Below the pieces are notes generated by a model. It was given only the letters and a program-made list of their open reading frames with translations, ran no database searches and was not told the DNA's origin. Shown here piece by piece: positions 1 to 64,000 of a stretch of DNA of 64,000 nt. The DNA lies in assembly GCF_963675165.1 (NCBI RefSeq), contig NC_087391.1, positions 3,460,646 to 3,524,645 on the forward strand, given 5' to 3'. The stretch's first letter is position 1, and each line of letters begins with the position of its first letter. Both the position numbers and the translations under genes were made by a program. This DNA comes from Halichondria panicea (lineage: Eukaryota; Porifera; Demospongiae; Suberitida; Halichondriidae).

Positions 1-656
1 CAGGTTTCTTTGCTGAGGTTTCTTTGCTGTGATCCTTGTCCACAGTGTGTACCACCAAAACTCTGTGCTCAAAATTAATGTTTCAGCAGATTGCCTCATG
101 TCTGTATTGCTCCTGAGTTGCTGTGCTAGACAACTCAGCCATACAACACTACATGCACTGCATTATTACATCACTCCTCTGGTTTCTTTATAATCATGTC
201 ACCTGGCGAGGGTTTGCACTTTAGCTAGACGATAGAAATTACCAATAGCTAGCGTTCTAGCTAGTGCAAAGCAAAACACTAAGTAGCAACAAATTTTACT
301 ATGCAAGCATCTGAAAAGTCTGCAAGCTAAACTAGTGCATTATTTTGTACATCCACTAATTGCATACAAGAAAACATGACTAGAAGCCTATAGAAACTCT
401 TACTTGCACTTCATTTATCATTGAGCAGCTGTAACACTCTACACAGAGAGACAGACAAACACACTACCGTATACCTCGCTGCGCCGAGGCATGATTACCC
501 CGTTAATAATTATTATAGTAACAAGAAAATGCTCTCAAAATGTATTTCAAAACCAGAGGTATATTGTATTTGCAAATGTGTGCTAAATGGACAATTTCCA
601 GCATTCAATGTTGGGTAATTGAGCCACTCTGCTTCCCATGCCGTTAATTATAACAC
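1..656. repeat. Left-edge repeat fragments (no gene seen)
   Basis: No coding exon is recognisable. Positions ~165-222 hold an inverted copy of the motif that begins the tandem units further right (GTTTCTTTATAATCATGTCA...GAGGGTTTGCACTTTAG). Positions ~225-515 match interspersed family A seen many times in this window: the CAATAGCTAGCG core, the ACATGACTAGAAGCCTATAG segment and the tail ACCGTATACCTCGCTGCGC followed by GAGGCATGA. The rest is unclassified AT-rich DNA. This lies downstream of the last MTR exon found, so it may be MTR intron or post-gene DNA. Confidence 0.6.
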
Positions 657-2640
657 TAGAGCACTAAAGTGCAAACCCTCGGCTGGTGACATGATAACAG
701 ATTATAAAGAAACCAGAAATATAATGCAGTGCATATAGTGATGTTGTTATCACGTATGACTTGCACAGCAACTCAGGAGCAATAAAACTAAACCAGACTG
801 GAGGCATGCTGAAACATTTGAGAACAGGTAGTGGTACTATAGATATATGCACTGTGGATTAGGAGAAGCCTGGAGCCTCAGAGAAGTATGGCTCCAGGTC
901 CTGCATGGAGTAGGATCCCAGTCAGCTAAAGCAGCAGGAGCTATAATTCACGCTTTCTACTTTAGTGATCCTGTTCCATTGTTCCTGGTATATACAGCTT
1001 TCTACTTTAGTGACCCTGTTCCATCGTTCTTGGTACAGGATCACTTCTGTTATAAGTAACGCATGTGCAAGTTCTGTTCAAGCTACATTTTGCTAGACAA
1101 AGAAGCTTTAACACCGAAAGCTGCCACTATCAAAAGTACTAACTTGTTGTGTGGAGGCTACTCATGCTGTAAACACAGTGCTAGAACGTCCAGGTAAGCA
1201 GACCTAGTCACAAGCTTGTTCAAGCTTCTTAGCTTTTGCTCGACAAAGAAGCTTTAACATTAAAATCTGCCACTATTTAAATCAAGATATTGTTGTGTGA
1301 AGGCTATCCATGCTGTAAACGCAGTGCTGTGGCATCCAGGTGAGTAGAAAAGCCTATCACAAACAAACAAACTAGAGCACTAAAGTGCAAACCCTCGGCT
1401 GGTGACATGATACTAAAGAAACCGGAGGAATGGTATAATTATAATGCAGTGCATGTAGCATGCCTATGACTAGCACAGCAACTCAAGAGCAATAAAACTA
1501 AACAACAACGTACAACTACATGAGACATGCACTGTGGACTGGGATCACAGCAAAGAAGCCTGGAGTCTTAGACTAAGAGAAGTATGGCTCCTGCTAGGCT
1601 AGAGCATAGGATCCAGAGTCAGTCAACAACCAGTCACAATTCTACTTTCTTGACCGTAGGCCTATTCAATTGTTCCTGGTACGGGATCACTTCAGCTGAA
1701 AATACGTAATGAAGCCTTGACTACGTATTTGCAGCTGAAGTGATCCCGTACCTTGACTCAAGGCCACGAGCAAGTTTAGCTTTTGCTCGCTTTTATTAGA
1801 CAAAGGAGCTTTAACATCAAAATCTTCCACTATTTACTGTTGTGTGAAGGCTATCCATGCTGTAAACGCAGTGCTGTGGCATCCAGGTGAGTAGAAAATC
1901 CCATCACAAACAAACAAACAAACAAACAAACTAGAGCACTAAAGTGCAAACCCTCGGCTGGTGACATGATTATAAAGAAACCAGAAATATAATGCAGTGC
2001 ATATAGTGATGTTGTTATCATGTACTTGCACAGCAACTCAGGAGCAATAAAACTAAACCAGACTGGAGGCATGCTGAAACATTTGAGAACAAGTAGTGAT
2101 ACTATAGATATATGCACTGTGGATTAGGATCACAGTAAAGAAGCCTGGAGTCTCAGAGAAGTATGGCTCCAGGTTCTGCAGGAGCTATAATTCAAGCTTC
2201 TACTTTAGTGACCCTCTTCCATTGTTCCTGGTATATACAGCTTCTACTTTAGTGACCCTGTTCCATCGTTCTTGGTACAGGATCACTTCAGTTATAAGTA
2301 ACGCATGTGCAAGTTCTGTTCAAGCTACATTTTGCTCGCTTTTATTAGACAAAGAAGCTTTAACACCGAAAGCTGCCACTATCAAAAGTACTAACTTGTT
2401 GTGTGGAGGCTACTCATGCTGTAAACGCAGTGCTAGAACATCTAGGTAAGCAGACCTAGTCACAAGCTTATTCAAGCTTCTTAGCTTTTGCTCGACAAAG
2501 AAGCTTTAACATCAAAATCTGCCACTATTTAAATCAAGATATTGTTCTGTGAAGGCTATCTATGCTGCAAACGCAGCGCTATGGCATCCAGGTGAGTAGA
2601 AACACTCATTACAAACAAACAAACAAACAGACAAACAAAC
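657..2640 (+). repeat. Three tandem units of ~0.6-0.7 kb
   Basis: Three successive copies start with AGCACTAAAGTGCAAACCCT at about 658, 1374 and 1932. Each continues through AATGCAGTGCAT, a GAAGCCTGGAG segment, ACAAAGAAGCTTTAACA and ends with a GCATCCAGGTGAGTAGAAA segment followed by an (ACAA)n tract. Copies 1 and 3 are nearly collinear; copy 2 is shorter and more diverged and contains a long hairpin. Short open frames here are not conserved between copies, so I do not call genes. A small further fragment of the same start motif lies at ~3846-3990 inside an MTR intron. Confidence 0.8.
1678..1752. repeat. Perfect-looking long hairpin
   Basis: The left arm GGTACGGGATCACTTCAGCT at 1678 is followed by GAAAATACGTA. 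It is mirrored by TACGTATTTGC and AGCTGAAGTGATCCCGTACC ending at 1752, around a ~13-base loop. The stem is about 31 bp with one or two imperfections and sits inside tandem unit 2. Confidence 0.8.
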
Positions 2641-2734
2641 CAACCGACTACTATACCCGTGGCCGCCCACGCGCTCCTCGGGTAATAAAGCGATACGTAC
2701 AGCAGATTACAAGCGAAACTTAATTACGACATAC

Positions 2735-3807
2735 CTTGAAGTTGTAGCACCTCCTATGAGGAGTGGTATCTGTAATCCTACTCTATTCATTTCCTTGGCT
2801 ACATAAACCATTTCTTCTAGGGACGGTGTGATAAGTCCAGACAATCCAACAAAGTCTACAAACAAATAACTCTAAACAAAGGATTCAACACCTTGTAGGT
2901 AATTGGCTGTTGTTTCCTACACCTACGTACCAGCTTTTTCTTCAACAGCTGTATTGATGATTTTGTCACATGAGGTCATCACACCCAAATCGATAACTCT
3001 ACAATTATTGTAAATAGGGTACATGTGCAAGATAAATTATTCTTAGCATATACCTGTAGTTATTGCACCCGAGCACCACACCAACTATGTTCTTCCCAAT
3101 ATCATGCACATCTCCCTTCACAGTGGCTAAAACCACAGTACCTGAATGATAAGCCTATACAGAAACAACTGTAAAATTAAGTTTTTTTTTATTGAATAAC
3201 TCACAGCTGCATCAACTGTTTCTCCTGCATCAGTAGCTTCAGCAAGCTGTTTAGCTTTCTCCTCTTCCATGAATGGTATCAAATACGCCACAGCTTTTTT
3301 CATTACACGGGCTGATTTGATTACCTGTGGCAAATGGTAACGTTAAACCATGCATTGAATTGCACTGCCAATGTAAGTAAAACATCATGATAAATGCATG
3401 GGCCATGACATAATAAATTGGCTGTTCAGTTCTGCCCCGATCGGACTCTATACCTGAGGAAGAAACATTTTCCCCGCTCCAAACAGGTCCCCGACTACGC
3501 TCATTCCCTGTACAGAATGACATTTACAGGGTAACATATGAGCCATAATTGACATGGATGGACATTTTCTCACCTTCATCAATGGACCTTCAATGACCCT
3601 GAGCGGTCTGTCCACATTATTTCTAGCTTCTGTTGTGTCCTCAACAATGTATTTGTCAATTCCCTATTAACAGGAAAGTAGTTTTAACATGCCAGAATTG
3701 TTATTTAACTGACTCACCTTGACAAGGGAGTGAACAATTCGCTGTTCTAGAGGTAATGATCTCCACTCATCAGTTGTGACAGCCTTCTTCGATGATTTTC
3801 CAGCTAA
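2735..3807 (-). other. MTR: MTR exons 20-26: cobalamin-binding domain
   Basis: Exons encode the helical cap ([20 protein letters not shown]) and the Rossmann B12 domain. [19 protein letters not shown] contains the D-x-H-x-x-G motif near residue 790. [20 protein letters not shown] and [12 protein letters not shown] follow. The last donor is AAG|GTATG at 2735/2734, so the gene continues, but no activation-domain exon is visible to the left. Confidence 0.93.
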
Positions 3808-6800
3808 CTATACATGCATGTAGCAGAAAGAAATTTTTAGTTATTACTGTGCTAAACCCTCGGTTGTTGACATGAATAACATAAATCTATAGAAACCAGA
3901 GGAGTTAAATAGCAATAAATGCAGTAGTATGTATATACAAGTATGCAGCAATTGAAGTAGACTAGAGGTATAATTATGCTGAAACTTGCGATTTTTTACT
4001 ATCTAGACTAAAATAACGAATAAAATAACGCACTGTAAACATCTTGGTGATCATGCAAGTATATATCTGGAAGGACTACCTGGGCATATTCAAGAAGTTT
4101 CTCAGTGGCTTGGCTGTTCTTGTTCCAGAGCACATCCTCACACAGTATCAGGAGATCTTTTGGGATATCATCATACACAGGGAGGTTTCCAGCATTCACT
4201 ATGCCCATATCCATTCCAGTCTAATATCACATGTACAGCAACGTACATCGTAGCAATTAAACAACATGCATGCAGTTACAATTTTCAGTGAAGAAGTATT
4301 TACACATGTGTGTATACGTATGTCCACCAATTACAAACCTGTATTGCGTGGTACAAGAAAACACTATGCATTGCCTCTCGCACGCTGTCAACCCCTCTGA
4401 AGGAGAATGAGAAGTTTGATAAGCCTCCACTGACACGAGCCCCAGGCAACGTAGACTAAAAGGAAGCACATAATTATAACTACACACTAGCTGTTTACAA
4501 TATTTCACATACAGAACCTTGGACGAACAAAAACCCACTTTGATCAGATTCGTAGCCTCCATGTAGGTCACTCCATAGCTATTGTGTTCATCTATTCCAG
4601 TGGCCACTGTGAGAATGTTGGGATCAAAAATGATGTCATTCGGATTAAAATTCAAGTTGTCCACAAGCAAGTTGTAAGAGCGTTGGCAAATTTTGATCTT
4701 GTGTTGCGCTGAGGTTGCCTATGGCACAAAAAAAATTAAAAAAAGTGCTGTACGCATACCACTAAGCGTACCTGACCAGTCTCGTCGAATGCCATTACAA
4801 CTAAGGCAGCACCAAATCGTTTGACAACAGCGGCTTTTTCGAGAAAATCTTTCTCCCCTTCCTTCAGGCTAATAGAATTGACCACGCATTTGCCTTGACT
4901 ACATTTCAACCCAGCAATAATCACATCAAAGTTAGAAGAGTCTATACACACTGGAATCTGCAAATACCAACATATTTGAACACAAAAAACAGCATACAAA
5001 GTAACAAACCCGAGCCACATCTGGTTCAGTAGAGATCAGATTCAGAAACTTCTGCATAGCTCCTACTCCATCCAGAAGCCCTTCATCCATGTTAATATCC
5101 AAAATTTGGGCCCCTTTCTCCACCTGATCTTTGGCAACAGCCACCGCCTCCTAAAATTCATGAAGATGTATAATGTTAGTATAACCAGATTTATATTCAA
5201 CATATGACATTAAAGCACTAGCTACAGGAGTCAAAAAAGAGCTGCAAAGCTAAACACTGCAGCGCCATTGTGAACTTAGACCTCTTTCAGATCCAGACCC
5301 ACCCCTTTTTTAATTATTCATTGACAGGAAATGTAAAATCGTACATATAAAAGAAATAATCAATCCATCGAATACCATAATAGCGGGTAATTTTCGTGGG
5401 GTAAACATTCGTTCAACTCAAAAACGGTGATTTTCACGCGTAAAAATGTAGTTTGACTTCCTTGCCTGCACTGCATTGCATTGCATGCGTTCTGGTAAGC
5501 CACGCCTACGTTTTCATGGGGGAAAATTTCATCTTGCCCACGAAAATTACCCGCTATATAGTATAGAATTCTATTTCCGTTTTCTAATAACACTCTATTT
5601 CGTAACAATTCAGTACACTAATGAAAGCACCGCTGGTGCTGATGCCTCGGTGGAGGTGACAATTAAAGCTACCTGAGTCTGCGCTATTTTTGTGTTTAGT
5701 CAGCAGTTTTAGAGATAGCTAATGGCCATCAGGGAAATGAGCAGTCTGACTCCTTACTCCAAGCTGTACAATATTGAACACTGCACCTTGCTTCTGATTT
5801 AAAATCTCTAAGGTTTTTTTCTAGCCAAAGCTACGGAGATGAGGCCTCTCTTCTTGGATTGAACAGGAGTCTGGCATATAGGTGATTCTCTGGATCTTTT
5901 ACTGCTCATCTCTAGCTGTTGATATCTTGTGTACAACTAAACTGCTGACTAGACACAATAGCGCCGACTCAGCACATTAATGACTTATAGCGATATTTTT
6001 GCACGTGATCTCAACTTCCTTCCAACCTCCTCTGATACATGTATGTATGACGAATGAATTGGGTTCTGGCAAATTTATGACATAATAGGTTAGGCATAAT
6101 TGGATTAAAATTGTGACATAGCTATTATCATGATGACATTTTAATTTTGCTGCATGCAGGCAGAATCCAGAATCAAAAGGAAATTCAGAGAGTGGGTAAT
6201 GATCGACTATGAATATTGTTAAAAACTAACCTATGCCCAAGTCCCAGTCTAAAAAGTAATGGCTGCATCACAGAGCCTTGCAGCTCTCTTCTCACTCTTG
6301 CAGCTACCAATAGCTAGCATTCTAGTGCAGAGCCAACTACTAAGTAGAATAACACTCCGTGGACAAGATTGCTACGCACTCTTCTGAAAAGGCTGCAATG
6401 GCATTCCAGGTATTGGTAAGCAAAACTAGGCATAACTAGAGGAACCAAGCATTATTTTGCAAATCCACCAACTAAAATCCAAGAAAACATGACTAGAAGC
6501 CTACATTTAAGGAATAGCAGCTTTTCTGCAGTATGAATGAAATTCGTGGGTGTAAATGTTCGCGGTGATCAGCAAAAACCACAAAAACATTTATACCCGC
6601 TATATGGTAGTCATGTGGCCTATCATGAACCAAGAGCCTTGGATTCCATGCCACAGAGAAGGAGTTTTGCTTCTTCCGAGTTTCGAGGGCGCCCTGGATC
6701 GAGGTTAGATTAACTATCGTATAGCTGGTAATATTTGTAGTTTTCGAAGTTGAAGTTCTGACCACGAATATTTTACATTAAAAGTAAAACTCGAGAACGA

Positions 6801-6917
6801 AGCATTAATTTGCAAATCCACAAATTGCAATCCGTGTCTTTTCTATGGAAATTAACTCTTATACTTGCACTTCATTTATCCTTTAGCAGCAGTAACAGTC
6901 TCCACGCACGCACGCAC

Positions 6918-6951
<34 letters not shown>

Positions 6952-9900
6952 CCATATGTATACCTCACTGCGCAGCCGAGGCAAAATTATGACTCAATCA
7001 GATTATTATACTCACAGTTACTAGTAATCTACCAATCTACACTCAAAACGTCATATCCGCCATATTAAAAATCTGGTTTGGGGCGACCAGTATACGGAAT
7101 AGCGAGGTAGCCGCATTTCAGCTCTAGCTAATTCAACAACCTTTAGTTTGCCATCAAAAGTTCTTTTCACCTGAACTCTGCCATGAGAAAGACTCAGCCA
7201 TGAGAAAGTCTTCGTGAAGCACTAACAAGCTGCAAAACCATGTACCTATAGTAACTACGTACATGTAGCTAGCTGGTAGTATTAACATTTTTTTTGGCTG
7301 CTACATGCAGAAATGCTTGAGTCAAAGTTCACTGAGGCTACTAAATGTTTCATTTTTCTAGCAAGGGGGGCTACTATTTGAGTGCGGCCTCTGATTGAGC
7401 ATATACGGTAATTCAAACAATTTTCGTGTACTTAATTTTCGTGTAGGATGGCTAACCCACAAAATCAGCAAAAATACGGTGTATGCACTGGCTAGATCTA
7501 CCATAGGCATAGCCCAGTTGGGCGGATCAAGCTCAACCCTGGGCACTCACGTAAGGTTGGGAACCACTAGCTGCCATGTCAGGGGTTTATACCACCAGTA
7601 CTTAGGGTGTGGCTATAATTATGCCTCAAGGCATAGCCGCACGAAGGATACGGTAAAGCTGACTGTGTGTGTGTGTATGTGTGTCTGTCTGTCTGTGTGT
7701 CTGTTCCAGCTGTAACTGCTCAACGATTGAAATGCGACGAAAACTAACAGCTTCTATAGGCTTCTAGCCACGTTCTCTTGGATTTTGATTCGTGGATTAG
7801 CAAACTAAAGCTACTTTCTCGAGTTATGGCTAGTTTGACTCAAATTGAAGGCTGTTGCAGTCTCTTTAGAATCTTTTATAGCATCATTTGTTTGCACAAA
7901 CTTTCTATTCGAGTTAGCCTTGCACTAAAGCGCTAGCTTTTTGTTAGCTACAAGAGTCAGAATGAACTGCTAAAGAAGCTAGCTATTTTAGTAGCCATTA
8001 TTGAACTTGCACACACCCCTTATTCCTGGATGTAATGCGCATGCGCGCTCAATACCACGTGTAAGAGAATCCATTTTGAACCCCAGATCCTGGCAGAATC
8101 AATTTTCTTCTTTGTTGAGGTCCTGGTCAGCCACAAACCAACCTTTTCTGATAACTCTTTTTAGACTGCTTGTTATAGATTCTACTTTCTGTGATTTAAT
8201 TCTGCTTATCTCACAGATTGGACACCCCTTTCTTGTGAAACAATTAAAGCACATTGCAAATTATTTACCTCTTCTATAACACTCCAATACTTTTGAGCGA
8301 AAGAAGAAAAAAAATGGCGAGAGGCATAAGCAAGCGCACGCTTTCAACACTCGTTATGATTATTAATTATAAGTGGGCACAGTAACCACAAAGCTCAGTT
8401 AAAATGTTACTGCAAGAGTCATTTCTTATGCCAGTAGCTCTAACTTGACTTAGCATGTTCCTAGACTCCGCCTTGGATTGAAGAGAAGGACTGCTTGCGC
8501 ATGCGCAAAAATATATTTTCCCCTTCAAATTTCCTGAAATTTAATCAGAAAAAATAATATTGTTATACCGTATAGCGCGAAATTTTCGAGGCACTTATAT
8601 TTCGTGGATTGGCCTCTAAAAGCCATTTCGTTGCACAATGTTCGCGGAATGACTGCTTACCGGAAGCCACGCCTTTAAATATTTGCATGATAGCAGGTAA
8701 TTCTAATTAAAGAACAATTTTCGTAGACTTAATTTTCGTGTAGAATTCTAACCCACGAAATCCGCGATTTCGCACTATACAGTAATAATGAGCTGACCTC
8801 TGCTGATCTACCTGCTGTTGCCTAGCTCTGGCTCTTCAGTCCCTCCCTTTGATGCACAAGAGAGCTATATAGAGACAGCTAGCCTACATGTACATGTATG
8901 TGAGCAGTCTATGTGAGCAGATGAAGTTGCACTGGCTTGCAGAGTTGCAGTACGAGGTGGCCACGCCCATCTAGGTAAGTGCATCGTTTGTTTCTTTATT
9001 GCCTTATAGCGCCCCCGGAGGGAGCCCAACCCACATCCGTTATAATTATACATGTATTTATATATATATATACCGTACTCTACCGAGATTACGCCCACCC
9101 TACTTGCATGCTACAAAGCAGCTACAGGTGGGATGGGCCTAATTTCGAAAACAGTAGTTTTGTCGAAATTAAGCCCACCCAGGTGTTTGCCTCGAAATTA
9201 AGCCCACTCATTAAGAAACTATTCTTCTCTGTCTGCGTCTGAGGCCTGCCAGCTCTTGAAATACAATGAATACATCAACATACAACAACGGTAAATGCAT
9301 GGGTAAAGTAGCTACGTATAAAGAGTCAAAATTCTGCATCAGAAGATTGTTCCTTCACTGTCAGAGTCTTCAACAGAGATTCAGAGAAGACTGTCCTTGT
9401 CTCTTATACTTGCTAATAGGATCTAGCTATATCTAGCTATATATCCAGCTATATTCAGAGCTAGCTAGCTAGAGACAGAGCTGTAGGATTGTTGTACAGC
9501 TATTTTCTTTCTGAGAGTCAGTAGCAGTACAGTAGACTTTCACCTAAGTTAGTAATAGTATTAGACGGGGCGTGGCCTGTCTATATAGGCTAGTGTCAGC
9601 TTTCAGACGATTGTCATCCACAGGCTATATGAACAGGCCACGACTCATCTCAGTCTTTTGTTAACATAGCACGTTATGGCTATCAGATGGGCTAGAAACC
9701 TTCAATCTAACTTTCTACAGTTCATTTAGTCTAGAGAGTAGATTACCACAAATGTGTGAGTAGTTGTACTTAAATGTAAATATCTTTTGAATGGAGCATT
9801 TCTAAGAAATGGTGTTGATACTCGTGTGTAGATGAATGACTGAACTACAACATATCCAAAAATGTTTCCATGGAAACATAAGGTGGTGGGTTTGTGGTGA

Positions 9901-12900
9901 TTAATAGAACAACAGCAAATTGTTATAGTGGGTAATCGGTTAGAGTAATAAAACACTAACCTTAAACAGCTAAGGTCTTAGACTTTTGTCACACAATATA
10001 TGTTTAGGTTTCCTGGCCATCCCTTTATGGGTCTTACAAATGCTCACAGTGTCTATAATTCATGATTTACCGGTTTTTAGGTACACTTTTGGTTAGAGTA
10101 ATATCTTCTGAACATTTTATAGTTTAGCTTTAAAAGTTCTCTGGGCTACATTTTGATACCAAGAACATCCTCTATGCTTATTCCATTGTTGAGATATCAC
10201 TGAAAAACTACATATTCTACTATTTTCTACTGTTTTGATGACATCACAAGCTGCTAATCACAAATCGATGACACTCTAATTAACTTGGAGATCTAGACAA
10301 ATGCAAATTGGAGACTGAGACTGAGACTGAGACTGTGCTGTGCGCTGTGCTCTTAGAGTGAGTGCTAAGAGAGAGACCAATTTTTTATTTTCCCTTAAGA
10401 GAGAGACCAATTTTTTATTTTCCTTTATTTCATTAGTATTATTATTTTATTTACTTATTTTTCTTTGGGGAACACTCAAAAGAGTGAATATACCCACTAC
10501 TGACTAAAGTGACTAAGTGACAAGAGTGACAAGGACTTGAGAGATGCCCTGTTGCAAGTGTAATAGAACAGGCTCGTGTAGAGGGTGCGTCTGTGTAAAG
10601 GCCAAAAGACCCTGTGCTAACTGTCTGCCAAGCAAGCTTGGCAACTATTCGAACCCAAGTGCTACTGGGCCATCTTCTCTATCGTCCCAGAATCAACTAT
10701 TGCAACCCTTGAGTCAGCTACCTGTAAACTTACCTGCAAACCAACCACCATATCAACCACCTCCGAGTCAACCATCTGTGAGTCAACCTGATAACCTAAA
10801 CCTACGGACACAGAATCAACAATGGCAACCCGTGAGTCAGCTACCTGTAAACCTATCTGCAAACCAACCACCAAATCAATCACCTCCGAGTCAACCATCT
10901 GTGAGTCAACCCGAAAACCTAACGGCAAACCAACCTAATCAGCCACCCCAGAGGGAGCATAGTGAACAAGTCGCCGATTTGCCAAGCCCCTCCCCAACCA
11001 AAACTCCCGTGTTTTCATGGGGCGTTCATAGTGCAACAGATTTCTGTGGCATTCTAGAGGCCACATATACAGAAGTAATACACTGGAGAAAGAACTCCTT
11101 CACAGTGCCTTTTGGAAAAGCCGGGAAAGAATTCGTTGATGAGCTGTCTAATCTCTACGCAGCGTTTGCCTCTGCGTCTGCTCTAGAATCAGTGGCCCTG
11201 AAGGCAGCCACCGTCCTCCCCATTTTGTCTCTACAGAAACCCCATAGAGCTTCTAAAAACAAAGAAAACAGTGCTTGCCTGACAAGAAGATTGAATACCT
11301 GGAAGGAAGGAAACCTAAACGACCTATTGCTTGAAGGGAGAACGATCCAAAGACGGTTGCGTGCACCGGTAGTATCTAAGTACGCTGCAAATCAATCCCA
11401 GGCACGCCTATTTGCCAACAAGATGTTCGCCGGAAAATGTGGAGCAGCACTGGATATACTCGCTGACAATAGAGAAGGGGGTGTACTACACCTTGCTGAC
11501 CGTGTGGACCCAAACAACCCTAATTCTCTCACAGTTAGAGAAGCCCTGGCAAACAAACACCCTAAAGGACAGCCCCCCCATCCAAACTGCATCCTTCCTT
11601 CGCCACCACAAGAAGTACACCCGGTTGTCTTTGACGCCCTAGACGCCTCCTCCATTCGCTCAGCTGCACTTCACACATCTGGCTCTGCAGGACCCTCCGG
11701 CCTGGACGCATACCAATGGCGGAGGTTATGTACCTCTTTCAAGAGAGCGTCAGACGAACTCTGTCACCAACTTGCCATGGTTGCGAGAAGACTCTGTACC
11801 TCCTATGTAGCCCCCCCCCTGATTGCCCCTTTCCTGGCATGTCGACTCATTGCACTCGACAAAAACCCTGGGGTTCGTCCTATTGGCATAGGAGACACAG
11901 CACGAAGAATAATTGCCAAAGCTACCCTGTCCTTAATTAAAACGACATCCAAGAAGCGTCAGGCTGCATCCAACTCTGTGGAGGGCAGTTGTCGGGCATA
12001 GAAGCCGCTGTACACGCAGCTAGAAGGTGCCTTGATTCGGATAACAATGAAGCCATTCTCCTAGCAGATGCTACCAACGCATTTAACTCACTGAACCGCA
12101 AAGTTGCCCTCCACAACATACGCAGACTCTGCCCGGCACTGGCCACCATCCTCATCAACACCTACAGAGAGCCCACAGATCTTTACGTTGATGGAGACCG
12201 CCTACTCTCCCAAGAAGGCACCACACAAGGTGACCCCCTTGCCATGCCCATGTATGCTCTGGCCAGCATTCCCCTCATCACAAAACTCTCTAACACTAAC
12301 ATCACCCAAATTTGGTATGCGGACGATGCTGCAGCTGCGGGGAAAATATCTGACCTACGCGAGTGGTGGGACACCTTAACCAAAGAGGCCCAGCCTTTGG
12401 ATACTACCCGAACCCCCTAAAGACATGGTTGGTTACTAAGGAGGGATTCCACACCATTGGGTCCACTACCTTCCACCAGACTGGTGTGAACGTCACTCCG
12501 GATGGAAGACCCTACCTAGGATCACCCATTGGCTCCCCAGGGTACATGGAGTCCTTTGCTGAGTCTAAAGTTGCCAGCTGGTCTGCACTCGTGACTAACC
12601 TTGCAGACATTGCCACCACCCAGCCACACGCCGCCTACTCTGCATTAAACCATGGATTATCAAGCAAATGGACCTATATGTGTCGCACAACACCAAGCAG
12701 GATCATGAGTCAAAGACTGGCACCGCTGGACGAAGCTCTGCGTAAGAAACTAATTCCTTCCCTCACAGGTACTCCTCCACCAAACGACACTGAATATACA
12801 CTCTTTGCCCTTCCAGCAAGGGAAGGTGGACTAGGTATCCGTATACCATCCAAACAGGCTACTCATGAATACAATGCCTCCCTATTCGTCACATCTGCCC

Positions 12901-15900
12901 TCTGTAATCACATCATCAAACAAGACACACACTATGGGCAGGAGATCATCTCGGAGTCACTAATGGCCAAATCTACCGTAGGCCAACAAAACAGAGATAG
13001 AACCAAGAACGACATCAACACACTGACGCCACTACTCTCTACCAACACGCAAAGATCTGTCAATCTGTCTAAAGAGAAGGGTGCATCGTCATGGCTAACC
13101 ACCCTACCGCTCAAAACCCATGGTTTCACCCTCCACAAACAAGCCTTTAGAGACGCCCTATCTCTGCGTTATGGTTGGACCCCAAACAAGCTACCCTCGA
13201 AATGTGCCTGTGGTTCTTCCTTCACAGTAGAACACGTTCTCTCTTGTGCGAAGGGCGGCTTTCCGTCCATTCGGCATAATGAGATCAGAGACTTGACTGC
13301 AGATCTTCTTAGTGAGGTCTGCAACAACGTGTGCACAGAACCAGAACTATTACCGGTTACAGGGGAGAACCTAGCAGGAGCAAGTGCCAATATACAACCG
13401 GGTGCACGCCTAGACATTGCAGCCAATGGAGTATGGGGTGGCTCCTTTGAAAGAACTTATTTTGATGTCAGGGTATTTAACTCACACGCTGCATCCAACA
13501 GACACACCGACCCTCAAACAGTCTACCGCAAGCACGAGCAAATAAAGAAAAGGGCCTATGAACAAAGAATTCTAGACATCGAACAGGCATCCTTTTCCCC
13601 ATTAGTCCTCTCTGCAACAGGAGGCTTAGCTCGTGAAGCAACCACCTTCTACAAGAGACTCGCTTCGATGTTAGCATCTAAATGGGACCAATCATACAGC
13701 AGCACACTATGCTGGCTCCGTTGCCGACTAACCTTTTCCCTCCTTCGCTCATCGATCCAAGCCATCAGAGGGTCCAGATCGTCAAGTGGACACCCCTTTA
13801 GATCTGGGGCCATCGACCTGGTGATCTCGGAGACCCACCTCCACCAATAAACTGAACCTTTGTATGTACCCTTAATCCTCTTTATTTTCTGTACCCTCCA
13901 CCTTTCATTGTGTCTACATAGAAGCCCATTCCCCTGTATACACTACCTTACATGCTATTATTTTACCAAAAAAAAAAAAAAAAATTAACCACGTAAGTGG
14001 GCGTACAATAACTGTACGCCCACTTTTAATTACGTTAGTGGTTGATTAAAGCATCATTGGTTTGTGGTTTGCAGCTGCTGATGTCAGTAGAAAATAGTAA
14101 ATTATGTAGCTTTTCAGTGTTATCTCAGCAATGGAATAAGTATATAGGATGTTCTTGGTATCAAAATGTAGCCCATTTATCTGTAAACTTACTACAGAAA
14201 TTTGAAAGCTAAGCTATTAATTTTTCAAAAGTTATTACTCTAACCAAAAGTGTACCTGAAAACCAGTAAATCATGAATTATAAACACTGTGAACATTTGT
14301 AACACCCATAAAAGGATGGCCAGGATACCTAAACCATTGAACAATTATGTGATGAAGTCTAGGACCTTAGCTGTACAAGATTACTGTTTTATTACTCTAA
14401 CCGATTACCCACTATAACAATTTGCTGTTGTTCTATTAATCACCACAAACCCACCACTTTATGTTTCCATGGAAAAATTTTTGGATATGTTGTAGTTCAG
14501 TCATTCATCTACACACGGGTATCAACACCATTTCTTAGAAATGCTCCAATCAAAAGATATTTACATTTAAGTACAACTACTCACACATTTGTGGTAATCT
14601 ACTCTCTAGACTAAATGAACTGTATAGATCTACTTCCTTCAATCCACTGCCGCTCGTTATGACGTCATTTTACTGACAATACACGTTGTTATCTTGCGTT
14701 ATCCGGTATCTGACTAATGGTTAGCGCATGCGCAAGCAGTCGATACTAGGCCCACTCTCAGAGGAAGTGCACTGGGATCAAGGCTAGCATGTTCCTAGCT
14801 CAAGCTGGCTGTCTTGATTTGACTGAGAGAATTCTTACCACGGCCTTCAGCACTTGATGTGATTGGGGCTGCAAAACTTATGCAGTGACGCAAACCCTGA
14901 CCTACATGTATGGCAGTGGTTCCCAACCCTAATACGTGAGTGTCCACGGTTGAGCTCTGCCCAACTAAGGCATATATAGCCTAGCTTGTATTGCTAGAGT
15001 TACGCTCGATCTTACCAAATTTCTTGTTCCCCAGGCAGCCAAAACTACAAATTACACATGTTTTCTGGCCAGATTATTTATCATAACAGTATATATATTC
15101 ACACATTTTTTAGTTACCTCATATTTATCAGACTTGATCAGTTTGCAGAAGCGCCTTGAGCCAGACACATTACATCTTTCTCCAATGTTGACAAAGTTTG
15201 TGAACTTATTCACCTTGAGGGGCTCAAGTCCTAAAAAAAGTGCACGCAAAGGTACATAATTACAATGGTCAACAATCAACATAAGCTGACCAGATAGTAG
15301 CAGTGTGTCAGTGAACAAGTTCGAGGGGCGTGACCGTGGGGGAATTCCTCGTACTGCATCAGCAATAGCCCTAACACAGATTACCAAGGTAAGGTAATTG
15401 AAAATGATAATCTAGCTTACTTAATGTGTTCAGGTGTACTTCCACAGCAGCCACCAACAAGATTGACAAGACCACTCTCAGCAAAGGACTACATAAAACA
15501 AAACCAGGAGTACATGAACTCCTGACAAAACGTATACAGTAGACTCTCGTTAATCCGGCCACCCTTGGGACAGTGCAGCTTGACCGGACTAGCGAGGTGG
15601 CCACATTTCAGAAAATAGCTGTAGCTAAAAACCGACCTTGGCGTACATGTATGTATACCTTCTAATTATACCGCATCGCTCAAATACTAGCACCAACCTC
15701 GAAAAACTTTTTTTGAGACAAGTGTAAAAATTGAATTATTCCGAGCAAAGCGAGGCTCTAATTGGGTCACGTTGAGATTCCGGAGGAAAAAAGGAGGACG
15801 ACGTCGACGTCGGACACTTCAATCAACTAGTGGCTCTGGTTTCTGCAGACTGTCACGGTTCGACTTTAAAGTTGGAGGACGTGTTAGTGATTATACTGAG

Positions 15901-18900
15901 GACACATGAGAGCTCCATTCTACAGCTCAGAACACCCTTTTTCAAGTGTTCTGCTCATAAGCTAGACAATGGTTCTTAAATATCGACGACTCGTGACATT
16001 TCGATCATTATACCTACAAACATTCTAGCTTTGCCCAGCTACCTTTAACACACCCAATCAGAGTGGTGAATAGCGCAGCGAGGTTGCACCCTAAGTGTAT
16101 CCCTAGTGATTAATTAACCACTACACCTACGCACCCACTTAAAATGGGTTTGAGACGATAGTATGATATACTTGTACCCTAACGTAGTTTGTATTACAAT
16201 TGCCATAGTTGGATACTTCTCCTAATGAACTCCTGCTATTATAGTTATCCTATATAGAAACTGGATTATTAGCGATCATAAGCGTATCTTGATTTTAGCG
16301 CATGCTCAACTGCAGGGTTTTTATACTAGAATTTAAGGCTTTTCCAATTGCGAAGCAAATTAGTGACTAGTTACCAGTACAGTGCATGATAACTATAATA
16401 GCTTGAGACTGCTTGCCTACATGTAGCTCGCTCGTTGAAAAACGCAGAGAGTCCTCACTCGTCACAGGGACACATCCAGTTACTGGGTATAGGGCTCGTT
16501 ATGACTGCAGACGTACTGTATAGCAGGAAATTTTCGTGGGGTAAAATATTCGTTATTTTCGTGGGCAAGCTGACCTCCACGAAATGTTAACGTAGGCGTG
16601 GCTTACCAGAACGTAGGAATGCAGTGCTGGCAACAAGACTAAACGAAATTTTTACTCACGAAAACCACTGTTTCTCGAGTTGAAGAAACTTTTTTACCCC
16701 ACAAAAATTACCCGCTATACGGTAAGCAAATTCTCAAAATATGAGCGCATAGAGATAGCAGCTTTTACGGTGTAAGTACTTTACTCCAGTATAGTGAAAT
16801 TGTACAAAGCCCAACTTTTAATAATAAAAATGACTGAAAAGCAACCCAACACAACACCTTGATATGCTTTGCCATGATTTCAGGAGATTCATCATACCCA
16901 CCTAAAGCATTCGGGAGTCCTAAGAATACATGACATCATAAAACATAACACTTCCAGGATTATATGCACCAGCATTAGGGTAGCAGAAAGTGTAAGCTTC
17001 AGTATTCCTGCTCACTGCTGCAAGAAAAGGCCTCATTTCTCTTGCACCAAGGGCGCAGTTTAGTCCAAGGCTGTAGCAATAGAATCAATATTCTTATCAG
17101 TGGAAAGATATCACAATTATTATCAACAACCACTTATTACCAAGGGCGTATGAGAGAAGAGGGCATGCAACAGCTTGCGAGCAAAAACTGTAAGTGGGCG
17201 GTGGAATTTACAGTAATATCTAAAAATAGATTATTGATTTTGTGTAAATTGCAGGCTATAAATAGATCGAACAAAGTTTTTTGCTCGCACGTTGGACTAA
17301 AAGTGAGTTGCATACCCTCTTCTCTCATACGCCCTTGTTATTACAAAGCAACTACTCAATTACCACATTGGATGGGCATGGGTGACACTAATTACGAAAG
17401 CTTCAGTAGTTTGGCCAGACAAAGTGCGTCCACTCTTATCCACAATGGTACCAGACACCTGGAGTTTTAGCCATAATTATACAGAATACTAATCAGAACA
17501 GGGTATCAGATTTTAAAAAGAACTTACGAAAATTGGCACTTTACGATAACCTGACGCAAAAAGTTGGTCAATGCCATACAAAGCAGCCTGCAGAGCCAGA
17601 GTAATGGAGGACCAGATAATAAACATTCAACACAGAAACATGTAATTTGCATACAAACACACCCGTGCATTAGCTGTGTCAAAGATCGTCTCCACCATCA
17701 ATATATCTACACCTCCGTCCAATAGTCCCTTTGCTTGCTCCAAGTAGGCATCAGCTAGCTCGTCAAAGGCTGTAATGGGAAAGAGGACCTACAAAACTAT
17801 CAAGCAAATTGTAAATTACTGATATTTCGATAATCTGGTCGTTCCACAGAAGGTGAGAGAGAGAGTGTTCGATTAGTGGGACCAATTGACCCAATTACAT
17901 ATCGGGGAATGCCTGTAGTTAAAAAGAACGTAACAAAAAATTAATAGGCTAAATACTGTACGTATTTGCTTGATTCATTTTGCTGGCAAAGGAGGCTACA
18001 ATTCAAGTATTCATAATTATGGCCAATGTGTCAAAAGTTTTAAAAAATGCCCGTATTTACATTTTACATAATTATTATTTACATAGAAAGAACTTAAGGT
18101 TAGGGTATTGTGATCACTCGTGAATATTCATGACTTTAATTCTGTCAGCTTTTTCTCTAAAGAGAAAAAGCAAAAGTTTGCAAGTTCAAAGAAGTCTGCT
18201 GTACTTATATTGTATGATTATCAACTCTATTGCTATTGTTTTGTGTTGATTATGAAGATGCATGAATGAGAAAAGTGGGCATCAAAACGCAAGTATATAG
18301 ACTTTTTTTGCGTCAATTTATAAGAGCAGTAAGACTTTCAGCAAGCTTTATTGGTATCTATATGTAGCTAAGTACCTTCCAGAGGGGCCAGACGAAGAGA
18401 TATTTGTTGTAAAACTTCATACGGGCGAGTAAAAGCTAAGAGTAGACGGTAAGTATCTAAAAATACGCTTGATCTTCCGATAAACAGGAAGCTATAGCTC
18501 CAACCAGATCGCCTTTTCTCAAAATTTCTCTTCGTCTGGCCCTGCCCCTACCTTTCATGCACAATAAATAAAAGTTGGTAATTATGAGGACCATATGAGT
18601 CCCAAAAGCATTGTGCCAGTTGAAACAGATTAGAGCATCACTTAGTCTTGCTAGTCACACGTGAAAAATCAGAACTACTATTATTATTATAGCCACGTTT
18701 CGTCTCACAGTGGAATCAAGTCATGTGCTTCATTAACCGCAACATTGCCACATGCACATAGTACAAATATCCTATAGTCTTTCAGCCTTAAATCTGAGCC
18801 TTGCTTCTCCAAAAATCAATATAGCTACAGCAAATGCTGACAGTTTCAGCTAGCTACTAGATAATACGGCTTCAGCCTTGACGAATCTCAATCACATTCT

Positions 18901-21900
18901 CCAGGGACTCTCATGCAAAGATAGTAGAGCACGTGTGTCAATGATAGGATGGGTACAATGCCAATATCCATTATCATGGCAGTTAGAGGTGCCAGGTCAC
19001 ACCTGAGCGTCCAGGCTGTCGAGGAACACCAGGGACACAACTATATTTTATTACTCAAGCTTATTATCTCACTTGTTATTACACCATTCGCACTTTTCTA
19101 ATTATATTTCTTGCAGGACCTTTTACATGCTTAGTTCACCCTCTTGCACGGGTTGTGCATGCAATAAAAACACCACTGCGTTCTATTCACTGCTATCAAG
19201 AGTGCATAAGAAGAGAAGAGTGTCGAACTACTGATACTTCTACACAAACACTGTGCACAAAGTAACATGACCTGCACGTGATAAAGTATTGTAAATTTAC
19301 TAGTAATCTCCTAGTAAATGTTAACCGTGACGTTTTTAGGGGTGTGGTAAATCGAACAATTCTAGCTAGTTGTTCGCGTTCAACGTTTAGAGCTTGTGGA
19401 TCTGCACAACAGTAAATCACCTGTACTTTTCTCAACCTCTAAGCATGCTTGTTTGGCTAACTTGGCTGCTTGTTGATTGATTCTTGAGACCTGCAAACAA
19501 GTAATTGAGAAAGGTAAACGTGAGTAGTCATGAGTTTCAGGCCGTTACCAAGTGTTCAGTGCCATAATCAGACTGAGAGACAGCAGTGCCATTGAAGGTA
19601 TTGGTCTCAACAAAGTCAGCTCCAGCTAGCAGATAGTCCTAAAGACAACTTTACTATGTACATGTACAGTAAAGCAGGGGGGGGGTAAAGGGGGGATACC
19701 CCCCCCTAAAATTTGCATTTATGTACTAGTTGTATCACTGAGTGTCCCCATAGCTGGAAATTGTACATACTAACAGGGTATTGAAATAACAGTTGGCCTT
19801 TTTTTTAGCTAGTTACTTTTCTTATTTCCCCCCTCTACTTCAAAATCCTGTATGGACACCCTGTAAAGGGTGGAATTCAAATTATACTTACAAAACTGAT
19901 TAAGCGCAGCACATGTTCTACACACATGTTGCTTAAGTGCAGCACATACATAGAGCACGCTTAAATGCAGGATGAGTGCACTAAGAGTGTAAGCTGTTGC
20001 GCTTTAACTGCACGTATGCAACATACAATTTTTATGCATAATATGCAGATTGCTTACATCAGGCACACGTAGCCAAAATTTAGAATTGAATTATACACAT
20101 GCCACATACATAAGTATGCATGTATGCATTTTGCTCGCAACAGGCACATAATTATAGCTAAATTCTTGAATTGAATTGCACGAGTGCAGCATACATACAG
20201 ATGTATATATGCAATTTGCTCACATCGGGCACACGTGTACATTACATGTAACTATAGCAGTTTGTGCAGCTGCTTCTACTGTTTGAAAATTCTAAAATTT
20301 GGCTGTATACTAAAAGACAAAAAAGCAGTGAAAGCCAAAAACACTAGTGCTAGATATTGGTAGGTTACATGTTTTTGCTAGTTGTGTTTAGCCCAAGTAT
20401 TTTGTGTCCTATAATTACATAGTAACTGTATACCTGGCCATTATAAAGCACAATTTTGTTTTGAAATTACGCCCACCCCCACTTTTGAGTGAAACTTCCT
20501 GCATAGGCTAATTTGCCTCGAGAATATGTCCACCAGGAAGTGATGCATTTGTCAGTGAGCATGCTGTCAATAAAAGGTTTAGCAGTTTATTGTGTACGCT
20601 GGTTAGCTCTGAATATAGCTAGATATAGCTAGATCCTATTTGCAAGTATAAGAGACAAGGACAATCTTCTCTGAATCTCTGTAAGACTCTGACAGTGACA
20701 AGGAACAACCTTCCATGACCTTCTGATGCAGAATCTTGACTCGATCTTTATACCTAGCTACTTTACCCATGCATTACCATTGTTGTATGTTGATGTATTC
20801 ATTGTATTTCAAGAGCTGGCAGGCCTCAGACTCAGACTGAGAAGAATAGTTTCTTAATGAGTGGGCTTAAATTTCGAGACAAAACTACTGTTTTCGAAAT
20901 TAACCCCATCCTACCTGTAGCTGCTTTGTAGCATGCAATTAGGGTGGGCGTAATCTCGGTAGAGTACGGTACTGGAAGGTTTGGATCGTATGGTACATAC
21001 AAGTGGCATGTGTACTAGAAAATATCCAAAATAGCACTGTGTACCCTATGGTAGCAGGATAGATGGCACATGTGGCATGCATGCCTAGGAGTGCAATGAA
21101 CGAAGCCACATACAAGCAGACTGTGTGCAAATCATACATGCAGCATGGATGCAGTCTGTGTACATATCACGCACATAATTATAGCACACGTATTGCATAT
21201 TACTGTTCGCTCTTATCCTGCACTTGTTTTGCGCATGTGGCCAAATGTCAAGGTACCTAACTAACACTGGATATGCGCATAACTAATGTGCATGTGTGCA
21301 ACGTTTATAAAGCGTTTATGCGCAGCACACATGTAGCGCACTTCACATTTTTGTAAGTATAATATGCATTCGCAGAGGGTTGGACTCCGCCCAACTAGTG
21401 GATATAAGCTTTGAACGACGGCTTAAAAACTTGACGTACTATGCCTATATAAGTACATGTAGGCATGATTGTAACCAGCAAAGAGAACACGATTATTATA
21501 CCTTGTGGATGTTGTATACAATGTCTGGTTGAGTTAGGTTCAAAATGTCATTATTGCCCTTTAGGCTCTTTGGGTGTGACAAGAACTCAGACCCTTAATA
21601 AAAATACAGCAAATCATATATTTCCACACATCATAAAGGTATACAAATGTACCTCCAAAATCCAATTCATCAAGATCTTGATTCTGTATCATTGTTCCCA
21701 TCCCACCATCCAGGATCATGATTCTATCAGTAAGTTGAGCTGCTAGAGCATTTCCTATATCTCCTATAAAGACATAAATAATGTTTTGCTTTCGCTGATT
21801 AGAGTTTATAATTATAGCAAAGAAGTAATTTGTATAATGTTATCACTGAACTACACAGTCATTACATACATGCAGAACAGGAGATTAATGGAAACAGTAG

Positions 21901-23435
21901 TCTATCTGATGGCCTGACGAATCGATCTTCAAGGATAGAAGCCAGAGGATAGAAAGCTCTATTATTATAACCGTATATAATAGCACGAAATTTTCGAGGC
22001 ACTTACATTTCGTGGAATGGCCTCTAAAAGCATTTCGTTGCACAATGTTCGCGGAGTGACTGCCTGCCTTATAGCAGATAGTTCTAATTAAAGAACAATT
22101 TTCGTGGACTTAACTTTCGTGTAGGATTGCTAACACACGAAATCCGCAAAAATTAAGCCCCTCGAAATTTCGCGCTATACGGTATTGCATTTCCTGTTAA
22201 TGAATAATTGAAAAAGGGGTGGGATCAAGGTAGGGTGAGATGTCTCTAAAATAACGAGAGGTCGAGCAGTAAGTACAGTGTACGTGCATGCAGCTTTGCA
22301 GCTCTTTTCTGACTCAGCACTTTTCTGACTCTTGTAGCTAACAAACAGCTAGCGCTTTAGTGCAAGGCTAACTCATAAGTTGAATAGAAAGTTTATGCGC
22401 AGATGCTATATTAAAAAGATTCTGAAGAGACTGCAACAGCCTTTACTGTAAGTCAAACTAGCCATAACTCGAGAAAGAAGCTGTAGTTCGCAAATGCACT
22501 AATCAAAATCCAAGAGAACGTGGCTTGAAGCCTATAGAAGCTGTTAGTTTTCATCGCATTGCAACCGTTGAGCAGTTGCAGCTGGAACAGACACACACAC
22601 AGTCAGCTTTAGAAGTCAAACCATAGCCTCGATTCCAGGCCGCAAGAAACAATGTAAAGCGGCCTATAATCGAGGATATCGTAATACCTCGATTTAAAGC
22701 GACACTTTTGAAGTCAGAGATCGCTTCTTTTGGAGGTTGAAAAATTATATTGAAGTCCTGGTGTCGCATATTTAGAGGATCAAATCTAATTGGAGGTAAC
22801 TTTACAGAGTCTACTTGCCTCGATTTCAGGCCGCTTAAAAACACTGATTTTCCAGTGGGCTACAATCGAGGCTAGGGAGTGGCTACATTTACCTCTATTT
22901 AGAACGCGACATTAAAAAATAATTGTCAACGTAGCTGTTGCTACTTTTAGAGGTCAGAAAATTGCTGAAGCTCCTGGGTGTCACATATTTGGAGGGTCTC
23001 CTTAAATCGAGGCCTTACGGTAGTAGAGTAATCTCCAATTAGATGCGACCCTCTAAATATACGACACCAGGACGTCAACATAATTTTTCAACCTCCAAAA
23101 GAAACGACCTCTGGCTTCGTAATTATTTAAAAGTGTCGCCTTAAATCGAACTGATAAGTACGGTAGGATGCTCAAAAATACCAATAGCCTGGAATCAAGG
23201 CTACTGTGGCTACACTTGACTTCCACTGACACAAAAGGATAATGTTGTCTACACAGCGTTTGTTTCTAACGTCAAAAAATTTCAGGTTGACTCATTAGGG
23301 TCACTTTTCCGGTAAATCGTAGTGCCTGAGTATATAGTACTAGATCTAGTATGATTCTTGTGACTCACCTTCAACCCTAGGAGCTGTGGCATGAAACAGA
23401 AATGAATCACACTGTCCTTGATGAACTGCACTCAT
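2735..23435 (-). CDS. MTR: Methionine synthase (cobalamin-dependent), 26 exons, C-terminus outside window
   Basis: Transfers the methyl group of 5-methyl-tetrahydrofolate via methylcobalamin to homocysteine, giving methionine; cytosolic. Exons in transcript order: 23369-23435 (ATG 23433-23435), 21653-21763, 21502-21593, 19549-19638, 19421-19490, 17820-17912, 17663-17769, 17528-17587, 17364-17458, 16970-17070, 16858-16919, 15421-15488, 15291-15370, 15118-15230, 5010-5150, 4772-4957, 4539-4718, 4339-4455, 4080-4220, 3718-3807, 3574-3663, 3454-3507, 3205-3324, 3054-3154, 2931-2998, 2735-2855. All have GT/AG borders and agreeing phases, giving ~872 codons that align without gaps of note to animal MTR. 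Motifs: [18 protein letters not shown] and GGCCGSTP (zinc-binding Cys), [13 protein letters not shown] (pterin), GDVHDIGKN (the His that ligands cobalt). The ~1265-residue animal enzyme also has a SAM-binding activation domain; it is not found between 1 and 2734. One intron is ~10 kb and holds an antisense retrotransposon. Confidence 0.95.
5373..5565. repeat. MITE family C copy
   Basis: Terminal inverted repeats TAGCGGGTAATTTTCGTGGG at the left and the matching CACGAAAATTACCCGCTATA at the right. The interior holds more TTTTCACG/CGTGAAAA-like short palindromes. It lies in the 10-kb MTR intron. Confidence 0.8.
5619..6990 (+). repeat. Family A interspersed repeat, interrupted
   Basis: The head AAAGCACCGCTGGTGCTGAT with GCCTCGGTGG is at 5620; the body with CTACCAATAGCTAGCATTCT is near 6305; the tail with the CA repeat and ATACCTCACTGCGCAGCCGA ends near 6985. 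A partial family C copy (around 6535-6780, CCCGCTATATGGTAG) appears to sit inside it. Head and tail carry inverted versions of GATGCCTCGGTG, so it may be a TIR element rather than a SINE. Confidence 0.65.
6901..6950 (+). repeat. CA/CACG microsatellite
   Basis: CACGCACGCACACACG followed by an uninterrupted (CA)n run. It occupies the same position within family A as the CA tracts near 34903, 37464, 39788, 55546 and 61976. Confidence 0.9.
7618..7961 (-). repeat. Family A2 repeat, reverse orientation
   Basis: Begins with the tail ATTATGCCTCAAGGCATAGC and GCACGAAGGATACGGTAAAG, then a GT-rich tract, then the reverse complement of the body (GGCTTCTAGCCACGTTCTCT, GCTAGCTTTTTGTTAGCTAC). Related copies: 22240-22620, 59268-59391 and 61683-62037. 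Confidence 0.75.
8566..8784. repeat. MITE family B copy 1
   Basis: TACCGTATAGCGCGAAATTT at the left end is mirrored by GCGATTTCGCACTATACAGT at the right. The interior contains GGATTGGCCTCTAAAAGCC and GCAGGTAATTCTAATTAAAG. Near-identical copies lie at 21970-22185 and 39232-39459. Confidence 0.88.
9068..9475 (+). repeat. Element E, copy 1 (inverted copy at 20452-20972)
   Basis: Starts TACCGTACTCTACCGAGATT and runs through ACGCCCACCC, GTCGAAATTAAGCCCACC, ACAATGAATACATCAACATA and CTAGCTATATCTAGCTATAT. The reverse complement of this series occurs in order at 20600-20972 with only scattered differences. Confidence 0.8.
10360..10430 (+). repeat. Direct repeat upstream of the RT ORF
   Basis: The block AAGAGAGAGACCAATTTTTT followed by ATTTTCC occurs twice in succession. 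It may be part of the retrotransposon 5' untranslated region. The stretch 10276-10543 holds nothing else recognised except GACTGA short repeats near 10313. Confidence 0.7.
10544..13850 (+). pseudogene. Non-LTR retrotransposon pol: CXC-like, RT, zinc knuckle, restriction-like endonuclease; two frameshifts
   Basis: The first segment (10544-12001) starts with a Cys-rich motif, [15 protein letters not shown] then [10 protein letters not shown] (residues 3-30), which resembles CXC motifs. A Gln/Pro-rich stretch follows, made of two ~120-bp direct repeats (10680-10930). After that comes the N-terminal part of a reverse transcriptase. The second (11989-12420) continues the RT with FNSLNR and the catalytic YADD box at 12316-12327. 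The third (12363-13850) holds the RT thumb and a CACG...EHVLSC zinc knuckle (13205-13250). It ends with a restriction-like endonuclease region (RLDIAANG...YFDVRV, ~13400-13480), as in R2/R4-type elements. Reading frame moves from 2 to 1 near 11942 and from 1 to 3 near 12385-12405, so the copy is broken. The stop overlaps AATAAA; a poly(A) run follows at ~13970-13984. It is antisense to MTR and inside its largest intron. Confidence 0.88.
13987..14043. repeat. 57-bp hairpin directly after the retrotransposon poly(A)
   Basis: AAGTGGGCGTACA and TGTACGCCCACTT form an exact 13-bp stem around a 5-base loop (13994-14024). Outer bases AACCACGTAA and TTACGTTAGTGGTT also pair imperfectly. It could be a tiny palindromic element or part of the disrupted arm. 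Confidence 0.8.
14645..15117. other. MTR intron remainder
   Basis: Intron DNA between the long-TIR element and exon 14. I see a GCGCATGCGC-like palindrome near 14727 and no gene, RNA or full repeat. Confidence 0.5.
15489..16513. other. MTR intron 11, no gene seen
   Basis: Intron between exons 15421-15488 and 16858-16919. A GGACGACGTCGACGTCGG palindromic stretch lies near 15793, and an inverted CTCATTGGG-type motif occurs around. I recognise no coding exon or RNA gene. Confidence 0.5.
16514..16724. repeat. MITE family C copy
   Basis: TAGCAGGAAATTTTCGTGGG at the left is mirrored by CCCACAAAAATTACCCGCTA with TACGGTA at the right. It contains GCGTGGCTTACCAGAACGTA, also seen in the 5373 copy. 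Confidence 0.82.
17141..17337. repeat. 197-bp MITE with 7-bp target duplication, in MTR intron 9
   Basis: TIR CAAGGGCGTATGAGAGAAGA at the left end is mirrored by TCTTCTCTCATACGCCCTTG at the right end. TTATTAC occurs directly outside both ends (17134-17140 and 17338-17344). The right end lies 26 bp from the end of exon 17364-17458. No coding capacity. Confidence 0.88.
18382..18550. repeat. Small TIR element in MTR intron 5
   Basis: Left AGGGGCCAGACGAAGAGATA and right TTTCTCTTCGTCTGGCCCT are inverted matches about 170 bp apart. Flanking intron DNA (17913-18381 and 18551-19420) shows no gene or repeat that I recognise. Confidence 0.8.
19677..19706. repeat. G9...G6...C8 homopolymer cluster
   Basis: Nine G at 19677-19685 and six G at 19690-19695 are followed by eight C at 19699-19706. 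This allows a strong hairpin. It lies 39 bp upstream (in gene sense) of MTR exon 4, inside intron 3. Confidence 0.9.
19890..20245. repeat. Diverged ~85-bp tandem repeats (intron 3 of MTR)
   Basis: Repeated blocks of the form TTGCT(C/T)ACATC(A/G)GGCACACGT, AATTGAATT and GCAGCATACATA recur at ~20045, ~20130 and ~20215. Related sequence resumes at 20990-21370, so element E seems to have inserted into this repeat field. Confidence 0.6.
20452..20972 (-). mobile_element. Element E, copy 2
   Basis: Inverted relative to the 9068-9475 copy and apparently longer (~520 bp). It ends with CTCGGTAGAGTACGGTA. The left end has AATTACGCCCACCC, related to the GGGTGGGCGTAATCTCGG right end, suggesting short terminal inverted repeats. 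No ORF of note. Confidence 0.7.
21970..22185. repeat. MITE family B copy 2
   Basis: ACCGTATATAATAGCACGAA at the left, GAAATTTCGCGCTATACGGT at the right; the interior is nearly identical to the 8566 copy. It lies in MTR intron 1. Confidence 0.88.
22240..22620 (+). repeat. Family A2 repeat, tail lost
   Basis: Contains TGTAGCTAACAAACAGCTAG, ACTAGCCATAACTCGAGAAA and GCTGGAACAGACACACACAC as in the 61683 copy. The expected tail (CCGTATCCCTCGTGCGG) is replaced by the TIR element that starts at 22624. Confidence 0.7.
22624..23204. mobile_element. TAGCCTCGAT-type TIR element, 0.58 kb
   Basis: Left end TAGCCTCGATTCCAGGC, right end GCCTGGAATCAAGGCTA. Internal segments at ~22690-22800 and ~23035-23150 are also inverted copies of each other (CCTCCAAAAGAA, GACACCAGGAC). 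No coding capacity; inside MTR intron 1. Confidence 0.78.
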
Positions 23436-23692
23436 GTTGTCCAGAGCTAGCTAGCTCTGAGCTGAAGAAGACAAAAGCGTATATATCTCTACGTACGTAC
23501 GTCTTCACTGGACAGAAGAGAATTAATTATAAGGCCTGCTACCGACAGCTTGCGCATGCGCAAAATTAATTATTGAATGGTGGTAAAATGGTAGGCCCCC
23601 TCTGTAGCAGGATGAAAGTAGACTATAATTATCAAATAATTATAAATGTACTATACCTAGCCCTTAAAACATACAAAGTAACAAAATGGTTC

Positions 23693-25255
23693 TGCATGCA
23701 GTGGCGTAGGCAGAGGGGGGCTGACGGGGCTAGAGCTCCCCCCCTTTTGTGTTTCATCAACTCCAACGACCAGCTTGAATCACCTTGATCTGTCAATCTA
23801 TTCTGCACTGCACTGTACAGTGCAACAACCAAAGAGAGTAGATTTTTTTTTTGGTACACATTTTTTACATTTTGTGGCATATCTTCTAAAGTAAAAGTGA
23901 TATGATCTATTTGAGTGCAGGTACTGAAAGTTCAACTATTGGCGCTTCCATTGGACCACCACCTGTTACATCACATGACATCATCAGTATAAAATGGCTG
24001 TCTGAAGATGTGTACTTCCGAAAATATGTTAGGAATAGAAGTAGCTTATTTGTTTGAGTTAAGATCTGAAATTTGTTGTGCATGTACCTGAGTATATTGC
24101 TCATCTTTTGAGCTTCAACGGAAGTCTGGGCTACTAGTAAGTTCTGAGAAATACTGCATTTTGTTGTTTTTTGGTGGCAAATACGTTAGGAATACAACTT
24201 TCGATTTTATATTAGTTAAGGTCTGATTTTTGAGCAGCATGTACTACAATAGTGTACTTTTCATCTGCACTAACTTACAGGAGTTAGGCTAGCCTCTTCT
24301 TTGCTAGAGCGGCCCATCTTGTCAAAAACAGTGCTTTTTATGACTTTTGGGGCAATTTGGCTACGTAATAAGCTCAATTACCACGCCCCTGTGACACAGA
24401 ATGACCAACACCAACTGTGTTGCAGGTAGACATCACATGACCTTTGGATGTAGCAAATAACAACAAGATGATTTGTGATGTCACAAATCAATGAATATCA
24501 TTGCATACGTCAGCAAAAGTAGCAAAACGGAGCAAAATCACCATTTTTGACAAGAAGGGCTGCTCTAGCAAAGATGAGACTTGTCTAGCTCCTGTAAGTT
24601 AGTACAGATGAATTCTATGCTATTGTAGTACATGCTCCTCAAAAATCAGACCTTAACTAGCATAAAATCGAAAGTTGTATTCCTAACATATTTGCCACCA
24701 AAAAACAACAAAATTCAGTATTTCTCAGAACTTACTAGCAGCCCAGACTTCCGTTGAAGCTCAAAAGATGAGCAATATACTCAGGTACATACACAATAAA
24801 TTTCAGATCTTAACTCAAACAAATAAGCTACTTCTATTCCTAACATATTTTCGGAGGTACACATCTTCAGACAGCCATTTCATAGTGATGATGTGATATG
24901 ATGTAACAGGTGGTGGTCCAATGGAAGCGCCAATAATTGAACTTTCAGTACCTGCACTCAAATAGATCATATCACTTTTACTTCAGAAGATATGCCACAA
25001 AATGTGAAAAAAAATAATATAAAAAAAAATCTACTCTTTGGTTGTTGCACTGTACACGTAATTACTAATTACTAGAATGATGTCATTCAATGGAAATGTG
25101 GGCAGGGTCATCTACTGCGCATGCTTACTGCTGATGAAAAGTGATGACCTTTTTTTAGGTAAAATTCCAAGCTATTCAGCGCCTGCTCTGGCCCTGCTCA
25201 ATGGATTTGAGCCCTGCCCTTCCCAAAATCCTGGCTACGCCACTGGCATGCAATG
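23693..25255. mobile_element. GTGGCGTAG-type element split by a foldback element
   Basis: Left end GCATGCAGTGGCGTAGGCAG (23694). The right end CTGGCTACGCCACTGGCATGC is near 25250 and is its inverted counterpart. The interior of the element is interrupted at 23815-25055 by a foldback element. Upstream of the MTR start codon. Confidence 0.65.
23815..25055. mobile_element. Foldback element with ~500-bp arms
   Basis: Left arm ~23815-24320 and right arm ~24540-25055 are inverted copies. Both ends carry GTACAGTGCAACAACCAAAG or its mirror, and internal blocks such as CTTCCATTGGACCACCACCT and TGTTAGGAATAGAAGTAGC are found in both arms. The ~220-bp centre has no coding potential. Confidence 0.88.
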
Positions 25256-25442
25256 TGTTCAAGACAGTCATGGCAAAATTAATTATACGCCTAATAGACA
25301 CGAGTAGTCTAGGCCCTGATAAATCATGCTTTTTTTCACCCTATTCTAGACTTCTTGAAAATTTGCTTCATAAAAAATTATTCAAATCTGATTATTACAC
25401 AAAATTAAAATTAAGACGTAGACATAAACACAGTACACAACA

Positions 25443-25517
25443 TAGCCTCGATCCCAGGCCGAGTTTTCGCTTATAATTATAACGGTTAGGCGAACAACTA
25501 TATATGGATCGAGGCTA
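25443..25517. repeat. 75-bp miniature of the TAGCCTCGAT family
   Basis: Begins TAGCCTCGATCCCAGGCCGA and ends GGATCGAGGCTA. The inner TTATAACGGTTAGGCGAACA matches the end of the 31788-33829 element. Confidence 0.75.
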
Positions 25518-25667
25518 CACACAACGACACATGCAAGCCATAATTAATATATCTTGAAGTTGATCCACCTTAATAGGGTGCTTCTTGGTATAACTATTCC
25601 TTGCATTACATCATACTATTACACTGTGTATTACATCATAATCATAGTAATGCACAGTGTATAGGTA

Positions 25668-27347
25668 CATGTAGGTAGCACTGGTAATGTAGGTAATGCA
25701 GGTAATGTAGGTAACACTAGTAATGTAGGTAATGTAGGTAACACTGGTAATGTAGGTAATGTAGGTAATGTAGGTAACACTAGTAATGTAGGTAATGTAG
25801 GTAACACTGGTAATGTAGGTAATGTAGGTAATGTAGGTAACACTGGTAATGTAGGTAATGTAGGTAACACTGGTAATGTAGGTAATGTAGGTAACACTGG
25901 TAATGTAGGTAATGTAGGTAATGCAGGTAACACTGGTAATGTAGGTAGCATAGGTAATGTAGGTAACACTAGTAATGTAGGTAACACTGGTAATGTAGGT
26001 AACACCGGCAATGTAGGTAATGCAGGTAACACTGGTAATGTAGGTAATGCAGGTAACACTGGTAATGTAGGTAGCATAGGTAATGTAGGTAACACTGGTA
26101 ATGTAGGTAACACTGGTAATGCAGGTAACACGGGTAATGTAGGTAACACCGGTAATGTAGGTAATGCAGGTAACACGGGTAATGCAGGTAATGTAGGTAA
26201 CACTGGTAATGTAGGTAATGTAGGTAACACCGGTAATGCAGGTAACACTGGTAATGTAGGTAACACGGGTAATGTAGGTAACACGGATAATGTGGGTAAC
26301 ACGGGTAATGTAGGTAACACAGGTAATGTAGGTAACACTAGTTATGTACGTAATGTAGGTAATGTAGGTAACACGGGTAATGTAGGTAACGCGGGTAATG
26401 TAGGTAACACAGGTAATGTTGGTAATGTAGGTAACACAGGTAATGTAGGTAACACGGGTAATGTAGGTAACGCGGGTAATGTAGGTAACACAGGTAATGT
26501 TGGTAATGTAGGTAACACGGGTAATGTAGGTAACACTGGTAATGTAGGTAACACTGGTAATGTAGGTAACACGGGTAATGTAGGTAACACTGGTAATGTA
26601 GGTAACACGGGTAATGTATAGGTAACACTGGTAATGTAGGTAATGTAGGTAACACGGGTAATGTAGGTAACACAGGTAATGTAGGTAACACTAGTTATGT
26701 AGGTGATGTAGGTAATGTAGGTAACACGGGTAATGTAGGTAACACGGGTAATGTAGGTAACACAGGTAATGTAGGTAATGTAGGTAACACTGGTAATGCA
26801 GGTAACACGGGTAATGTAGGTAACACTAGTAACACGGGTAATGTAGGTAATGTAGGTAACACTAGTAACACGGGTAATGTAGGTAACACTGGTAATGTAG
26901 GTAACACGGGTAATGTAGGTAACACGGGTAATGTATAGGTAACACTGGTAGTGTAGGTAATGTAGGTAACACAGGTAATGTAGTTAACACGGGTAATGTA
27001 GGTAACACGGGTAATGTTGGTAGCACAGGTAATGTAGGTAATACAGGTAATGTAGGTAACACGGGTAATGTATAGGTAACACAGGTAATGTATAGGTAAC
27101 ACGGGTAATGTAGGTAACACGGGTAATGTATAGGTAACACAGGTAATGTAGGTAATGTAGGTAACACTGGTAATGCAGGTAACACGGGTAATGTAGGTAA
27201 CACTAGTAACACGGGTAATGTAGGTAATGTAGGTAACACTAGTAACACGGGTAATGTAGGTAACACAGGTAATGTAGGTAATACAGGTAATGTAGGTAAT
27301 ACAGGTAATGCAGGTAATGTAGGTAATGCAGGTAATGTATAGGTATA
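25668..27347 (+). repeat. 9-bp minisatellite, left array (~1.68 kb)
   Basis: Built from GGTAATGTA and GGTAACACN nonamers (N mostly T or G), most often alternating as GGTAATGTAGGTAACACT, with variants GGTAATGCA, GGTAGCATA and GGTAATGTATA. Because 9 is divisible by 3, frames stay open and give Leu-Pro-Thr or Gly-Asn-Val periodic ORFs on both strands that are not genes. Confidence 0.97.
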
Positions 27348-27514
27348 TAGATGTAATACTGATAGGATTTAGGTTGTAGCGGTGTGCATATCATGGTACG
27401 GTAAAGTTAAAATATGCATGCAGTGAATATTGATGAACACAACCTGAAACGACACAAATAACAATGAAGAATAGTGATTAAATAGTATATGGGTAGCTGT
27501 AAGTGTTTAATTTT
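27348..27514. other. Spacer between left array and transposon gene
   Basis: Unique AT-rich DNA forming the 3' flank of the minus-strand transposon gene remnant. Nothing else recognised. Confidence 0.5.
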
Positions 27515-28424
27515 CTACTGTCGCCTCGCCGTTTTCTTACGCGGTTCATCATCATCGTCATCTGTATCATCTCCACTGTCTGTACTGATGTCGTCATGAT
27601 GTGCCTCTTGCAGTGTGCATTTCAATTGCATTGTACACAGTTGTGTGAAAGTAGCTAGTGATTTGCGTCGGTGCAACAGGTACTTTGCAATATCACTTGA
27701 TGATTTTGGGCTAAGTTTCAGGCCTTGATCAGATGCAGTCAAAAGTGGGTATTATAGATGGATGATATAATGTCACTACTAGATTCTAGTTCATTTTCAG
27801 AGCAGTAAGATAAGATTGCTTCTAAAAGGAAGCACTCCAGCTTTGTAGGGGGTCCAGTCATAACTATTTCTTGCTTCTTTTCAGCAAAAGCAATACTTTT
27901 GGTGATTTCATGTTTCTGCCACTGGTGCTTGTGCCTGTTGCATTTTACTATTGTTTTTTAGGGTCTCTTAGCAATACTGTTGCTACAACTTTTGCAAACA
28001 CATTTTGCATGGCATCCCTCGCCTGCTTTTAAGCATGGGCATGATATTTTGGTTGTGCATTTGTACTTGATTTCACTGCAATGAGATCCTCCAGATTTGT
28101 CATTCTTACCACAAGTACAGGAAATCATATTCTCGGCATTACTTAGTTGTATACGTAGTGGCAGTGGAATCACACCATCAAAATGGCCTTGACCGTACTG
28201 ATTAAATGCAACCATTAATGGGATTGATACAAGTTGCACCTCAGGGGTGACACAGAAGAGTGTGTGATATGCCATGGAGGAGAATACAATAATTGGTATT
28301 CCTAATACATTGGATAGACATGTTAGCATCGTATCTCCCAATTGGCCTTGAAAAGTGGAGCGGTTTAAGAAGAGTTTTGCTTCTTTTTTAAGGTCAGTGC
28401 CTTCACACAAAAAAGGTTCATATC
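27515..28424 (-). pseudogene. OTU-like / CXC transposon protein, broken
   Basis: The first part (28424-27958) reads FLCEGTDLKKEAK, GDTMLTCLSNVLGIPIIVFS, then YGQGHFDGVIPLP, which looks like the C-terminal half of an OTU-like cysteine protease fold with the conserved G-H-(Y/F)-D. A cysteine cluster follows (CTCGK...HCS, KISCPCLKAGEGCHAKCVC, KSCSN), resembling a CXC/tesmin motif. A TAA at 27958-27960 interrupts the frame, but the same frame stays open for ~60 more codons. The tail then continues in another frame to 27515, ending in an Asp-rich basic tail (DDTDDDDDEPRKKTARRQ). The N-terminal half, where the catalytic Cys would be, is missing because the right minisatellite begins there. I assign no specific superfamily. 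Confidence 0.65.
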
Positions 28425-28846
28425 TATGTTACCTACATTACCAGTGTTACCTGCATTACCTACATTACCTGTGTTACCTGTGTTACCTACATTACCCGTG
28501 TTACCTACATTACCTGTGTTACCTACATTACCCGTGTTACCTACATTACCTACATTACCTAAATTACCTATATTACCTAAATTACCAGTGTTACATTACC
28601 CGTGTTACCTACATTACCAGTGTTACCTTACCCGTGTTACCTACATTACCTACATTACCAGTGTTACCTACATTACCTACATTACCCGTGTTACCTACAT
28701 TACCAGTGTTACCTACATTACCCGTGTTACCTACATTACCAGTGTTACCTACATTACCTACATTACCCGTGTTACCTACATTACCAGTGTTACCTACCTT
28801 ACCTACATTACCAGTGCCTTACCTACCTTATCTACATTACATAATG
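28424..28846 (-). repeat. 9-bp minisatellite, right array (inverted)
   Basis: The complement of the left array: TTACCTACATTACCAGTG and variants for ~420 bp. It is about four times shorter than the left array and abuts the 5' side of the transposon gene remnant. Confidence 0.97.
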
Positions 28847-28924
28847 TATATACAGGCTTATGATGTAATATACAGTGTAATAGTATGATGTAATGCAAGG
28901 AATAGTTATACCAAGAAGCACCCC

Positions 28925-29585
28925 TATATGGCGCGCCGTGTGTTTCAATAACAATGTCTGCATGTACATAGGCGAGTCCTGGTGTGAATATACCGAGATA
29001 GCATGCATGTGCAATGATCGCCTTATGCAGTGATCATGTCTGCACATGCAACCATTAGTCTCTGCGTGTGCAGTGATCATCCTTCAACGGAGATAAGCTT
29101 CCTTCTTGACTATAAGAGTTCCAGACGAAGTCTTAGGGCTAACAGCTTAAATCACATGCCCTCTGTCATTGTGAAATCTTTGAAAGAAACCTTTGACAAG
29201 GAGACATGATCACTGCATGTGCACAGACTAATGGTTGCATGTGCAGACATGATCACTGCACACGCAGAGACTAATGGTTGCATGTGCAGACATGATCACT
29301 GCATGTGCAGAGATTAATGGTTGCATGTGCAGACATGATCACTGCATGTGCAGAGATTAATGGTTGCATGTGCAGACATGATCACTGCATGTGCACAGAC
29401 TAATGGTTGCATGTGCAGACATGATCACTGCACACGCAGAGACTAATGGTTGCATGTGCAGACATGATCACTACATAAGGCGATCATTGCACGTGCATGC
29501 TATTTGGGTATATTCACACCAGGACACGCCTATGTACATGCAGACATTGTTATTTATTGAAACACATGGCGCGCCATACACCCCC
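28925..29585. mobile_element. TIR element with GGCGCGCC ends and 43-bp repeats
   Basis: The left arm (28925-29079) starts TATGGCGCGCCGTGTGTTTC. The right arm (~29425-29585) is its inverted copy, ending GAAACACATGGCGCGCCATA. Shared inner blocks: AATGTCTGCATGTACATAGG and GCAATGATCGCCTTATG. It touches the right end of the minisatellite element. Confidence 0.85.
29205..29462 (+). repeat. Six 43-bp tandem repeats
   Basis: Units start ATGATCACTGCA at 29205, 29248, 29291, 29334, 29377 and 29420, each with CTAATGG or TTAATGG TTGCATGTGCAGAC. Two alternating variants (CATGTGCA or CACACGCA) suggest higher-order duplication. The repeats are contiguous, with no unique spacers. The left arm carries one inverted unit. 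Confidence 0.93.
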
Positions 29586-30083
29586 TTATATAATTATTCA
29601 TGTACCTTCAGCCATTTTTGCCATGAGAACATCATTATGCAAAACTTAGTGTAATAATCTTTACCAAAATGGACATGTACCATATATACATAATTGATAA
29701 TACGCTGAATTTGGGGCAGTTGCTCAAAAGCATGCATAATAGCAGAAAAAAGAGCATAATTTGCCAGGGCCTAATTCTAGTCAAGGCTCATGAATAAATA
29801 TAACCTGAAGCGCTTCTATCTATTGCTACACACTACCGTACACCTATCTGCGCATGCGCAACCGAGGCGTGTGAGTTGAACCTTCTGCAGCTGATTTCTA
29901 TAATTATAAGCCAACACACATTCATATCTCCGAAATCCCTATCCCACAGAACCTGTCACATGTAAGATCCAATCTTAGTGAATCAGCATGACTACCGTGC
30001 CTACTCAAGGCGAATAACACATTAATATAATTATGTCCACATGTATAATTTATTGTATGACGCTGGTTAAACATAATAAATAA
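29586..30083 (-). other. MDN1 downstream region
   Basis: AATAAA on the minus strand at 30049-30054, 30 bp past the MDN1 stop, could be the poly(A) signal. A family A-like tail (TACCGTACACCTATCTGCGC then ATGCGCAACCGAGGC) lies at ~29830-29870. No gene seen. Confidence 0.5.
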
Positions 30084-33000
30084 TTATGATGAGCTTGTCA
30101 ACATCTCTAGCCATTGTCTTAACGCTTGTCCAAGTACATGTGGCATCTTTTGTAAGTCTCGAAGTATGATGTAGAATGGAAAAGGAAATACCTCCAGGTA
30201 CGAAGCAATGACAGGACCCTGCAAAATATATATACTAGCTAGTCGTACAAAATAATTACTGCTAATATGGGCATCTCACATTGCTTAGCTCAACCATAGA
30301 TTGAAAAGGAAGGGGATTGGAAACGAACATTTTTGCGTGAAACACTCCGCGTTATAGGGCGTGGCTAAAACTACAAAGGGATTATTTTATAGTCAGCATG
30401 CCCATTACCTGTCTTGGCTGCCATACAATGTGCTGTACATAGAAATGGTGAAATTGATCACTTTTAATGTTGAATATTCTAGAGAATATAGCTCTAAAAG
30501 GTCGACTAAGCAACGCAACCACTATCACTAAGCAAATAAATGCTATAAAAGAAGGAATAGCCCTTACTATGAAGTCGTGAGAGGTCAAGGCCTGTGGTGT
30601 GTCTAAAAGTATACTAAAGCAGTTTGAAGGACTATACTGCAAACGTTTATGAACAGTAAAGCTTATCCATAGCATGAAACCATTCTATATAGCACTTAGA
30701 TACATAATAACCAAGTCAAGCAATGTCTTTTGCTGTTTAGGCTTCGCAGCAGGGAAAGAGAAAAGTTGACATGGAGTAATTCGAGCTATACTCAACAAAA
30801 ACTAAAAACAGAGTAAAGACAGCGGACTTAGACAAGTTAGAGCTTGTCAGTGGTGTAAACTTACTTCTCTAGAGTAACCTCCCAGCCTCTGAGTGATCGC
30901 TAGTGGATAGGAGAGCTAGAAACAGTTGAAATACAACCAGAATACGGTCAAAACAAAAATAATCGCGATCGCGAAATCATAACGCGGAGTGTTTCAACCA
31001 TTTACACAGAGAGGCCTGGTCGTTTCCAATCCCCTTCCTTTTCAATCTATGGCTCAACTAACTAGCTTTTGCACAGCTATTTTATTTATTTATCACCTTC
31101 TCAGACGAGAACATTGGAACTTTGATGTCTGATATTGAATCCTGTGCAAATGGACAAGAACTTATGTGTAAAACTTAATCTTCCATTTCCACTATTTACC
31201 TGAGCTTGTGTGTCCAAAATAATAAAAACTGTAAAGATACCACATTCTGTCAGTCGCCGCAAGGCCATGTCAATTACCTAGGCGACATAATACAATTAAT
31301 TATACACAAAAAATGGTTGTTTCAATAATTGTGTGCAATATTAAACTATCATGGTTGCGAAAAACAGTTTGCTCATGAAGATTCACTAGAGTATATAATA
31401 GAGAAGAGAGTATTGAACATAGGCATACTGCATGTACATCAGATGTATTCGGAGAGTATAGCGAGACTTCCTGTATCTGTCACAAGCTTGGAATTTGCGC
31501 ACTGACCAATCCAAGAGTGGGTAATGTAATCTACTTTCTACTCTCCGCATACATCTGATACACAGTATGCCTACGTTCGATACACTCTCTATCATAATTA
31601 TACTCTTGCTATTGATAATAATTATACTGTAGTGCTAAAAATTATGCGTGATACCAACGAAATAATAGTTAAGACACTGTTTAGGAAGTTTCTACATGAT
31701 TAAAACAGTGTCTAGATCATAGCAACCATGCATACGAGTGTTTAGCCGATCAGATTTGAAGGCTAATCCCTGCTACATAAGAAGTACTAGCCTCGATCAC
31801 AGGCCGAGTTTCGCTTTTATAACGGTTGGGCAAACAACTATAGGCTGTTGTCTGCGTATGCGTCAGTAGTCGTTCGTCAGATTCTGCCGAAAGTATAATT
31901 ATTCTCGTTTATTTCCGTGACATTTATATTAGCGTACTATCGTGTACTAGCAGTCAGTATCCCGTTTATCATTATTGGAATTGCTCCTTAAGTTAGCTGA
32001 AGCTTTTATCATCCCTGAAGCTTAAAAAACATTACTCTGGAGACAGAACAACAAGTTGAGTGGCCATAAAACTTTGTAAAGCTTTTATAGGTCAGATATT
32101 TTGTGTAAGTCATTTTTGTTTGGCAAGATCTATATCCACCATTGATATATCTTACGGTAATCAAGTAAAGGGTGTGAGCTAGAGGACTTGATCATCGATC
32201 AGCTTGAACAGAGGGATCACTATAACCTGTTTAATACGAGAAATTTAATATGTAAACGTATTATAGAATGTCTATACTTCTCTGCACAAGAACCAGCTTT
32301 CCCAACAGGGCTCCTAGCTCTTAGTGTAAATCCAACAACACACTAGATAATTCACAGAGTGAGTATACAAAAGATGCACATAGGAAGCTGCTTCACAAGG
32401 TGAGTTGTCGGTTGTGCTGCAGCACGATTATAGTGACCCAGGAACCCAGGGCAACTTCACGATTGAAGGCTCAAATTACTTCTCAAGAAGATTTAGCTAG
32501 CTGCTGGACCTCTCCGCATGATTCTAGGCCCCTATTCGTAACCCCTATTCGTAACTCAGGTAAATTTTGCAGCCTTTGAGCTACAAGAAGCAATGCAGAT
32601 ATACAGTCCTGTGAGTAGGACAAAATTAACACTAAGATAAGGTTTAAATTACCCTTACTCAGTCCAATCTAGTTCGTCTTGCTTTGGTAGTATTGTCCAT
32701 GGAGCCCTCGTTGTACTTGCTGGGGTAACCGGTTGCAAAACGGAGTTGCCGAAAGACAGAACAGAACTCTAGTTGAAACTCTATCCTGCGTCTCAACTCC
32801 AACTTGTTAGCCCATGATTTTTGATCACCGAGCTTCTTCCCTCCGTTTTGTTCAGGGGTTTTCGGTACAGTCTTCTCATGTCTGATCTCAAGTAGCTCTC
32901 AAACTCGGTTTAGGTAAATTCACACCATGTTAGCAGATTCCAAGTTACCACACAACTATCTGCGTAACCGCAGTCTAACAAGAGCTCTACCAGGAATAAC

Positions 33001-36000
33001 CCAACACAAAGCCCCAAGTTAAACATTTGCGTGTATTTGGTTGTGATAGATAGAAACTAGACTCAAAGTCAAGGAAGTGCTATTTTCTGGGATATGTCAA
33101 AGGATGGATATTGATTGTATGATATCAAACGGGGAAAAGTGTTCCACAGTTGAGATGTCGTCTTTAACGAGAAAAAACGAGCCGAACAGTAAGTAATAGA
33201 ACAGCAAGTAGTCAAAGTCGAGAACAGGAGACATTTTGTAGAACTTGAATTATTTTATGACACAGATTTTACTCCTGAATCAACGGAGGAGGTATATAGA
33301 ACCTGTACCAGCTGTTCCACTAGAGACAGGAATCGTCCTGAAGAAAAGCACTTGCTGGTCTTGAGAACGAAGAAATGGTGGCAGATATGTTGACAAAGGG
33401 ACTCAATCGAGATCAAATTGAGAAACTTCGAAACATGGCAGGACTCAGAATTATACGAGGAGTGTTGTTGTTGTTGTTGAAACTATACTATACCTTTATC
33501 ATAATGGACTTGTATAATAGAACTGTACCTGTACTGTTTATGTGTGCTAGACATCACTGTAGATAACTGTTGGTATAACTGTTTAGTGTCTTAATGGTTC
33601 TGTTCCGTAACAAGTTTTAGTCTGGTGCATTTGTCTTTTGATGTAAACTTAATTAAAGTTCTTGAACTAGCTTTGTATACATGTAGCTGCTCTGCTAACG
33701 TGTGTATTGGTTTACTAAATATTTTTACCGACCACAAACACAATAACAATTTGACGCATGCGCAGGCAACTAGTACCAGGCCTGGTTGTTCACTTAATCG
33801 TTATAAAACTCGGCCTGGGATCGAGGCTAAGTAAGTACATTATTTTCTAAGTTTGATAGAACACTGCCTTTAACCAATCGGATTGCCGTATTTATGGCTA
33901 ACATGTGATCTAATGCAAGAGGCTATCCATATCGTTAAACGATTAATTCATTCGAGGCCTGTACAGTCTTCATTGAATCAGAGGAAGTAAATTGATCGCA
34001 TATTAAAACAAATCGTTTTCGTAGCCTTAAAATTGGCATAATAAGCAGCTGGAGCAAGGTTGAACCCTAATCGACCAACCACACCACGGTTGATCTCGAT
34101 TGAACCTGATTATAGCTAGCTTCGCTCAAAGTTATTGCTAACGCTATGCCTAATTACAACCTGGTTGTAATGAAAGCATGAAAGCACCAGGCCGGGTGTG
34201 ATGCCTTGGTGCATGGAGACGCTACAACTGAAACTACTAGCTACAGTTGAGCCTCGATTATCCGAACATCTGTATGGCTTAAATATTTGGATACTCTAAA
34301 TGAGGCACAACCAATCAATAATTCGAGTATAATTACAGCCTCTGCATGCAAAATCAGCAACAGTGCATGTCCAGATCGGGCTCTAGTCTTAAACATAATG
34401 CATCAGTGGCAAAACAAGGTAACAAGCTATCTATGCATGAGTAAGCATTTGCTATGAACTTGGTTGAACCTTTCCTCTGGAAAATCGAGAATTTGGATAA
34501 TCGTGTACTACAATAAAATTATTACACACAACATTTTGCATGCAGGGAATGCCAAGAGTGAGAAACGATCGACCCATGATGGTTGCCAAAAGCTCAAGTC
34601 CATAATTATTAATGGCTGCTGATCTCATGATCTGAAACAGCTAGTGCAGCGTTGCAGCTCTTTTATCACTCTTCCGCTACCAAAAGCTAGCATTCTAGTG
34701 CAGAGCTAACTAAAATAATAGAGTAGCAATAATCGATCTACGGGCTATGCACTATTTTAAAAGGATGCAGTGACATTCCAAGTAAGCAAACTAGGTACGA
34801 ACAAAGCATTATTTTGGAAATCTACAAATTAAAAATAAAATAAAAGCGTAACTGGAAGCCTAAGTTTGCACTTCATTGACCATTGAGCAGCTGACTGTTA
34901 CTGACACACACACACACTACCATATACCTCGCTTGAGCATGCGCACCAAGGCATAATAATGACTGAAGGTTGAGGCACATTAAATATTGGTGTCATGTAT
35001 GATGTAAAAGTTTAAAATCCATAAAACCTCTTAGAATCATCAAGTGACAGCAACAGGACACACACACTTGCTTTGTGTTCTTACAATAATATTATACTCT
35101 CGCTATTCCGGCTCTCTGAATTACGTGAGGCCATCTCGATATAATTATACCATCCATTTGGTTTCGCACAGATTGCTAGCCTGATGTTTACAGCACAAAA
35201 CTCGCCCTGAAATGCGGCCACTCGCTATATATTGCGTATATACTGGCGAGTACTGGCTGCCTCAAAGTAGATTTCTAATACATGGGTCATTCCATATCAA
35301 TTCAACGAAATTTAAAACGTGACGTCTTCAGAATTCCACGAAACTTGGTACATGTGTGAGGAATGGTATGGTAACATATCAGAAAAAATGTTGGGTTTGT
35401 AAACAATATTATGGCTTCTGAGATTGAGTTAATTAAAAAATACAGAAATTCTCCACTTTTAGAAACTGGCTGCTGTTAGTTAAACTGTAACTTTCTAACC
35501 ATTAACATTCAAGACTAAGAATGTATATCATGTTGTTGCCTAAGAAATTCCGCATCATTTGGTATGTTGTACGGCTTCACTTAATACTTAATTTATTAGT
35601 ATCCTTCGAACTCTGACTTCTCGAAAAGCAGCTGTAATTTTTTGTGTATCATGTTCCTCATACCATTCTCTTGAAGTGTGACAAGTTTGGTTTTGGGATT
35701 CCAATGGGATCATGAGATATGTTGTGGGATGTAGTGTGATTTAGGCAATATTTGTGGTTTCAGAGAATAAACAGTCCTTCTTTGTTGTGTAATGTACCTA
35801 AAACATGTGTGCTAACTTTCCTGAACTTATGTTATCACAAGGAAGAATTCGAACTTTCGGCCGAGTGACATTTTCAGCCGAGGAACTGTAAAATGACTGA
35901 TAGCTAAAACAAGTTTACAGCGACCATACGAGCAGCAAAATAATACTGACACCACGCCAGCTATTTGATTGAGCGGCGACAAGCATATCAGCCATTTGAG

Positions 36001-39000
36001 TACTGCACTACAGAGGACTATGAGAGAGAGAGCAGAATCATCTTGAATAATAATTTCTTGTTTTCTAAAACGATTCCAGACACATGCAAACTACACACAT
36101 TATAAATTATTTGAACCATCTCTAGCTACTGATACAGTATAGTACTGCAGTCAGAAGATGGACACTGAAATGCCACCAGAGAATATTTTGTGATTGGTTT
36201 GCACAAAAAAATGAGTGGTTAGCTAGGGTGTTTTCCAAGTAAAACCACACAACTCGATCACTAGTGTGTGTACAATTTCTTTACCCTCACGGGCCATAAT
36301 GCAGCTTATTCAAGTATCCCAGCCTCAGAAATAGATAATTTTATACGTTGCCTACATGATTTTATTTTTTTGATCATCAAATCAGAACAAGTCGAATTTA
36401 TCCAAAAAGGAGCTGCATCAGAAATACTGACCAAACATTTGGGCTAGGCTTGTTAAATGTTAGTGCTAATGTTTTATACTGCTCAACTTTTATGAAATCA
36501 CCATTGCTACAACTAAAATGTACAATTGTTAGCTTGAACGTAGGTAATGTCGCTCATCAACTTAAACCTACAATAATTTTATTGCTGATTGCAATATTGC
36601 CACAACAAAGGGCCTCACACACAGCTTACTTACTAAGGAAAAGTGCACAGTAACAATTGGGAAGGCAGAAAGGGACTGTTTATTCTCTAAAACCACAAAT
36701 ATTTCCCAAATCACACTACATCCCACAACATATCTCATGATCCCATTGGAATCCCAGAATCAAACTTGTCACACTTTAAGAGAATTGTATAAGGAACATG
36801 ATACTAAAAAAAAACAGCGTTTTTTGAGAAGCCAGACTTCAAAGAACACTAATTAGATGGAATACTCAAACTTTATCAAGTGAAGCCATACAACATGCCA
36901 AATGATGCGGAATTTTTTAGGCAACAAGATGATAGAATGTTAATGGTTAGAAAGTTACAGTTTAACTAACAGCAGCCAGTTTCTAAAAGTCGGGAAATTC
37001 TGCATTTTTTAATTAACTTAATCTCAGAAGCAATATTGTTTACAAACCCAACATTTTTTCTGAGATGTTATCATACCATTCCTCACACATGTACCAAGTT
37101 TCGTGCAATTCTGAAGACGTCACGTTTTAAATTTCGTTGAATTGATATGGAATGACCCACATTTATTACGGCCGGATATGACGTTTGGGGTGTAGTTTGG
37201 CAGATTACACTTACATGGAGAGCAAAATTAAAAGAGAGCTAGCCTAAAATGGTTCATTATCCTTGAGGCAGAACCGAGAAAAATTAGTGGTTAGATTTCA
37301 AGGTAGGGTTAGTTCTTTTAGACGCAGCTATTTTCTGAAATGCAGCTATGCACCCGCTATTTCAGCCAATAATTATTATTGCATTGTCCGTCCCTGGGGT
37401 CTGTCTGCCCAGCTACAGAACTCTTACTTGAACTTCATTGATCTTGAGCAGCTGTAGGAGTGTACACATGCAGACACACAGACAGACAGACAGACGCGCA
37501 CGCGCACACACAACCCCACGCATGCACGCACACACACACACACTACCGTACTCGCTTGCGCATGCACACTGAGGCATAAGAACATAAGTGCACAGAGTCA
37601 AGAATAACGGCCACCTGTGAGCTTTCTACAACCTTAAAAACAACAAATTTGACTGTAATGAACCTCGGTGGAGATGCCAAAGCTACATAACATAAAGCTA
37701 CTAATAGCTTTTATACTTTTGCTGCATGCAAATTCAGAGTGGGTAATGATCGACCATGATTGTTGTTAAAAACGATCGATGCCAAAAGTTCAAGTCTAAA
37801 ATTAATGGCTGCATCAGCTGAGCCTTGCAGCTCTCTTCTCACTCTTGCAGCTACCAATAGCTAGCGTTTTAGTGAAGAGCTAACTACTAAGCAGAGTAGC
37901 AACACTCGGTAAACAAGTTTGGCTACGTGCTCTTCTGAAAAGGCTGCAATGGCATTCAAAGTCAAGTAGAACAAAGCATTATTTTGCAAATCCACGAATA
38001 AAAACCCAAGTAAACATGACTAGAAGCCTATAGAAACTCTTACTTGCACTTGATTTATCTTTAAGCAGCTGTAGCAGTCTACACACACGCTTGCGCATGC
38101 GCACCGATAAAATTGTCTATTTGAGCCATGGAACGACTACGATGTTTGAGCTGCTTACTCTAGTCGCCCAAGAAAACTAAATCTAACTCATGAATACTTC
38201 ATGAGCAAATGGGGTACCGTAACCTTAATGGAGTGCCGCTTACCACTCCTCCATCACTGAATACTCCTCTCCCATCTGATAAAATGATGAGTAAGCGGCT
38301 GAAAACTATTGATTGCAAGACCAGTGTGGAAGGCTGTTGAGCATACTGAACAAATACCGATTTCACTGTTCGAAGCATCTGCATACACAGATAGGGGAAA
38401 ATAATGTGGTCTATACCGTTGTCCATGGATATTATCTTGCCTCTTTAAAAGATGTGCCCTTTTGTTTGAAAGTTAAATGATGTAACAGATTTCCACCATC
38501 TTCATCAGTAAATGTTTGCTCCATAGAATGTAGCATTTCAGAATTCAAGCCAAATCTGTAGTGAATACTAATTAGCCAAAACATAATTATGCTATGGACT
38601 GACCTGCACACTCCTATCTGACCATTTGTTAAACGAGTGACGGCTGATATAATGACAGCAAGTGACTCGTATGCCATCTACAAATTTGAGTAAGGGATGT
38701 GAGCTGTGCATCTCAAAGGTTTCAGAGAATTCTTATGGTCAAGTCACAAAATTCTCTCATTATAATGCGCAACTGTATATTAACAACACTGACCTGACGA
38801 CAGTTGTTCTCTTGCATACTAGAAGAATCGTCTACTGTAACCATCACTTGGTAGCGACGATCAACCAATTTTGTCCGTCGTAACCAAATTCTATCATTTT
38901 GATAATTGCTAGCTATGAACGGAATTATTCTTCTCATGTTTAGTCGCTTTCCAGAACGATAATCTCCCCTGTAGCATGTAAATCAATAAGTATAACGATG

Positions 39001-42000
39001 AACAACTTACTGTACCTGAGTTGTGAAGCTGAGGTGGGTGTTAGTATTAACGACAACTCCTCATACAGAGTTTGAGCAAGGTTATGAGTGAACGAAGAGT
39101 ACTGTCTCCACAAAGTGATAGAAGTTCGTATAGAGTCCTAAGCAATGATAATTATAATCACAATGCCAGGAATGAAAGCACCGCGGGTCCTGATCGTGCC
39201 AATAACATAAAGCTACTAATAGCTTTTATACACAGTATAGCGCGAAATTTTCGAGGCACTTATATTTCGTGGATTGGCCTCTAAAAGACATTTCGTTGCA
39301 CAATGTTCGCGGAATGACTGCTAACCGGAAGCCACGCCTTAAATCTTTGCACGTTATAGCAGGTAATTTAACAATTTTCGTGGACTTATTTTCGTGTAGA
39401 ATTCTAACCCAAGAAATCCGCGAAAATTAAGCCCCTCGAAAATTTCGCGCTATACGGTATATCATGATGAACATTTTTGCATCAAATGCATATGCAGGCA
39501 GAATCAATCACAGGGAAACTCAAAGGTAGGTAATGATCGACCACGATTGTTGTTAAAAAGGATCGATGCCTAAAGTTCAAGTCGAAAATTAATGGCTGCA
39601 TCAGCAGAGCAGCTCTCTTCTCACTCCTGCCGCTACCAATAGCTAGCGCTCTAGTGCAGAGCTAACTACTAAGTAGAGTAGCAACACTTGGTGAACAAGT
39701 TTTGCTACGCATGCACTCTTCTGGAAAGGCTGCAATGGCATTCCAAGTAGATAACTCGAGAACAAAGCATTATTTTGCAAATCTACGAATTGTCTACACA
39801 CACAGACACACAACCGTATACCTCGCTTGCGCATGCGCACCGAGGCATAATCAATGGTACAACATACCATATCCTCCGACTGAATGCTGGTCACTGCTGA
39901 TACCATATCCTCCCTGATGACAGCAATCTATAACATTTCAATAGAGAGAGATGCATGTAAAGTGAACAATAAAGGCTAACTTACATGTTCTTGTTCAGAT
40001 TGGTACTTCTTTTTAAGCTTCGAAAAAAAGCTTTCTGATGAAGGATACTTGGGCTGTTTGTCATCACTAACATGCTCATTGATTACTTCTAACTTGTTTT
40101 CCTTTTCGAAAGTGGCCTGAGAATTTCTACTAACACATCCCTGGGAGAAACAATGAAATTATTTTAATTAGCACACAACAGTACATCTTACAGTTGTGTC
40201 AGTTGCTTCAGTGCATTCCATCAAGTCACAGTCAGTGTTCTCCTCCATCACATCCTCTGTATTAGGATAAGAAGACTGCCCGCCACGACTTGCTGACCAA
40301 TCCCAAACGATACTGTCAGCAATTACACTCTCAGCCTCGTTTGTATGTCGATACAATAGAGTATCCTGCAAGTGCAAGATGATGGCAATAACACTATACA
40401 AGTGTACACTAGCATACCTCAGGATTTGATACATCAGCAACGCTATCTTCCTGGTTAACTAGCCTTGCCCTCTTGGCAGTGGCCTCTAGATCGTCATCTA
40501 ATACACGACCTTGATCTGTAGGAGCTCTTCGACGGCGAGTTCCATGATCATTCTACAAGATAAATAAAACGACATTGTGTATAGTGATGGTGCATTATAC
40601 CTGATGAGAATCCTTAACAGCACCTACTTCAGGCAAATCTACGATCAAGAAAAAATATTTGATGGAAGTGACACTTCAATGCACTACCTAGCAAACCTTT
40701 CGACTGAGAAGTAGACACTGAAAAATTTCCTACACATAATGTATTAGCTTCATTTTCCTGTGTACTAGATGAGTCTTTGGCTGGTTCATTATCAAGTGCT
40801 TGTCCTGATGAAGCGAAAGTAGAACTTGTTGGCTGTAGAAAACACGTATCATAAAGTACACAAAAAATCACTGCTCACAATTGACAGAATGGTAGAATCT
40901 TCAACACTATTGCCACCATCTTCTCCATCAGAGAGCATGTCTTCTGCTGATCAGAGCAAAACTTGTGGAAATCCTGACTGTTAAGTTTCATTACTCACCG
41001 TTCTCCTTTCTGTTCTCAGTCTCACTACTTTCACCATCAGAGATTGAGTGTTGAATTCCGTCCTGAAATGACATGGCACAAAACATTATCACTAAAGTGT
41101 ATCTAAAATATCTATACCATATCCCCACTGTCTAGGTCATCCATATCATCTTCTAAGTTATCAAGTTCTTCAGGCAAAGCAGTGTGATCAGATTCTGTTT
41201 CGACTTGAAGACTATCATCATATGGGTCAGTTAGTTCTGATGTAGCTTCATCTACCATATCTGAATTAAATACGACAGAGCTGATGTAACAAAACTCTGA
41301 AAAGCACAAATCGTACCTTGTTTGGCCACAATGGAAGTCTCTTCATTATTTTCAGTGCCACCTTTTGCATCAGGCTGATATGCCAATTCCTAGTGCATAC
41401 ACAAACCATTTTAACTAGTCCAACTAAATTAAAGCACCAACCTCAAGATTATCAGATTCTGGAGCCCACATGTCTTTGTTAAGGTCGTCTGGAGAGTCTT
41501 CTGGATCAAGCTCTCCCATTGTGTTACCCAGCTCTTCGACATCTAATTGATTAATTTGATGCTATAGACAGCACACATACTAAAACTCAACAGACCATCA
41601 TCATCATTGTCATCCGTCTCTTCCTCTTTGTCACTGATATTTTTTAGTTCATCATTCAAAATATCGTCATTGACACTGATGGCATCCTCATCCTCCTGGG
41701 CTCGTTTGGTACTGTTTTCGAGATTGTCCTCCGACTTCCCTGGCTCCTGGATACATTTAATAATTACATGCACAAAGTTGTGCATGCTTGCCACAAACCA
41801 TGTTATCTTTTTCTGTCTCTGACGAAACGTTCTTCTCTCCAGTTCCGTCAGCAAAACCACCAGCTTCGATATCAATGGAGTCAGTTTTGTTGGAAAAGTT
41901 AACATCTGTCTCTTGAACAGGTTTGCAAAACCCCTGAAGCCAAATAATTATGTTGTATTTTACTGTGAAGATGATCATGTAACAACAAACCTTAGAGCCG

Positions 42001-45000
42001 AGTGTAGCAAAGAGATTGAACAGAATGCTCGATAGCTTACACACTGATGCTTGAATACTAATCGATCGAATAAGGCAATCTTGACACAATTGCAGGTAGC
42101 AATTAAGCGCGGAGCACAGAATTTCCATTTGACCAGTAGATAGCTATGCACATAAATCAATAGTGACTAAACTTAACAAAACAACCTCATCAAACCTTTG
42201 TACTCTCAGTAGAATAGGCTAGAAGAAAGTTCGACACTTCAGACTTAACCTAAAATTTTATAGAAATTATAACTATAGCATAATTATTATAATCATTAAT
42301 AATTATTACCTGAGTTATGTTAAGGCCCTCAACACCTGCTATGCTTTTCGTTGTTACAGATTTTAGTGTGGCTGTTGAAAGAGACATGCCTTTTGTAATT
42401 AAATATGCTAAAAAGAAAACGCACCTTCTTCATGGTCTATAGAAGACGAGAGTTTCTGGAAAGTAACCAGGATCACCTTGAACACATTATGATTTTCACT
42501 GCTTTCTTGGTTAAATTTACTCTCATGTACAGAAGACATCCACTCAGTAAACAGAGTCCATTTACTGTCAAAAAACTTCTCATACGTCTCAAGAAAGAAG
42601 AAAATAGGCGACCTGCAACAATCATTCCATTGATTAATTTGAACCCTACAATCATAACTTGCACCACCTAATGGTTGAAGCTTTAGCTTGAATAGCCGAC
42701 AAAATATCTGAAAACTTCTTTAGGTAGGAGAAACCATTCTGAAGGGCTTTAATATCACCCCTGTAACCAATTTATACATTTATAATAATTATTATTAATA
42801 TACTATACTTACTTGGAAACTACATTCACATGACAAGATGATAAATAAAGCTCCCGCTTAACAGCATCATCATACGCCTCCTGAATATCACCCCCAACGG
42901 ACTAGCAGAAAATAGTTGACATTACAATTAACAATAGTGTAAGCGTCTCACCTTTAGATCATTGACGAACAAATCAGCCCTAGATTGAATATTAAGATTG
43001 AGAGACGAAAGAGAAAGTGGTGTAAGTGTGGCATCCAGTTCAGAGGGAGCTGTGTTTGATAGGTAATCGACACATTGTATCAGGTACAGACACAGCTCAA
43101 GCATGTCACACAAACACTTCTGTGGAAACAAAAGGGGGTTAAGTTTAAAACAAGATGAGGACAAATTTATACCGTCCAGTCTTGATAATCACAAAATGAG
43201 GCACTTGTTTTGCCAGAACACATAGACTGGACAACAGCTACAGCGTTTCTACATGTAAACCATCAATAATTATGTGCCTCTTAATCTGTATACAGGATAC
43301 TTAGAAAACTACACATTACATCAATTTCTTGTAATCTCTAAGAGCCTTCATAAGTTGAATCCGGTGACTCAGAATTAAAGTTAACAGGTCATGAGTAAGC
43401 CCCTTACATCTCTGAACTTGGGGCAAATTTAAATCCTGAAAACACAAATCAGGTTTAGTATTTGAAATTTTCAGCACTTGTCCAAACCTTGGAAGGACTA
43501 GTGAACGCATTTTGTACGACCATGAGCCTAGCAATGCACCGTTCATAATACTCATTCATTTTGTTCCATAAAAAGCCTGCAGCTGGACTAATAGACAAGA
43601 GAAAAACATACAATTAGACTTGGGCAATCTCACTTACAACTCTGCACAATCTTCAAATGGCAGCTGCATAATCTTTTTAACAGTGAAATTCGAAGAGGAG
43701 TCAAGACCTTTCTTGAAAGACAGGCCTGCATGATTTTGTAAAATAGGGAAACGAGACATTGACAGACCCATTCACATACCTTCAGTCGACAGTGTTTTGA
43801 ACAAATCACTAAGCATTTTACGTTTCAGAGACTGTCTTGCTTTTATCGTAGCTTCACGTTTTTCTTCTTCCACCTACAATGCACTTTCAACAGGTCAAAA
43901 TTGTTTACCAAAAAAAGTAACGAACATTTTCCAGGAAGTGATTAGACGCGAGATCTTCTACAGTAACTATAATTTCACCTACACATAGAGACATTTGAAT
44001 GAACTGCCCAAACTAAAGTACACAGATAATCAATTAATTTCTGATGACAATTATGGTTCTACCTGTGAAATCATCAATTCGCTTAACACAGTCTGTGCTA
44101 AAGCTGTTACGAAGCTTGCAAATAATACTTGACATTCTCTTCAAAGCAGTATCAGCATTTATTATAAGTTCTTCTTCCTTGTACAAAATCTGGCCTTCAA
44201 TATTCTGCAACCCAAACAAAATACGACATTGAATATACAACTATAATAATTATTACTTACATCAAAACTTTTCACAAAAATTGTCTTGGGCTCAACAGCG
44301 TTGTCAATCAGATTAACTAATGAAAACTTGTTTTCTGTCGATAGACTACCTTCAGTTGGTAGAGAAACTTCCGTAAGAACAGGCAGCACTGGTTCAGTCA
44401 AAATTTCCTGTGGTGAGTGTAGTATAATACACATTAAATGACTTCATTGAAGATAATTACCTGATAATTTTTCATCAGAGTAAGTAATTTTTTGTGACTG
44501 CTCCGAATTGACGACTTCACCGACCAGTAAGAGCCATCATTCCACCTCATTACTTGCAATTGATTCTGAGAAGCACCAAAATTCGGTATTTTGCAATCAT
44601 TGTTCCTTTTCATTCATACCTTAAAATCCTTTACAACCACAGATGTAAGTTTTTCCATAGCAGAAAGTACATGTGCTGAAAACTGACTGTAGTACTGATG
44701 CACATTGCCTAACACATCTGAGACAGAATACCGCCCTATATAAAAGATATAGACAGGTACATAGGTCAACAAGAAAAATCCATACCTTTCACAAGCATAT
44801 CCGCTCGAAATGTACTGACAAGTAGAAGTCTGCTGCAGAATTCCCCTAGTGATGACTTTTCTACAAACGACTGGAGAGTTATAGTAAAGCCATCCAAATC
44901 ATCATCTGCATATAATCCATGACACAGTCACTAAACAGCACCTTCACTTCAAATTGCCATTACCTGGTGCCTCCTGACAAAGGCCATATAGGTGAAACCA

Positions 45001-48000
45001 CCAACGTGAAACGCCTGAATCTAGCTCTCTCTTGTAAGACTCAAGGAGCCTCTCATAGTAGCTACAAGGACAAGACAACAAGACAACAAAGTATGCAAAC
45101 TTGAGCTTGAGATTACTACCTCAATTCAATTCTTCTCCACTCTAGGACAATCTCCACCAGCCTATCTAGCTCAGACTTTAGGGACACTCCAGTGCTAGCA
45201 TACGCCTCCCATTCCTACGTGAAAACATGACAACTATAATCACTATAATCACAATTATCATTATGGGATATGACACACCTGCGCTTTAGATAGTATACAC
45301 TCATACCCACTCAACAGCTTCATTAGGGGCTCTTCAACGCTCATTGACAAAACCTTTTCACATACACTTGCAACCTGTGGTACCATTAAAATAATAATTA
45401 TAGATGTATAATAATTATTATAATACTGAATAATTATACCTGAACTAATATGGGGTTCTCTGGCCAATCTTGAAGCAATTCACTGATTCGAGTTAGTATC
45501 ATTTCTATGACTGGCAATGATTTCTCAGCTTCAGCAACACTTCCTTCCTTGTAGACATTAATGTGACTGCAATAAATTTAGACGCTCGATTTATATTATC
45601 TCTAAAAGGCAACTATTGATGATTAGGCTAAATTTAGGAAGTATAATTATACGCAAACCCTTGGATATGCCCATACCGGTCAGTGAAAGTTGATACTACA
45701 ATCACCTCTAAGACAAAAATAACACCTATTAGGCCTTAGTACACTACATGTCAGGCAATTGAAGTTGAAAATAGGTATTTAAAAGATTATGGGCACATCT
45801 CTTGACAATTAACCCACGCAACCATGTCCTACGAATAATGAAATTCAGGGCTTTGAAGGATGCATTATAAACTAATAACCTGGAGTCTGTCTTTACGACC
45901 ACACTCTTTCGTAATGCAAACATTCTGATGTGGGCACCATGAAGAAAAAAGTCTGTTCCAAGTCCTGAGGCAAGGGAATACTGAGTAACAGCACTATAAT
46001 TAAGTACAATACCCCACCTGGAATCAAACCGAGTCGTGAGTGAAGAAGACTGCATACCTCATACAATTGAATTGCAGGGGATTGAGAATAATCAGACTGA
46101 GGCAATGTTTCTCTACCATGCAAAAGCATATGAAGAGCACAGACGCTAACAATGTCAGCGTCATGGAGTGCCACTGACTCTGACTGTCCCGAATCAGAAA
46201 GGACAGAACTAGTTTGTTCCACTACAGCTTCATCAGAAAATAAGTAATCATAAGATGGAAATTGCTCCTTAAGCAGTTTATCATCATTGTCATCGTCAAA
46301 CTTTTGAATTTCGTGTTCTTTTATTTTATACAGTGATTCTGCTTCCATTGCTTTAATCTGAGCTTGTTGCTGTGCATTTTTCCATAAACCCCAAAAGTAT
46401 TTCAGCAACTTCAAGATAGAATGTCTGAGTTGTTCGTTTTTTCGGTGAGAATGTTTTAGATAGTCCTTACAGGCAGACAATACTAAATTGAGCAACCTAT
46501 TGAAAACAATTATAAATGTGACACATGTCATTTAATACGCATACTTCTGACGAAGAGCTACATCTATTTCCGTAGAGTTGTCCATCCCTGCAACAGTGAA
46601 AAAACATAATATTATCTGAAAGCTCAGAGGACAGTAAGATCTAACCATGTGATGTTAGTAGAGATATGAGGCTTTGCAACCAGCTTAACCGAGACTCAAA
46701 CTCGACATTCATAGGATACTGCAGTACATGCTGAACCTTGTCCAGCTGACATACCTGCATATTAAAATGTACACAAACGTATTACATCAAAATATAGCAT
46801 ACCTTAAAAGTCTGCTGGTGCGCCTTTATAACCGACATAGACTTCACGCCCTGAACAATCTGAAGAATCAGAATAGACTCTGATATACGTATACTAACAA
46901 CATGAAGGTGACTTACAAGTGTTAGAGCCATAGAATAAGGGTCAACCACATCTGACAGGTCGCTGTACTCGGCCATTAGTTTTTGTATAGCCCCAATCAT
47001 TGCTTTTTCCCACGAGTTAATTTTAGCAAGCATCATTTTAGAAGTGTCGTTCCCTTCAAGCATACTAAAGACTTGCAAAGGTGAACACAGTGTCTCTTGT
47101 ATGTCACAGGTCACTTGATGAAGTTCAGAGTACTATAATGGTCTAAAAAATTCAGAGCTACAATAGCCACGTTATAACAAACCTTTTTATTGTCTCTCAC
47201 TCCTGTAAACTGACATTTATTGGCATCGTTCGTCTGAACAGTCAGTCTTCTACACAGTTGACTCAACAGCGGTGGCACAGCAGATCGATGGGAGTTGATA
47301 GTTTCGAACGTTGGACCAACCATACGACATAAATACTGGTCCCAGCACTTCATCAAACTTCGACTTCTATGCACCTGCATTAATCATTTTATCGAACAGA
47401 TTAAAATGACAGCAGGACACTAACCACAGCTTGATGGCAATCTTTTTGTGCGGCCTGCATTGCAATGGGATCAAGGAAAGATGGAGTAAGTAGAACAGAA
47501 TATGCAACACCCAGGTATGCCATCGCAAGGAAAAGATTAATCAGCAAGTCAAGTTCATGTGCAACTACATGCCAATGTTCCTGAGAGTTCACAGTGTCTT
47601 CTACCTTCCGAATAAGATGGAATACATTTAGAAAACATTTTTCAATAACTCCGTAGTCTTTGAGGTGTCCACTAAATGATTGAGCAGCTTTTGCACAAAT
47701 ATCAAGCAATTTTTTTTCGTTGATGAATTCTATTGGCTCATGAATGACAGGTGAATGTTCATCATCGTGGATGAGAGTTGAAGTTATTTGAACAGTTTGT
47801 ACAAGGGCATCAAGTAAAGATCGTATCAACTTAGAAGTGAGTTTCCTGGATATGAACATTACAAACAGATATGATATGCGCATCCACAATTCAACAATAC
47901 AATACACAAATACAACTATAAATAAAAAAATATATAAATACAACTCACAGATTTGACACAGGACAAAAAACGGTAGAATTCTCATGAAGCCACAAGAAAT

Positions 48001-51000
48001 GCAGAATATTGTTCATCTCATCCCTTGTAGCATGTAGGTTCTTTAAGGAGATTGTGGACAGAGACCCTCGAGATATGTTGCTGGTGAAAAAACTGAAACA
48101 CATTTCAGTCAGGAAGCTCTGAGAAAATAAAGATCAAAACTCAACTATCACGCTAATAACTTACTCCTTCTGACAGGAACTGTTCTGATGGTTCAACAGG
48201 AATGAAGAACACATTGAACAGATTTCGCACCGTATTGCAAAAAATTCCTCCAGTCTGCACAAAAATAAGCTATATAATTATTCAGGAGTCAGCGCTAAAA
48301 TGTGTTTAACTTACGTCATTAGCAGTATTTCGCAAGCAAAAGTGAGCCAATGGTTGCAAATATTCTAGAGAAATCGAATCCAGCCTCAAGCAGTACTTCA
48401 AGCATGCAAAGACATCATCTCTTGATACTTGCAACTTCTGCATCAACTTAACAATCAAAGACTTCAAAAACATGAGCACAGGCTTTAGTGGAATGAAACG
48501 TCCAGCAACTTTGTTGTTGTTTCGAGCTACTATGCCTGCAAAACACATTAGTACCACAGCCGTAGCTTGCAAAAGTGTAATTAATGCTCACCTCTATATT
48601 TGAATTTCATGTCGGATCCTTGAATATTGTTCAACCGCAATTCAGCTACAACTGGAGGATGCATGGCAAAAACTTCAGTTGGAGATGAGGAGGCTCTTAT
48701 CTCACAGTCTTCTTGCATAACATTACCCTGTAAAAATATTAATAGCTACTGAAACTATACATTTCCTGTTAACTCACGGGAATAGAAGAGTGACCCACTG
48801 CCACACCAAACAGATTGGTACGGCAAACACTGTATATCTTTGACCCTTTGATGCAGTCTTCCAGAGGTTTTAAGTTTTCAAGCAGGGTGCTCAGTGTCTT
48901 CCAATTGCTGTTGGACACACCACAGATTATTAATTTTGTACACACATTAAAAATGTCTGTCACCAGTGTGATTCCAGCTGAGGCATCATCAGAGACAGTC
49001 CTTCAGATCTGAACAAAGCCCAGCTGCTTATAAGATCTGGAAGTGATGACTGAGGCGTGGAGCACATGACAAACAAAACAGCCAGCCAATCAGTGAAATT
49101 GTGAACCTGTCAGTAATTATAAATTGTATATTTCATAAAAATAGTATAGAAAATGATTTACTGTCAGAAGTTGTTCCGCTGTAACCAGATTTTCGTCATT
49201 GAGCCATAGATCACTCACAACTATCAATACTTGTTCAACAAATGGTTGCAAGTACATTAAACTTGCATGTGGCAGACTTTCCTTGATCAGAGAACCTACA
49301 ATAACACAACGTTGCACGTACAATAAATCTTCACTAATCAAGCCCCAACCCCCACAAGCCCCAACCCCTAACCTTAGCAGCTACAACCCAGGCAACAACA
49401 ATATTTTCTTCCATGAGTAACAAGTTCCATGAAGTACACAACTAGAACTCTAGGCAACACATGCAAAGACCTAGTTATATATATTGCCTTACAAGCTTTA
49501 CTATAGAGGGTGTTTTAAACAACGACTAAGTCAATTCTCTAAACTAACAGAAAAAGGGGCATTTGCGTTGAAGTATTTCTCAGGTGAAGTAAAGATTGGG
49601 TCCTTCAATTATTGCTGATTCAGCTAAACGAAGTTCGCCCACACTTTTTAACAGCAATTGTGTAAAAAATTAATGGATCTCAGCTTAAATCTTTAGCTCT
49701 AATTCCGGAGTCCTGAACACTCCTTAAACCATTTACTTTTTAGCGTAGTAGTTAGTTCTAAGGTTAGTACACACACTAACATGCGGAAGGAGCCGTTTCT
49801 TAACTAAAGGTGACATTTTCTACAAAACATAGTTTTCTAGCTTTAATGTAAAAGCTAATACTGTACAGCGAGAAATTTTCGCTATTAAATTTGGCTCCCG
49901 AGTCCTCAGCAGAAATGTTCATGGGTTTTGTTTTAATTTTCGCGTCTTCAGTCTGCCCTCGAAAAACGCGAAATTTTGCACCTCACGAAAAGAACGGTTT
50001 CTTCCGCATGTTAGTGTGTGTACTAACCTTAGAACTAACTACTACACTAAAATTACTCCGAAGATAAGCGGTTTGAGATGCAATATTCTGGTAAAGTGTG
50101 GGCGGAGCTTTGTTTTAGCTGAATCAGCAAGAATTGAAGGACCAGCCCTGTCCTTAATTCACTTGAGAATGAATGCATGAGAGAAACCATGGTGACCGTG
50201 TGGGCGGAGCTTAGGTTTTGCAGATTCAGCAATCATTGAAGGTGACCTGAGTACTCGCCTCAAATAATTATAATGTACAGCAGTGGATTAACTTCCATTA
50301 ACGACCACCTCCAAAGAGCAACCACACGCTATAAAACGGTCAATATCTCAGGAACGGATTGAAACTATACAATGACTTCAATGTAAATCTAGCAACCTCT
50401 CAGGAGCAGCCACCTCTCTACTCCGTAGAACGAGCAGCTTTCTAGTCCCTTTTAGAAATGAAAATAACCTCCTGATCGGACAGCCACACCAATTAGCACG
50501 GAAAATTATTGCTAAGATGGCACAATCATTAAAACGAGAGCATACATGTGGTTGGCAATCGAAACCTCTCAACAAAGACCACCTCTCTATAACGACCAAA
50601 AGGCTGTTCCAATGGTGTCCGTTTTATGGAGGTCCCACTGTACTAGACTTATAGAACTTGCCATAATAGACTCCGCGAGACAATTGCAGGATAGATCTTG
50701 AAGACATATTAGAAGCTTCCTTGTTGTGGTTCTCTACACTTGCCTTCAACACAATCAACTCCGCTGACACTGGCAACCTATAAATAGCCATAATAAACTC
50801 TACATAATAGGAAATGCTGTTCACTGACATTGCGAGGGGAAGATCAAGATCTTTTTCCATTAGGGACAACAAGGGATTGCTGGTAGGGTACAGATGTAAA
50901 ATTTTGATTCCTGTACAGAAACACAAGGTATATATAATTATTATGAAGCATGTACACCAAAAATTATAATGGTTCACCGTTGAAGAGAGTTGTTGGTGAT

Positions 51001-54000
51001 GAGGGCCGAGTTGACACAGCTCTGTTTAGAACTTTCATCCAGGCTAACACAATACTGTGGTAAGCACTGTTCCAGAGCACTTTACTCAAAGTTTGAAGAA
51101 GCTGCACTCTGTAGCATGCTTCAGCTGAAGAAGAGCTACACACAAATACCTCCAGCGCAGCATTCACAGCCTGTACACACACGATTCGCAGCATAATTAT
51201 TTCCTTCACTTAGAAACTGAGTACTCAGGAGAAGTGATAAAAAAAAAGAAGTTACCAGCACTTACTAGGTGTAGAAATAATTATCTTGGTATATACCGTA
51301 TAGCGTGTAATTTTCGTGGGGCAAAATATTCGTGGTTTTCGTGGTTAGAGGTCTGACCACAAATATTTTACCCACGAATGAAGCGACCTTGCCTACATTT
51401 ACCTGCAGTGCAAGCAGCAACCACGAAAATATTACCCACAAAATGTCTCAATATTGCTGAACCACAAATATTTTGTCCCCCGAAAATTACCCGCTATACG
51501 GTAGATGGCAGAAGTATAATGTAAATAAAGGATTAATTAACACTTCATACACATGTAACATGAACATCCATAATAATGGTAGATGATACTAGCCGGTCTG
51601 CAGTTGGTGTATCTGACTGCACGTGCTAGGCCTGACATTGCATTTGCTATTAAAGCATTTGCCATAGTTCAAAACCCACTAAGGAAGTGACGTTACTCTC
51701 CACATACATCTGATGTACAGTATGCCTACATTCAATACTCTCTTCTCTATTATATACTTTTGACGTTAGGACATGGATGCTAAAAATGCAACAGACAGTG
51801 CTACATAATAATAATATTATTTTATCAATCCTTCTTTCGTAACTTACAACAGTAGTGCTGTCTTCCAGGCATGTGCTACAAACAAAAAAATTAAGTGTAT
51901 ATGCATGCACGTATGAATTATTAGCTAACCTCAGTAGAACAGAAAAATCTCGATTAGATATACAGCGAATATGCTGGGAAAAGAGCCAAGAACTTGTGTA
52001 TGAGCTTGGCCGGCAAATCGAGACAGCATTCAATTCAGCAGTTGTATCCTGCACAACATGACGGATGTTTTACTACTGTATAAATATACATACAATATAG
52101 CAGTACTCACAAGATTTATAGTAAAATTTGACCTACCAGCTCACTAAACCCCAGTATTCTTCGAGCTTCAACAAAGAAATAACCGTCGATATCTGTACAA
52201 TCCCCTTCATTCAGCAACAGGGAACAACGGACTAAACTAATCATCTGTTGTGGTTTCATCACACCTAAAGAAATATAAATGTTAAGTTTTCAGTATAAAT
52301 AAAAGCACCGCGGGTGCTGATGCCTCGGTGGAGGCTATATATATAGTGGCATGACCTACTACATCTAGCTAATAAATTTATAATAATTATTGTAGCGAAA
52401 AAGGATACCAAAGTTCAAAGTCCATACAATTAATGGTTGCATAAAACAGCTAAGCGCAGCTCCTTTCTCACTCCTGCAGCTACCAGTAGCTATTAACTAC
52501 TAAGTAGAGTATAATTATAGCATTCTATAGACAAGTTTTGCTACGCAGTACTGCTACAATAATATGGCTTCCAAGCAAACCTACTCGAGAAACGAAGCAT
52601 TATTTTGCAAATCCACAAATTGATATTCAAGAAAACCGGACTAGAAGCCTATACAAGCTCTTTATGAGCCACTGTAGCAGTCTAGCAGGTAATTTTCGTC
52701 GGTGCGAATTTTCGTATGAAATACCCAATTAATATTTCGGATTTTAAATATTCGTACAGCCCAGGATAGCTACGTTGATTGTATTGCGGTGGAATAATTT
52801 TGTAGTTTGTATGATGCTCTACAAAACAAAATAAATCAAACTTTCCACCATAATAATATGTATGAAAATAACTCCCTACACGGTACCTCTCACTTGGGTA
52901 TATTAATAATTATTATGATATTATCCTATGGATACTGAAGATTATCACGAGTCTGTGCCAGTAACTGCACGAGTGCCTGCAAGGCACGAGTGACAGTTAC
53001 TAGGCACGGACGAGTGATAATCATCAGTATCCATGGGATAATGCATTTATTGCTTGGCAACCAAAATGCAGGTTGAATCTGCGCATGCACAACATGCGGT
53101 TGCTTTATCAACCAAAAGAATGCGTAGCAACAAAATTGAGTTCTCCCAGTTGAAGACGAGTTTAAGAGAAAGAAAACAGCTAGTTAGACAAAGAAATAAG
53201 ACTCTAGAACACCAAGAGAGCTTGCAGAAGGCTACTTAAAGATTTTGTAGAGAACAGACAAGAAAAAAAGACAAGAAAAACGTTGACAACCAGCAACCCG
53301 TTTTGAAAATGGATAGTTCTGAAGGATAAACAGCATGTGCTTGCTTTCTATCATGCTCCAGTGTATCAGAAGAGGAAACATGCACCGCTGTAACTGAAGA
53401 AAAGTGTGACAACCGTTTTTGAAGCCAAAACGACTTTATACAAGCCTGAATATATGGTGGTGCAGTACACTTCTACATGTGCAATACTCTGCTCAAAGCA
53501 CCCACTCCCAACACTGATGCCTGTTTGATGCATTACATATGAACACTGACAACCTCCTGACCCTCAGCTTCACTGCAAAAAGAGCACAAAAGTGATACAG
53601 AGCATCAGAAAACAAGAAAAGAGACTGATAAACATTGCAATGCATGATTATAAGTGTGTAAACTATGTTTTTCTTGTTCTCTCACTGCTGAAAACGTTTT
53701 ATTCTAAATAATAATCACTTCCTAGTGTGCAATAAGAAGTGTGCAATAATACTTCCGGGTGTGCAATATGGAAAAATATCTGCACAGTCGGTGATGAGTC
53801 GCTTCCTGTGCAATTTGAATGTAAAACGCTGATGTCAGCACTTATTAAAAAGCAATAAAATTTATTATTAATTTATTATTAATTACTTATAATTACAACG
53901 TTTCATATAATTATAGATAACATCTTACACGTAGGAAGTCTACTGAGAGTAGATGAACCCGGATGCAAAGATGTTTTCAAGTGTAGAAGAGTTTTCAAAT

Positions 54001-57000
54001 CTTCCGAAAATTTAGCACTGTTAAGCAAGCTCTCCTGGAAGAGAATAGTTAATGTGACACCTACACTTCTATAAAGACTTCCACAATTATTATATATATA
54101 TATACCTCAGAATGAATGTAAACTTCAATTCCTCTGTTTCTCATTGCACGTGATATTTCTCCGTGACAGGGGTCCATTGTAAGGAAAAGTCTATAGACAG
54201 GTTTAAACAATGGCTTCATGCACACCTCAAAGGCTCACCTGAAGTCAGAATGAGGTTGAATCAAAGGCTCACTGTCACCTATCATTCCCTTTTCATCCAG
54301 ACACAGAACACCCCCAGGCTCAAGGAGAGCGTTCAACCGATCCAGCACAGAAGGACTACATGGTGAAAGAATTAGTGTAATGGGAAAACAATAAAGGGTA
54401 TAATACTAAGTGTGAAACAGGACCTGGTGGCGGACTTGCTTACCTGCAAAAGTTTGCATGCGAGATTAGCAGCCAGTGACCATACTTGACAGCTTCAACT
54501 AGAACACTATCCACCCACTCAAATTGTCCAGAAGACTCAGAGCCACTGATTTTTTTACGAAGAGATTCCAAATTGAACAAAACGTCGCTCATGTCTGTTG
54601 AAACAAAATGTACGTAACAGTGACACTTGAACCTGCAAGAAAAACTTACCATGGAGCAAACAGACATCGGTGGACTTTGTCAAACGCTGAATAGTTTTAA
54701 CCAGAAGCTTTAGCTTCTTACACTGGCTCAGAAGAACTTGCTTGTCTCCACTAACATCACATACTACAATGACATTGACAATAAATAATTATAAATTACT
54801 AGCTACCACACATAATAATTTGTTGTTATCATCACTTGCCTGCTGGTGAAAAATTATGGCGAAGTTCGTTGGCAATAGTTTTGAGAGTATCCACTGTGGG
54901 TTGTTGTAGAAGTTCACAGTTGTTGTTGGCACTAGACAGTAAACACTCTGTCGTATCCAAAGTCAAGCTGGCCAAATTTACACAGTGTCTTCGTAAATTT
55001 ACCTGTACAACTATTGAGATGTACAATCTTAAAACGGAATTTATATTACTTGCTCAAAACCTCCAAGAAGATCAGTGGTATCGGTCACACTGGTCACAGG
55101 GAGCTCCAAGAGCTTGTGGCCACACATACGAGCCAGCGACCTCACTATACTTGACTTCCCAGTACAACACTTTCCCACCTACATGTATAATTATGTATAC
55201 TGTATCCACACAACATGAAACTACATAAACGAAAGCACCACTGGTGCTGATACCTCAGTGTAAGCAATGAAGCTACACATGCAGTACTAGCCACTTCAGG
55301 CTATGAAACACTTGCATGCAGGAAATAGTGAAAGGGTAGGAAATGGTTGACCAGCCATACTAAGTAGAATAGCTAGTCAGAAGAGTCTGCAATAGCCTTC
55401 AAACTTAGCCGTAACTCGAGAACAAAGCATTATTAATTTTTGCAGTTCACTAATTGCAATCCAAAAAAACGTTACTTGAAGCGTCAAGCCTATAGAAATT
55501 AACTATTACTTGCACTTCTTATCACTGAGCAGCTGTAGCACTCTACACACACAGACACCCTACCATATACCTCGCTGCGCATGCGCAACCTAGGCATAAA
55601 TATAGCAGTCCTCACAATGATAGCCATCCATCCCATATCCACACAGTGAGCCAGAACCTCTAGAGGTTGCATTTGACAGTGGAGAGGAGCAATTGAGTCA
55701 CTCTCATTGTCCACAGAGTGAAAGTTCTGTTTTCGAAGCAGAGCACATCCCACCTATACACACAATAAACACTTTAAAGGTTTACATAGCCTGGAAAAAG
55801 TACCTGTATTGTATCGCTGGATACATGGAAATACTGCCCCAAAGCAGCAGGAAATTTATGCTCAGAGCCTTCAGTCACCTCGAAGACATCCAAATATAGT
55901 TGATGGACCTGCCACAATTTATCATAGCAACAGCATATTAGATATAATATAATTATTCATACTTTCTCCTGCAACTCAGTTCGTCTTAGTCTTGAGCTGT
56001 ACAGCATTCGGACATAAAGGCTGGGATCTTGAACCTGTAAGCATAAACCCATCAGTAAGATATGCCATGTACAATGCGACAACCTTATGTCTCTTCATTA
56101 GAGCGCACCACCGCAGTACATCACGCAAGTTAAATTCCCACAGTTTATAACCTGAATCAGACTTAACAAGGGAGTCCACCTGCAAGTACAGTTATGCATC
56201 GATAATTATAACACTATCATGCAGTATAATTATCATGGACAAAAATTAAAAAGCCGTAGGCACACCTCAAAAGTAAAGGTGATCATTCTTTCTAACATTT
56301 CCCTGCTGAACTCAGGAAAGACTTGAGTGCAGATGTGCAAGAGATCAGAGGGACTCAATTTGTCAATATACACTTGCGTAAATCTGTTGGTAAAAGACTT
56401 GGGAAGGCCCTTTCTGCCACCTCCTTGGTGGAGTGGATTCTGACAGGCAAATATTCGGCTTGACTTCTTGACCACAAAGTGCATCCCCAGTTCAGGAATG
56501 AATACCTGCAAGATAACACGAACAGTAAAATCCACATAAAGACGAAAACAGGATGACATACTTCACCCCTGTGATCGAGGCAAGCATTCAGACCCTCCAA
56601 GACAGACTGTGACGCTAAGTTCATCTGTGGAACAAAATATCACCAAAAAGTATTACAAAACACATTGTATGGTGTGTAACATCACCTCATCCAAGACAAT
56701 CCAGTCTCCTCTTCTCAAAGCCTTTAAGAAAGGACCGTCACGCCACGCAAACTGAACACTCTCACCACCTTCTACTGGTAGGTCAGTTCCAAACAGATCA
56801 CTGATGTCCTGCAGGGTAGACAAACACACTGTACATGTGACGTGCTAAAGTTTAGAGGGACAACAATACAACAAATTTACAGATTTTTATCAATAATTAT
56901 TTAGCCGACCTCTAGCTTACACTACATACACTGTACATATGAGCCAAACAAAAAACCTTGCCAAACTACACATAAGAAGTGTACTGTATAATTTTCAGCT

Positions 57001-60000
57001 AAAAATATGGGTATACAGAATGAAGCGAAGGAGTTAGCTAGGTCTTACTGTTTGCTCTGACAAGTTGATTCGCACAATCCTGTGACCACTGGCAGTAGCT
57101 AAAGAGGTGACAAGACTTGTCTTCCCCACTCCTGGTGGTCCCTCCAACAATAACGGTTTACCCAGCTGCATGGCACGTAATAGCCGAAACAAGTTCTCAG
57201 AAGGGCCAGGAGCGGAAAGGGAGTAGTCACACAGTGGACTGGAAGTTTCCGCGCCTACAGCAACAGGAAACATAATTATGTCACATGTACATGATGTAAA
57301 ACTATTGCATGTGTTTACCTATTTCAATATAGAAAGGTGATACACCAAACAGTTTATCATCACTGGTTACAACTTTAGTACAATCCACCTCACTCAACAC
57401 ACACGACCACTGCTGGAGTATGGACAATAGGTAGTCAAGAGCGTCTTTCTTAAGGTCGGCAGCACCTAGAGAGCTGCCACAGCCTAGGGCATCCACAAAG
57501 ACTAGATGTGCTCCATGATAGAATCCTTGAGGTGGTGAAAGGTAGCCACTAGTTTTGTTCATAAACGTGACCCACGTGAGTAAATCCCGAACACTAACTG
57601 CCACTCTACATAGACGTAACAGTAAGAAGGCATAAAGCAGATGAATGTGCGTGCATACACAGGCGTGAATCATGCAAGTAATAATACCTTGAAAAATCTC
57701 TCAGATGCTCCACTACTTCACAAATAAGATCACTCCAAGGAACAGCTACATCCAAAAGTTTATTACCGAAGTTAAAGGACAGTTATCATTAACAGCGGGA
57801 GGGAGGCTTACCATCATTCAAGAAATGTGAGAGTAGGTTGTGTTTCACAATTAACTGGTAACTCTTCCTAGAATCAGCAACTGGACACCATATCTCCACC
57901 ATTCTGTTTCTCAGTGCTGGAGAGAGCTGCCATGAAAAATTATTAACCTACATACACGTATGCTTCAACGACGTCACCAACCTCTTTCTTGCCATAATCT
58001 CCTCCAGGATTCATGGTGGCTAGGACGGCAAAGCCACGGCTAGCAGATATTTCGTATACTTCACCTTCATAACGGGTTCTCTCACTCACAAGCAGTTTCC
58101 TCTCTGGCTCCAGAATGGAGTTGAGCCTTTCGAGCACTGCATCTCCAGCAAGAGAGATTTCATCAATCATCAGGCACCCACCACTTCTCATTGCTTGAAT
58201 TACGACACCATCACTCCACTGAAACAGTCCTGGATTACCTGACTCTCTCTATAACATGTGTGATGTAGCAACAATATTGTTTATGCGAGACAAAATCACA
58301 CGACTCTGAACTTCACCTCTTCAGTATGTTTGCTCCTTACAGGTCTGAGACCACCAAGAAAGTCTGAAGCATCAGTATGCAAGTGACAGTTGACAGAGAA
58401 GAGCTGGCGACCAAGCAAAGCACTAAGTAGCTGACAGAGAGATGTTTTTCCACATCTAGGTTTTCATGTTTAATTAATTAACATAATAGACATTGCCATA
58501 GATATCTCACCCTGTGGCTCCCACCATAAGTACAGGCTCATCAAAGCAGAGAGCACGGTGAACTAACACAGCCATGCTCTGCAGTTCGTCAGTCCACACC
58601 AGATGCTGAAAGTCTTCAGGCAAGGTTGAGTGGAGGAGAGCAAGGGTCTCTGCACTAGCCAAACTACCACACCCTTCATCCAAGCCGAACAGCTTCAATC
58701 GGTCTACTGTTCTCTTGAAATGTTTCTGGACAACTTCCAAAATAGTTGTCTGCTCATCTACAGTTCTCAGACGTCCTCCAAGCAGCATGTATCCTAGTAT
58801 AAAATAGAACAGTAAACAACTTTAAGAAGTATAAATAGCGCCACCCACCGTCTTCAGCTAACTGCTGCTCCCAATCATAGAACTTGTTAGTGACTTTAGA
58901 TCTACGATACCTCTCCGCCCATCTGAACAAGTCCCGCAATGTTATAAGACCATGCTTGCCATGAAATATTCCCGACTCAGATCGAACCATCTACACGAGT
59001 TTATAAAGCATTAACAAAATACTCAATTAATTGTTTATCACACCTGTAATTCTTTCATAACATCCACCATTTTTTTGGCATATGAGGTCGGTAATGAGCA
59101 GCGTTGATGCAAGATTGTGACCAGCTCATCTGGAGGAATGTCTTCAATGTGCAGCTCTATAAACCTGTTTCTAAAAGCTCTTGACAACACCTGCAATTTG
59201 GACATCAATATATGGCATTATATGTACATGTACATGCAAGCATCTTAATAAAAATTCAACGTCGCGAATGAATTATAACAATTGTATGAATAAAGTTTTC
59301 GTCGCATTGCAACCGTTGAGCAGTTACAGCTGAAGCAGACACACAGTCAGCTTTACCGTGTATCCCTTGTGCGGCTACGCCTCAAGGCATAATAAACACC
59401 TTACCTTTCTGCCAGCATATATCCCAGGGGGGTTCTGAGTGCCAAAGAGCAAAAAGTTGGGGTGAGCCTGGACAAGCTCCTGTGTTTCTGGGATAAACAA
59501 CTCCCGGTTATCATCAAGTACTCGGTTCAGTGCCTCGAGCACTTCAGTAGGTGCAAGATTCAGCTCATCGAGAATTATCCAGTAGCCATGTCTCATGGCA
59601 TCAACCAACACACCTATGTCATAAAAACAAACAACTTCATATCCTCGATCATACTGAAAGGAGACACCATTTTTTTTTTTTATTAGCGTTCTAAAAACTC
59701 AAGGCTATAATTATATACATATACATGCACATACAGTATAAGTAGAATAGAACAGCAATAATTAACATACATACCCTCCTGGAAAACGAGCTGTCCCTGA
59801 CTGTTGGCAGTGTACATGCCCACATATTCCTGCAAGTCTGTATGCTCATGATTATTGATTCTTACACACTTGTGGCCCAGAGTTCGGGCAAGGTACTGAA
59901 CCATGCTGGTTTTGCCAGCGGATGTGGGACCTTGAAGCAACACAGGCAGTGACCTGGAATTAATAGGTAGAGAGATTAAACACAAAGAAACTCTTCTTTT

Positions 60001-63000
60001 GGGCTTGTACCTGGCAGATACAACTCTAGCCATATTTTTGATGTTCTTCCTGACACTTTCTGTAAGTACATACTCTTCTGGAACGGATGCCTGCATTGAA
60101 CCTTTATACAACCAAAACCCTTCCACTTGAATGTAGCCACGAGTATTTGGGGGAGGAATAGGAGCAGAGATGCACGTCTTGGACACCGATAATGTATGAC
60201 TAATCAGTGACATGATGAGTGGATGGTAGTCACCTCGCACTTCTGAGAGAAAGCTCATGCAAAAGCCCTAGTACACAGAGTGGATCAGCAACAAATTAGT
60301 ATTGAAAAAGGCTACCTCATAGGCTGATCTCAGCAGACTACCGCAGAACATCTGACGACAATAGGTGAGAGCTCTACAAAGATTTCGCAAACTGAAAAGG
60401 CAAATAGTATAATTAAAGTAACAGCTCACTATCAAATGAAATTATAATTAACCTGTAATTGGGCTTCCGACCGGTGCCATCTTGCAACCTGCTTTCAGCA
60501 AGTTTTTTCATACTGAGATGAAGTCTGATCAAAAGAGAAAAAATCATAATTATTATGCAGCTGTTACTTATACCAGGAGCATATGGTTTTGTTCTATGTT
60601 GAACACTCACTTAATGATGCCCTCCACAAGTTTTGACGGAGGAGACACGCTCTGCAGGTATGTGTGCACTAAGAGCCTAAGATCAGACGAGTCCTGAACT
60701 TCATCCACATAGAACTCAGTCAGTCTGGATAGAGATATTCAAACAATATAATTACATGTATATTGATGATAAATGAATCTGCTGCACCTATTGCGTACAC
60801 TGTAGGGCAGTGACTTTTTCCCAAAATCTGTGGCTGGATTCATGCAGCAGAAAAGACGAAAGTTTGGATGACGCTTCACAACACCCGCTTCTCTGTAAGC
60901 AAATAATCTGAATAACATAAATTATTATGCCATGCCAAAACACTTACAGTTTTTCAGGTAAAAGAAAGGAACCATTTGCACACTCTAACAGTCCACTCAG
61001 GCACTGTAGAGTCTCAGACGAAGCTAGGTTAACCTCATCCAGAAGGATCCAGGAGCCACTTCTGACAGCCTCAACGAGTGCACCCTGGCAGCATTGGAAT
61101 GATTGTAAAAATTATTGCACCATGTTCAACTTGCCTCCACAAAGTCAAAGGCAAAGGTAGAACGGGAACTGGCGAGTTGTTTCTGAAATTTACCCAAAGT
61201 CTTAGCCATCTTCTTCCATTCTGAGATAAAACTCCCACCACTGCCTGCACATGCAAGCATACGTGAGGGGGAACATGGCCAAAGAATAGAGTTAAATTTC
61301 TATAGCTATACTAATGGTTGTTGCATATTTTGGCAGTGATGCTTTGCAGTCTTTTTTTTTATAATACTTGCGTTCTAGCACAGAGCTAACTCTATGAGCA
61401 GTCTCCCAATAAGAAAAATATTTTGCTCTGACACAATGTCTGTTATAAGTAAATTAGACCAGACATCGCAAAAGTTGAAAGGACAGAGACATTTTGTGGG
61501 ATAAGCGCCTTCGCAATTGGTGAGTACATGTATTCAGTAACAGGACTGCTGTAGCTAGCTGGCTCTTCATGAAAAGAATCATCACTCGTTGATGTATATC
61601 TGTCTAACATGATCCATGAAGCTTGATGTACGTATACTTAGTAGAGCCTATGATGAATGCGCTGTTGTAGTTTCTTGCTGCAAAGAGATCAAGTTCACAA
61701 ATGGCTACAGCTAGCTGTTTAACAGATTTTTTCTGACTTTTGTAGCTAACAAAAAGCTAGCGCTTTAGTGCAAGGCTAACTCATAGTGTGAACGGATGAT
61801 GCTATAAAAGATTCTGAAGAGACTGCAATAGGCTTCAATGTGAGTCAAACTAGCCATAACTCGAGAAAGAAGCTTTAGTTTGCTAATCACATATCAAAAT
61901 CCAGGAGAATGTGGCTAGAAGCCTATAGAAGCTGTTAGTTTTCGTCGCATTGCAACCGTTGACAGCTGGAACAGACACACCGACACACACAGTTACCTTT
62001 ACCGTATCCCTCGTGCGGCTACGCCTCGAGGCATAAAAACTCAAAAATACACTGCATCATAACCGTATAATTCTGAAAAGGCTTCAAAAGGGCCCTCCAT
62101 GAAATTAATATTTTGCACATGCTATACCGTATTACTAGAATATTTTGCGGATGAAAAACCTTTGCGAATGAGCTAAATCAGCAGAAAATTTGACTCTTTG
62201 CGATCTAACTATTGCGATTTGGCAAGGATCGTTTGCATTTACTAGTAATAATTTAGGTTTTGCAATTTTATTGTTGCAAATTGATTAACCTTCGCAAAAT
62301 TCGCATAATTATGTTTATTACTCGCAAAACATTCTAGTAATACGGTATATACGATTATGTTTCGGCCTTTAGTGAAAAATGGGCCTAGGAACTGGGAAAT
62401 AGTACAAATATAATACCGGTATGATATTATAGCATATGCATGTACCAGAATACTTACTGAGAGCTGATTCCACAGAGTGTGACATCAGTTTCAAAAGTTT
62501 TTTCCAATTTTGTTTACTGTATGTTTCCTGGAATGGACTTGCCAGTTTTTTCAGAATCTAGCACTTATAGTTTCTTACCTGCAGGCTTGAGAGAAACGGG
62601 CCATTCTGTTTTAACGAAAATGTTGCATGAAACAAAGTCTCGAACTCCGCCTTCACAGGATCTAGCAGGTGAGACAGCTGGAGTGGTTTGAACCTGGGAC
62701 AAACAAAGGTCAACGTCATGTGCAGCCCGGAATGTTCAAACAGTAGTTATACTCACCCTCCTAACAAGTCAGTGCTCTCAGTTTGCTCACTCATGTTAAA
62801 CACCACCAATCGATTATCTGCCGATCGGGAGAAAGCTATCACTATAGGTATGTGTGTTGGGAATTACCAACCTGTCACTTTGGAAAGATAGTTGACAACA
62901 GCTGTCTTTCCTACCCCAGTTTCTCCTACCAACAATACCGGTTCATTCATCTGTACACACCTGCATACACTTTCCAGGAGGCGAAGGGATGATGATGTGT

Positions 63001-63782
63001 GGGCAAAGCATAATCTGCATGGTAACAATGTGAAGGCCAACACACACACAGGCACACAAATATTATTTTACTCTGGATTGAAAGGAGTCAATCTGATTAT
63101 GTTAGCCCTCCCCACAGAAAGAGTGGTTGGTGACCTCTGAACAGATGGTCTGTGACTTCTACACAGTTGCTCGATCTGCCAAAAAATGTAACACCAAGAA
63201 CACACACGTTATAAGTCCCCATACTTTTTCTTTGCTGATTCCCCCCACTAGAGAACCAAATTGTACAGCTAATACTTCCTTATCTGGAAGACTCAAGGAA
63301 CCACACAAGCAGTCAATAACCTAATGGAGGAATGGATTTAAACACCAATGACCAATAACAAACGACAGAAATGTGCTACCTCCAGCATGAAGTCTTCCAC
63401 TGAGGTTATTCTACCATTGTATACTTGCGGGGACACTCGATCGCAAACTTTCAACAGCTGCCTATTTTCCATACAGTCACAATTATCCACACACACAGTA
63501 ATGATTAGCAAACACATACCTGATATGAACATTCATTCCTTCTACAGCAGAGAGGAGTGTCACAATAAACTGAGAGAGGTCGGGGTGCTTTGCTGCAAGT
63601 ATCTATGAATTCGGAACGACATACAATTTATGCTGTACATGACTGGCCATCAACTACAATGACTTACTTGTCCAACAGATATGCTTGAAATCGGAGATAC
63701 TTTGAAAATTGTGGAATGCTGACTCAGCAGGTGCAGCAGAGCAAATGACGAAGACAACAAGGGAGATCCATCACGAAATGTT
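30084..63782 (-). CDS. MDN1: Midasin, giant AAA ATPase of 60S ribosome assembly (N-terminus outside window)
   Basis: Midasin is a nucle(ol)ar dynein-like remodeller whose six AAA modules power removal of assembly factors from pre-60S particles through a C-terminal MIDAS domain. The gene reads leftward in dozens of short exons with mostly 50-60 bp introns. First exon visible: 63782 leftward, in the part between AAA1 and AAA2. P-loops: GETGVGKT (AAA2, ~62920), GPTSAGKT (AAA3, ~59925), GATG|CGKT (AAA4, ~58505 split by intron), GPPGVGKT (AAA5, ~57125), GKCCTGKS (AAA6, ~55165). Then the linker (~41.9-51.2 kb), an Asp/Glu-rich region (~40.2-41.9 kb), MIDAS (VDDSSSM at ~38840, ILSDGRG at ~38265) and the terminal exons 31200-31277, 31097-31141 and 30084-30218 (FPFPFYIILRD, stop 30084-30086). 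Three introns appear to have GC donors (61134, 50661, 38440). Order and motifs match animal midasin (~5,600 residues) throughout; no inactivating change was seen in the exons I read. Confidence 0.96.
30294..31052. mobile_element. TIR element in the last MDN1 intron
   Basis: ATAGATTGAAAAGGAAGGGG at the left (30296) is mirrored by CCCCTTCCTTTTCAATCTAT at the right (31031-31050). The pairing extends to GATTGGAAACGA, and further in to TGAAACACTCCGCGTTAT with its mirror AACGCGGAGTGTTTCA near 30980. The element is ~760 bp and carries exon-like sequence of an unknown gene. Confidence 0.85.
30409..30915 (-). pseudogene. Three in-phase exons of an unknown membrane protein inside the TIR element
   Basis: Exons 30865-30915 (17 codons), 30712-30801 (30 codons) and 30409-30684 (92 codons) are each a whole number of codons, are open throughout, and are bordered by good splice sites (TTTCTAG|, GAA|GTAAGT, TTTTTAG|, TATATAG|, CAG|GTAATG). 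The product has one likely membrane segment (FIAFICLVIVVALL). I recognise no family. There is no start or stop, so it is either a captured gene fragment or a gene truncated by the element ends. It could also be chance, but three consistent exons argue against that. Confidence 0.5.
31788..33829. mobile_element. 2.04-kb TAGCCTCGAT-family TIR element
   Basis: Left end TAGCCTCGATCACAGGCCGA, right end TCGGCCTGGGATCGAGGCTA; the arms align over ~85 bp including TGCGTATGCGTCA/TGACGCATGCGCA. The interior contains a decayed copia-type fragment near its right side. Confidence 0.75.
33240..33465 (+). pseudogene. Copia-type retrotransposon fragment (RNase H end)
   Basis: The peptide VADMLTKGLNRDQIEKLRNM (33375-33440) matches the well-known C-terminal end of Ty1/copia pol. 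Upstream sequence (FVELELFYDT-like at ~33235) is compatible in other frames but disrupted. No LTR, integrase or gag found. Confidence 0.65.
34168..34962 (+). repeat. Family A interspersed repeat
   Basis: Head TGAAAGCACCAGGCCGGGTG with GATGCCTTGGTG, body CTAGCATTCTAGTGCAGAG, tail ACCATATACCTCGCTTGAGC and GCACCAAGGCATAAT. Confidence 0.75.
35284..37158. mobile_element. Foldback element with ~500-bp arms
   Basis: GGGTCATTCCATATCAATTC at the left and GAATTGATATGGAATGACCC at the right. Arms ~35284-35785 and ~36660-37158 share blocks such as AAACTGGCTGCTGTTAGTTA (inverted) and ACATCCCACAACATATCTCA. The ~870-bp centre shows no convincing ORF. Confidence 0.9.
37655..38105 (+). repeat. Family A copy with nearby CA tract
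   Basis: ACCTCGGTGGAGATGCC head, AGTGGGTAATGATCGACCAT, CAATAGCTAGCG core, tail ACACACGCTTGCGCATGCGC. A second tail with an expanded CA/GCAC microsatellite lies just before, at 37430-37575. Confidence 0.7.
38244..39060 (-). other. MDN1: MDN1: MIDAS domain, main exons
   Basis: RRIIPFIASNYQNDRIWLRR is followed by the metal-ion-dependent adhesion motif D-x-S-x-S in VDDSSSM, then AYESLAVIISAVTRL, NGQIGVCR, FKQKGTSFKE and RLLIILSDGRGVFSDGG (the second metal-site loop). The intron 38379-38440 begins with GC. The domain continues after a 7-kb intron. Confidence 0.93.
39170..39850 (+). repeat. Family A copy containing a family B MITE
   Basis: Head GAAAGCACCGCGGGTCCTGA at 39173, body resumes at ~39480, tail ACCGTATACCTCGCTTGCGC then ATGCGCACCGAGGCATAA to ~39850. 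The MITE at 39232-39459 sits inside, dating its insertion after that of the family A copy. Confidence 0.78.
39232..39459. repeat. MITE family B copy 3
   Basis: CAGTATAGCGCGAAATTTTC at the left, GAAAATTTCGCGCTATACGG at the right; the interior matches the copies at 8566 and 21970. Confidence 0.88.
40170..41905 (-). other. MDN1: MDN1: Asp/Glu-rich region
   Basis: Exons are dominated by Asp, Glu and Ser, for example DNDDDG, EELDNLEDDMDDLDSGD and NTEDVMEENTDCD. A short basic patch with GTRRRRAP and TAKRARLV lies near 40450-40550, in the place where the human protein has its KRLRT segment. This tail links the AAA ring/linker to MIDAS. Confidence 0.92.
49598..50146. repeat. Nested inverted-repeat element in the MDN1 linker intron
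   Basis: Outer arms GGTCCTTCAATTATTGCTGA and TCAGCAAGAATTGAAGGACC. Inner arms (~49745-50050) GTTAGTACACACACTAACAT and ATGTTAGTGTGTGTACTAAC. A third, shorter inverted pair with CGAGAAATTTTCGC lies in the centre (~49867-49985). Confidence 0.8.
50280..50642. repeat. Possible pogo/Tigger-like remnant
   Basis: The right end reads ACAGTGGGACCTCCATAAAA with CGGACACC on the minus strand, which resembles pogo/Tigger TIRs. The other end is unclear. No transposase. It ends ~20 bp from the preceding MDN1 exon. Confidence 0.45.
51293..51503. repeat. MITE family C copy
   Basis: ACCGTATAGCGTGTAATTTT at the left and AAAATTACCCGCTATACGGT at the right, in an MDN1 intron. Confidence 0.88.
52300..52695 (+). 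repeat. Family A copy (shortened)
   Basis: Head AAAGCACCGCGGGTGCTGAT and GCCTCGGTGGAGGC, body CTGCAGCTACCAGTAGCTAT and GAAACGAAGCATTATTTTGC, ending near the GAGCCACTGTAGCAGTCTAG segment. The usual tail is missing. Confidence 0.72.
52922..53040. repeat. 119-bp near-perfect palindrome
   Basis: TATCCTATGGATACTGAAGA at the left is mirrored by TCATCAGTATCCATGGGATA at the right. Pairing continues through CACGAGTC-GTGCC and AGTAACTG to a CACGAGTGCCTGCAAGGCACGAG-like centre, itself palindromic (in pieces of under 20 bases). The rest of the intron (53041-53930) holds three GTGTGCAATA repeats near 53730 and no recognised gene. Confidence 0.85.
55230..55600 (+). repeat. Family A copy in the AAA6 intron
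   Basis: Head GAAAGCACCACTGGTGCTGA, tail ACCATATACCTCGCTGCGCA then TGCGCAACCTAGGCATAA. It fills nearly the whole intron preceding the AAA6 P-loop exon. Confidence 0.78.
55806..57255 (-). other. MDN1: MDN1: AAA5 module
   Basis: GKPLLLEGPPGVGKTSLVTS, RIVRINLSEQT|DISDLFG, Walker B GDWIVLDEMNLASQSVLEGL, FACQNPLHQGGGRKGLPKSF, TNRFTQVYIDKLSPSDL and WEFNLRDVLRWC. Introns are short and all look canonical. Confidence 0.94.
57318..58798 (-). other. MDN1: MDN1: AAA4 module
   Basis: FDEPVLMVGATG ends one exon and CGKTSLCQLLSALLGRQLFS opens the next, so the P-loop is split by an intron. The module continues with SDFLGGLRPVRSKHTEE, Walker B GGCLMIDEISLAGDAVLERL, LATMNPGGDYGKKE, LSPALRNRMVEIWCPV and VRDLLTWVTFMNK. 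Confidence 0.93.
58860..60265 (-). other. MDN1: MDN1: AAA3 module
   Basis: ILTESVRKNIKNMARVVSA leads into LLQGPTSAGKTSMVQYLAR, then RINNHEHTDLQEYVGMYT, Walker B GYWIILDELNLAPTEVLEAL, GTQNPPGIYAGRK, LSRAFRNRFIELH and FHGKHGLITLRDLFRWAERY. This is the best conserved module in the window. A family A2 fragment lies in the intron at ~59268-59391. Confidence 0.95.
59268..59391 (+). repeat. Family A2 fragment
   Basis: TTTTCGTCGCATTGCAACCG, GCAGACACACAGTCAGC and tail GTGCGGCTACGCCTCAAGGC. Only the 3' third is present. Confidence 0.7.
61683..62037 (+). repeat. Family A2 copy in the AAA2 intron
   Basis: TTTGTAGCTAACAAAAAGCT, ACTAGCCATAACTCGAGAAA, TTCGTCGCATTGCAACCGTT and tail CGTATCCCTCGTGCGGCTAC with GCCTCGAGGCATAA. 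Confidence 0.75.
62124..62348. repeat. 225-bp MITE (family F)
   Basis: ATACCGTATTACTAGAATAT at the left, ACATTCTAGTAATACGGTAT at the right, with TTTTGCG/CGCAAAA and TTTGCGAATGA/ATTCGCA inside. Single copy in the window. Confidence 0.88.
63083..63782 (-). other. MDN1: MDN1: AAA1-AAA2 spacer exons
   Basis: Exons encode RDGSPLLSSSFALLHLLSQH, ILAAKHPDLSQFIVTLLSAV, a helical ITSVEDFMLEV segment and VGRANIIRLTPFNPE. These align in order with the human region just before AAA2. AAA1 itself lies beyond 64000. Confidence 0.8.
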
Positions 63783-63827
63783 CTGCATAAAAAAAAAACA
63801 TAATTATTGCACTGCTTTGTCTACTAT

Positions 63828-63995
63828 CGTACAGCGGGTAATTTTTGTGCGGTAAAAATTGATTTTCGTAATTTATGAAGTTCGTTTGTTTCATTACGTG
63901 CACTGCATTTGCATGGATTTCAGGGCGCCTACATTTTCGTAGGTAAAACTTTCGTGAAAAATCAGCCTGCCCACAAAAATTAATTCGTGCAGTAG
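63828..63995. repeat. MITE family C, diverged copy
   Basis: GTACAGCGGGTAATTTTTGT at the left and CCCACAAAAATTAATTCG at the right. It lies in the MDN1 intron at the right edge of the window. Confidence 0.65.
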
Positions 63996-64000
63996 AAAAG

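Follow-up and report, generated by a model that had tools for sequence, protein, structure and literature searches.

A foldback-type DNA transposon with mirrored minisatellite arms in the sponge Halichondria panicea, and its larger relatives

FB and FB-NOF of Drosophila and TU of the sea urchin are the classic foldback transposons, with arms of short tandem repeats, and by description they resemble the elements reported here. Galileo, a foldback-like member of the P superfamily in Drosophila, has long ends with internal tandem repeats that hold secondary transposase-binding sites; the two ends of one copy vary in length separately, and many copies are reduced to two ends (PMC3573991 and PMC3688188). 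According to the same papers, its ends are about 0.3–1.2 kb with an F-group unit of about 210 bp, compared with 8–9 bp units and arms of up to 11 kb in the sponge, and it has a P-type transposase and 7-bp target duplications, where the sponge elements have a DDE-OTU-CXC candidate and 8 bp. Tm1 of root-knot nematodes, a Mutator/Phantom foldback, has inverted ends of composite structure, with repeats inside them and lengths that vary, along with 8–10 bp duplications and both MITE-like and transposase-bearing copies; Phantom transposases are described by FLYWCH and MULE domains (PMC3169594), neither of which was matched in the sponge proteins. Tetris of Drosophila virilis shares the foldback plan, 8–10 bp duplications and tandem repeats within the ends that are a source of satellite DNA, but no transposase is known for it, and the free satellite arrays that its repeats produced have few counterparts here (PMC4079207).

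The window is a 64,000-nt stretch of H. panicea contig NC_087391.1, and the features discussed are listed in Table 1. The element E1 is best explained as a cut-and-paste DNA transposon of foldback type that has suffered internal deletion and is non-autonomous, an assignment we consider very probable. The initial annotation had recognized an element at 25573-28926; its location is borne out, but the true limits lie three bases inward on each side. Inverted ends of about 67 bp had also been described, and the genome-wide search measured them at 66 bp with 98% identity (E = 3e-25). The mirrored arrays, put at 1.68 kb on the left and 0.42 kb on the right, were recovered by Tandem Repeats Finder as 1,673 bp and up to 414 bp, array lengths being as assembled. 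The left array has an 18-bp period and 94.8 copies, and the limits of the right array vary with the period chosen (28427-28803 or -28840). An inverted-repeat search returned 589 inverted pairs, the longest 25 being 174–217 bp with 74–89% complementarity. E1 thus has the long terminal inverted repeats, and the internal tandem-repeat arms inverted between sides, of a foldback element, and from its sequence the arm geometry may permit a snap-back hairpin on denaturation. The E1-family end had no match in a phage-collection search, as expected for a eukaryotic genome.

Table 1. Features of the E1 locus, in window positions
Feature	Position	Strand	Remarks
Candidate left target duplication, E1 (CCTTAATA)	25568..25575	.	
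E1, DNA transposon	25576-28923		3,348 bp
Left terminal inverted repeat (GGGTGCTTCTTGGTATAACTATTCC...)	25576..25641	+	genome-wide end search
Left arm, 9/18-bp minisatellite GGTAATGTA GGTAACAC(T/G)	25663..27335	+	1,673 bp, Tandem Repeats Finder
Core	27336..28426	.	1.09 kb, alignment to 29-kb element
C-terminal acidic tail of E1 gene, again in another frame	27515..27751	-	matches part of P0001
Decayed continuation of E1 gene, other frame	27739..27957	-	matches part of P0001
Open stretch, 156 codons: rear of OTU-like domain and CXC-like cysteine domain, front absent	27961..28428	-	
Right arm, left arm's minisatellite inverted	28427..28840	-	414 bp, Tandem Repeats Finder
Right terminal inverted repeat	28858..28923	-	genome-wide end search
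Family D foldback element, ends TATGGCGCGCCGTGTGTTTCA, extra TA on left here	28925..29578	.	43-bp arrays
Left 43-bp arm of family D element	29025-29080		about one unit
Right 43-bp minisatellite arm of family D element	29202..29476	-	6.4 units, Tandem Repeats Finder

The right tip of E1 is interrupted by a copy of a second, family D foldback element, flanked by a 6-bp duplication, CACCCC, which was read by eye at 28919-28924 on the left and 29579-29584 on the right. It is a separate element, younger than E1, and differs from families A (to which E1 belongs) and B in gene content and duplication length, yet it too has mirrored arrays. Because of this insertion, the right target duplication of E1 does not adjoin its end: the candidate, CCTTATAT, lies beyond the family D element at 29584-29591. 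It matches CCTTAATA at 5/8 positions ungapped, or at 7 with one gap, and the duplication is therefore degenerate. Duplications were read by eye at six family A end pairs, of which two were clear, two degenerate and two without any. The search for target duplications that had been proposed for E1 was thus answered in two other copies: E2 has an exact 8/8 duplication (GTTGCTTT/GTTGCTTT) and E4 one of 7/8 (CAACGTTT/CAAAGTTT). Those of E1 and a 29-kb copy are both degenerate, and none was seen at E3 or the C2 composite.

The 29-kb family A element lies at C1:5224654-5253710 of the 131-Mb genome, and has arms of 11.0 kb and 1.8 kb made of E1's minisatellite, together with ORFs of 605 and 363 aa. 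Its outer ends extend 35–40 bp past those of E1, E2 and E4, a point against the explanation given for E1. No inverted repeat was found within L025:1-3000, a region of this element, which is to be expected, because 29 kb separates its two facing arms. The E1 core aligns to a part of it (L027:6319-7403) in the opposite orientation with 97.2% identity over 1,093 aligned columns, and it is from this near-identity that E1 is read as an internally deleted copy.

Whether arrays and ends go together was examined across the genome. A 30-mer of the family A array had 92 exact matches, 90 of which fall in nine loci with at least one family A end; the remaining two are at a single locus without such ends (C2:2484343). 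With a 27-mer and up to one mismatch, all 77 matches were in loci with ends, so a predominance of arrays lacking ends, which would have pointed to coincidence, was not seen. A pattern allowing two mismatches gave 862 matches and was left out of the locus count. In the converse direction, 20 of 25 family A end matches were inspected: 16 had the E1-type array within 1.5 kb inside the end (not immediately adjacent in L003, L009 and L011) and four did not. At L008 a full-length family A end is accompanied by a short 13-bp repeat (4.8 copies) instead of an E1-type array, and at L018-L020 only 33–34 bp of the end are in common and there is no array. The array had been proposed to be part of the element rather than its neighbor; it does lie within the ends and, where these can be read, within the target duplications, and the minisatellite arms are therefore inside the mobile unit. 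The further idea that such elements seed minisatellites around the genome stands insofar as arrays travel to new sites, but free-standing arrays are rare (one of ten loci by the 30-mer).

Family B shares the overall plan. One member has a single open frame of 903 aa (P0005), in which a DDE-like region is followed by OTU-like and CXC-like regions, between inverted 8-bp arrays of 2.0 kb and 3.4 kb, and is flanked by the duplication GGAAATTT/GGAAATTT. The transposases of families A and B are 37% identical (E = 3e-96), yet their array units are unrelated. Three of seven family B end pairs have exact 8-bp duplications and three have 7/8. The seventh (L044, C13:2045382-2048312), whose flanks are inverted on either side of a stretch of N, was counted as a failed duplication. 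A palindromic rearrangement was considered there and rejected, because with an N-filled middle the inversion of the flanks may have arisen in scaffolding. The duplications in both families are 8 bp, and those of Mutator/MULE elements are 8–10 bp, usually 9. The family B array pattern had 210 matches; the 100 matches listed all fall in six loci, each carrying one or both B ends, and three of 20 family B ends had no array or remnants only.

Arms were compared first at k = 27/24, and L047-L049 were refined with unique 32-mers. In the sister copies L048 and L049, the homologous arms share 282 and 376 unique 32-mers (256 and 361 collinear), compared with 60–94 (28–59 collinear) in the four other arm pairings, while differing in length by 579 and 1,294 bp. 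In family B, then, arms are inherited arm by arm and afterwards change length separately, so the independent expansion or contraction first suggested by the unequal arms of E1 is established in these copies. This correspondence of homologous arms also bears on the reading in which ordinary short-end transposons landed in or beside pre-existing minisatellites. The array without ends at C2:2484343 and the four family A end loci and three family B ends without the expected array would fit such chance juxtaposition, but mirrored arrays inside ends and target duplications in two families, and the 90 of 92 array matches in end-bearing loci, make it highly improbable. With arm lengths that are variable and often unequal between and within copies, and target-site duplications, families A and B are structurally foldback elements, a known kind.

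The gene remnant in the E1 core had been called a decayed transposon-type gene. It is transposase-derived, but only the rear, OTU-like/CXC-like part is present, probably the tail of a DDE transposase; its 156-aa stretch has a 96% match to a protein of the 29-kb element, whose own transposase gene is spread over more than one frame. The complete combination of DDE-like region, OTU-like boxes (GDGNC ... GHYD) and CXC-like cysteines is in one frame in P0005, in pieces in family A, and in a decayed relative in C23, the OTU and CXC matches being below Pfam cut-offs and the GDGNC/GHYD boxes assigned by inspection. The transposase assignment is based on a weak resemblance to IS256 (NCBIfam, E = 0.007–0.01), on these sub-threshold OTU and CXC matches and on position. 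An AlphaFold model of the 903-aa protein (four rows) had a pLDDT of 35, and searches of solved structures gave one chance-level match each. No Pfam match to a MULE or FLYWCH domain was obtained in P0002 (E up to 1) or P0005 (E up to 10). Pfam also holds a model for the KDZ transposase domain, which had no match in the Pfam searches that covered these two proteins. C23 was not accepted as an unambiguous third clade member, because the transposase there is decayed, the 9-bp arrays are one-sided and other inverted elements are intermixed. Fragments at C5:3981199 and C1:5780565 had no mirrored arrays around them.

Elements of the P superfamily can make 8-bp duplications. Together with the 7 bp given for Galileo in PMC3573991, this range of 7–8 bp, and a P-type transposase fragment in the 29-kb copy (PF21787, E = 3e-24), would suit a Galileo-like scheme in which a P-type enzyme does the moving and the DDE-OTU-CXC gene is carried along as a passenger. 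We think this improbable, as the fragment has 91 matches genome-wide, as expected for a nested insertion, and the transposase-like frame of the family B element is the open DDE-OTU-CXC one (three ORFs of that element scanned). The evidence suggests instead that larger members of the lineage encode a DDE-like transposase fused to OTU-like protease and CXC-like domains, and insert with 8-bp duplications. To our knowledge, Ginger and Helentron elements lack minisatellite arms. Each encodes a transposon protein that includes an OTU-like protease domain (PMC2836005 for Ginger, PMC6431247 for Helentron), but the catalytic cores, integrase-like in Ginger and rolling-circle in Helentron, are unlike the one here. 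A literature search, with most subscription journals and Repbase outside its scope, found no DDE-OTU-CXC foldback among the records listed, and as far as the searches reach, three features are new: this gene, arms that attain 11 kb, and the pairing of related transposases with arrays that are unrelated.

A mechanism can be proposed in which the transposase would act at the short outer ends, leaving an 8-bp stagger, and the arrays just inside them would gain and lose several units at a time through slippage or gap repair. Where gap repair drops the middle, array-core-array derivatives would result, E1 among them. As to function, we infer that the arrays may offer the transposase numerous weak binding sites, an idea already put forward for Galileo. 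The sequence of the array is not in itself fixed, since a related transposase accompanies a quite different array. Alternatively, when excision gaps are repaired by way of the foldback arms, any short sequence just inside the ends could be amplified, so that transposition makes the minisatellites and the transposase tracks the array; families A, B and D would for that reason all have mirrored arrays of unrelated units, but we consider this rather unlikely. A stronger contender, to which we give somewhat less than an even chance, is that the arrays have no role and are slippage by-products of degenerate subterminal repeats, tolerated in non-coding DNA. Wholly different units beside related transposases in A and B, and arm lengths of about 0.05 to 11 kb, agree with it; the recurrence of arrays in three families, one of which (D) differs in its genes and in the length of its duplication, argues the other way, and passive decay might leave more array-less copies than 4/20 (A) and 3/20 (B). 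Concerning function only, role-less arrays can be compatible with the foldback-transposon explanation of E1.

For many foldback elements, gene-less copies are all that is known. Tetris is one example, described without a transposase gene (PMC4079207). In H. panicea, E1 has larger relatives that carry a transposase gene, and one of these families has a different minisatellite; the arrays are therefore part of the elements and travel with them, and part of the minisatellite content of the genome is thereby tied to mobile elements. Two families with related transposases (one frame unbroken) and one plan, but unrelated array units, separate a need for arms from a need for this particular array sequence and make the question testable, while the sister copies allow array growth to be measured arm by arm.

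As the initial annotation had described, E1 has mirrored ends with mirrored arrays and a decayed transposon-type gene between its arms. The window corresponds to C15:3460646-3524645 of a 131-Mb genome in 39 contigs, whose size and complement of transposons point to a eukaryote. In a genome-wide search with the end, the two ends of this family A element proved to be inverted copies, 98% identical over 66 bp. Directly inside each follows an array of GGTAATGTA/GGTAACAC(T,G), inverted between the two sides; the left one measures 1,673 bp, the right one 414 bp. The core between the arrays spans 1,091 bp, and its minus strand carries open stretches that are broken. The core is 97.2% identical, in opposite orientation, to L027:6319-7403 of the large relative of E1, the 29-kb copy, and a 156-aa stretch matches a protein of that copy at 96%. 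Compared with the 29-kb copy, E1 lacks the whole stretch from the other arm as far as the front of the OTU-like region, and E1 is a deletion copy.

Locations of the family A, B and D elements discussed in the text
Element	Location	Description
E1	window 25576-28923	one element, family A
E2	C15:3315291-3316358	paired family A copy
E3	C3, right end 1131390, left tip 1123627	paired family A copy
E4	C3:3784926-3786656	paired family A copy
29-kb copy	C1:5224654-5253710	paired family A copy
Composite	C2:8618239-8628405	paired family A copy
Family B gene copy	C1:4676580-4690570	903-aa frame between inverted 8-bp arrays
Family D element	window 28925-29578	directly after E1; foldback, ends TATGGCGCGCCGTGTGTTTCA, 43-bp arrays
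Second family D copy	C3:1126656-1127714	inside E3

The 96-bp left end gave 25 matches genome-wide, and a 25-base end pattern (≤3 mismatches) gave 23, with none for the reversed control. Inverted end pairs were sought in the assembly and found in E1-E4, the 29-kb copy and the C2 composite; one end only is present in each of two mirror copies on C11 and at C8:3589082. The left tip of E3 is cut off from the remainder by an insert with AACTATTCC repeats at its flanks, and this insert carries a reverse-transcriptase ORF (L029:396-2339; RVT_1 below cut-off). Twenty of the 25 end matches were cut out; the other five all lie on C1 at 2.5–2.6 Mb, where L018 and L020 are also found. The expected company of end and array was seen in 16 of these 20 loci, where the array lies within 1.5 kb inside the end, yet not directly adjoining it in L003, L009 and L011; it broke down in L008, which has a 13-bp repeat instead, and in L018-L020, which have no array and share only 33–34 bp with the query.

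The L008 locus (C15:1788845-1788928) has a full-length family A end followed by 4.8 copies of the tandem repeat AACTGCAAAAGCG in place of the usual array. At C1:2527490-2631682, seven family A end patterns on the minus strand lie in a segment recurring every ~31–32 kb; the loci fetched there (L018, L020, L031) lack the family A array and match the end in no more than its outer ~33 bp. The ends at C1:5224654, C1:5253710 and C8:3589082 have a further 35–40 bp in common beyond the GGGTGC end, beginning near GGTTGTTTCTCC, and family B ends begin GGTTGGTAC. The longer family A end may be the older, outer version, and the shorter copies would then use an inner end.

Exact matches to an array 30-mer number 92 genome-wide, all listed, and 90 fall in nine loci that carry one or more family A ends; the other two are in a single array without such ends (C2:2484343). 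All 77 matches to an array 27-mer (≤1 mismatch, all listed) are in loci with family A ends. Apart from that one end-less array, the proposal that the array is part of the element rather than beside it stands, and by these counts the array belongs to the element.

The sister family B has the same plan. Its gene copy has inverted arms of GTTCCATG and variants (2,022 and 3,374 bp), ends aligning inverted at 94% over 65 columns, six being flank, and flanks GGAAATTT/GGAAATTT. The family B end gave 20 matches, all fetched, comprising seven inverted pairs and six singles. Target duplications match at 8/8 positions in the gene copy, L047 (left tip short by 4 bp) and L048, and at 7/8 in L045, L046 and L049; none was found for the pair L044, which has a run of N in the middle. 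At C13:2045300-2064500 (L044, L045), the two flanks of a family B copy mirror each other across this N run, either a scaffolding artefact or an inverted duplication. An array lies inside 17 of the 20 ends, the left one of L046 being 55 bp long; in L053 and L055 an array is absent or reduced to remnants, and that of L054 is marginal. For a 29-mer of the B array, 210 matches were counted. The 100 that were listed come from six loci, each with one or more B ends; they occur on both strands in four of these (plus left of minus) and on the minus strand only in two.

The sister copies L048 and L049 lie in opposite orientation, and their 153-bp cores differ at four positions. Counted in unique 32-mers, their homologous arms have 282 and 376 in common (256 and 361 collinear), against 60 to 94 (28 to 59 collinear) in the other four arm pairings, but they differ in length (2,642 vs 2,063 bp; 2,338 vs 3,632 bp). 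The arrays thus travelled with the element, and afterwards each lengthened or shortened by blocks on its own; the arms of family B are inherited one by one. Since the two arms of the gene-bearing copy have clearly different unit mixtures, arms are not kept alike. In family A (E1, the 29-kb copy, E2, E4), the two arms of one copy resemble each other no more closely than arms taken from separate copies do. The independent arm change proposed earlier is therefore borne out by L048/L049 in family B; for family A, the same history can only be inferred.

The family B protein P0005 is a single open frame of 903 aa. Its matches to P0002 (37%, E = 3e-96), to the 156-aa stretch in E1 (32%, E = 2e-11) and to P0001 (31–32%) suggest that P0002 and P0001 belong to a single gene. 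Conserved acidic residues mid-protein, picked by inspection, could be a DDE triad (D221, D290 or D312, E418). After this acidic middle comes an OTU-like region (Peptidase_C65, E = 0.002; OTU, E = 0.11; both below cut-off) with GDGNC and GHYD boxes, which are marks of OTU proteases. Cysteines at CXC spacing also occur past the DDE-like middle, and a relative on C23 matches MSL2-CXC (E = 4e-5, below cut-off). Both DDE parts match IS256 weakly (E = 0.01 and 0.007). On C23, a mirrored 18-bp array pair, GATAGATGTCAAGTAGTC, lies within a 232-bp inverted repeat at 94% (12431-16445), and a separate 9-bp array, TAGTTGCTC, occupies 16504-17753; both are near a decayed transposase relative.

The 29-kb copy has arms of 11,045 and 1,832 bp around a middle of ~16 kb, with ORFs P0002 (605 aa) and P0001 (363 aa), a P-type transposase fragment, a DUF927-like ORF and others. 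Its OTU front box is in a different frame from its neighbours, so the copy is either broken there or read by some other means. The P-type fragment (L027:1154-2182, minus strand; PF21787, E = 3e-24) is matched 91 times in the genome, and many of these matches lie in long open frames. The DUF927-like ATPase ORF (L026:7353-8213, minus strand; E = 2e-4, just below cut-off) is possibly cargo or a further nested element.

Family D is large and very uniform, with other copies in L061-L067; an 84-bp query (end plus first array unit) has 350 matches genome-wide, and 40 of 68 first-look candidates were scored. Among six copies with both ends, five have exact 6-bp duplications and one a 5/6 match, by eye; no right-end match was found in L066 and L067. 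One copy carries a DUF6589 ORF above cut-off and a zf-AD-like ORF below it, unlike families A and B, and another a reverse-transcriptase ORF (RVT_1; L062:859-2721). The duplication of the element in the window, CACCCC, is the E1 tip plus one base, so this family D element inserted after E1 did. The right flank of E1 was found beyond it (CCTTATAT vs left CCTTAATA).

In the mechanism we propose, a DDE-type transposase would cut at the short outer ends and insert with an 8-bp stagger, the arrays inside would lengthen or shorten via slippage or gap repair, and deletions would yield copies such as E1. Arrays as putative transposase-binding sites are a reasonable reading by analogy with Galileo (PMC3688188), but the completely different units of families A and B argue against a fixed site. 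L008, a single case in which no partner end was found, would fit a replaceable array unit. At the sensitivity used, membership of MULE/Phantom or KDZ was not found, and the P-type evidence is one fragment in the 29-kb copy. By structure these are foldback elements; the plan is common to families A, B and D and to Galileo, Tm1 and Tetris. No DDE-OTU-CXC gene with minisatellite arms appears among the literature matches listed, and within that scope this combination would be new in an otherwise known kind of element.
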